NCBI GenBank assembly: GCA_003389385.1
Contig: QQVM01000006.1
Coordinates: 7,429-46,284 of the forward strand
Length of the DNA stretch: 38,856 nucleotides
Direction of reading: 5' to 3'
Origin: Bacteroidota bacterium
GTDB lineage: Bacteria; Bacteroidota; Bacteroidia; AKYH767-A; 2013-40CM-41-45
Under the pieces are notes generated by a model. It was not told the origin of the DNA and searched no databases. It saw only the letters and a program-made list of their open reading frames with translations. Below are positions 1-38,856 of this stretch, in pieces; position 1 is the stretch's first letter, and each line of letters opens with the position of its first letter. A program made the translations under genes and the position numbers.

Positions 1-367
1 GGGGGGGTAAATAATGGTTTCATAAAATATGATTGATTAAAGGGTGAATACAATCAGATAATTTTAAGTGTGATGAACGAGTATCCGCTTGTTATCGGAT
101 ACGGCCTGCAAAAACAATCCCGATAACTATCGGGAACAAAAATTCTAAAATCGGACGAGGTAAATATCTAACAGAAATCAAATGGAAATAAAAATATTTG
201 TTTTGTCAAGTGTTTTGAAAAATATTTTTTTCGGATTGTGAATTATTTTCATGTAAAGCTAAGTTCATAACACAAATATGCTAATACTAATTATAATGAC
301 CGTAGCTCATTCAGACCTTTAATCAGGTTCGAAATACCGATGTCCCTTTCCATCCGGGCGGACTTTT
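1..367. other. Non-coding left edge with two short palindromes
   Basis: No credible reading frame is present in these 367 bases, which lie downstream of folA on the minus strand. Two inverted repeats are visible: GTATCCG/CGGATAC at 81-87/96-102 (8-base loop) and TCCCGATA/TATCGGGA at 118-125/128-135 (2-base centre). The remainder is AT-rich. A short tRNA-like stretch near 303-345 has pieces resembling D and T arms but cannot form a cloverleaf. No strong T-tract terminator for folA is obvious, although a weak GTCC/GGAC pairing lies at about 341-366. Confidence 0.6.
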
Positions 368-874
368 TTATTTGCCCTCTATAACCCTTTCCATGGTGAT
401 GAAAGAATAATCGAACTCATTCTTTTCATCAGCCGAAAAAGACTCAGACTCTGTTACTGTCCATTCTTCAGGATTAAGCTCAGGAAAGTAGGTATCGCCC
501 TGTATAGTTGTATGAACCCGGGTCATGTAAATTTTATCCGCCAATGGAATTGCCTCCTGGAATATTTCACCTCCGCCGAAGATGAACAATTCAGTATCTG
601 ATGAGGCGTGATTGATTGCTTCCTTCAGACTTTTGCACATTACACATCCTTCAGCTCTATACTCTTCATTTCTTGTGATGACAACATTTGTCCGGCCAGG
701 AAGAGCTTTGCCGATGCTTTCAAAAGTTTTTCTTCCCATCAGTATATGATGTCCCATTGTAAGGGCTTTAACCCTCTTCAGGTCGGCAGATAATTTCCAG
801 GGCAGTTGGTTCCTGACACCAACCACATTGTTTTCGGAAAGCGCGACTATAACAGAAACTAAAGCTTGCTTCAT
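368..874 (-). CDS. folA: Dihydrofolate reductase
   Basis: Reduces dihydrofolate to tetrahydrofolate with NADPH in the cytoplasm, regenerating the folate oxidised by thymidylate synthase. The 168-residue length is normal for the family. Visible hallmarks are the substrate loop with PW at residues 25-26, the catalytic acid D31 (equivalent to E. coli D27), the MGRKTFESIG segment at about 46-55 with PGR at 59-61, and the FGGGE nucleotide-binding turn at 99-103. It lies 20 bases downstream of thyA in the same orientation, so the two are almost certainly co-transcribed and enzymatically coupled. The ATG at 874 gives the standard N-terminus. Confidence 0.97.
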   Translation of the reverse strand: MKQALVSVIVALSENNVVGVRNQLPWKLSADLKRVKALTMGHHILMGRKTFESIGKALPGRTNVVITRNEEYRAEGCVMCKSLKEAINHASSDTELFIFGGGEIFQEAIPLADKIYMTRVHTTIQGDTYFPELNPEEWTVTESESFSADEKNEFDYSFITMERVIEGK

Positions 875-894
875 TGAATACGCAGGAGGATTAA

Positions 895-1689
895 TCAGAC
901 AGCGACAGGCGCTTTTATATGCGGGTGCGGATCATAATTCAGCAGCTGCAAATCTTCAAATTTGAACTCGAAAATATTTTTTATGTCAGGATTGAGGTGA
1001 AGCTGAGGCAAAGGTCTGGGTTCACGGGTCAACTGCAAACGCGCCTGCTCAAAATGATTTGAATACAGGTGAGCATCACCGAGAGTGTGAACAAAATCCC
1101 CAGGCTGAAGCCGGCAAACCTGCGCAACCATCATTGTAAGAGCAGCATAACTCGCGATATTGAAAGGAACTCCCAGGAATATGTCAGCTGATCTTTGATA
1201 AAGCTGGCATGAAAGCTTCCCATCACACACATAAAACTGGAAAAAAGCATGGCAAGGCGGAAGTTTCATTCTTTCAATTTCCGCTACATTCCATGCACTC
1301 ACAATAAGCCTTCTCGAATCCGGATTTTTTTTAATCTGGTCTATCACATTACTGATCTGATCGATTGTTCTTCCGTCGGCCGAAGCCCAGCTTCTCCACT
1401 GTGAACCGTACACCGGACCCAGGCTTCCTTCATCATCCGCCCACTCATCCCAAATGCTCACTCCGTTCTCTTTCAGGTAGGCGATGTTTGTATCGCCACG
1501 AAGAAACCAAAGCAGTTCATGAAAAATTGATTTCGTATGCAACTTTTTTGTCGTTACCAGAGGAAATCCTTCGGAAAGATCAAAGCGCATCTGATATCCG
1601 AATACACTTTTCGTACCTGTACCTGTACGGTCCTCCTTTTCATTTCCGTTTTCAAGCACATGCCTGAGTAAATCCAAATACTGTTTCAT
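895..1689 (-). CDS. thyA: Thymidylate synthase
   Basis: Makes dTMP from dUMP using methylenetetrahydrofolate and releases dihydrofolate for the adjacent folA product. The 264-residue length equals that of E. coli ThyA. The catalytic nucleophile is C146 in [11 protein letters not shown], the N-terminal RTGTGT phosphate-binding loop sits at 21-26, and the C-terminus ends in the expected APVAV. This is the classical ThyA, not flavin-dependent ThyX. It is the middle gene of a nucleoside transporter-thyA-folA group, with a 33-base gap to the transporter gene upstream and 20 bases to folA downstream. Confidence 0.98.
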
Positions 1690-1722
1690 TCTAGTTTTGT
1701 TAAGATAAGAAATTCATGCACT

Positions 1723-3006
1723 CTAACCCAACAAAATTCCGGCTACGGTGGCAGACAAATAAGAAGCAAGAGTTCCGCAAATCAAGGCTTTGAATCCGAG
1801 ACTGGCGAGATCTGCTCTCCTAGTCGGAGCAAGTTCACCTATACCTCCAACCTGTATGGCGATGGAGCTGAAATTCGCAAATCCGCATAGTGCGATGCTG
1901 ATGATGATAAGCGTTTTCTCATTCAATGTTTGAGCGGCAATCATTGGAGTAAGATCAGAGTAGGCCACGAATTCATTGACTGCAAGTTTGGTTCCCAAAA
2001 GTTGACCTGCGACATGAATATCCTGCGAAGGAACACCCATTGCCCAGGCAAAAACTGAAAAAATGGATCCCAAGATTTCTTTCAGGCTAAGCTGCTGAAG
2101 ATTCATCCCCAGGAATGAACCATAAGAAGTCCAGTCGAAAATCAGCATTCCAAACTTACCGAGAATAAAATCAATCAATGCGATGAGTGCGATTACACCA
2201 ATCAGCATCGCAATTACATTCAGAGACACTTTCATTCCGTCACTGGCACCGTGAGAGACTGCGTCCATGAAATTATTATATGTTTTCTTCACCTCCAGGC
2301 TCACTTTGCCTTTCGTTTCGGAAGGCTGGGTTTCAGGCATCACAATTTTGGAGATTACAAGAGCGGCAGGAGCAGCCATCAGGGAAGCAGCGATGAGCAG
2401 ATTCGCCGGCACACCCATTGAAATATAAATGGCCATTACACCTCCTGCGATGCAAGCCATGCTACCTGACATGGAAGCAAGAAGTTCAGACATGGTCATT
2501 TTACTGAGGTATGGCTTGATCATGATTTGTGCTTCCACCTGTCCGACAAATGCGCTTGCAACATTCGACAAAGCTTCAGATCCACTCACGTTCATGATCT
2601 TCAGCATCACTCTTGCGAACACAGCCACGATTCTTTGCATTAGTCCGATGTGATACGCAATGCTAACCAGCACTGCCACGAAGATTATTGTAGGCAGAAT
2701 TTTAAACATGAAGATGAAACTGTTACCCGGGCCAAGTACCGCATCGAGAATTTCCTTCTTCACAAGAAAGCCGAAAACAAACTCTGCTCCCCTGTCTGAG
2801 AAATCCAAAAGCTTGGTGACCCAATTTCCAAGAGTTCCGAAAATTGATTGTCCTATTGGAGTTTTCAAAATGAAGATGGCAAGTCCAAGCTGAAGCAGGA
2901 GTCCGCTGATGATGACCCTTGGACTGATGGCTTTCCGATTATTGGAAAGCAGAAATGCGATAGAGAGAATCAGCAGGATTCCAATAATGCCGGTAAAACG
3001 ATCCAT
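1723..3006 (-). CDS. nupC: NupC-type concentrative nucleoside transporter
   Basis: Predicted inner-membrane CNT-family nucleoside symporter of 427 residues, normal for bacterial members. It carries the CNT signature in the form GTKLAVNEFVAY and shows about ten hydrophobic segments along its length. The N-terminal third, a gate-like central region and a conserved C-terminal transport domain are all present. Its position immediately before thyA and folA suggests supply of pyrimidine or purine nucleosides to nucleotide synthesis. Substrate range cannot be read from the sequence. The ATG at 3006 is the natural start; a short palindrome lies 15-30 bases upstream. Confidence 0.93.
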   Translation of the reverse strand: MDRFTGIIGILLILSIAFLLSNNRKAISPRVIISGLLLQLGLAIFILKTPIGQSIFGTLGNWVTKLLDFSDRGAEFVFGFLVKKEILDAVLGPGNSFIFMFKILPTIIFVAVLVSIAYHIGLMQRIVAVFARVMLKIMNVSGSEALSNVASAFVGQVEAQIMIKPYLSKMTMSELLASMSGSMACIAGGVMAIYISMGVPANLLIAASLMAAPAALVISKIVMPETQPSETKGKVSLEVKKTYNNFMDAVSHGASDGMKVSLNVIAMLIGVIALIALIDFILGKFGMLIFDWTSYGSFLGMNLQQLSLKEILGSIFSVFAWAMGVPSQDIHVAGQLLGTKLAVNEFVAYSDLTPMIAAQTLNEKTLIIISIALCGFANFSSIAIQVGGIGELAPTRRADLASLGFKALICGTLASYLSATVAGILLG

Positions 3007-3020
3007 ATTGAATAGAATTT

Positions 3021-3036
3021 ACAAGAGAATTCTTGT
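3021..3036. promoter_or_regulatory. Inverted repeat upstream of nucleoside transporter
   Basis: ACAAGA (3021-3026) and TCTTGT (3031-3036) form a 6-bp inverted repeat with a 4-base centre, 15-30 bases upstream of the nupC ATG at 3006. The position suits an operator or a 5'-leader hairpin. No good TAnnTTTG box was found beside it, so its role is only inferred. Confidence 0.3.
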
Positions 3037-3137
3037 ATGCTTTTTTTTAGAATGCACGAATATCTAAAAATGAATCGGAATTCAAAACGGAAATGAGGAA
3101 TGTGAAAGCCCTGGAAAAGAAAAAAGAAGAGAATGAA

Positions 3138-3746
3138 TCAGCTGGTTTTTCTCTTATTCAGTTCATCTCTGATTTTACCGGCTCTTTCATAGGCCTCCTC
3201 ATCAATTGCTCTTTTGAGCTGGTCTTTCAGTTCTTCTGTACTTGCAGAATTCAGCTCGAAATCAGACAGCTTGGTAGCGGAAGTCGGGGCAGGCTGTTGC
3301 TGCATCTTACTTTCCACACTTTCAATCTGAGAACTTTCATCGAGGATGATGCCTGAGCTCGAGAGAATAAAATCGTAAGTGTAGATTGGACATCCGAACC
3401 TTACAGCAATTGCAATTGCATCGCTGGTTCTCGCATCTATCTCTTCTTTCTTTTCCCCATTGTTGCATATCAGCTTTGCATAAAAAACACCTTCCAAAAG
3501 GTTGTAGATGATTACTTCTTCAACTTCAATATTGAATGAATTGGACATGCTCTTGAAAAGATCGTGGGTAAGCGGTCTGGTTGGCTGCATTCCTTCAAGT
3601 TCAATTGCAATCGCCTGAGCTTCAAATGCACCAATAATGATAGGCAGACGCCTGTTTCCATCGGATTCTCCCAATACAAGTGCATAAGCACCAGATTGTG
3701 TTTGGCTGTATGACAGGCCAATAATTTCAAGTTTTATCTTTTTCAT
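3138..3746 (-). CDS. DUF151 bifunctional nuclease family protein with C-terminal UVR motif
   Basis: A 202-residue protein with two parts. Residues 1 to about 135 match the DUF151 'bifunctional nuclease' fold, with the family's ALVLGE and GRRLPI-like stretch and the ARTSDAIAIAVRFGCPIY segment. Residues about 165-200 form a UvrB/UvrC-type (UVR) helical hairpin (STEELKDQLKRAIDEEAYERAGKIRDEL, abbreviated). DUF151 proteins have reported RNase/DNase activity; the UVR motif usually mediates protein-protein contacts. It sits between etfA and nupC in the same orientation. This two-part architecture is, to my knowledge, common in Bacteroidota. The cellular role is not established from sequence. Confidence 0.88.
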   Translation of the reverse strand: MKKIKLEIIGLSYSQTQSGAYALVLGESDGNRRLPIIIGAFEAQAIAIELEGMQPTRPLTHDLFKSMSNSFNIEVEEVIIYNLLEGVFYAKLICNNGEKKEEIDARTSDAIAIAVRFGCPIYTYDFILSSSGIILDESSQIESVESKMQQQPAPTSATKLSDFELNSASTEELKDQLKRAIDEEAYERAGKIRDELNKRKTS

Positions 3747-3753
3747 ATTTCAT

Positions 3754-3772
3754 ACCTGATTAAAAATCAGGT
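3754..3772 (-). terminator. Hairpin between etfA and the DUF151 gene
   Basis: ACCTGATT (3754-3761) pairs with AATCAGGT (3765-3772) across a 3-base loop. It lies in the 75-base gap between etfA and the DUF151 gene. There is no long T tract after it on the minus strand, so it may be a weak terminator, a processing hairpin or a 5'-leader structure. Confidence 0.35.
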
Positions 3773-3821
3773 TATACTTCTTCGAATTTAAGAAAAAATA
3801 ATCATTCTAACGGTTTGCACA

Positions 3822-4799
3822 TCAGTTTTGAGAAGCCTTGAATGCTTTTGCTGCTTCAATCAGCTTTGGAATAACTTCAAAGGCATCGCCGACGATTCCA
3901 TAATCCGCAGCTTTGAAGAATGGCGCTTCAGGATCCTTGTTTACTACCACAATCACCTTTGAGTTGCTTACTCCCGCTAAATGTTGAATGGCCCCAGAAA
4001 TCCCTACGGCAATATACAAATTAGGGCTGATGGCAATTCCTGTTTGTCCTACGTGTTCACTGTGCGGTCTCCATCCTGAATCTGAAACAGGCTTGCTGCA
4101 TGCGGTAGCAGCACCCAGAACTTCTGCCAGCTCTTCTATCATTCCCCAGTTCTCAGGTCCTTTCAATCCTCTTCCGGCAGATACGACCAATTCCGCATCA
4201 GGGAGAGATACCTTATCGGTTGCTCTTTTTACTTCCAGCACTTTTATTCTGAAATCTTCATCTCTGAGCTGAGGCTCAAAAACTGAAAGTTCAGGTTGAA
4301 CCGGATTCTCTACTACCTTGTATGAATTAGGCATTACACTCAGGACTTTCACATCGCTTAGCAATTCAACAAAGGCGAAAGCTTTTCCTGAAAACGCTCC
4401 CTTGCGAATTATAAATGAACCACCTGTCTCCGGAAGGTCCACCACATTTTCTCCGATGGAAGCATCCAGTTTTACTGCCACACGCGGTGCAATGCTTTTA
4501 CCTGCAAAGCTGGACGACATAATAATCACTTTCGCGTCTTCCTGTTTCGCAGCCTGTGCTATCACTGATGCATAAGCCTCTTCAGACAAGACACTCAGCT
4601 TTTCATTTCCCGCATTCAGTACGCGTGAAGCACCATACTTACCTGCCAGCTTCAATTCATCATCGCTTACTTTCCCGATGGAAAGTGCAACAAGAGGCAG
4701 ATTCAATTTTTGCGCAAGGGCAAATCCGAATGAAATAATTTCGAATGAGGGCTTGCGAAAATTTCCTTCAATATTTTCTATGTATACCAGAACTGACAT
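3822..4799 (-). CDS. etfA: Electron transfer flavoprotein, alpha subunit
   Basis: The FAD-binding subunit of ETF, which takes electrons from acyl-CoA and related dehydrogenases and passes them to the quinone pool. The length of 325 residues is typical. The N-terminal half is the ETF alpha/beta fold; the C-terminal half (about 208-320) carries the FAD-binding ETF_alpha domain with GRGLKGPENW, SDSGW, the GQTG turn, and the ISGAIQH and NKDPEAPFF segments. It follows etfB after 27 bases and forms an obligate heterodimer with it. Fatty acid and phenylacetate oxidation genes elsewhere in the window would be natural electron donors. Confidence 0.97.
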   Translation of the reverse strand: MSVLVYIENIEGNFRKPSFEIISFGFALAQKLNLPLVALSIGKVSDDELKLAGKYGASRVLNAGNEKLSVLSEEAYASVIAQAAKQEDAKVIIMSSSFAGKSIAPRVAVKLDASIGENVVDLPETGGSFIIRKGAFSGKAFAFVELLSDVKVLSVMPNSYKVVENPVQPELSVFEPQLRDEDFRIKVLEVKRATDKVSLPDAELVVSAGRGLKGPENWGMIEELAEVLGAATACSKPVSDSGWRPHSEHVGQTGIAISPNLYIAVGISGAIQHLAGVSNSKVIVVVNKDPEAPFFKAADYGIVGDAFEVIPKLIEAAKAFKASQN

Positions 4800-4826
4800 A
4801 AGGCCGGGATAAATTTAATTTTTGTT

Positions 4827-5564
4827 TCAGATAACTTTCTTTTCACTTCTCAGCACTTCGAAAAGTGTTCCCGCATTTTCCGGGTCAATGAGTTTAACTG
4901 CACTTCTCGGTGCAGGTTTTTCAAAATGATGAATTCCTGAGTGCACTGCTGCATCAACTGCTTCCACTACCAGAAGTGGCTTGGTACGTGCTGACATGAT
5001 TCCTCGCATGTTGGGAATTTTCCATTCCGCCATTCCTTCAGATGCTCCAGCTACAAATGGCATTGGAACCGAAAGCACTTCCTTGCCACCCTGAATTTCA
5101 CTTTCTATGCTTGCATTACCGTTATCAATTGTCAGGCTTTTCGCGAAAAGCACGCAAGGAATATCCAACCTCTCTGCGATCATAACAGGTACAGAAGAAC
5201 TGTTGTGGTCGCTTGATTCGCGGCCACATAAAATCATGTCGAACGGATTCTGCTTCACATAGGCGGCTATCTGCTTAGAAACAAACTGTGCATCGCGTGG
5301 AACTGCATTGATTCTAACCGCGTCATTTGCACCGATTGCAAGCGCCTTCCTGATCGTTGGTTCGGATCCGGCATCTCCGACATGAATCACGGTCACGGTT
5401 CCGTTGTTAGCCGAGGCAAGGTCAACGGCCTTAGACAAGGCGATTTCATCATAAGGATTTAAAATGTAAGTAACACCGGATGACAAAAATTCTTTGTTGT
5501 CGGGCGAGAAATTGATTTTGGCCGTGGTGTCCGGAACGTGAGAAATGCAAACCAGTATTTTCAT
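4827..5564 (-). CDS. etfB: Electron transfer flavoprotein, beta subunit
   Basis: The AMP-binding partner of EtfA, 245 residues, normal length. The family N-terminus is clear (KILVCISHVPDTTAKI), with the NPYDE motif at about 37-41 and the central DMILCGRESSDHNSS segment of the recognition and AMP-binding region. It is the first gene of the minus-strand run etfB-etfA-DUF151-nupC-thyA-folA. The ATG at 5564 gives the conserved start. A short orphan reading frame without a standard start codon ends 14 bases upstream (see the entry at 5579). Confidence 0.97.
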   Translation of the reverse strand: MKILVCISHVPDTTAKINFSPDNKEFLSSGVTYILNPYDEIALSKAVDLASANNGTVTVIHVGDAGSEPTIRKALAIGANDAVRINAVPRDAQFVSKQIAAYVKQNPFDMILCGRESSDHNSSSVPVMIAERLDIPCVLFAKSLTIDNGNASIESEIQGGKEVLSVPMPFVAGASEGMAEWKIPNMRGIMSARTKPLLVVEAVDAAVHSGIHHFEKPAPRSAVKLIDPENAGTLFEVLRSEKKVI

Positions 5565-5578
5565 AATTGCGCTTAAGA

Positions 5579-5710
5579 TTAAGTTTTACGAATCATGATG
5601 GCGGGATGTTGGTTAAATTTCTCCAGAACTTCCTGCCCTTTCTTGATGCAATCAGTATCTTCGTAAAAAAATCGGTTTTTCTCCGATTTGAGGCGCGAAG
5701 ATATACAAAA
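5579..5710 (-). other. Short open frame upstream of etfB lacking a start codon
   Basis: On the minus strand an open frame runs for about 43 codons to a TAA at 5579-5581, just upstream of etfB. Its last ~30 residues (…YEDTDCIKKGQEVLEKFNQ…) have protein-like composition, but there is no in-frame ATG, GTG or TTG that would start a peptide of useful length. It may be a decayed gene remnant, a leader translated from a rare start, or chance. A hairpin AAATCGG/CCGATTT (5669-5675/5683-5689) lies inside it. Confidence 0.25.
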
Positions 5711-5735
5711 TATCAGCTAAAATAATGACTCGAAA

Positions 5736-6056
5736 TTGAACAATAGAATTGAAATACTGAAACAATATCTTTCCGAGGATCCTGATGATAATTTCCTACG
5801 TTATGCTCTTGCACTTGAACATTTTTCATCAGGCGAATTGATCAATGCAGAAACGAATTTGGTGGAGTTGCTCGAAAATAATCCGGAATATCTTGCTGCC
5901 TATTATCAACTTGGAAAGACCTTTGAAGCCTTAGGTAAAACCTGTGAAGCAGCAGAGACTTACAGCAAAGGTATCCTGGTGGCTGAAAAACAAAAAAACA
6001 TGAAAACCTTGGCAGAACTTAAATCGGCACTGGAGATGTTGGAGGAATATAATTGA
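5736..6056 (+). CDS. Small tetratricopeptide-repeat protein
   Basis: A 106-residue cytoplasmic protein made almost entirely of TPR helices. Two repeats are readable at about 18-51 (ALALEHFSSGELINAETNL) and 52-85 (AAYYQLGKTFEALGKTCEAAETY). The start is a TTG at 5736, since the only ATG just upstream is in another frame and stops at once; the first residues NNRIEILKQYL look like the natural beginning. TPR proteins act as protein-interaction adaptors, so no reaction is predicted. It sits between the divergent etfB and the promoter of pdhB, whose -33 box begins inside the end of this gene. Confidence 0.75.
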   Translation: MNNRIEILKQYLSEDPDDNFLRYALALEHFSSGELINAETNLVELLENNPEYLAAYYQLGKTFEALGKTCEAAETYSKGILVAEKQKNMKTLAELKSALEMLEEYN

Positions 6057-6081
6057 AACTCAATCAATTTTTCTACCTTTG
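6053..6081 (+). promoter_or_regulatory. Promoter of pyruvate dehydrogenase E1 beta
   Basis: TTG at 6053-6055 and TACCTTTG at 6074-6081 are separated by 18 bases, matching the Bacteroidota housekeeping promoter (TTG/TTTG and TAnnTTTG). The -7 box ends 41 bases before the ATG at 6123. Confidence 0.65.
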
Positions 6082-6122
6082 CTCCCCGGTAAAAAAACCA
6101 ATCGGATCATAGAAGGTTAATT

Positions 6123-7106
6123 ATGAAAGAACTACAGTTTCGTGAAGCCCTCCGGGAAGCTATGAGTGAAGAGATGCGAAGGGATGAACGAGTGTTCCTG
6201 ATGGGCGAAGAAGTAGCTGAATACAACGGAGCTTACAAAGTGAGCCAGGGAATGCTGGACGAATTTGGCCACAAAAGGATAATTGACACGCCGATTGCGG
6301 AACTAGGATTTGCCGGAATCGGCGTTGGAGCTGCGATGAACGGCCTCAGACCGATTATCGAGTTCATGACTTTCAACTTTTCATTGGTTGCGATAGACCA
6401 GGTAATCAATTCAGCTGCCAAAATGATGAGTATGAGCGGCGGACAGTACACTGTTCCGATTGTGTTCAGGGGCCCGACAGCCTCCGCAGGAATGTTAAGT
6501 TCCCAGCACTCGCAGGCATTTGAAAGCTGGTATGCAAACTGTCCTGGTCTCAAAGTAATTGTCCCTTCGAATCCTGCAGATGCAAAAGGTCTGCTCAAGT
6601 CGGCGATACGCGATGATGATCCGGTCATTTTCATGGAAAGTGAACAGATGTATGGAGAAAAAGGGATGGTGCCCGAAGGCGAATACCTCATCCCGATAGG
6701 AGTAGCTGATATCAAAAGAGCCGGGACCGATGTAACAATCGTCTCCTTCGGGAAAATAATTAAAGTAGCACTTGCAGCTGCTGAAGAACTTGCCAAGGAA
6801 AACATCAATGCTGAAGTCATTGATTTGAGGACTGTTCGGCCCATCGATTACAATGCTGTTATCCAGTCTGTTAAAAAAACAAACAGGTTAGTTATCGTAG
6901 AAGAATCCTGGCCATTGGCTGCCATAGCTACTGAAGTCGCATTCAAAGTGCAGAAAGATGCATTTGATTATCTTGATGCACCTGTTGTGCGTGTAATGGG
7001 AGGAGATGTTCCATTACCATACGCTCCCACTCTCATAGAAGCTTACCTTCCAAATCCTGCACGGGTTATAAAAGCAGTAAAGGAAGTAATGTATGTTTCC
7101 CACTGA
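6123..7106 (+). CDS. pdhB: Pyruvate dehydrogenase E1 component, beta subunit
   Basis: One half of the alpha2beta2 E1 enzyme that decarboxylates pyruvate with thiamine diphosphate and passes the acetyl group to lipoyl-E2. The length is 327 residues, as usual for PdhB. Key features are the catalytic glutamate in DTPIAELGF (about 60), the HSQAFE segment with its conserved histidine (about 129-134), and the C-terminal transketolase domain with VIDLRTVRPID and the LDAPVVRVMGGDVPLPYAP ending. No alpha subunit or E2 lies beside it, so they must be encoded elsewhere. An AGAAGG-like sequence precedes the ATG. A second E1-type gene in the window (21894-23972) is a fusion and belongs to a different complex. 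Confidence 0.95.
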   Translation: MKELQFREALREAMSEEMRRDERVFLMGEEVAEYNGAYKVSQGMLDEFGHKRIIDTPIAELGFAGIGVGAAMNGLRPIIEFMTFNFSLVAIDQVINSAAKMMSMSGGQYTVPIVFRGPTASAGMLSSQHSQAFESWYANCPGLKVIVPSNPADAKGLLKSAIRDDDPVIFMESEQMYGEKGMVPEGEYLIPIGVADIKRAGTDVTIVSFGKIIKVALAAAEELAKENINAEVIDLRTVRPIDYNAVIQSVKKTNRLVIVEESWPLAAIATEVAFKVQKDAFDYLDAPVVRVMGGDVPLPYAPTLIEAYLPNPARVIKAVKEVMYVSH

Positions 7107-7139
7107 AACCGCTGCATCAGATAAATTTAAAATCCATTT

Positions 7140-7160
7140 GTGTGAGCGACTAGTTCACAC
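7140..7160 (+). promoter_or_regulatory. Inverted repeat in the leader of the RNA helicase gene
   Basis: GTGTGA (7140-7145) and TCACAC (7155-7160) form a 6-bp inverted repeat with a 9-base spacer, 24-44 bases upstream of the helicase ATG at 7184. It could be an operator or an RNA hairpin; cold-inducible helicases are often controlled in their leaders. A TTTG at 7137-7140 could be a -33 box but no matching -7 box follows. Confidence 0.3.
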
Positions 7161-7183
7161 TCTTGCCTAATATTCCCATACAC

Positions 7184-8995
7184 ATGTCATCATTTCACGA
7201 GCTGGGGCTCGGAGAAAATCTTTTGAAAGCCATTAAGGAACTTGGCTTCGAAACCCCTACACCCATACAAGAACAGGCAATACCTATGTTGCTTGAAGAC
7301 AATACAGATTTCATCGGACTGGCTCAAACCGGTACGGGAAAAACCGCAGCGTTCGGACTGCCGCTTCTGGAGAAAACTGATTTCAACTCGAGTCAGACGC
7401 AGGCATTGATTCTCGCACCAACGCGCGAACTTTGTGTTCAGATTTCTAACGACCTTGCCAAGTACGCCCGCTTTATTTCCGGAGCAGGAATTGTTCCTGT
7501 GTACGGAGGAGCAAACATCAGTACGCAAATCAGGCAAGTGCGAAAAGGAGCTCAGATCATTGCTGCTACGCCAGGCAGACTCATTGACCTGATCGACAAG
7601 GGAGCTGTTTCTCTGAAAAACATCCGATACGTTGTGTTAGACGAAGCGGATGAAATGCTCAACATGGGTTTTCAGGAAGACATTGATGACATTTTATCTA
7701 ATACTCCGGATGAAAAAAATGTATGGTTGTTCAGCGCAACCATGCCATCCGAAGTAAGAGAGATTTCGTCCAATTACATGAACAAGCCAAAGGAACTTAC
7801 CATTGGCAAACAAAACAGTTCGGCAGATAATCTTGAACATTATTATTACGCAATTCACGAACGCGACCGTTATAATGCATTGAGAAGAATTCTTGATTTC
7901 ACCCCTGAAATTTTTGGCGTAGTATTTTGCAGAACCAAACTGGATGCTCAGCAAGTGGCAGAAAATCTCATTCGTGACGGATACAATGCGGATTCTCTGC
8001 ATGGAGACCTCAGTCAGCAGCAGCGTGACAAGGTGATGGCCAGATACAGAAACCGCTTGCTTCAAGTGCTTGTGGCCACTGATGTAGCTGCACGCGGAAT
8101 AGATGTGCGCGACATCACGCATGTGATTCATTACCATCTTCCGGACGAAGCCGAGAACTACACACACCGCAGCGGAAGAACCGCACGCGCCGGGAAAAGC
8201 GGAATGTCAATGGCACTTGTCAATGTACGGGAATTGGATAAAATCCGTCAAATTGAGCGCAAGATCAACCGCAAATTCCATGTCGGCAAGGTTCCTGACG
8301 CATTGGAAATCGGAGAACAGCAGCTCATTCATTTCGTGAAGAAAATCCATACGGTGAAAGTGAATGATAAGGCAATTGAAAATCTGCTTGCTCCAGTTCA
8401 GGATGAACTGAAAGATCTGAGCAGGGAAGAACTTATAAAACGCATGGTGAGTCTTGAGTTCGAAAGATTCCTGAACGATTACAGAAATGCTCCGAACATC
8501 AATGTAGATATCGCGCATCAGGGCAAGCAGGGAGGAGAGCGTTACCGTTCATCCGGACCAAGATTGTTCATCAATGTAGGATCTGTGGATGGATTCGACA
8601 GAGGTTATATGCTAAGGTACCTTTGCGATTTGAGCGGACTGAGTAAAGCAGATATCGGCCGGATAGACATCAAGCCGGTTTATTCCTTCATTGAATTTGA
8701 AAATCCGCAATCATTGGAAACTGTTATGAATAGTGTGCAGGGAGAATTCCATAAGGGAAGACCGGTAAGAGCTGAAATCAGCGGGGAAGGATCCGGCGAA
8801 AAAAAGAAAGACGGAAAGAAAAAGGATTGGGGAAGTAAAGACAGAGGGACAAAAGACAGAGCCGGTAAAGACCGAGGAAACAAAAAGGGTTGGTCAGACA
8901 ACAAACCTTCTCGCTCCAGGAAAACAGGAGAAAAATCTTCTTCCAGAGGATCCGATAAGTCAGACAAAAAGAAAAAGAAATATTCCGGCTGGTAA
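7184..8995 (+). CDS. DEAD-box ATP-dependent RNA helicase with DbpA-type RNA-binding domain
   Basis: A 603-residue CsdA/DeaD-like helicase for remodelling rRNA or mRNA structure. From the N-terminus: Q motif (PTPIQEQ), Walker A AQTGTGKT, APTRELC, DEAD box VLDEADEML, SAT, and motif VI HRSGRTARAG. After the helicase core come about 100 linking residues and a DbpA-type RRM (RLFINVGSVDGFDRG to VRAEISG), then a Lys/Arg/Ser/Gly-rich basic tail typical of RNA-contacting ends. I start at ATG 7184 (MSSFHELGL), which matches the family; an in-frame TTG at 7163 would add seven residues. The basic tail is low in complexity but in frame to the stop. Confidence 0.93.
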   Translation: MSSFHELGLGENLLKAIKELGFETPTPIQEQAIPMLLEDNTDFIGLAQTGTGKTAAFGLPLLEKTDFNSSQTQALILAPTRELCVQISNDLAKYARFISGAGIVPVYGGANISTQIRQVRKGAQIIAATPGRLIDLIDKGAVSLKNIRYVVLDEADEMLNMGFQEDIDDILSNTPDEKNVWLFSATMPSEVREISSNYMNKPKELTIGKQNSSADNLEHYYYAIHERDRYNALRRILDFTPEIFGVVFCRTKLDAQQVAENLIRDGYNADSLHGDLSQQQRDKVMARYRNRLLQVLVATDVAARGIDVRDITHVIHYHLPDEAENYTHRSGRTARAGKSGMSMALVNVRELDKIRQIERKINRKFHVGKVPDALEIGEQQLIHFVKKIHTVKVNDKAIENLLAPVQDELKDLSREELIKRMVSLEFERFLNDYRNAPNINVDIAHQGKQGGERYRSSGPRLFINVGSVDGFDRGYMLRYLCDLSGLSKADIGRIDIKPVYSFIEFENPQSLETVMNSVQGEFHKGRPVRAEISGEGSGEKKKDGKKKDWGSKDRGTKDRAGKDRGNKKGWSDNKPSRSRKTGEKSSSRGSDKSDKKKKKYSGW

Positions 8996-9073
8996 ACTCC
9001 GGCTCAAGCAGCTTATTAACAAATGATTATGGAAGATTAGATTGAATAAAAATCAAAAACATCCATTAATCCT

Positions 9074-9081
9074 TATCTTTG
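9074..9081 (+). promoter_or_regulatory. -7 box of the desaturase promoter
   Basis: TATCTTTG matches TAnnTTTG and lies 40 bases before the ATG at 9122. No TTG is found at the usual 18-23 base distance upstream, so the promoter may rely on an activator or on the AT-rich upstream stretch. Confidence 0.5.
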
Positions 9082-9121
9082 CACTAAGCTTAACCACCTT
9101 AGGCATTTAATTGTAAGCTGA

Positions 9122-10240
9122 ATGCATCATATTTTCGGCGAAAATGAACTACGGTCAAAACGCAAATCAATGAACATCAAGTTTAAAGGAAACAACTCTG
9201 ACTTTTACACAGATCTTAAAAGCAGGGTGAATGCTTATTTTGAGTCAAAGCAGATCAGCACCACTGGAGACAGAAGAAATGTATATAAATCTGCTGTCCT
9301 CCTTGGAACATTTTTCTTTACCTACATTCTCCTTGCATTTCATATACTGCCCGGAGCCTGGAATCTGCTTTTATGCATGGTTCTTGGTTTTGCAACGGCA
9401 CTCATCGGATTCAACATCATGCATGACGGAGCTCACGGGAGCCTTTCTAAAAATCCGGTAATCAACAGGCTGGCAGCACTGACTTTGAATATGCTAGGCG
9501 CATCGTCTTTTCTTTGGAATATAAAGCATAATGTCATACACCATACGTTCACCAATGTGGATCATGTGGATGATGATATTCTGAATGAGCCATTCTTCAG
9601 GATGACTCCGAGCCAGAAAAGAAGGAAATTTCACAAATACCAGCATTTATATTTTCCTTTTGCTTACGGACTCATGTATATGTTTTGGGTATTTGTACTC
9701 GATATTAAGAAGTATCTGACCAGAAGAATAGCAGGCAAGTCGAATATTCAAATCCGACTGAAGGATCATATAGGTTTCTGGCTCACAAAGATTTTTTATG
9801 CATTCTTTTATATTGTTCTGCCATTGTGGTATTACACCGTTCCGGCATTCATCCTGGGTTTTCTGGTTTTCGCCATTACGACCGGGCTTGTGATTTCTGT
9901 TGTATTCCAGCTTGCTCATACAGTAGAGGAAACTGAGTTTATTCAGCCTCCTCAAAAGGATGAAACTACTTACCTGGAAAGCGACTGGGCAACCCACCAG
10001 ATCAAAACAACAGCGAATTTTGCCACAAGGAATAAAATTGTGACATGGATGACCGGGGGCTTGAACTTCCAGGTGGAACATCACCTTTTTCCAAAAATAT
10101 CCCATGTGCACTATCCTGCACTTGCACCCATTGTTAAACAAGTCTGCACAGAACATGGCTTACCTTATCATGAGCAAAGGACTTTAGGCAAAGCAATTGC
10201 TTCACATGTTCGTTTTCTTTATAATTTAGGGAGAAACTAA
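9122..10240 (+). CDS. Membrane fatty acid desaturase (three His-box type)
   Basis: A 372-residue di-iron membrane desaturase of the acyl-lipid/acyl-CoA (COG3239) family that introduces a double bond into membrane acyl chains using oxygen. The three histidine boxes are HDGAH, HNVIHH and QVEHH; the QxxHH third box is that of front-end/linoleoyl-CoA-like desaturases. About four hydrophobic segments are seen (roughly 60-110 and 215-270 in pairs). The enzyme supports an aerobic organism adjusting membrane fluidity. The start could be ATG 9122 or ATG 9170 (MNIKFKGNNSD); the second lacks the 16-residue extension. It ends in a strong terminator at 10258. Confidence 0.92.
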   Translation: MHHIFGENELRSKRKSMNIKFKGNNSDFYTDLKSRVNAYFESKQISTTGDRRNVYKSAVLLGTFFFTYILLAFHILPGAWNLLLCMVLGFATALIGFNIMHDGAHGSLSKNPVINRLAALTLNMLGASSFLWNIKHNVIHHTFTNVDHVDDDILNEPFFRMTPSQKRRKFHKYQHLYFPFAYGLMYMFWVFVLDIKKYLTRRIAGKSNIQIRLKDHIGFWLTKIFYAFFYIVLPLWYYTVPAFILGFLVFAITTGLVISVVFQLAHTVEETEFIQPPQKDETTYLESDWATHQIKTTANFATRNKIVTWMTGGLNFQVEHHLFPKISHVHYPALAPIVKQVCTEHGLPYHEQRTLGKAIASHVRFLYNLGRN

Positions 10241-10257
10241 AAGCTCAATAAAAAATC

Positions 10258-10287
10258 AAATAGCCTCAAATGGGGCTATTTTTTTTG
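10258..10287 (+). terminator. Rho-independent terminator after the desaturase gene
   Basis: AAATAGCC (10258-10265) pairs with GGCTATTT (10274-10281) across 8 bases and runs into a T tract (eight Ts in a row). It lies 18 bases after the desaturase stop. Confidence 0.85.
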
Positions 10288-10333
10288 ACTTTTGCCAAAA
10301 AGAACATATTTTTTTCTTGATCATCGATTTTTT

Positions 10334-10381
10334 TAGGGGGTCATGTTAAAAAAATACTATATTTTTATTGACTACCCCCTA
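10334..10381. promoter_or_regulatory. Paired TAGGGGGT operator sites upstream of GSIII
   Basis: TAGGGGGT at 10334-10341 and its reverse complement ACCCCCTA at 10374-10381 are exactly 40 bases apart centre to centre, about four helical turns. The right arm lies inside the spacer between the -33 and -7 boxes of the glnN promoter. T or A tracts flank both arms. The geometry suggests binding of a regulator to both sites, possibly with looping, in nitrogen control. The identity of the regulator is unknown. A third related AGGGGGTAGT lies at 38674. Confidence 0.55.
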
Positions 10382-10399
10382 TTTTTTAATGTATGTTTG
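10368..10399 (+). promoter_or_regulatory. Promoter of glutamine synthetase III
   Basis: TTG at 10368-10370, then 21 bases, then TATGTTTG at 10392-10399, a close match to the Bacteroidota consensus. The -7 box ends 30 bases before the ATG at 10430. Confidence 0.7.
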
Positions 10400-10429
10400 T
10401 GAAAATTTTAAAAACCAAACACACAAATT

Positions 10430-12619
10430 ATGAGCACCCTGAGATTCCGGGCCCTTGAAATTGCGATTGACCGTGCTCCGGTCAAAGTCAGTCCACCTTC
10501 TTCAAAAATCTCCGATTATTTCGGAATCAATGTTTTTAATAAAGAAGCGATGCAAAAGCATCTCCCACGAGAAGCCTACAAGGCAGTGATGGCGGCCATT
10601 GAGCACGGGGTACAGGTTGAAAGGAGCATGGCTGATCTGGTTGCTTTGGGAATGAAAGACTGGGCAAGCAGCAAAGGCTGCACACATTATACTCACTGGT
10701 TTCAGCCGCTGACAGGTCTGACGGCTGAAAAACATGATTCCTTTTTTGAGGTAAGTGACGGGAAAGCCATTGAGCATTTTTCCGGAAATGCACTGGCACA
10801 GCAGGAGCCTGATGCATCCAGTTTTCCAAGCGGTGGCATCAGAAACACATTCGAAGCAAGAGGCTATACGGCCTGGGATCCGAGTTCACCTGCATTCATT
10901 ATCGAAAGCGCGAGCGGCAAGACTCTCTGCATACCTACAATTTTCGTTTCTTATACAGGTGAAACCCTTGACTACAAAGCACCACTGCTCAAGGCGCTAC
11001 ATGTACTTGACAAGGCTGCAGTGGACGTTTGTCAGCTTTTTGACAAGGACGTAAACAAAGTGCATGCGACTTTAGGGGTGGAACAGGAATACTTCCTTGT
11101 AGATACTTCGATGTTAAACTCTCGTCCGGATTTACTCATCACAGGCAGGACACTCTTTGGGCATTCACCTGCGAAAGGGCAACAGTTGGAAGACCATTAC
11201 TTCGGTTCAATTCCGGAGCGTGTATATGCTTTCATGCTGGATTTTGAAACGGAAGCCTACAAGCTCGGCATTCCCCTTAAAACACGTCACAATGAAGTTG
11301 CTCCAAGCCAGTTTGAATGCGCTCCAGTTTTTGAGGAGATAAATCTTGCTGTGGATCACAATGCTTTGCTGATGGATCTGATGGAGAAAGTCGCCAAGCG
11401 CCATCACTTCAAAGTGCTCCTTCATGAAAAACCTTATGCGGGAATAAACGGAAGTGGCAAGCATAATAACTGGAGCTTGAGCACCAACACCGGAAAAAAC
11501 CTCCTAAGTCCCGGCAGTACTCCAAAAAGCAATCTCATGTTCCTTACATTCTTTGTGAATACCATAAGAGCTGTATACGAACATGCGGATTTGCTCAGGG
11601 CAAGTATTGCCTCTGCCAGCAATGACCATCGCCTTGGTGCGAATGAAGCGCCACCTGCGATCATGTCCATCTTCCTTGGCAGGCAACTCACCAATATTCT
11701 GAATGAAATTGTAGAGATGGTTCCGGAAAAGAAAATGACAGCCGATGAAAAAACCGCTCTCAAGCTTAACATCGGTAAAATTCCAGAGATACTTCTTGAC
11801 AATACAGACAGAAACCGCACTTCTCCCTTTGCATTCACCGGAAATAAATTCGAGTTCCGCGCTGTAGGTTCATCCGCAAACTGTTCCAATGCCATGATGG
11901 TATTGAACACCATCGTAGCAAGCCAGCTCAGGCACTTCAAAAATGAAGTGGATAAACTCATGGAAAAAGGCGACAAGAAAGACGAAGCGATCCTGAAAGT
12001 ATTACGGCAGTACATTGTTGAGTCGAAAAACATTCTCTTTGAAGGAAACGGATATTCAGAAGAATGGAAAGCTGAAGCGAAAAAGAGAGGGCTCTCAAAC
12101 GTACAAACCACTCCTCCGGCACTTGATGCATATGTATCGAAGAAATCGGTCAAGCTGTTCGATGAACTTGAAATATTCAACCACAGAGAAATTGAGGCTC
12201 GTCATGAAATCATGCTTGAAACATACATTAAAAAGATCCAGATTGAAGCAAGAGTGATGGGCGACCTGGTAGTCAACCACATCATACCTGCGGCTTTAAA
12301 GTATCAGACAGTACTTTCCAGCAATGTAGAATCCCTGACACGGATAGGCATGAAACAGGACGTTTATGCCACACAGGTAGACATGATTACCGAAATTTCA
12401 GAACATGTCACGACAATCAAACTCAAAGTGAACGAAATGATTGAGGCGAGAAAGAAAGCCAATAAGATAGAAAATGTAAGAGATAAAGCAGTCGCCTATT
12501 GCGACGAGGTCAGGTCTTATTTCGACATCATACGTTATCATGTTGATAAACTGGAAATGATTATCGACGATGAAATGTGGCCGATAGCAAAGTACAGGGA
12601 GCTGGTAAACATTCGCTGA
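10430..12619 (+). CDS. glnN: Glutamine synthetase type III
   Basis: ATP-dependent ligation of ammonia to glutamate, the main ammonium assimilation step. The 729-residue length and N-terminal GSIII domain (FGINVFNKEAMQKHLP) separate it from the ~450-470-residue GSI and GSII. Catalytic-domain landmarks include the metal ligand segment LGVEQEYFLVD, KTRHNEVAPSQFE, the ATP-site segment EKPYAGINGSGKHNNWSL, NEAPPAIMSIFLG, and the C-terminal RNRTSPFAFTGNKFEFRA stretch. GSIII is typical of Bacteroidota and some cyanobacteria and clostridia and forms dodecamers. It is a single-gene unit: its own promoter with paired operator sites upstream and a terminator just after the stop. Confidence 0.98.
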   Translation: MSTLRFRALEIAIDRAPVKVSPPSSKISDYFGINVFNKEAMQKHLPREAYKAVMAAIEHGVQVERSMADLVALGMKDWASSKGCTHYTHWFQPLTGLTAEKHDSFFEVSDGKAIEHFSGNALAQQEPDASSFPSGGIRNTFEARGYTAWDPSSPAFIIESASGKTLCIPTIFVSYTGETLDYKAPLLKALHVLDKAAVDVCQLFDKDVNKVHATLGVEQEYFLVDTSMLNSRPDLLITGRTLFGHSPAKGQQLEDHYFGSIPERVYAFMLDFETEAYKLGIPLKTRHNEVAPSQFECAPVFEEINLAVDHNALLMDLMEKVAKRHHFKVLLHEKPYAGINGSGKHNNWSLSTNTGKNLLSPGSTPKSNLMFLTFFVNTIRAVYEHADLLRASIASASNDHRLGANEAPPAIMSIFLGRQLTNILNEIVEMVPEKKMTADEKTALKLNIGKIPEILLDNTDRNRTSPFAFTGNKFEFRAVGSSANCSNAMMVLNTIVASQLRHFKNEVDKLMEKGDKKDEAILKVLRQYIVESKNILFEGNGYSEEWKAEAKKRGLSNVQTTPPALDAYVSKKSVKLFDELEIFNHREIEARHEIMLETYIKKIQIEARVMGDLVVNHIIPAALKYQTVLSSNVESLTRIGMKQDVYATQVDMITEISEHVTTIKLKVNEMIEARKKANKIENVRDKAVAYCDEVRSYFDIIRYHVDKLEMIIDDEMWPIAKYRELVNIR

Positions 12620-12621
12620 TA

Positions 12622-12653
12622 AAAAAAACCTCCGTTTTCACGGAGGTTTTTTT
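12622..12653. terminator. Bidirectional terminator between glnN and the HIRAN gene
   Basis: CCTCCG (12629-12634) and CGGAGG (12641-12646) form the stem, with an A7 tract before and a T7 tract after, so the structure can end transcription from both the plus-strand glnN and the minus-strand HIRAN gene. The stop codon of the HIRAN gene (12652-12654) lies within its edge. Confidence 0.9.
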
Positions 12654-13041
12654 ATCTGTCCACATAAAACACACGAATGGATAACTTCAGCCAGTCATTC
12701 ATCATTTCTTTCTTAACCATTGAGGCGAAAATCATTTTGCCTGCATCGAGCAAACGGGCAATGGTCTCATTTCTGTCTCGCGGCAAGAATCCAAGCTTCT
12801 CTTTTTCCTGCGTAAAAATCGCCACGGCAAATTCATCGTGCTTGTTTTCCGGTTCACGGATGAGAAGGAATTTGTCGCCTTCCTTGAGTTTGGGTTCTAT
12901 TTCCTCAAGATCAAGATATGAAGTCCCGGCTATGTGACACTCCAGTACAAGGAGTTCTCTTACAAATGGCAACAATGCGGAATCGTGCCCCTGAATTACA
13001 GCAAGCAAACCCGGATTAATTGTAATCAGTTCATTGCTCAT
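12652..13041 (-). CDS. HIRAN-domain protein
   Basis: A 129-residue protein consisting essentially of one HIRAN domain. The domain core runs from about 32 to 125: LECHIAGTSYLD, the NKHDEFAVAIF block at 66-76, and LGFLPRDRNETIARLLDAG at 83-101. In the eukaryotic HLTF helicase the HIRAN domain binds 3' DNA ends, and stand-alone bacterial HIRAN proteins are predicted to sense or bind DNA. The start overlaps the end of the upstream coiled-coil/J-like gene by 11 bases, implying translational coupling and a shared function. No nuclease or helicase domain is attached. Confidence 0.85.
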   Translation of the reverse strand: MSNELITINPGLLAVIQGHDSALLPFVRELLVLECHIAGTSYLDLEEIEPKLKEGDKFLLIREPENKHDEFAVAIFTQEKEKLGFLPRDRNETIARLLDAGKMIFASMVKKEMMNDWLKLSIRVFYVDR

Positions 13042-13837
13042 TTGCAGATTTAATCAATTCATTTAGCAATTCCATGTAGTATTTCTTTTCGTCCATAGTT
13101 TTTGAAATCTGATTGAGAGTGGAATTGTTCTCTTCAATCACCCATTCTTCATTGTCAAGAAACTCTGCAATGTTGAATGGGAATTCCCGGAGGATATCTT
13201 CAAGAGCTTTGATCATTTTGATGATAGCATTGGCCACACGTGCATTGTGTTCTTTAATATCGTCAAGCAAACTAGGCGAATCATGACGACTACCCGATGC
13301 GTCAAAAACAATTTCGAGCATTCTGAGCTTCTCAAGATCACCGGCTTTATAAGACTGAACGACCTGATGCCAAAGAGCCGACAAGGCAGGTGAAAGGTCA
13401 GGATTGAGATCAGGATGAAGTTTCTTGACAAGCTTGTAATAGATTTCCCTCAAGTCCTGAGCCTCCTCGTCATCCAGACTTCTGTTATCAGGGACGAGCG
13501 CTTTTTCAAGTTTTTCCGCTCTGAGTTTTAATTCCTGATACTGCTGGTACATTTCGGCTTCGAGTATCCGGTTGATTTCTTTCATCTGAACCGGTTCGGC
13601 CCGGTTCATTGCTGTGCGGATCAGTTCCACCTTTCTTTTTAGGCGGTATACTTCTGTACGCACTTCAAAAAGTTCAAGTTTATGCCTTCCCACTTTCTGA
13701 AGATATTCTCTTTCAATTCTCGGCTTTTCATGGTAAAGGAGTTGTGAGTGCCGTTCTTCCAGCTCGGCATATTCTGAAAGCAGGGCTTCCCTGTTTCGCA
13801 AGGCCTCAGCATGTTCCGGACTCAGGGCTGGTTCCAT
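13031..13837 (-). CDS. Coiled-coil protein with a J-domain-like segment
   Basis: A 268-residue soluble protein without close recognition. Residues about 10-115 are charged and heptad-like, predicted as long coiled coil (EYAELEERHSQLLYHEKPRIERE, abbreviated). Residues about 120-180 resemble a degenerate DnaJ J domain: helix II YYKLVKKL is followed by HPD at 141-143 and then NPDLS and a helix (ALWHQVVQSYKAGD). The region after 180 is helical and acidic. The HPD motif suggests interaction with an Hsp70. The gene overlaps the HIRAN gene by 11 bases, so the two are probably produced together. Function unknown. Confidence 0.8.
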   Translation of the reverse strand: MEPALSPEHAEALRNREALLSEYAELEERHSQLLYHEKPRIEREYLQKVGRHKLELFEVRTEVYRLKRKVELIRTAMNRAEPVQMKEINRILEAEMYQQYQELKLRAEKLEKALVPDNRSLDDEEAQDLREIYYKLVKKLHPDLNPDLSPALSALWHQVVQSYKAGDLEKLRMLEIVFDASGSRHDSPSLLDDIKEHNARVANAIIKMIKALEDILREFPFNIAEFLDNEEWVIEENNSTLNQISKTMDEKKYYMELLNELIKSANEQ

Positions 13838-13882
13838 TGTATTTGATTGAGTTTATCGGGAAAACAAGTGAAAAATAAATAA

Positions 13883-13909
13883 TAAAAAACAGTCAATGCT
13901 CCTTGACTG
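13883..13909 (-). terminator. Terminator of the beta-barrel protein gene
   Basis: Read on the minus strand, CAGTCAA and TTGACTG (13903-13909 and 13890-13896 on the plus strand) form a 7-bp stem with a 6-base loop, followed by a run of six Ts. It lies 33 bases past the stop at 13942, before the J-like gene. Confidence 0.8.
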
Positions 13910-13941
13910 AAAGCAAGACTGTTTTGAACTCGAATAATTTA

Positions 13942-14712
13942 TCAGAGTCTGAATCCGATGCTCAGACCCATGATTCTCATTCCATAGAATGGCCCGGACA
14001 ACTCCACTGTACCCTTCATGTTCTGGATTTCCGCATCTATTGTCCAAAGCGGAATATCAAGGTCTTCAATGTCATTCTCGAGATCAATTTCATCCTGAGC
14101 CGTAAGGATGTCTTCAGTATCTCGGTCAATTCCATCGAACTTTGAATCCAGAATGCCAATGAAAGGACCTGCAATCCACCAGTCAATTGTCCATCTGTTT
14201 CCCAACAGATATTGTATTCCAAAGAGAGCGCCTGCTCCATAGCCCTTAAAGTGCCCATCGAGCTCGAGATAATGTTTCTTTCCGCTGTTTGGCGTGAACT
14301 CATAGGTATTTTGAATTGACATGTTGGTGTATCGTGCGAACGTCGCAATGTAAAATCCCTTTGGAGCACCTTTTTTACTCACATAAAACCTGTATTCAGG
14401 AGTAAATGTGAATTTTGTGAATTTCATTGACTCGATGGCAGTCCGTGCATCTGAATTATCACCATAAGCATCAAGCAAGGACTGCTTGAAGGGTAATTCA
14501 ATTTCAGGAGTAATGCTGAAACCTGCGGCAAAGCTTTGGTTTGGTCCTGTCACTCTTTCGTATTGTAGACCATAATGACTAAATGCAGCCCCGGTCAGGT
14601 TTGTCTTGATGATGTTTGCTCCAACTACCATGTTAGCTACCGGCTGAGCATTTACATAAATGAATCCGGAAGCGAGCAAGACAAAAATGTATAATTTTTT
14701 TCGGTTTTTCAT
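13942..14712 (-). CDS. Outer-membrane beta-barrel protein (DUF3575-like)
   Basis: A 256-residue exported protein. Residues 1-22 are a signal peptide (MKNRKKLYIFVLLASGFIYVNA, cleaved after NA-Q). The mature part alternates short hydrophobic strands with turns, contains YGLQYERVTGP, FTPEYRFYVS, GYGAGALFGIQYLLG and ends GMRIMGLSIGFRL, with aromatic termini as expected for an outer-membrane barrel. It resembles DUF3575-type proteins, whose function is unknown. The acidic stretch DRDTEDILTAQDEIDLENDIEDLD (about 196-219) is a likely extracellular or periplasmic loop. It is expressed alone, divergent from the OmpA-like gene. Confidence 0.75.
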   Translation of the reverse strand: MKNRKKLYIFVLLASGFIYVNAQPVANMVVGANIIKTNLTGAAFSHYGLQYERVTGPNQSFAAGFSITPEIELPFKQSLLDAYGDNSDARTAIESMKFTKFTFTPEYRFYVSKKGAPKGFYIATFARYTNMSIQNTYEFTPNSGKKHYLELDGHFKGYGAGALFGIQYLLGNRWTIDWWIAGPFIGILDSKFDGIDRDTEDILTAQDEIDLENDIEDLDIPLWTIDAEIQNMKGTVELSGPFYGMRIMGLSIGFRL

Positions 14713-15044
14713 AAGAGCTTGGAGTTTATATATGTTAACAATTTCATGAACGAAATAAAACTCAATTTATAACATTTTCAGGTACTCAGCAAATCATTAA
14801 AAAATCCGTCCCGCAAAATTTATTTCCAACCCTATACCGGATCTCACTTGGAGGTTTTTTCACTGGAGTCCGCAACCTGTAAGGGCTATCAGACGTTACG
14901 CTTTTCAATCTGGAAAACTGAAGCTTGGACAAGCATAGTATTGTTATCAAAATCATGTCCACCTGCCTTTGGAATACTGAAAATTCTTGTTTTCTTTGCC
15001 AGAAAGGGAATACTTTTCTCTATACTAAACCAATAAATTCCAAG
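14713..15044. other. Divergent intergenic region
   Basis: A 332-base gap between the minus-strand beta-barrel gene and the plus-strand OmpA-like gene. It holds the promoter of the latter (14968-14998). Small open frames in it have no family features. The extended open frame from 14925 is rejected as a start because it lacks a signal peptide and lies upstream of the promoter box. Confidence 0.6.
14968..14998 (+). promoter_or_regulatory. Promoter of the OmpA/LysM protein gene
   Basis: TTTG at 14968-14971, a 19-base spacer and TTTCTTTG at 14991-14998. The -7 box deviates from TAnnTTTG at one base; spacing is ideal. It lies 46 bases before the ATG at 15045. Confidence 0.5.
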
Positions 15045-17495
15045 ATGAGAAATCTCACCGGATTATTAATTCTCACTGTTACTTTGTTTTGTGCCAATAC
15101 TGCTTTTGCACAACGCAATCCGATTACAATGGCAGAACAGGCTTTTGCCAAAGGCGATTATTATGATGCCGCAATCCTTTACAAGAAGGCATATACCAAG
15201 GAAAAAAATAAGGTAAAAAAAGCCGAAATAATCTTCAAAGTCGCCGAGTCATACAGACTTACCAATGACCCGAAAAACCAGGAAGTTTGGTATGCAAAAG
15301 CACTAAAGCTCAACTACAAGGATCCTGAGGTGCTTCTTAAGTACGCAAATGCTCTGCGTTACAACGGAAAATATGATGAGGCGATTGTACAGTATAACAA
15401 TTACAAAAAAGCTTCTCCCAATGACGAGCGTGCAGACATAGGCATTGCATCCTGCGAGCAGGCTCAGAAATGGAAAGATAAGCCGACCAGGCACAAAGTT
15501 GAAAACCTTTCGCCTGTGAATTCAAAGTATTCTGACTTCGGTGCATTCTATTCGCATAAAGACAAAAGGCAGATCATTTTCACCTCTTCACGTCAGGAAG
15601 CCATAGGAAAGAGCAATGATGGTGGAACAGGAGAAAAATTCCAGGATCTATTCGAAGCAACTGTCGACAAAAAAGGTAAGTGGAGTTCTCCCAAGCCACT
15701 TCTTGAGCCTGTGAATTCTGAGGCTAATGAAGGCAGCGCGGCTATGGATGCCAAGGGACAGGATATGTTCTTCACCCGATGCGAGTTTGAGAAGGGAAAA
15801 ATGGGGAATTGCGAAATCTATTTTACCAAGCGCAAAGGACAAACCTGGGAAGAACCAAAACTCATTCCACTAGCTACAGATAGTTTCACAGTCGGTCAGC
15901 CAAGTCTCTCTGCAGATGAGCAAACTTTGTATTTCGTTTCTGATATGCCAGGAGGTTTCGGTGGAAAAGATATCTGGATGACCACATTTGACAAGAAGTC
16001 AAAATCCTGGGGCACACCGGTAAATCTTGGCAATAAGATCAATACTGCAGAAGATGAAATGTTCCCTTATGCTGCATCTGACGGCACTTTGTACTTTTCT
16101 TCAAAAGGTCATATCGGAATGGGCGGACTGGACATCTTCATGACGAAAATGAGCGGTGGAGCCTGGGAAACGCCAGTTAACATGCGTTACCCCATCAACA
16201 GTGCTGCAGACGATTTCGCTTTTGTGATTGATGAAGCTACAGGAAATAGAGGTTTCCTAAGTTCTGACCGTGAAGGTGGTAAAGGATCTGACGATATCTA
16301 TGCCTGGAATCTTCCTCCTCTGATCTTTACTGTTTCAGGACGAGTATTTGACGCAGATTCAAAAGCGAATATCGAAGGTGCTACAATAGAGCTTTTCGGA
16401 AATGACGGCACTTCTATACCATTCAAGACTGACGCCACCGGCTCATACAAGTTTGATCTCAAACCTGAAACTACGTATAAGCTTTCAGCTACTATGAGCA
16501 ATTACCTGAACAAGTTCATTGAACTGTCCACAGTGGGGCTTGAGCAAAGCAAGGATTTCATTGGAGATTTTGACTTTGCACTGCGTTCCACACGCCGCGC
16601 AATCGAACTTCCAGAGATTTATTATGACCTTGGTAAGTGGGATTTACGTCCTGAGTCGAAGAAGTCTCTCGACGGACTGCTTCAGATTCTGAATGATAAT
16701 CCAACCATCGTTATCGAGCTGGGCTCACATACTGACTCTCGTCCGATTCCGATGACAAACGATTCACTCTCCACTAAGCGTGCACAATCGGTTGTAAACT
16801 ACCTTATCAGAAATGGCATCGATAAAGACAGGTTGTATTACCGAGGTTATGCGGCAAGAGAACCAAGAGAGCTGGAAAGGGACATGGGTAGTTTCAAGAA
16901 GGGTGATGTAATGACTGACGCATTCATTTCTAATCTGAAGAATACCAAACTGAAAGAAGAAGCTCACCAGCTTAACCGCCGCACTGAGTTCAAAGTACTT
17001 CGTTCCAACTTCGTGAAAGGACAGGCTGCGACTGATAATGTTAACATGCCATCAGGCCAAAAGGAAATTACTATTCAGGAGGGTGTGAAAGCTGTAGATG
17101 ATCCTTCCACTGCGACTAAGGTTGAAGTGAAAGAAGCGGGTGGTTCGGATGCTAAAAGCGCCGAAGTAAAATCCGGTCCGGGTGAAATATACATATGCAA
17201 AAAAGGAGATACCTATGTCACTGTAGCCAAGGCTTATGACATCAGCGTCAAGGATCTGAAAATACTGAATGAAATCAGAAGCGAGCAGATCTTTGAAGGA
17301 ATGGAACTCAAGGTGGATCCTAAAGGTGATTATACAGAGTATAATAAGAAATTCTACACTCTGGAAAAAGGCGAAGACAGCTGGAAAGTAATTGCAAAAA
17401 AGCTGAACATGAAAGAATCCGACCTGAAAAAACTGAATAAAGGAGTAGACGATAAGTCCTTCAGACCAGGAAAAAAGATCCGCATCGCTCAGTAG
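15045..17495 (+). CDS. PorE-like OmpA-family lipoprotein/periplasmic protein with TPR, beta-propeller and LysM domains
   Basis: An 816-residue exported protein starting at ATG 15045, which gives a signal peptide (MRNLTGLLILTVTLFCANTAFA). Domain order: TPR helices about 25-140; WD40-like PD40 propeller about 155-430 (repeats such as GGKDIWMTTFD and GGLDIFMTKM); a carboxypeptidase-regulatory-like fold about 435-510; OmpA peptidoglycan-binding domain about 520-660 with YYDLGKWDLRPESKK and HTDSR; linker; two LysM modules near the C-terminus (YICKKGDTYVTVAKAYDIS and YTLEKGEDSWKVIAKKLN). The TPR-propeller-CRD-OmpA order is that of PorE, a type IX secretion component linking the machine to peptidoglycan; the extra LysM pair is unusual. 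Assignment to type IX secretion is inferred. Confidence 0.88.
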   Translation: MRNLTGLLILTVTLFCANTAFAQRNPITMAEQAFAKGDYYDAAILYKKAYTKEKNKVKKAEIIFKVAESYRLTNDPKNQEVWYAKALKLNYKDPEVLLKYANALRYNGKYDEAIVQYNNYKKASPNDERADIGIASCEQAQKWKDKPTRHKVENLSPVNSKYSDFGAFYSHKDKRQIIFTSSRQEAIGKSNDGGTGEKFQDLFEATVDKKGKWSSPKPLLEPVNSEANEGSAAMDAKGQDMFFTRCEFEKGKMGNCEIYFTKRKGQTWEEPKLIPLATDSFTVGQPSLSADEQTLYFVSDMPGGFGGKDIWMTTFDKKSKSWGTPVNLGNKINTAEDEMFPYAASDGTLYFSSKGHIGMGGLDIFMTKMSGGAWETPVNMRYPINSAADDFAFVIDEATGNRGFLSSDREGGKGSDDIYAWNLPPLIFTVSGRVFDADSKANIEGATIELFGNDGTSIPFKTDATGSYKFDLKPETTYKLSATMSNYLNKFIELSTVGLEQSKDFIGDFDFALRSTRRAIELPEIYYDLGKWDLRPESKKSLDGLLQILNDNPTIVIELGSHTDSRPIPMTNDSLSTKRAQSVVNYLIRNGIDKDRLYYRGYAAREPRELERDMGSFKKGDVMTDAFISNLKNTKLKEEAHQLNRRTEFKVLRSNFVKGQAATDNVNMPSGQKEITIQEGVKAVDDPSTATKVEVKEAGGSDAKSAEVKSGPGEIYICKKGDTYVTVAKAYDISVKDLKILNEIRSEQIFEGMELKVDPKGDYTEYNKKFYTLEKGEDSWKVIAKKLNMKESDLKKLNKGVDDKSFRPGKKIRIAQ

Positions 17496-17510
17496 CGTGA
17501 AGATTATATC

Positions 17511-17550
17511 AAAGCGTTCTGTATGAAAATACAGAACGCTTTTTCTTTTT
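17511..17550 (+). terminator. Rho-independent terminator after the OmpA/LysM gene
   Basis: A perfect 13-bp stem, AAAGCGTTCTGTA (17511-17523) with TACAGAACGCTTT (17530-17542), a 6-base loop, and a T-rich tail. It begins 16 bases after the stop. Confidence 0.92.
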
Positions 17551-17594
17551 ACTATATCCATTGCTGATGAATTAGTAATTTTAAATCCTGAAAA

Positions 17595-18773
17595 ATGAAT
17601 GAAAGCGATAAATACGGAAGACGGGGAGTATCATCTTCTAAGGAAGATGTGCATGCGGCAATAAAAAAACTTGATAAAGGGCTTTTCCCAAAAGCTTTCT
17701 GCAAAATTGTTGAAGACACACTTGGCAGTGATCCTGAGTATTGCACCGTAATGCATGCCGACGGTGCCGGAACCAAATCCTCGCTTGCTTATGCGTATTG
17801 GAAAGAAACCGGAGACCTCAGCATTTGGAAAGGAATCGCGCAGGATGCGATTGTGATGAATACAGACGATCTGCTTTGTGTCGGCGCTACAGATAACATG
17901 CTTCTCTCCTCCACAATCGGAAGAAACAAAAGACTGATTCCGGGAGAAGTCATCAGCGCAATCATTGAGGGAACAGAAGAAGTATTGGAATCACTCAGAA
18001 GTTTTGGCATCAACATCCTGCTCACTGGAGGTGAGACCGCAGATGTAGGTGATCTTGTCAGAACCTTGATTGTGGACTCCACAGTGGTAGCAAGAATGAA
18101 AAGAGCGGAGGTGATTTCAAACGACAGAATACGGGCGGGCAATGTCATTGTCGCTTTAGCTTCCTTTGGCAAAAGCTCCTATGAAAAGGAATATAATTCC
18201 GGAATCGGCAGCAACGGACTTACCTCAGCACGGCATGATGTGTTTAATAAATCTCTTGGGGAAAAATATCCTGAGACATTTGATTCCGGCATTGACGAAG
18301 CGATCACATATTGCGGCAGCAAAAAACTGACCGACGAAATTGATATTCCCGGATTTGGAAAAATCCATGCCGGGAAACTGGTGCTCTCTCCTACCCGGAC
18401 TTACGCTCCTGTTATGAAGGAGATCCTGGACAAATTCAGAAAAGACATCAATGGAATTGTACACTGTAGCGGCGGAGGTCAAACTAAGGTGATGCATTTC
18501 GTGGATAAGCTGCACATCATCAAGGACAATATGCTGACTGTCCCACCTATGTTTAATCTGATTCAGTCGGAAAGCGGAACCGGATGGAAGGAAATGTACC
18601 GTGTATTCAACATGGGACATCGCATGGAGATTTATTGTGATGGGAAAACTGCGCAAGGCATCATAGATATAGCGAGAGGATTTAACATCGATGCTGATGT
18701 GATTGGGAGAACCGAAACCTCTGAAAAAAACAAGCTGACCATCAAATCACCAAACGGGGAGTTTGTTTACTGA
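17595..18773 (+). CDS. purM: Phosphoribosylformylglycinamidine cyclo-ligase (AIR synthetase)
   Basis: Fifth step of de novo purine synthesis: ATP-dependent closure of FGAM to AIR. It has 392 residues, longer than E. coli PurM (~345), as is usual in Bacteroidota. AIRS-family features include HADGAGTKSSLAYAYWKETGD near the N-terminus, NTDDLLCVGATDN, the LTGGETADVGD segment around 140-150, and a C-terminal CSGGGQTKVMHF region. An upstream terminator separates it from the OmpA gene. The following prfA begins 40 bases later in the same direction, so they may share a transcript. Confidence 0.95.
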   Translation: MNESDKYGRRGVSSSKEDVHAAIKKLDKGLFPKAFCKIVEDTLGSDPEYCTVMHADGAGTKSSLAYAYWKETGDLSIWKGIAQDAIVMNTDDLLCVGATDNMLLSSTIGRNKRLIPGEVISAIIEGTEEVLESLRSFGINILLTGGETADVGDLVRTLIVDSTVVARMKRAEVISNDRIRAGNVIVALASFGKSSYEKEYNSGIGSNGLTSARHDVFNKSLGEKYPETFDSGIDEAITYCGSKKLTDEIDIPGFGKIHAGKLVLSPTRTYAPVMKEILDKFRKDINGIVHCSGGGQTKVMHFVDKLHIIKDNMLTVPPMFNLIQSESGTGWKEMYRVFNMGHRMEIYCDGKTAQGIIDIARGFNIDADVIGRTETSEKNKLTIKSPNGEFVY

Positions 18774-18812
18774 GGGTTGATTAATTATTAATACTGTAAA
18801 GGAGAATATATC

Positions 18813-19886
18813 ATGCTGCTGGAAAAACTGGAAGCGATTAAACAAAGATTTGAAGAAGTTGAAAAAGAACTGAGCAGTCCGGATGCAATGTCCGACATGA
18901 AACGTTATGCGCAGCTCAGCAGGGAATACAAGGACCTGAAGAAAATCACGGACAAGTACTACATCTATAAAAATGTACAAAGCAACCTCGATCATTCAAA
19001 AAGCGTTGTAGCCAATGAAAAGGATGAAGAATTCAGGGAATTGGCTAAAGCAGAGTATGATGCTTTGTATGAGGAGAATGAAAAGCTGGAAGAGGAAATT
19101 AAAATGCTGCTTGTACCTGCAGATCCTGAGGATGCAAAGAATGCCATCTTTGAAATACGGGCAGGTACCGGAGGTGACGAGGCAGGTATATTCGCCGGTG
19201 ATCTCTTCAGGATGTATTGCAAGTATGCCGAGCGCAAAGGATTTAAAATCGATATTGTGGATGTGGCAGATGGAAGCGCAGGAGGTTATAAGGAAATAAT
19301 TTTTGATGTGATTGGCGAAGGAGCTTATGGTACATTAAAGTATGAATCAGGTGTTCACAGGGTACAGCGAGTACCGCAGACCGAAACACAGGGACGTGTA
19401 CACACATCAGCTGCCACAGTGGTGGTATTGCCGGAAGCCGACGAATTTGATGTGGACATCAAACCGAATGATATACGGAAGGATTTGTTCTGCTCCAGCG
19501 GTCCGGGCGGACAATCCGTAAACACCACCTACTCTGCCGTGAGATTGACACACATTCCTACCGGTATAGTAGCGCAATGCCAGGATCAGAAATCGCAAAT
19601 CAAGAATTATGAGAAAGCGCTTTCTGTTCTCCGCTCAAGAATATATGAAGTTGAATACAATAAGCGAATGGAAGAGCAAAGCCGTAAACGTAAGACTATG
19701 GTGAGCACAGGAGACCGCAGCGCCAAAATCCGCACTTACAATTATCCGCAGAGTAGAATCACCGATCACAGAATCGGACTTACGATGTATAATCTCCAGA
19801 CTTTTATGGAAGGCGACATTGATGAAATGATTGACGCTTTACAAGTCGCGGAAAACGCTGAGCGTCTTAAAGAGGGAGTGAGTTAA
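18813..19886 (+). CDS. prfA: Peptide chain release factor 1
   Basis: Recognises UAA and UAG stop codons on the ribosome and triggers peptide release. The 357 residues are standard. An N-terminal coiled-coil PCRF domain (about 1-190) contains [22 protein letters not shown]; the catalytic GGQ lies in [17 protein letters not shown]; the C-terminal domain has [30 protein letters not shown]. The RF1-type [13 protein letters not shown] distinguishes it from RF2, which has an internal programmed frameshift that is absent here. The short distance from purM suggests co-transcription. AAAGGAG at 18798-18804 is one of the few clear Shine-Dalgarno-like sites in the window. Confidence 0.97.
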
Positions 19887-19954
19887 ATTGCTGTCGGGTG
19901 ATTTGCACCTCTGCACACACTTCTGGTTTTCAAATAATTACATAATCAACAGGA

Positions 19955-19988
19955 TTGTATTAATATAAAGATAGTATTACTATCTTTG
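19955..19988 (+). promoter_or_regulatory. Promoter and palindromic operator of the amphi-Trp gene
   Basis: TTG at 19955-19957, 23 bases, and TATCTTTG at 19981-19988 make a Bacteroidota promoter. A perfect inverted repeat, AAAGATAGT (19967-19975) and ACTATCTTT (19979-19987) with ATT between, covers the -7 box almost exactly. A dimeric repressor bound there would block the promoter. The regulator is not visible in the window. Confidence 0.7.
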
Positions 19989-20014
19989 TGGCCATAAGCC
20001 ATTATTCAAAATCC

Positions 20015-20239
20015 ATGAAGAAGAAGAAATCAAGGGACATTGAAAAGGAGTATACAAAGAGGCAGTTTGCATCCAAACTTAGACGACTGGCAGATGCCAT
20101 TGAGAGCGGTAAAGCATTCCGCATTCAGGTAGCTAAGGAAAGCCTGTATATTCCGGCTGATATTGTATTCAACATCGAACACGAAAGGGAAGGCAAAGAA
20201 GAAGAGCTGGAGTTTCAGTTGAAATGGAAAAATCAATAA
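20015..20239 (+). CDS. Amphi-Trp domain protein
   Basis: A 74-residue protein of the amphi-Trp family (TIGR04354), recognised by the amphipathic pattern KLRRLADAIESGKAFRIQVAKESLYIPAD (abbreviated) and an acidic end EGKEEELEFQLKW with the family's terminal Trp. The function of the family is unknown; members are small and often near stress genes. I start at ATG 20015 (MKKKKSRDIEK), because the upstream in-frame GTG at 19988 is the last base of the -7 promoter box. The gene heads a group with a zinc-ribbon protein (19 bases later) and a DedA protein. Confidence 0.82.
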   Translation: MKKKKSRDIEKEYTKRQFASKLRRLADAIESGKAFRIQVAKESLYIPADIVFNIEHEREGKEEELEFQLKWKNQ

Positions 20240-20258
20240 TCTGAAAAACCTCTCTACT

Positions 20259-20531
20259 ATGAATTGTCCTGTTTGCAATGTGGAACTTCGCATGAGTGAA
20301 CGCTCCGGTATAGAAATAGATTATTGCCCTAAGTGCAGGGGAATCTGGCTCGACCGTGGAGAGTTAGACAAAATCATCGAGCAATCATCAAAGTCAGAAT
20401 CAATAAGGGATGAGCGATCTGAACGGGAAAGCAAGGATGCATTTTTCCACAAAGAGAAACATTACAAGGATGAAAAGTACTATAAGTATAAAAAAGGAAA
20501 ATCCTTCCTTGGAGATCTTTTTGACTTTTAA
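20259..20531 (+). CDS. TFIIB-type zinc ribbon protein
   Basis: A 90-residue protein whose N-terminal half is a zf-TFIIB zinc ribbon: CPVC at 3-6 and CPKCRGIWLDRGELDKII at about 24-41, providing four Zn ligands (C3, C6, C24, C27). The C-terminal half is highly charged (Lys, Asp, Ser, Tyr) and ends in KGKSFLGDLFDF. Homologues are widespread small proteins of unknown function; nucleic acid binding is only a guess. It lies 19 bases after the amphi-Trp gene and 51 before DedA. Confidence 0.85.
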   Translation: MNCPVCNVELRMSERSGIEIDYCPKCRGIWLDRGELDKIIEQSSKSESIRDERSERESKDAFFHKEKHYKDEKYYKYKKGKSFLGDLFDF

Positions 20532-20582
20532 ACGAAGTGCATTAGGAATTCTGTTAATTAATAACTCACATTATCAAAACTG

Positions 20583-21212
20583 ATGGAATACTTATCTGAA
20601 CTGGCCGGACTTTTGACCGATTCTGAAAAAATTCTTGCTGTAGGAGGATTAACTCTTCTGCTCATAATCATCTTTGTTGAAACGGGGATGTTCTTTGGCT
20701 TCATGTTTCCGGGAGATCCCCTGCTTTTTACCGCTGGAATTCTTTGCGGCACTCAGGATCTCGCAGTGAATATTTTCCTGCTGCTGGTTACTGTGACCAT
20801 TGCTGCGATAGCCGGCAACCTGATCGGTTATGCATCCGGAAGATTTCTGGATAAAAAACTGGCGAACAAACCAGACTCATTCTTCTTCAAGAAAAAACAC
20901 CTTGAGCTGGCGCATGCCTATTATGCCAAACATGGCGGAAAGTCACTTGTTGCTGCAAGGTTTCTCCCTGTCATCAGGACCTTTGCTCCAATTATTGCAG
21001 GAACTGTCAAAATGGATTTCTGGAAGTTCAAATTCTACAATGTCTTCGGTGCATTTCTTTGGGTATGGACACTTGTTCCCCTTGGATATTTCCTTGGTCA
21101 CCGCTTTCCCGGCATCATACACCAGCTGGAATACATCATCATTGGCATCATGGTAGTTACCGGAGCGATTTTCGTAAAAGGTTATCTCAAACTGAGAAAG
21201 AAGAATTCCTGA
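20583..21212 (+). CDS. DedA-family membrane protein
   Basis: A 209-residue inner-membrane protein with the VTT/DedA core: FMFPGDPLLFTAG near residue 40, and the conserved ARFLPVIRTFAPIIAG with its arginine around 120-135. About four or five hydrophobic segments are seen. DedA proteins are proposed lipid scramblases or undecaprenyl-phosphate flippases and affect envelope stress and proton balance. It is third in the amphi-Trp/zinc-ribbon/DedA group, convergent with the following glycosylase gene. Confidence 0.93.
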   Translation: MEYLSELAGLLTDSEKILAVGGLTLLLIIIFVETGMFFGFMFPGDPLLFTAGILCGTQDLAVNIFLLLVTVTIAAIAGNLIGYASGRFLDKKLANKPDSFFFKKKHLELAHAYYAKHGGKSLVAARFLPVIRTFAPIIAGTVKMDFWKFKFYNVFGAFLWVWTLVPLGYFLGHRFPGIIHQLEYIIIGIMVVTGAIFVKGYLKLRKKNS

Positions 21213-21252
21213 AACTAGTATGTTTCACTTTAAAAAAAGAGTATAATAATTT

Positions 21253-21795
21253 TTACCAGCTCCAGGCAGGTTTCAACTTCAATACCTTTTTATAGACCGG
21301 ACAATTTTTTTGATGTGCACCAGGAAGATAACCTGTACTGACTAAAAATTCATTGACGATTTCTCCTCCTGTAAAGCGGAAAGTCTTTTTAAAAAGCTTT
21401 ACCCATTGCTCTTTATCCATTGGATGATTTGCATCCAGCCATTTTTTAAATGAAGCAAATTCCTTTTTCAATTCTATAATTTTTCCGGCATTGTGAATGG
21501 CAGCTTCAATCTTCAGCCGGTTACGAATGATTCCTGCATCATTCAGCAGGCGATTCACCTCACGCTTTTTATAGGCAGCAACTGTTTCGATGTTGAAATT
21601 ATCATAAGCCCTATAGAAGTTCTCTTTCTTTTTCAGAATGGTTGTCCAGCTTAGTCCGGCCTGGTTGATTTCAAGCACCAGCCGGGCAAACAGTTCATCA
21701 TCTTCCAGGATAGGAAATCCATATTCTTTGTCATGGTATCGCTGATGCACATCTGCATCCTTCAGACTTTTTATCACTTCACAATACGTGAGCAT
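21253..21795 (-). CDS. tag: DNA-3-methyladenine glycosylase I
   Basis: Excises 3-methyladenine from alkylated DNA to begin base-excision repair. The 180-residue length is usual. The HhH-type fold is recognisable from DEEYG-like YHDKEYGFPILEDDELFARLVLEINQAGLSW, with the catalytic-pocket segment LSWTTILKKKENF. The four expected zinc ligands appear as C5, H21, H161 and C165. ATG 21795 is the normal start. The gene is isolated, convergent with DedA and divergent from the E1 gene. Confidence 0.93.
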   Translation of the reverse strand: MLTYCEVIKSLKDADVHQRYHDKEYGFPILEDDELFARLVLEINQAGLSWTTILKKKENFYRAYDNFNIETVAAYKKREVNRLLNDAGIIRNRLKIEAAIHNAGKIIELKKEFASFKKWLDANHPMDKEQWVKLFKKTFRFTGGEIVNEFLVSTGYLPGAHQKNCPVYKKVLKLKPAWSW

Positions 21796-21858
21796 TAATT
21801 AATTCATTTATACGTCATAAATATAAACCAAAATCATCATTATCAACGCTTTTCAATC

Positions 21859-21889
21859 TTGTTCATTTAATCAGAATCCCGTAGGTTTG
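21859..21889 (+). promoter_or_regulatory. Promoter of the E1 fusion gene, possibly giving a leaderless mRNA
   Basis: TTG (21859-21861), 20 bases, TAGGTTTG (21882-21889). The -7 box ends only 4 bases before the ATG at 21894, so transcription should start at or very near the first codon. Confidence 0.55.
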
Positions 21890-21893
21890 TTTC

Positions 21894-23972
21894 ATGATTA
21901 CCGAAACTCAAAAGAGGGCAAAATACATCGTTGACAAGGAGACTTTAAAGAAAGCTTTTGAACTTGCTTCCACAGCAAGGGCAATGTCGGATTTGTATGA
22001 AGAAAAATCGCAGATCACACAGAAATATGTACATGCCACTTCACGCGGACATGAAATATTACAGATCGCTTTAGGTTTACAACTGAAACCACAGGATTTT
22101 CTGTCCGCTTATTACCGCGACGACAGTATCTTACTCGGAATCGGAATGAAACCGTACGAACTCATGCTGCAACTTCTGGCCAAGCGTGATGATCCTTTTT
22201 CCGGAGGAAGAACTTACTACTGTCACCCCAGTCTGAACAAGCCGGACATGCCAAAAATAATTCACCAGTCGTCCGCCACCGGCATGCAGGCAATTCCAAC
22301 TACAGGTATTGCTATGGGAATTGAGTAAAAAGAGAAAACAGGGCTTGCAGACAAAAATGAAAAAGAGAAAGCAATTGTAGTTTGCTCGCTCGGCGACGGC
22401 TCTGTAACTGAGGGCGAAGTGGCTGAAGCCTTTCAGATGGCTGTACTGAAAAAACTTCCCATACTATACTTTGTACAAGATAACGAATGGGATATCTCCG
22501 CACATGCGAAAGAAATCCGCTCCATGGACGCCAATGAATATGCAAAAGGATTCAAAGGCATGGAAGTGCGCTCCATTGACGGCACTGATTTCATCACCGC
22601 ATATCAGACGATTGAAGAAGTCATCGATATCATGCGCCGGGAGAGAAGACCATTCATGATTCACGCAAAAGTTCCTTTGTTGGGTCACCATACCTCAGGT
22701 GTGCGCCGTGAATGGTACAGGCATGATCTCGAAGAACACAAACAGCGCGATCCGCTCCCGAAATTCCGCAACTATCTTCTCAAATACGGTTTTACTGAAA
22801 AGGATCTTGATCTCATCCAGGAAAAACAGACAGCACATGTTAGGGCGGACTTCGAACAGGCGATGAAAGCCGAAGACCCGAAGCCGGAAGATCTTTTCAA
22901 TTTTGACTTTGCTCCCACTCCTGTGAAGGAAGAAAAAGGAGTGCGCGCACCTCAGGGAAAAGAAAAAACCGTGATGGTTGACTGCGCCCTGTTTGCTGTA
23001 CAGGAACTTATGTCAAAACACAAGGAATGTCTCTTGTACGGGCAGGATGTGGGCGGACGACTTGGAGGTGTGTTTCGTGAGGCAGCAACTCTGGCGCAAA
23101 AATTCGGAGATGACAGGGTTTTCAATACACCAATACAGGAAGCATTCATCATAGGAAGCACAGTAGGCATGAGTGCGGTCGGACTGAAACCAATTGTGGA
23201 AGTGCAGTTTGCGGATTATATCTGGCCCGGACTGAACCAGCTGTTCACTGAAGTGAGCAGATCTTATTACCTGAGTAACGGCAAGTGGCCTGTGAGCTGT
23301 GTGATACGTGTACCGATCGGTGCATATGGAAGCGGCGGACCTTATCACTCTTCAAGCGTAGAAAGTGTACTGAGCAATATACGCGGAATCAAGATCGCCT
23401 ATCCAAGTACCGGCGCCGACCTGAAAGGACTGATGAAATCTGCCTACCATGATCCCAATCCTTGTGTGATACTTGAGCACAAAGGACTTTACTGGTCGAA
23501 GATAAAAGGGACAGAAGAAGCACGTACCATAGAGCCGGACGAAGAATACATTTTGCCATTCGGAAAAGCGAGAAAAGTACTTGATGCAGATGCAGGAAAA
23601 GAAAGCAGCATTGCAATCATTACTTACGGGATGGGAGTTTACTGGAGCACGAAAGCCGCGCAGAATTTTCCCGGAAGAGTGGAGATCATCGACCTGAGAA
23701 CCATTGTGCCTCTCGATACTGAAAGTATCCTTTCATCAGTTAAAAAACATGGCAGATGTCTTGTTGTGACCGAAGAGCCGGTTAACAATTCATTTGCGCA
23801 ATCCATTGCCGGAATGATCTCATCTGAATGTTTTACTTATCTTGACGCACCAGTAAAAGTGATTGGCTCGGAAAACCTGCCTGCTATACCTCTCAACAGC
23901 ACTTTAGAAGCAACCATGGTTCCCAATGCGCAGAAAGTGAGCGATGTTATTTCGGAAGTGCTTGGATTCTGA
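21894..23972 (+). pseudogene. 2-oxo acid dehydrogenase E1 alpha/beta fusion interrupted by an in-frame TAA
   Basis: A 692-codon reading frame encoding fused E1 alpha (about 1-345) and E1 beta (about 357-692), as found in Bacteroidota for branched-chain 2-oxo acid dehydrogenase-like complexes. The frame is open except for one TAA at codon 145 (22326-22328), directly before the region encoding the thiamine-diphosphate motif GDG (167-169) to DN (196-197). Both halves read well: HATSRGHEILQIALGL and CHPSLNKP before the stop, KEKTGLADKNEKEKAIVVCSLGDGSVTEGE after it, then a full beta half with NTPIQEAFIIG, HSSSVES and IDLRTIVPLD. No base is inserted or lost. It is a recent nonsense mutation, a sequencing substitution, or a case of readthrough; homologues should have Tyr or similar here. 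Confidence 0.85.
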
Positions 23973-23979
23973 ACAGCTA

Positions 23980-24762
23980 TCACCTCTTACCCGAGCCCAT
24001 ACCCTGCAGGGAAAGATAAGAATGTATTTCCGTGGACATTTCTTTTTCCAGCCTCTCTCCCACCGGCTCAACAAGTTCTCGTCCTGAGGCACGCGGATTT
24101 TTAATCTTTGGAGAAACGGGATAGGCATTCATCAGCTCGGAAGGGTATGATTCCAGAAGTTCTGTTACATCTTCAAGACGCTCCGCACTCAGCCACTTTT
24201 TTTCGTCACGCTCGGATAAAATTACAGGTGAACGGTGATGCGGAATTTTTTGCAAAAGGGAATTGGCAGTTGTGGTGATCAAAGAAAAGGAATTGACAAT
24301 CTCACCGCTCTCTTTATCTGTCCAGGTATCCCAGATTCCTGCCAGTGCGAATGGCCTGCGATCTCTGAGATAAACTACGTAAGGTTTGCTCAGACCTTCG
24401 TTTATGCTTCCTTCGATGAATGCATCAGCGATCACCAGGCAACGCTGCGAACGAATCGGTTTACGAAAAGCAGGTTTGCTGATGATTCCTTTTCCTCCGG
24501 TATATGCAGGATCATTTTCCTTGTTGCCGTCTCCCTCCGCACGTGCGTTGAAGAGATACATTTTTTTCTTCGCCCAGAAAGGAGTCAGTCCGAACTGAAA
24601 AAACTGCAGTTCTTTTGGTTTGTCGTTTGTGATCACCGGTCCGTACGAACCCGGTCCCAGATTATAATTCGGTATCAGTTTCAGCTGAATGTCCGAAGCC
24701 TTCACCTGGAATTTCTTCTCGATGACTTCCACGCTGGAAACGATGACATATCTACCGCACAT
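23980..24762 (-). CDS. SOS response-associated peptidase (YedK/HMCES family)
   Basis: A 260-residue SRAP protein that forms a covalent bond with abasic sites in single-stranded DNA. The catalytic C2 follows the initiator Met in MCGRYVI. Other family features are the YNLGPGSYGPVI loop, the RAEG segment, RCLVIADAFIEG, FALAGIWDTW and IPHHRSPVILSE with its conserved histidine. The tail (NPRASGRELVEPVGERLEKEMSTEIHS, abbreviated) is longer than the core family. It is the last gene of a minus-strand run, 30 bases after paaY, and converges with the E1 fusion with only 7 bases between stops. Confidence 0.93.
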   Translation of the reverse strand: MCGRYVIVSSVEVIEKKFQVKASDIQLKLIPNYNLGPGSYGPVITNDKPKELQFFQFGLTPFWAKKKMYLFNARAEGDGNKENDPAYTGGKGIISKPAFRKPIRSQRCLVIADAFIEGSINEGLSKPYVVYLRDRRPFALAGIWDTWTDKESGEIVNSFSLITTTANSLLQKIPHHRSPVILSERDEKKWLSAERLEDVTELLESYPSELMNAYPVSPKIKNPRASGRELVEPVGERLEKEMSTEIHSYLSLQGMGSGKR

Positions 24763-24792
24763 ACATTTAAGTTAAAAAATATTTTTGATAAA

Positions 24793-25377
24793 TCAACCCT
24801 TCCAGTTACGGTAGATCTCAGGCATGTGCGGCCTGTCTTTGGGAATCTCGCGCAGCGGTTCGCACTCTTTCAGTGAGTCATGCAGTTGAGATGGAAGTTT
24901 CTGATACAGTTCCGTTCCTTCTGTTTTCCAGGCGATGATCTCATCGCTGGCATCCTTGATGATCTTTGCAGGATTTCCGACCACGATTTTTCTTTCAGGA
25001 ATTTTCATTCCCTCAGGTACAAAGGCCAGGGCTCCTACAATGCTGTGGTCACCTACGTGCACATTGTCCATGATGACTGCATTCATTCCGATGAGTACAT
25101 TTTTCCCAAGTGTCGCGCCGTGGATAATAGCACCATGTCCAACATGCGCACCTTCATGCAATATCACAGTAATGCCGGGAAACATGTGAATGGTACAGTT
25201 TTCCTGTACGTTGCAGCCGTTCTGGATGATGATTTCACCCCAGTCGCCGCGAATGGCCGCACCCGGACCAATGTATACATTTTCACCGATGATCACATTG
25301 CCTGTGACAGCTGCCAGAGGATGGACAAAGGCGGATTCGTGAACTACGGGAGTGTAACCTTCGAAAGAATATATCAT
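24793..25377 (-). CDS. paaY: PaaY-type hexapeptide-repeat thioesterase / gamma-carbonic anhydrase-like protein
   Basis: A 194-residue left-handed beta-helix protein of the gamma-class carbonic anhydrase superfamily. Hexapeptide repeats run from about 10 to 140 (GNVIIGENVYIGPGAAIRGDWGEI, abbreviated), including the metal-binding histidines in HGAIIHGATLGKNV. The C-terminal SDEIIAWKTEGTELYQ and EPLREI match E. coli PaaY far better than YrdA. PaaY is a thioesterase that protects phenylacetate catabolism from dead-end CoA products. Its place directly after the thiolase (12 bases) supports this name. Confidence 0.85.
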   Translation of the reverse strand: MIYSFEGYTPVVHESAFVHPLAAVTGNVIIGENVYIGPGAAIRGDWGEIIIQNGCNVQENCTIHMFPGITVILHEGAHVGHGAIIHGATLGKNVLIGMNAVIMDNVHVGDHSIVGALAFVPEGMKIPERKIVVGNPAKIIKDASDEIIAWKTEGTELYQKLPSQLHDSLKECEPLREIPKDRPHMPEIYRNWKG

Positions 25378-25389
25378 CTGGAAATAGTA

Positions 25390-26595
25390 TTAAGCTCTCT
25401 CAATCACCACTGCAAATCCCTGCCCCACTCCTACGCACATTGTAACAAGCGCGTATTTTTTATTCAGCTCGTGAAGATCCCTCGCGGCTGAACCGAGTAT
25501 CCTCGCTCCACTCATGCCAAGGGGATGACCGAGCGCGATCGCGCCGCCATTCGGATTGATTCTTTCGTCGTCGTCCTTCAGTCCCCATTCGCGAATGCAT
25601 GCGAGCGACTGCGCGGCAAAGGCTTCGTTCAGTTCGATGAGATCAATCTGATCCATGCTGATGCCGGCTTTCTTCAAAGCCATGTGTGATGCCTCCACCG
25701 GACCAATACCCATGATTCTTGGCGCCACACCAATAGCAGCTGAAGAGATTACTCTGGCAAGTGGCTTCAAAGAATAATCCTTAATGGCTTTATCAGAAGC
25801 AAGCAGCAATGCAGCTGCTCCGTCATTCAGTCCGGATGAATTTCCCGCGGTGACTGATCCTTCTTTTCTGAAAGCAGCTTTCAATGAGCTGAGTTTTTCA
25901 ATCGTAGTATCCGGCTTCATGAACTCATCCTGGTCAAACTTTTTCGGATCTCCTTTTTTCTGGGGCAGCATCACCGGCACAATTTCTTTGGCGAATCTTC
26001 CGCGCTTCTGTGCTTGTGCTGCTTTCATCTGGCTGTGCAGTGCAAACTTGTCCTGGTCTTCACGGCTGATGCTGTGCTTGTCTACAAGATTCTCGGCTGT
26101 CTCTCCCATCGCGTCGGTGCCAAACTTTTCTTTCATCATCGGATGAACAAAACGCCATCCGAAACTTGAGTCAAACATCTGTGCATCTCTTCCGTACGGA
26201 GTTGAAGTCTTGGATATCACCCAGGGACCGCGGGTCATGTTCTCCACACCGCCTGCTATCATCAGGTCAGCATCGCCGGTCATGATCATTCTTGATGCGG
26301 ATGCAGCTGCCGAAAGTCCGGACGCGCAGAGCCGGTTCACCGTTTCGCCGGGAACACTCAGAGGAAGATCTGCAAGCAGCAGTGCCATCCTCGCGACGTT
26401 GCGGTTATCCTCTCCAGCCTGGTTGGCACAACCCATGATCACATCGGCAATGCGTGCCGGATCAATTCCTTTGTTCCGGTTTATAAGTTCTTTCAATACT
26501 ATGATGGCTAAATCATCTGTACGGACTGATGCAAGGGAGCCTCCGAAGCTTCCGATCGGAGTGCGGATGTGGTCGATTATGTAGGCGGGTGACAT
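25390..26595 (-). CDS. paaJ: Acetyl-CoA acyltransferase / 3-oxoadipyl-CoA thiolase (PaaJ-like)
   Basis: A 401-residue thiolase that cleaves 3-oxoacyl-CoA with CoA, giving acetyl-CoA. Catalytic residues are C90 (in VNRLCASGLSAA), H357 (GHPLGMSGAR) and C387 (CVGVGQG). Starting at ATG 26595 (MSPAYIIDHIRTPIG) gives the conserved N-terminus; the frame stays open 35 codons further but only through a GAGTTCGG-rich repeat that encodes a meaningless extension. Neighbours PaaI, PaaY and a PaaH-like dehydrogenase suggest the 3-oxoadipyl-CoA step of phenylacetate degradation; a general beta-oxidation role cannot be excluded. Confidence 0.93.
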   Translation of the reverse strand: MSPAYIIDHIRTPIGSFGGSLASVRTDDLAIIVLKELINRNKGIDPARIADVIMGCANQAGEDNRNVARMALLLADLPLSVPGETVNRLCASGLSAAASASRMIMTGDADLMIAGGVENMTRGPWVISKTSTPYGRDAQMFDSSFGWRFVHPMMKEKFGTDAMGETAENLVDKHSISREDQDKFALHSQMKAAQAQKRGRFAKEIVPVMLPQKKGDPKKFDQDEFMKPDTTIEKLSSLKAAFRKEGSVTAGNSSGLNDGAAALLLASDKAIKDYSLKPLARVISSAAIGVAPRIMGIGPVEASHMALKKAGISMDQIDLIELNEAFAAQSLACIREWGLKDDDERINPNGGAIALGHPLGMSGARILGSAARDLHELNKKYALVTMCVGVGQGFAVVIERA

Positions 26596-26683
26596 TGGTT
26601 CGGGGTTCGGATTATGAGTTCGGAGTTCGTGGTATGAGTGAAGAGTTCGGGTGAAGAGTTCGAGTTCGGGATTCGAGTTCGGA
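26596..26683. repeat. Degenerate GAGTTCGG tandem repeat
   Basis: Nine TTCG units, mostly as GAGTTCGG or GGTTCGG, lie in 88 bases between the paaI stop and the paaJ start. The unit length is irregular (about 7-18). No promoter is obvious. It may be a slippage-generated spacer or a family repeated elsewhere in the genome. Confidence 0.75.
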
Positions 26684-27106
26684 CTATACTTCCCACTCAC
26701 GGCCGGTACGGTAGACTGTTCCTTTGAACAAGGCTACGGTTTTTCCGTGCTGGTTTGTGATGGTGATATAATAGACTGCTATTTTTTCAGAGATAGAGAC
26801 TTCAGTAGCTGTCGCAGTGATCTCATCTCCTTCTCTCAATGCATGTGTATGTGAAATGGATGTTTCTACAGATACACTTTTTCTTCCGTGCGAATTGGAT
26901 GCGAAGGCAAGCGCGCTGTCGGCAAGGGAATAGGTGATGCCTCCATGAGCAATGGCAAAGCCATTGGTCATTTCTTTTCTGATTTTCATCCTCAAGACGC
27001 AATGACCTTCTTCCACAACTACCCTTTCAATGCCCATCCACTGACTGAAAGCATCGTGGTCGTACATCTGGCTGACTACTTTTTCGGCTTTGCTTTTTTC
27101 TCCCAT
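26684..27106 (-). CDS. paaI: PaaI-type hotdog thioesterase
   Basis: A 140-residue hotdog-fold acyl-CoA thioesterase. The family signature is GFAIAHGGITYSLADSALAFASNSHG, containing the conserved HGG and the catalytic acid near D58-like position in LADSALAFA. PaaI hydrolyses hydroxylated phenylacetyl-CoA by-products and keeps CoA available. It begins 6 bases after the HerA-like gene stop and precedes paaJ, so it is co-transcribed with them. A broader thioesterase role is possible. Confidence 0.92.
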   Translation of the reverse strand: MGEKSKAEKVVSQMYDHDAFSQWMGIERVVVEEGHCVLRMKIRKEMTNGFAIAHGGITYSLADSALAFASNSHGRKSVSVETSISHTHALREGDEITATATEVSISEKIAVYYITITNQHGKTVALFKGTVYRTGREWEV

Positions 27107-27112
27107 TACACA

Positions 27113-28648
27113 CTATCTCCTTCTTGATCTTGTCTTGATACCGAATATGGAACCAAGCAATCCTCTAGTGATTTCTCTAGCCACTGTTTTGAACAATGGA
27201 TTTTTTGTTACCTGCGAAATGGTATCACCGATGCCTCCTCCTGCTTCTTCTTTGACTGTTTCTTTCTTTTTCACTTCCCTTTCAGATGCAGGCTCAACGC
27301 TCTTCACCTTTTTCTGTAATTTCTCATATGCGCTTTCACGGTCAATTTCTTCGTTGTACTCATCAGCGATTTTAGAATTCTTCACGAGCTCATCCTGTTC
27401 AGAAGATGTCAGTACATCCATGCGGCTCCTTGGAGCACAGAGCATGGTGCGCACAAGTGGCGTTGGAGATCCTTTTTCATTCAGTCCGGTGATAACCGCT
27501 TCACCGATTCCCAATTCAGTCAGAAGCGTTTCGGTTTTATAAAACTCTGTCATGGGATAATTCTGCGCAACCAGCTTGATGTCTTTTCTGTCATTGGCGG
27601 TAAAAGCGCGCATGGCATGCTGTACCTTGAGACCGAGCTGGCTGAGGATGATTTCCGGTACATCTCCCGGAACCTGAGTACAGAAATAAATTCCTACTCC
27701 TTTTGACCTGATGAGTTTAATCACCATCTCCAGCTGCGCCATCAGGGCTTTACCTGCATCACGGAAAATGAGGTGGGCTTCGTCAATAACAATAACCAGT
27801 TTCGGCTCTGCTTTATCACCAAGTTCAGGAAACTGAGCATATACTTCCGAAAGAAGACAAAGCATGAAGGTGGAAAACAATTTGGGCTTGTCCTGCATAT
27901 CCGCAAGACGAATTACATTGATGTATCCATATCCCTTTTCATCTTTGCGCATTAAATCTTCCACTTCGAAGGATTTTTCTCCGAAGAATTTATCTCCACC
28001 TTGCTGTTCGAGCTCCAGCAATTTGCGCATAATCACACCAACTGATGTGCTGCTCACCTGTCCGTACTGCTTCACCTCATCTTTACCATCTCCTGAAATA
28101 TGGAGTAACACTTCCCTGAAGTCCTTTATATCAAGAAGCAACAATCCGTTATCATCTGCATATTTAAATGCGATGCTCACAACTCCCTGCTGGTTTTCGT
28201 TCAAGTCAAGAATCTTGGAAAGCAAGACCGGACCGAATTCAGATATTGTTGCACGCAGGCGAATTCCTTTCTCGTCTGAGATCGTCATTAACTCCACAGG
28301 AAACTTCACCGGAGCCCATGCTGAGCCTATGGCAGTCTGACGTTCATCTATTTTTGGATGAGGATTTGCCGGAGCCGCGATACCACTGAGGTCGCCTTTG
28401 ATGTCCATCAACAAGACACTGATTCCCTTCTCTGACCAGTTCTCCGCAAGAAGCTGTACAGTTTTTGTCTTACCTGTTCCTGTTGCTCCTGCTATCAGTC
28501 CATGCCTGTTCACTGTGCTGAGCGGCATGCGCACATGTGTGCCGGTTATGGTTTCAGCTCCATACATAGCACCGCCGAGAAGGATGCTGTCGCCCTTGAA
28601 GGTATAGCCTTCCTGCATTTTTTGTGTGAACAATTCTTTTGATGACAT
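27113..28648 (-). CDS. HerA-like ATPase (DUF853 / YjgR family)
   Basis: A 511-residue FtsK/HerA-superfamily ATPase. Walker A is GATGTGKT at 54-61, followed by LLMDIKGDLSGIA; Walker B is LVIVIDEAHLIFRD; sensor region GVGIYFCTQVPGDVPE follows. The C-terminal part has a helical, Lys/Glu-rich tail (REVKKKETVKEEAGGG) ending in RSRRR. YjgR-like proteins are of unknown function; HerA ATPases usually act on DNA with nucleases. It lies inside the paa-like run, between the PaaH-like gene (23 bases) and paaI (6 bases). ATG 28648 is preferred; TTG 28675 would add nine residues and overlap the upstream gene. Confidence 0.9.
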   Translation of the reverse strand: MSSKELFTQKMQEGYTFKGDSILLGGAMYGAETITGTHVRMPLSTVNRHGLIAGATGTGKTKTVQLLAENWSEKGISVLLMDIKGDLSGIAAPANPHPKIDERQTAIGSAWAPVKFPVELMTISDEKGIRLRATISEFGPVLLSKILDLNENQQGVVSIAFKYADDNGLLLLDIKDFREVLLHISGDGKDEVKQYGQVSSTSVGVIMRKLLELEQQGGDKFFGEKSFEVEDLMRKDEKGYGYINVIRLADMQDKPKLFSTFMLCLLSEVYAQFPELGDKAEPKLVIVIDEAHLIFRDAGKALMAQLEMVIKLIRSKGVGIYFCTQVPGDVPEIILSQLGLKVQHAMRAFTANDRKDIKLVAQNYPMTEFYKTETLLTELGIGEAVITGLNEKGSPTPLVRTMLCAPRSRMDVLTSSEQDELVKNSKIADEYNEEIDRESAYEKLQKKVKSVEPASEREVKKKETVKEEAGGGIGDTISQVTKNPLFKTVAREITRGLLGSIFGIKTRSRRR

Positions 28649-28671
28649 CGAATATGAATTAAAATGATTTA

Positions 28672-29862
28672 TCAATAAAACTTCCTATGCCCTTCCGACA
28701 CTTTTTTCAGAAGCACACTTGGGCGGTATCTTTCTTCCATGTAGGTCGCTCTGAGATCTTCCAGAGTGCCCATGATGATTTCCACTCCGATCTCATCACT
28801 CCATTTTAAAAGTCCTTTTGGATAATTCACGCCGCTTGTCATGGCCAGATCCAGATCCTCGCGGGAAGCGATGCCAAGGTAAAGAGCATCAGCCGCTTCA
28901 TTCACCAACATGGCCAAGACGCGTTCGAAAATTTTTCTTCCTATTTTTTCATCACGCAGAGGTTCAGCCTTAGCTGCCCCTTCGCGGTAATCATAGTATC
29001 CTCTTCCACTCTTTCGTCCCAGTCGTCCGGCTTCGACAATTCTTTTCTGGGTGAGGGATGGCTTGTAACGAGGATCGTAAAAGAACTGCGTCCAAACTGT
29101 TTCTGTCACGGTGTAGTTAATGTCATTTCCGATGAGATCCATCAATTCAAAGGGCCCCATCCTGAAACCGCCAATCTCCTTCATGGCCCAGTCGATCGTA
29201 GCCATGCCTTGTTCTCCCTCGGGTAAGCCATAGCATCTTTCTTCAAAAATGCGAATGGATTCACCGTAGAATGGACGCGCCACTCTGTTCACGATGAAAC
29301 CGGGTGTATCTTTCACTTTCACTGTGGTTTTTCCCCAACTCTTGATGATGGACAATGCTGAACTCAGCGTTTCATCCGATGTCATGATGCCCGGAATGAT
29401 TTCTACCAGAGGCATCAAGGGTGCAGGATTAAAAAAATGTATGCCGATGACTCTTTCCGGATGCTTACAAGCGCCGGCAATGGAAGTCACAGATAGTGAA
29501 GATGTATTAGATGCTAATATTGCATTCTCTCCTAAAATCTTTTCGAGTTCTGAAAATACTTTTTGCTTGACGGCTACATTCTCGATGATCGCTTCAATGG
29601 CAATTCCGCAAGCTTTCAATTCCGATAATTCATTGACGAAATGAATGTGTCTGAACGCCGCTTCCGCCTCATCCTGACTCATCTTTCCCTTTGACTTCAA
29701 CTTATCGAAAGTGTCCTGCAGCTTTTTTTCAGCTGAAGAAAGCACCGCCGCTTGCGTATCATATATAAAGGTATCATGACCTGCCGCAGCTGATACCTGG
29801 GCAATCCCACTGCCCATGGTTCCTGCTCCTATTACCGCCACCCTAATTTTTTCTGAACCCAT
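28672..29862 (-). CDS. paaH: 3-hydroxyacyl-CoA dehydrogenase (PaaH-like)
   Basis: NAD-dependent oxidation of 3-hydroxyacyl-CoA. The protein has 396 residues: an N-terminal Rossmann fold with GAGTMG at 12-17 in VAVIGAGTMGSGIAQ, the FFNPAPLMPLVEI segment and catalytic-histidine IGIHFFNP, and two C-terminal 3HCDH repeats (DTPGFIVNRV and VNEAADALYLGIAS). This two-repeat design is that of PaaH/PaaC, which oxidises 3-hydroxyadipyl-CoA in phenylacetate degradation. Start ATG 29862 is preferred over an upstream in-frame ATG at 29967 because the conserved N-terminus begins there. The first visible gene of the minus-strand paa-like run. Confidence 0.93.
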   Translation of the reverse strand: MGSEKIRVAVIGAGTMGSGIAQVSAAAGHDTFIYDTQAAVLSSAEKKLQDTFDKLKSKGKMSQDEAEAAFRHIHFVNELSELKACGIAIEAIIENVAVKQKVFSELEKILGENAILASNTSSLSVTSIAGACKHPERVIGIHFFNPAPLMPLVEIIPGIMTSDETLSSALSIIKSWGKTTVKVKDTPGFIVNRVARPFYGESIRIFEERCYGLPEGEQGMATIDWAMKEIGGFRMGPFELMDLIGNDINYTVTETVWTQFFYDPRYKPSLTQKRIVEAGRLGRKSGRGYYDYREGAAKAEPLRDEKIGRKIFERVLAMLVNEAADALYLGIASREDLDLAMTSGVNYPKGLLKWSDEIGVEIIMGTLEDLRATYMEERYRPSVLLKKVSEGHRKFY

Positions 29863-29886
29863 AATCGATTTCTGCTCTGAGAATGG

Positions 29887-29894
29887 CAAAAATA
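29887..29894 (-). promoter_or_regulatory. Possible -7 box of the paa-like run
   Basis: On the minus strand TATTTTTG matches TAnnTTTG and lies 24 bases before the ATG at 29862. No convincing -33 box is at the right distance, so confidence is limited. Confidence 0.4.
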
Positions 29895-29994
29895 AGAAAA
29901 TTTCAAGGCTAGCCCAGATCCGGCACAGCTTGCTTTCGACTGATAATAAGGCTTTTACACCTATCAAGGCGAATCAAATCCTTGAAAATATTTT

Positions 29995-30025
29995 TTTGTT
30001 TAACACAATGATAATCGTATATTTG
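29995..30025 (+). promoter_or_regulatory. Promoter of rpsT
   Basis: TTTG (29995-29998), 19 bases, TATATTTG (30018-30025): both boxes and spacing are the best consensus match in the window, as expected for a ribosomal protein gene. The -7 box ends 45 bases before the ATG. Confidence 0.8.
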
Positions 30026-30070
30026 CCGTCCCTAAAAACAGCATTCAGGGAAAATAAGAAAGAATACACA

Positions 30071-30325
30071 ATGGCAAACCACAAATCTGCTCTTAAAAGA
30101 ATCCGCAACAGCAATACAAAGCGCCTTCGTAACCGTTACCAGGCAAAGACTACCAGAAATGCAATGAAGTCATTCCTGGCGCTGACCGACAAAAAAGAAG
30201 CGCAGAAGCAGCTGCCAACTCTCGTTTCCATGCTCGACAGGCTGGCTAAGAGAAACATTATCCACAAGAACAAGGCATCCAACCTGAAGTCTGAGCTCGC
30301 AGTGCACGTGAATCACATCAAATAA
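30071..30325 (+). CDS. rpsT: 30S ribosomal protein S20
   Basis: An 84-residue, strongly basic ribosomal protein that binds 16S rRNA. It is recognised by MANHKSALKRIRNSNTKRLRNR, the LTDKKEA segment and the end KRNIIHKNKASNLKSELAVHVNHIK. Bacteroidota S20 has this length. ATG 30071 is clear; the longer open frame beginning at 29816 passes through the promoter and is not coding. The gene stands alone between its own promoter and a terminator. Confidence 0.97.
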   Translation: MANHKSALKRIRNSNTKRLRNRYQAKTTRNAMKSFLALTDKKEAQKQLPTLVSMLDRLAKRNIIHKNKASNLKSELAVHVNHIK

Positions 30326-30343
30326 TCTTTAACCACGATACTC

Positions 30344-30374
30344 AAAACCTCCCTCATCCGGGAGGTTTTTTTTT
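30344..30374 (+). terminator. Rho-independent terminator after rpsT
   Basis: AAAACCTCCC (30344-30353) pairs with GGGAGGTTTT (30360-30369) over a 6-base loop, followed by more Ts. It lies 18 bases after the rpsT stop. Confidence 0.9.
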
Positions 30375-30454
30375 GCCCATATCTCATCAGAGAATACCGC
30401 ATTTATGGGATGACATGCATGTTTGCTTAGCCGAAATTGCGCATCAAAAAAATC

Positions 30455-31144
30455 ATGGAACAGAAAAGCGGGATAAGAACATGGGCTGAAGAGGACAGGC
30501 CAAGGGAGAAACTATTGCTCAAAGGCAGGCACAGCTTAACGGATGCTGAGCTTGTAGCGATTCTTATTGGCTCCGGCAACTCCGAAGAGAGCGCCGTGGA
30601 GCTGTCAAGGAGAATTCTGCTGCACCACAGCAATAATTTGCTTTCCTTATCGAGGGTAAACGCGAATGAGCTGATGGAATTCCGTGGCATCGGCGAAGCG
30701 AAGGCGGTGAGCATTCTTGCAGCGCTGGAACTTGGCAGAAGGCGCAATGAAAGTCAGCCTGAAGAGACAGGCAAGATCGGTAACAGCCGGGATGCCGCAT
30801 CCATATTTCAGCCGATGCTTGCCGATCTGAACCATGAAGAATTCTGGGTGCTCTTTCTGAATCGCGCTAACCGGATCATCGGCAAGGAACAGATCAGCAT
30901 GGGAGGAATGAGTGGCACTGTGGCAGATCCGAGAAAAATATTCAAAGCAGCACTCGACAGAAAAGCCATCTCCATCATCCTCTGCCACAATCACCCTTCG
31001 GGAAACACCAATCCTTCGGAAGCAGATATCAGGCTGACACGCAGCCTGTACGAGGCTGGAAGAGTACTTGAAATTTCCGTGCTGGATCACATCATCATAG
31101 CACAAAACAGATTTTACAGCTTTGCTGATGAAGGAAAAATCTGA
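30455..31144 (+). CDS. radC: RadC family protein (JAB1/MPN+ domain)
   Basis: A 229-residue RadC/YicR protein. The N-terminal part (about 1-95) has a helix-hairpin-helix (MEFRGIGEAKAVSILAALELGRR, abbreviated); the C-terminal part is a JAMM metalloprotease-like domain with CHNHPSGNTNPSEAD carrying the HxH and D metal ligands. Although first tied to repair, RadC proteins have no agreed activity. Start ATG 30455 (MEQKSGIRTWAEEDRPREKL) is preferred over TTG 30437. It is followed after 68 bases by the deacetylase gene. Confidence 0.93.
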   Translation: MEQKSGIRTWAEEDRPREKLLLKGRHSLTDAELVAILIGSGNSEESAVELSRRILLHHSNNLLSLSRVNANELMEFRGIGEAKAVSILAALELGRRRNESQPEETGKIGNSRDAASIFQPMLADLNHEEFWVLFLNRANRIIGKEQISMGGMSGTVADPRKIFKAALDRKAISIILCHNHPSGNTNPSEADIRLTRSLYEAGRVLEISVLDHIIIAQNRFYSFADEGKI

Positions 31145-31212
31145 ACAATTATTTCCTGTCCTTTTCCGTTCATTTAGTACTTTCGGGGGCAGACCGGCAT
31201 CCTACTTACTCA

Positions 31213-32523
31213 ATGATTCTAGTTTATACAGCAAGCACCTCCGCAAGACTTTTTTACGTATTCAACACTGTGTTCAAGGAAATGCTGGGAACAGAGTTCC
31301 GCTTCACCCAAGATGCCACCGAGTTCAGTTTTCACAGCGGCCCTAAATTCAATTACAGCGAAACTCCTTTGGGCAATGAGGTTTTCTTTTTCGCTTCAAG
31401 GCTTCTCTTCGAGAAAGGAATCAAGGAACAGCATGTATCTGTTTTCGACTGGGAGAACACCAAGGCAATGTTCGCCACGCATCCGAAATACTCTCTTCCA
31501 TTCGATCCTTTCGCAGCCATCTTTTATCTTCTTTCACGTTATGAAGAATATCTTCCTCACCGAAGGGATGTGCACGGAAGGTTTGAAGCCCAAGACAGCC
31601 TGGCATACCAGAAAGGATTTTTGCAAAAACCTGTTGTGGATATCTATGTGAAGAAAGTTGCAGGAATCCTGAAAGGCGTTTTTCCTGATCTTGAATTTAA
31701 GGAAAGGAAATTCGAATTTGTTTCTACGATTGACATAGACAATGCCTGGGCTTTTCGTGAGAAAGGACTTATACGTACCAGCGGTGCATTGCTGCGTTCG
31801 CTTTTCACCATGAAATTTTCTGAGCTGAGTGACAGGCTGCTGGTATTGGCCGGGCAAAGGAAGGATCCATTTGATACCTATGATGAGATTTTCAGTCTTC
31901 AGAAAAAGTACAAGTTCCGTCAGATATTTTTTTTCCTGCTCGGCGACTATGGCATGAACGATAAAAACGTATCAGTGAGCAGGAGAAATTTCCAGTCGCT
32001 CATCAAGCACATTGCGGATTACTACGAAGTAGGAATACATCCTTCGTACGGTTCACTTGCCAATCCGCAAAAAGTTCGTCTTGAACAAAGCCGTTTGCAA
32101 AAAGTAATCCGCCGTGAAGTGAAGAGAAGCCGGCAGCATTTCCTCCGACTTGAATTTCCTCATACATACCGCAATCTCATCGACTGCGACATCACGGATG
32201 ATTACACCATGGGCTATGCTTCCCAACCCGGCTTCCGGGCAGGCACTTGCTCTACATTTTATTTTTATGATTTGGAATACGACAAACCAACCATGCTTCG
32301 CGTACATCCTTTTGCAGTAATGGATGCCACGCTTAATTTATATATGAAAATCCAACCAGGTGAAAGTATGGGTTTTGTATGGCCCCTCATCAAAGAAGTA
32401 AAAGAAGTGGGTGGAACATTTACCGTATTATGGCATAATGAATCACTGAGCGAAAGACCTCCCTGGGAAGGATGGAAGAATGTATATCTTGATATTATCA
32501 AAGCTGCTCAGGATCAAAAGTGA
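31213..32523 (+). CDS. Polysaccharide deacetylase family protein
   Basis: A 436-residue carbohydrate-esterase-like protein with an N-terminal ~130-residue extension (DUF7033-like, LPFDPFAAIFYLLSRYEEYL) and a NodB-like catalytic region (about 165-430). Metal-site motifs appear in the variant form: VSTIDIDNAW supplies the paired aspartates, EVGIHPSYGS stands for the HxxxH motif, and LRVHPFAVMD is the late catalytic-base motif. It has no signal peptide, so it may act on cytoplasmic lipid-linked or polymer precursors. The stop overlaps the start of the GNAT-like gene by 4 bases, implying coupled translation. Confidence 0.85.
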   Translation: MILVYTASTSARLFYVFNTVFKEMLGTEFRFTQDATEFSFHSGPKFNYSETPLGNEVFFFASRLLFEKGIKEQHVSVFDWENTKAMFATHPKYSLPFDPFAAIFYLLSRYEEYLPHRRDVHGRFEAQDSLAYQKGFLQKPVVDIYVKKVAGILKGVFPDLEFKERKFEFVSTIDIDNAWAFREKGLIRTSGALLRSLFTMKFSELSDRLLVLAGQRKDPFDTYDEIFSLQKKYKFRQIFFFLLGDYGMNDKNVSVSRRNFQSLIKHIADYYEVGIHPSYGSLANPQKVRLEQSRLQKVIRREVKRSRQHFLRLEFPHTYRNLIDCDITDDYTMGYASQPGFRAGTCSTFYFYDLEYDKPTMLRVHPFAVMDATLNLYMKIQPGESMGFVWPLIKEVKEVGGTFTVLWHNESLSERPPWEGWKNVYLDIIKAAQDQK

Positions 32524-33440
32524 TAAAATACTTCAAACACCGGGATATTGACAAACAGCGCTGGGACGATTGCGTAAATCGCTCAGCAAATGCCTTGGTT
32601 TACGCTAACTCCTTTTACCTGGATGTAGTTAGTCCTGGCTGGGATGCGCTCGTACTAAATGATTATGATGCAGTATTTCCACTCACCCACAGAAAAAAAT
32701 ACGGCATTGCCTATATCTGTCAGCCTCCATTCACCCAGCAGCTTGGCATGTTTTCAAAAGATGAAAATAATTTTCAATTGCTCGAGGAATTCATACATGC
32801 AATACCATCACATTTCAGATACGCAGACATATTTCTGAACTCTGCACTCACGGAGAAACTTCCATCATACAAGAATTCCAGCATCCAAATGATGACGCAT
32901 CATCTGGATCTTAAGCGGCCTTATTCTGAAATTGCTCAAAACTATTCTGAGAACCTGAAGCGTAACATCCGCAAGGCGAATTTTTCAGCACTGAGTATAC
33001 AAAAAAGTATTTCCGCGCTGGAAATAATTGAGTTATTCAGGACAAACAGGGGAAGGGAAATTAATAATGTGAGTAACAGTGATTACGTTATATTGGAAAA
33101 ACTCTTAGATGCTCTGCAGAAAAGAGATCTCCTAACGGTTTTGAAAGCGGTGAATGAAAAAGAAGAAACTTGCGCCGGAGCGGTCTTCGTGCATTCTCAT
33201 AATTCATCCATATTTCTTTTCTCAGGAAATACTGAGGAGGGAAAAACAAAAGGAGCGATGAGTCTGCTGATAGATTATTTCATACGGAACAATTCGGATA
33301 ATAATGCTTACCTTGACTTCGAAGGATCCGTGCTTCCTTCTCTGGCCAGGTTTTATAAAAGTTTTGGTTCAGATGAAGTAGTATATTTGCACCTGAAACT
33401 TAACAGGCTTCCGGGGATTTTTCGCTGGCTTAAAAAATAA
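32520..33440 (+). CDS. GNAT/FemAB-like acyltransferase
   Basis: A 306-residue protein with a double GNAT-type fold similar to BioF2/FemAB-like enzymes that add acyl or aminoacyl groups to cell-wall or polysaccharide precursors. Recognisable parts are PPFTQQLGMFSKD (N-half), HHLDLKRPYSEIAQNYSENLKRNIRKA, CAGAVFVHSHNSSIFLFSGNTEEGKTKGAMSLLID and the end YLDFEGSVLPSLARFYKSFGS, typical of the family. The start is a GTG at 32520 that overlaps the deacetylase stop (4 bases). The pair probably modifies one glycan. The acceptor cannot be read from sequence. Confidence 0.8.
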   Translation: MIKYFKHRDIDKQRWDDCVNRSANALVYANSFYLDVVSPGWDALVLNDYDAVFPLTHRKKYGIAYICQPPFTQQLGMFSKDENNFQLLEEFIHAIPSHFRYADIFLNSALTEKLPSYKNSSIQMMTHHLDLKRPYSEIAQNYSENLKRNIRKANFSALSIQKSISALEIIELFRTNRGREINNVSNSDYVILEKLLDALQKRDLLTVLKAVNEKEETCAGAVFVHSHNSSIFLFSGNTEEGKTKGAMSLLIDYFIRNNSDNNAYLDFEGSVLPSLARFYKSFGSDEVVYLHLKLNRLPGIFRWLKK

Positions 33441-33450
33441 ATTTCGAAAT

Positions 33451-34101
33451 ATGCTGATCAACATAGGGCTTAAACAATCGATTGTCACCCAGTACATCGC
33501 TGAGATTCGCGACGAATCTATTCAAAAAGACAGAATGCGCTTTCGCAGAAATCTTCAGCGCCTGGGAGAAATTTTCGCTTATGAAATCAGCAAGCTTTTG
33601 AAGTATGAAGAGCGTGAAGTAACCACGCCACTTGGTTCGTGCATGGTTCCCGTGCTTGCCGAGCAACCTATCATAGGAACTATTCTTCGAGCCGGACTGC
33701 CGATGCACGAAGGTTTTCTGAATTATTTTGATCAGTGTGACAATGCCTTCATCAGCGCATACAGAAAGCATCACAAGGACGGCAGCTTTGAAATTAAGCT
33801 TGAATATGTTTCCTGTCCCTCGCTGAGCGGCCGCGTGGTAATTCTTTGCGATCCAATGCTTGCTACAGGAGCAAGCATAGTCAGCACATACAAGGCAATG
33901 CTGGAGAAAGGCATTCCCACCCACACTCACATTGTGAGCATCCTGGCCAGTGTGCAGGGCATTGAACATGTGAAGAGTCACCTTTCCGCCGACAATGTCA
34001 CCATATGGGCTGCAGCAGTTGATGAAGAACTTACTGCCCAGTCGTACATCGTACCTGGACTTGGTGATGCCGGAGACCTGGCCTACGGAAAAAAGCTTTG
34101 A
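33451..34101 (+). CDS. upp: Uracil phosphoribosyltransferase
   Basis: Pyrimidine salvage: uracil plus PRPP gives UMP. The 216 residues are standard. The PRPP-binding loop is LCDPMLATGASI around 130-141, and the uracil-binding C-terminus is VPGLGDAGDLAYGKKL. The region ILRAGLPMHEGFLNYF is the flexible loop. It begins 10 bases after the GNAT-like gene. A longer antisense open frame covers it but has no family features. It complements the nucleoside transporter and YjjG-type nucleotidase in the window. Confidence 0.96.
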   Translation: MLINIGLKQSIVTQYIAEIRDESIQKDRMRFRRNLQRLGEIFAYEISKLLKYEEREVTTPLGSCMVPVLAEQPIIGTILRAGLPMHEGFLNYFDQCDNAFISAYRKHHKDGSFEIKLEYVSCPSLSGRVVILCDPMLATGASIVSTYKAMLEKGIPTHTHIVSILASVQGIEHVKSHLSADNVTIWAAAVDEELTAQSYIVPGLGDAGDLAYGKKL

Positions 34102-34147
34102 AGCCTTTTGCGTATCTTGCAGGCATTGAACCTGAGAGCCAAGGCAA

Positions 34148-34711
34148 TTGGTCGAATTCCTGAAAATACTTTCTTTCATCCTGATCAGCAGCGTCAAGTT
34201 TGCCATTGGGCCTCCGATTGTCTACCTCAACGATCAATATGATTTCACCTGGCTGGAAACTAACCTTTATGGTATACTGGGTGGAATGATCGGTGTCGTG
34301 TTCTTCATGCACCTGAGTGAATGGCTGATGGATCTGTGGGATGCATTCAGGCATAAGTTCTTCCACAGAAAAAATAAGAAGCAACTCTTCAGTCCTCCAG
34401 TAGCGGATGTGGAAGGAGATATCGAAATTCACTATGAATATGTTGAGCATGCAATACCCAAAAGAAAGCGCTTTACCCCACGCACAAGAAAGCTTGTGCG
34501 CATCTGGAAAAAATACGGATTGATCGGACTTGCGGCATTGACGCCTATTCTGATTTCCATACCAATAGGAACTTTCTTCATGACAAAGCTGGAGAAGAAT
34601 AAAAAGAAAATCATACTTTATATGTTTATATCCGTGACTTCATGGTCGCTGATATTAACTACGATCCTTGAACTTATAGATGTTCAGTCAATTCAGGAAT
34701 TATTCGGATGA
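34148..34711 (+). CDS. Bacteroidota-type membrane protein of unknown function
   Basis: A 187-residue integral membrane protein, not recognised. It has about four hydrophobic segments: near 5-22, 44-62, 124-146 (LIGLAALTPILISIPIGTFF) and 157-175. A charged loop with FHRKNKKQ and a basic RKRFTPRTRKL lie between. It has no signal peptide. The start must be TTG 34148, because the frame is closed by a TGA at 34133 and the next Met is at residue 47. Its stop overlaps the start of the YjjG-like gene by 4 bases, so they are coupled. A remote resemblance to small exporter-like proteins is possible but unproven. Confidence 0.75.
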   Translation: MVEFLKILSFILISSVKFAIGPPIVYLNDQYDFTWLETNLYGILGGMIGVVFFMHLSEWLMDLWDAFRHKFFHRKNKKQLFSPPVADVEGDIEIHYEYVEHAIPKRKRFTPRTRKLVRIWKKYGLIGLAALTPILISIPIGTFFMTKLEKNKKKIILYMFISVTSWSLILTTILELIDVQSIQELFG

Positions 34712-35400
34712 AAAAGCAACACATATTCTTTGACCTTGACAACACGCTTTGGGATTTTGAAAAGAACTCCCGCGAAACACTGTCAGAACTTTATCACAAG
34801 CACAGACTTGAACACCTTGGTGTGCGGGATTTTGAATTCTTCATGGAAAAATACCGCGAACGCAATGCGATGATGTGGGAACAATATCGCCTGGGAAAAA
34901 TCGACAAGAAGACTTTGAGAGACCAGCGTTTCCCTCTCACCTTTTGGGACATGGGACTCGACGCAGAGCTTGCTCCTGCTGCTCTCACACATGAATACCT
35001 GGAGATCAGTCCGAAGAAAACACATCTATTTCCGAATACACACGATACGCTGGAATATCTGGCGGATAAATATCTCCTGCACATACTCACAAACGGATTT
35101 GCTGAAGTGCAGGAAATCAAGTTGCAGGAATCAGATTTGAAAAAGTATTTTCAAACTGTGATTATATCTGAGAATATCGGATATAAAAAACCCGACATTA
35201 ATATTTTTCTTTATTCCATGAAGCATACCGGCAGTAATGCATCGGACTGCACTATCATTGGAGACGGACTGGATGTGGATATTGCCGGAGGAAGAAATGC
35301 AGGATGGAGGACGGTATATTTTAATCCTGAAAAAAACAATCATGATGAACAGACAGATTTTGAAATCAGCTGCCTGTCTGAACTGAAAACTTTGCTATAA
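34708..35400 (+). CDS. yjjG: YjjG-family HAD pyrimidine nucleotidase
   Basis: A 230-residue HAD phosphatase that dephosphorylates noncanonical pyrimidine nucleotides such as dUMP and 5-halogenated dUMP. Motif I is DLDNTLWDF (D9 and D11), motif II LTNGF, motif III with K in GYKKPD, and motif IV GDGLDVDIAGGRNAGW. The YjjG subtype is supported by TLWDFEKNSRETL and by the cap domain. Its overlap with the upstream membrane protein (4 bases) implies a shared transcript. Role: nucleotide pool sanitation. Confidence 0.9.
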   Translation: MKKQHIFFDLDNTLWDFEKNSRETLSELYHKHRLEHLGVRDFEFFMEKYRERNAMMWEQYRLGKIDKKTLRDQRFPLTFWDMGLDAELAPAALTHEYLEISPKKTHLFPNTHDTLEYLADKYLLHILTNGFAEVQEIKLQESDLKKYFQTVIISENIGYKKPDINIFLYSMKHTGSNASDCTIIGDGLDVDIAGGRNAGWRTVYFNPEKNNHDEQTDFEISCLSELKTLL

Positions 35401-35403
35401 AAA

Positions 35404-35426
35404 AAGCCCGCGATTAACGCGGGCTT
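35404..35426. terminator. Bidirectional terminator after yjjG and the Cys-rich gene
   Basis: AAGCCCGCG (35404-35412) with CGCGGGCTT (35418-35426) is a perfect 9-bp stem with a 5-base loop. The A7 tract before it makes a strong minus-strand terminator; the plus-strand tail (CGTATTT) is weaker. It lies between the stops of two convergent genes. Confidence 0.88.
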
Positions 35427-35446
35427 CGTATTTCGGAAAATTCCCC

Positions 35447-35770
35447 TTAGTTGACGTTTGGCTTTGCCGTTTCGTCTGCTGTGCCTGCCTCAGCTTTAGA
35501 GTGGCTACCGCAACCTGCTTTTGCCTTCTGTGCTTCTGATTTGCTGCCGCAGGATGCCTTTGCTCCTGATTTGTTTTTGCAGCATGCTTTACCTGCTTCA
35601 GCTGAAGACTTGCAGCATCCTGCTGCTTTTGCTTCTGACTTATCTGCATCCACATTAGCAGAAACTTCTTTGCTTGCTTTGCCTGTAGAAGCTTTTCCCG
35701 GAGGATCGCATGCAAGAGAAACCATGCTCAGGAAGCAGAATACTGAAAGGATTGAGAGGAACTTTTTCAT
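35447..35770 (-). CDS. Small Cys-rich secreted lipoprotein-like protein
   Basis: A 107-residue protein with a signal sequence and a C21 that could be the lipidated Cys (SLAC; the -3 position is atypical). The mature part is Ala, Lys, Ser and Glu rich and has an 11-residue periodicity: CC at 52-53 and 63-64, C at 74 and C at 87, with KSSAEAGK, KNKSGAKA and SKSEAQKAK between. No family is recognised. Such vicinal Cys pairs could bind soft metals or form disulfides. It has its own Bacteroidota-type promoter (35810-35838) and terminator. A different minus-strand frame over it is a shadow. Confidence 0.7.
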   Translation of the reverse strand: MKKFLSILSVFCFLSMVSLACDPPGKASTGKASKEVSANVDADKSEAKAAGCCKSSAEAGKACCKNKSGAKASCGSKSEAQKAKAGCGSHSKAEAGTADETAKPNVN

Positions 35771-35809
35771 TTTATTTTTTTTAAGGTTTTCGATTGGAAT
35801 GATGAATTA

Positions 35810-35838
35810 CAAAGATAACGGAATAAATGAATTCACAA
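35810..35838 (-). promoter_or_regulatory. Promoter of the Cys-rich gene
   Basis: Read on the minus strand: TTG at 35838-35836, 18 bases, TATCTTTG at 35817-35810, a clean consensus match. It lies 40 bases before the ATG at 35770. Confidence 0.7.
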
Positions 35839-35970
35839 TGAAAGAAAACGTATACTCCTTACAAAAATTGGCGAGATTCAGACAATATTCTGACGTTCCT
35901 GAATATTAACAATATTTAACCGCCAGAAAACTGCGACATTTTTCCAATTTCGTACTTTCAGGCCGGAATC

Positions 35971-37203
35971 ATGGAATTACTGGAGAACATAAAAGTCGCC
36001 CTGCAAAGCATTCGCAGCCAGCTCCTGCGCACCGTGCTGACGGCTATGATCATAGCCATCGGAATCATGGCATTGGTGGGTATCCTGACAGCCATCGATG
36101 CCATCAAGGGCTCCATCAATAATAACTTCAGTGCGATGGGCGCCAATTCCTTTACGATACAGAACCGCGGAATGCATATCCGTATCGGCTCTCAGGGAAA
36201 ACGACCGAAAAAATTCTCTCCAATAACCGCTAAACAAGCGGAACAGTTTGCCGAGACATATTCATATCCTGCTTTGGTATCCATTTCCACCATGGCTTCC
36301 CGAATCTCTACACTGAAATACAAGGATCTCAAAAGCAACCCGAATATTTTCATCATGGGCGGCAATGAGAATTACATACATACCTCCGGCTATGCGCTGG
36401 CCAGAGGCCGGAATTTTTCTTCCCATGAACTGCAGTCAGGAGCGAATGTGATCATCATCGGAAAAGATGTGCAGGAAAAATTGTTTCCCACAGAAGACCC
36501 GCTTGAAAAAATCATTTCAGTGGGCAACCTGAAGTTTCTTGTCATAGGTACGCTGAAGGAAAAAGGCAGTGCGATAGGATTCGGAGGCGATAAGATTTGC
36601 ATTGTGCCTGTTAACAATGTGAGGCAGAATTTCGGAAGAGATAACATGTCATTCGCCATTAATGTAAGCGTACCTGATGTAGCTCACATGGATGCGGCCA
36701 TCAATGAAGCCATCGGAGCATTTCGTGTTGTACGTGGTGTGAAAGCGGGCACCGAAAACACTTTTGAAATTACGAAGAGCGACAGCATCGCGGTGATCCT
36801 TTTATCTCAAATCAGCACTGTAACACTTGCGGCCACCATCATCGGACTCATCACCCTTCTTGGCGCAGCCATCGGACTCATGAACATCATGCTGGTATCG
36901 GTGACAGAAAGAACGCGTGAGATAGGAATTCGCAAAGCCATTGGCGCCACACCAGCTATAATCCGCTCTCAATTTCTGGTGGAAGCCATTTTGATCTGCC
37001 AGATGGGTGGCGCACTGGGAATTTTCCTGGGTATTTTAATCGGCAACCTGATGTCGATGTTGCTTGAAAGCGGATTCATCATTCCCTGGCTATGGATTTT
37101 TTCTGGTGTAGCACTTTGTTTCCTGGTGGGTATTATTTCGGGATATTATCCCGCATCAAAGGCCGCGCGCCTTGACCCAATTGAAGCGCTCAGGTATGAA
37201 TAA
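35971..37203 (+). CDS. ABC transporter permease of the MacB/FtsX family
   Basis: A 410-residue inner-membrane permease. A TM segment near residue 22-45 ([23 protein letters not shown]) is followed by a ~230-residue periplasmic MacB-like domain, then three TM segments from about 275 ([50 protein letters not shown], abbreviated) with the Fts[11 protein letters not shown] coupling motif, and a C-terminal [19 protein letters not shown]. MacB-type permeases act with an ATPase and sometimes a membrane fusion protein; neither is encoded beside it here. Its 3' end overlaps the convergent chromate transporter gene by 14 bases. Confidence 0.93.
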
Positions 37204-38506
37204 TCAGCCACCAGAGTAATCCGGCGATTCCGCTGACCAGAATCCAGAGGATCATATTCACCTTTAGTTTATATAAAGCAAAGACTGATATTGCGATCCA
37301 GAGTAGAGGAAAAAATTTTACTCCGAATTCTGCCGAAGGATCAATGATCACAGCTTTGCCAAGATATATCGCGAGACTGAGAATGACTCCAACCACAGAG
37401 GCTGTCACCATGTCCAGCACTGCTTTAATCCGGTTCTGTCCGGCAGTTTTTTCTATCAGCGGAGCGCCGATGAAGATGAAAAGAAAGCAGGGTAGAAAAG
37501 TAAAATAGGTTGTCAGCCCAAGTCCGGCAGCACCCATGATCATCGAACCGCCGAAGTGGTTGTAACCCGCCATGAAACCCACAAAAGCCAGCACCATGAT
37601 CAGCGGGCCTGGTGTAGTTTCACCAAGAGCGAGTCCGTCGAGCATTTGAAGGCTGTTCAGCCATTGCAGTTTCTCTACGCTGTATTGAGCCACATAGGGA
37701 AGCACTGCATATGCTCCGCCGAAAGTGACAAAGGCAGCTTTTGTAAAAAAGAAAGACAGTGTGTCCCAGAAGATCGTGTCACTCTGCAGAATCCTGTAAA
37801 ACATGAATGGCGCAAGCCAGAGTATGATGCCACTCAGCAGAAAAAGAACATTGTTCCTCACAGAAAATACAGTGTGCGGAAGTACTGAACTTTCACTGAT
37901 ATAAAACTCCGATGGTTTAGCTTCAGAAGCAAAATCATGCTTTTCTGAATTCCTGTTTTCATGCTGACGGATGTATCTGATAAAAATTACCGAGAGTAAA
38001 ATGACACAAAGTATGATTAATGGAAATGAGACATTGAAAATATAAATTGCAATGAATGAAAGCACAGCCGCGATATAATGAAAATAATTTTTCAGCGCCC
38101 TCCCTCCTATTTTAATCATTGCAAGCAGGACGATGGCCACGATGGCAGGCTTCAGTCCGTCGAAGATTGCCTTCACCCAAGGCAGAGATCCGTATGTCAC
38201 ATAGATTATGCTCAGTACTAGAAGTATGAGCATCGACGGAAGGAAGAATAAAATTCCCGCCGCGAGTCCGCCGCGAACACCGTGCAGCAGCCATCCGGTA
38301 TAAGTTGCCAGCTGCTGCGCTTCGGGGCCCGGCAGCAGCATGCAATAATTCAGGGCATGAGAGAATTTACCCGGACTGATCCATTTTTTCTTCTCAACCA
38401 GGTATTCATACATAATTGAAATTTGTCCGGCCGGCCCGCCAAAAGATATGAAGCCAAGCTTGAGCCAGAATAAGAATGCTTCTTTGAATGTCGGACCATT
38501 GAGCAT
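37190..38506 (-). CDS. chrA: Chromate transporter (bidomain CHR family)
   Basis: A 438-residue inner-membrane protein with two homologous CHR domains, the long-chain type. The N-domain has [21 protein letters not shown] and [10 protein letters not shown]; the C-domain has [22 protein letters not shown] and [17 protein letters not shown]. About ten hydrophobic segments are present. Family members export chromate, but many homologues have other or unknown substrates. I start at ATG 38506 ([10 protein letters not shown]), since the in-frame TTG at 38536 lies inside the TAGTTTTG box. The gene converges with the permease. Confidence 0.9.
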
Positions 38507-38533
38507 ATTCAAAGCTTGATCATGTTGCGAATT

Positions 38534-38541
38534 CAAAACTA
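38534..38541 (-). promoter_or_regulatory. -7 box of the chromate transporter promoter
   Basis: On the minus strand TAGTTTTG matches TAnnTTTG, 27 bases before the ATG at 38506. No TTG at the correct upstream distance was found. Confidence 0.4.
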
Positions 38542-38576
38542 TGCTTTTTAATGTTACCCAGAGATTAAATAAGTTG

Positions 38577-38850
38577 GAATGAATATGTTTTTCGTTAGGG
38601 GGCTGAATTTGTTGTGGTGATCCAGGGCGGAATCAGCATTCGCGCTTGTGCTCTCGCACAAGATTCCGCGAAGAGGGGGTAGTAAAAAAATATCCAAAAA
38701 AAATCGACTGAGCATGTTCAAATATATAAGATGCTTCTGCATAACGCAGCGACCCGATCCCCGAAGGGGATCAACCTGAGTAGAAAAGTGATTATTAAAA
38801 AAACAAGCCTGAAGGGCTTGAATATGTTTTCCGTAGGTGGTCTGAAAATG
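38577..38850. repeat. Non-coding repeat field with nested hairpins
   Basis: About 300 bases without a credible gene. Direct repeats of ~30 bases occur at 38580-38611 and 38820-38850 (GAATATGTTT…CTGAA…TG in both). Between them: a nested hairpin with outer arms GCGGAAT (38627-38633) and ATTCCGC (38663-38669) and inner arms CTTGTGC/GCACAAG (38645-38651/38656-38662); a GATCCCC/GGGGATC hairpin with GAA loop (38756-38772); and CAAGCC/GGCTTG (38804-38820), also around GAA. This is REP-like or mobile intergenic repeat sequence. The 62-residue open frame on the minus strand here lacks family features. Confidence 0.65.
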
Positions 38851-38856
38851 TAAGGG

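Follow-up and report, generated by a model that had tools for sequence, protein, structure and literature searches.

Translating the window, the whole 38,856-nucleotide stretch of Bacteroidota contig QQVM01000006.1 analyzed here, we found on its forward strand a frame of 692 codons plus a final TGA (21894-23972) with one internal stop only, an in-frame TAA at codon 145 (22326-22328). The stop separates an upstream open part of 144 residues (21894-22328), which holds the start of an E1 alpha half, from a downstream open part of 547 residues (22329-23972), which holds the remaining alpha half and the entire beta half. When the two open parts were scanned separately against Pfam, E1_dh matched residues 39-142 of the first piece at model positions 18-116 and the piece after the stop at model positions 114-299, followed by Transket_pyr and Transketolase_C. 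Since the E1_dh model positions continue across both pieces, the junction contains no indel, and all three domains of the fusion lie in one frame. The best NCBIfam matches are pyruvate dehydrogenase-type models of E1 alpha and E1 beta, all under their curated cut-offs. Judged by translation and domain content, the frame is a single alpha/beta fusion gene of the 2-oxoacid dehydrogenase E1 family, cut within its alpha half without an indel. Its domain order is that of the Bacteroidota E1 alpha/beta fusion (PF00676 + PF02779 + PF02780; solved relatives 1um9, 1qs0, and 1dtw), from which it differs in being broken at codon 145.

The TAA lies 22 codons upstream of GDG (codons 167-169; 22392-22400), which we take to be the thiamine-diphosphate motif, and the upstream part ends without it. 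The first in-frame ATG, GTG, or TTG past the stop is the GTG of codon 176 (22419-22421), on the 3' side of the motif. These results bear out most of what the original prediction had read from the letters, namely a lone TAA at codon 145 of a 692-codon E1 alpha/beta fusion frame kept on both sides without an indel, a distance of about 20 codons from stop to motif, and the uselessness of reinitiation at GTG 22419, the product of which would lack the motif. Around the stop, two near-identical 14-base stretches lie 33 bases apart (22327-22340 and 22360-22373), the first overlapping the stop codon, and this near-repeat could have served as a template for the TAA change.

We compared the gene with 90 homologues, made up of the best 80 of at least 593 confirmed relatives from genome contigs, nearly all labelled Bacteroidota, and those of ten other family genomes, some of which may duplicate organisms among the 80. 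All 90 have an unbroken frame of at least 681 residues, the family trait that the window gene lacks, and they align with it over nearly the full length at 66.6 to 81.1% identity. That its open parts follow each other along a single domain, and that they align together to a single unbroken frame in each of these homologues, puts a gene split by a stop beyond chance. The column of codon 145 holds Tyr in every homologue (TAT in 56, TAC in 34), the very residue that had been predicted to stand in place of the stop. The thiamine-diphosphate motif of the fusion family is mostly GDA (76/90), with GDG in 14 of the 90 homologues. Codon 144, directly 5' of the stop, encodes Glu, which is found in none of the 90 (Gln in 65); Glu144 and the TAA are two unusual changes inside six bases (22323-22328).

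Strong orthologues, at E values of 1e-57 or better, are present in 39 of the 42 genomes of the order, and among these 39 only the genome under study (G000) has the gene cut at codon 145 (G000:C19:29754-29756). The three genomes without a strong match (G016, G021, and G026; 93, 92, and 79% complete, respectively) may simply be incomplete, and the shorter orthologue frames of G011 and G029 (266 and 572 aa) are perhaps due to contig ends. The genus itself contributes one other genome, a diverged one. Across the 90 homologues and the 39 order orthologues, the stop is thus private to this genome, as expected of a young pseudogene, whereas a programmed readthrough site would be conserved in relatives.

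Conservation is intact past the stop. Downstream of it, 182 columns are invariant across the 90 homologues, and the window gene changes none of them; upstream it changes one of 42 (residue 55). The laxer set of columns conserved in 95% of homologues gives 1 difference in 242 columns downstream and 2 in 67 upstream. When each homologue was put through the same downstream test against the other 89, 72 of the 90 came out with no changed column, 17 with one, and 1 with two. Against the genus relative G001, pN is 0.144 before the stop and 0.139 after it, and pS, which is saturated, is 0.82 before and 0.81 after. Had selection ended at the stop, neutral sites would have diverged by less than about 0.0072 per site from that time on (95% bound). 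With no decay past the stop, again as in a young pseudogene, the 182 unchanged columns indicate that the entire protein was under selection up to a very recent time. To judge from these comparisons, the stop is very young, or unreal, or incompletely effective. An old pseudogene is ruled out by the downstream conservation.

Residues found in no homologue number six before the stop (codons 11, 25, 55, 56, 116, and 144) and three after it (312, 345, and 564), while the ten other family members pooled have 17 before the stop position and 76 after it (Fisher p 0.0038 versus the window gene, in a test picked after the numbers had been seen). This excess before the stop is the opposite of the pattern expected from an untranslated downstream part.

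TAA is otherwise an ordinary stop codon in this genome. Of the 130 frames that stay open for at least 300 codons and end within the sampled DNA, 65 close with TAA, which also parts same-frame neighbors that we take to be SecE/NusG, S6/S18/L9, and IF-3/L35, names recognized from the sequence without a profile scan. A genome-wide recoding of TAA is ruled out by these neighbor pairs and long frames. Two RF-1-type genes, one at window positions 18813-19886 and one on contig C11, are taken as RF1 and RF2. Among the 36 tRNA matches, whose anticodons as read by ARAGORN are all usual, no suppressor with a UUA, CUA, or UCA anticodon was found, in a search that scored 150 of 188 initial candidates and that a weak tRNA could escape. 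The RNA fold around the stop, compared with shuffles, showed nothing notable (z -1.08 and 0.71). The window gene shares with stop-codon recoding or suppression the stop inside a conserved frame but differs in that TAA is read as a stop, both release-factor genes are there, and neither a suppressor tRNA nor the absence of a release factor, either of which would point to programmed readthrough, was found.

A coding-potential scan for in-frame stops, noisy in its output, covered 326,356 bases (9.7%) of the genome, the window included. A first pass scored 654 stops and listed the top 40, of which ranks 1 to 19 and the stop of the window gene (rank 26) were inspected as translations. A second pass took 1411 stops flanked on each side by 30 open codons, 30 of which were left after filtering; ten of these and four from earlier, the window's among them, were inspected, and the other 16 had another frame positive (0.11 to 0.69). 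Among the stops inspected, only two look like lone stops inside one gene, that at 22326 and a TAG at L166:2439-2441 (G000:C8:2439-2441) in a gene of about 327 codons for a secreted protein. Five of the seven relative loci compared with this second gene are open across the stop, their alignments beginning no later than residue 8 and reaching at least residue 304, and its closest relative has 326 aa and 40% identity over 327 positions. Relatives of this gene turn up in 21 of the 395 genomes of the class, with the present genome counted among the 21, and none was found in the ten other family genomes (1/11 family genomes); the gene may simply be decaying.

The genome holds further E1 genes. An intact fusion E1 of 660 aa lies at G000:C9:158946-160925; a 342-aa alpha-type E1 gene adjoining an E2 on contig C3 and a beta-type E1 gene at window positions 6123-7106 are taken as the pyruvate dehydrogenase pair; contig C13 carries an 818-aa E1-like gene; and there are three E2-type genes. 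All but one of the ten other family genomes have a strong match to the C9 paralogue (69 to 74% identity), split in G005 into two pieces on two contigs; the exception is G004 (85% complete), with no strong match. Among solved structures, the best matches to the beta half of the window gene include several 2-oxoacid E1s of differing names. Its top match, 1um9_B, scores 195.4 bits, and the C9 protein scores higher on the same chain (254 bits); with the branched-chain E1 chain 1dtw_B, the C9 protein reaches 260.7 bits versus 175.3 for the window gene. The original prediction had counted the death of the branched-chain-type complex among the consequences of a nonsense mutation, a claim left unsupported here: the complex need not be dead, because the intact C9 fusion E1 matches solved branched-chain enzymes better and the genome has other E1-type and three E2-type genes.

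The start region of the interrupted gene is intact. The octamer TAGGTTTG (21882-21889, forward strand), 4 bases 5' of the ATG, resembles the Bacteroidota -7 promoter box TANNTTTG, part of the consensus TTTG/TANNTTTG given in the available part of a published study (PMC6847099). The same octamer precedes the start in G001, G003, G004, G007, and G008, five of the nine family members with upstream DNA; G010 has TAGCTTTG instead, G002, G006, and G009 have no TAGGTTTG at the assumed start, and G005 is cut by a contig end. None of 24 more distant loci (L012-L035) carries the octamer at this place. A box so near the ATG suggests an almost leaderless message, which would be unusual, since, in the same part of that study, 87% of the transcripts predicted for F. 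johnsoniae have leaders of more than 10 nt (PMC6847099).

With its ATG behind a promoter-like box, the upstream part could be imagined as one of two separately made, cooperating proteins, particularly as split E1 subunits are usual in the family and the solved relatives are separate alpha and beta chains. However, the break sits within the alpha half and not at the alpha/beta border, and two working pieces are unlikely because the upstream piece lacks GDG and the next start is already 3' of codons 167-169, so that we give this arrangement hardly any credence. A real stop that is read through, with Tyr or another residue inserted by a near-cognate tRNA, would yield a useful full-length enzyme at a lower dose and would account for the 182 unchanged columns downstream; the available part of a survey of bacterial in-frame stops under purifying selection proposes such readthrough (PMC7918605). 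Yet no suppressor tRNA is among the 36 found, two release-factor genes are present, the RNA fold at the stop is ordinary, no examined relative has the stop, and a recent event accounts for the same conservation. From the sequence alone, leaky readthrough is possible but unsupported, and we consider useful readthrough improbable. Our literature search on stop codon readthrough in Bacteroidetes and on fusion E1 returned no paper for fusion E1. That the TAA is translated through at a useful level as dose control in a conserved Bacteroidota metabolic gene, without a suppressor tRNA, seems to us more doubtful still. The remaining rival, one wrong base in the assembled consensus with the gene intact in the living strain, is a serious one that we nevertheless consider unlikely. 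It asks for one substitution and no indel, it suits a gene that is otherwise fully conserved downstream and kept by 39 of the 42 order genomes, and the neighboring Glu144, absent from all 90 homologues, could mean locally poor sequence. Against it, stop-creating changes are 282 of the 6219 single-base changes in the E1 gene, and two real-looking lone-stop genes in the 326,356 scanned bases would need about 44 wrong bases, high for a consensus assembly, although this number is rough arithmetic from a window that is not a random sample and a second gene that may be decaying. In this small, non-random sample, the pair of lone stops mildly favors real mutations over random errors.

On balance, and with modest confidence, we favor a very recent nonsense substitution that disabled this E1 fusion copy in the sequenced strain. 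A universally conserved Tyr codon would have become TAA by one substitution, and translation begun at 21894 should stop at codon 145, yielding 144 residues that fall short of the GDG motif; past the stop there is no ATG, GTG, or TTG start ahead of that motif, and the remaining E1 genes of the genome would presumably make the loss bearable. This reading rests on inference in three respects: the reality of the base, efficient termination at it, and tolerance of the loss. In favor of a nonsense mutation are the Tyr in 90 uninterrupted homologues and the single cut copy among 39 order orthologues, the 182 invariant downstream columns left unchanged, the ordinary use of TAA with two release-factor genes and 36 tRNAs without a UAA reader, the second lone-stop gene in the same genome, and the intact paralogues. 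The loss may be tolerated, given that G016 and G021 (92 to 93% complete) have no strong match. On the other side, a base error in the consensus fits identical data, the absence of decay is equally predicted by a base error or by working readthrough, and, with the gene kept in 39 of the 42 order genomes, its loss is unlikely to be neutral in the long run. The original prediction had left a substitution error, a recent nonsense mutation, and readthrough side by side; this was the right set, and we rank the recent nonsense mutation first.

In the available part of the survey, in-frame stops are widespread in bacterial genomes and mostly short-lived, at about the scale of population polymorphism (PMC7918605). 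The cases described there resemble ours in that a gene conserved in all other respects carries one in-frame stop; that work focused on stops at the same place in orthologues of at least two genomes, whereas here the stop is in one genome only. Seen against that part of the survey, the window stop fits the picture of short-lived in-frame stops and is an ordinary event. Automatic annotation would probably call two fragments at this locus. A full-length protein, if one were found, would be surprising, as it would mean UAA readthrough of such a gene with no suppressor tRNA. Should the base prove real, the strain would be without one E1 enzyme that 39 of the 42 genomes of its order retain, which matters for how its metabolism is read.
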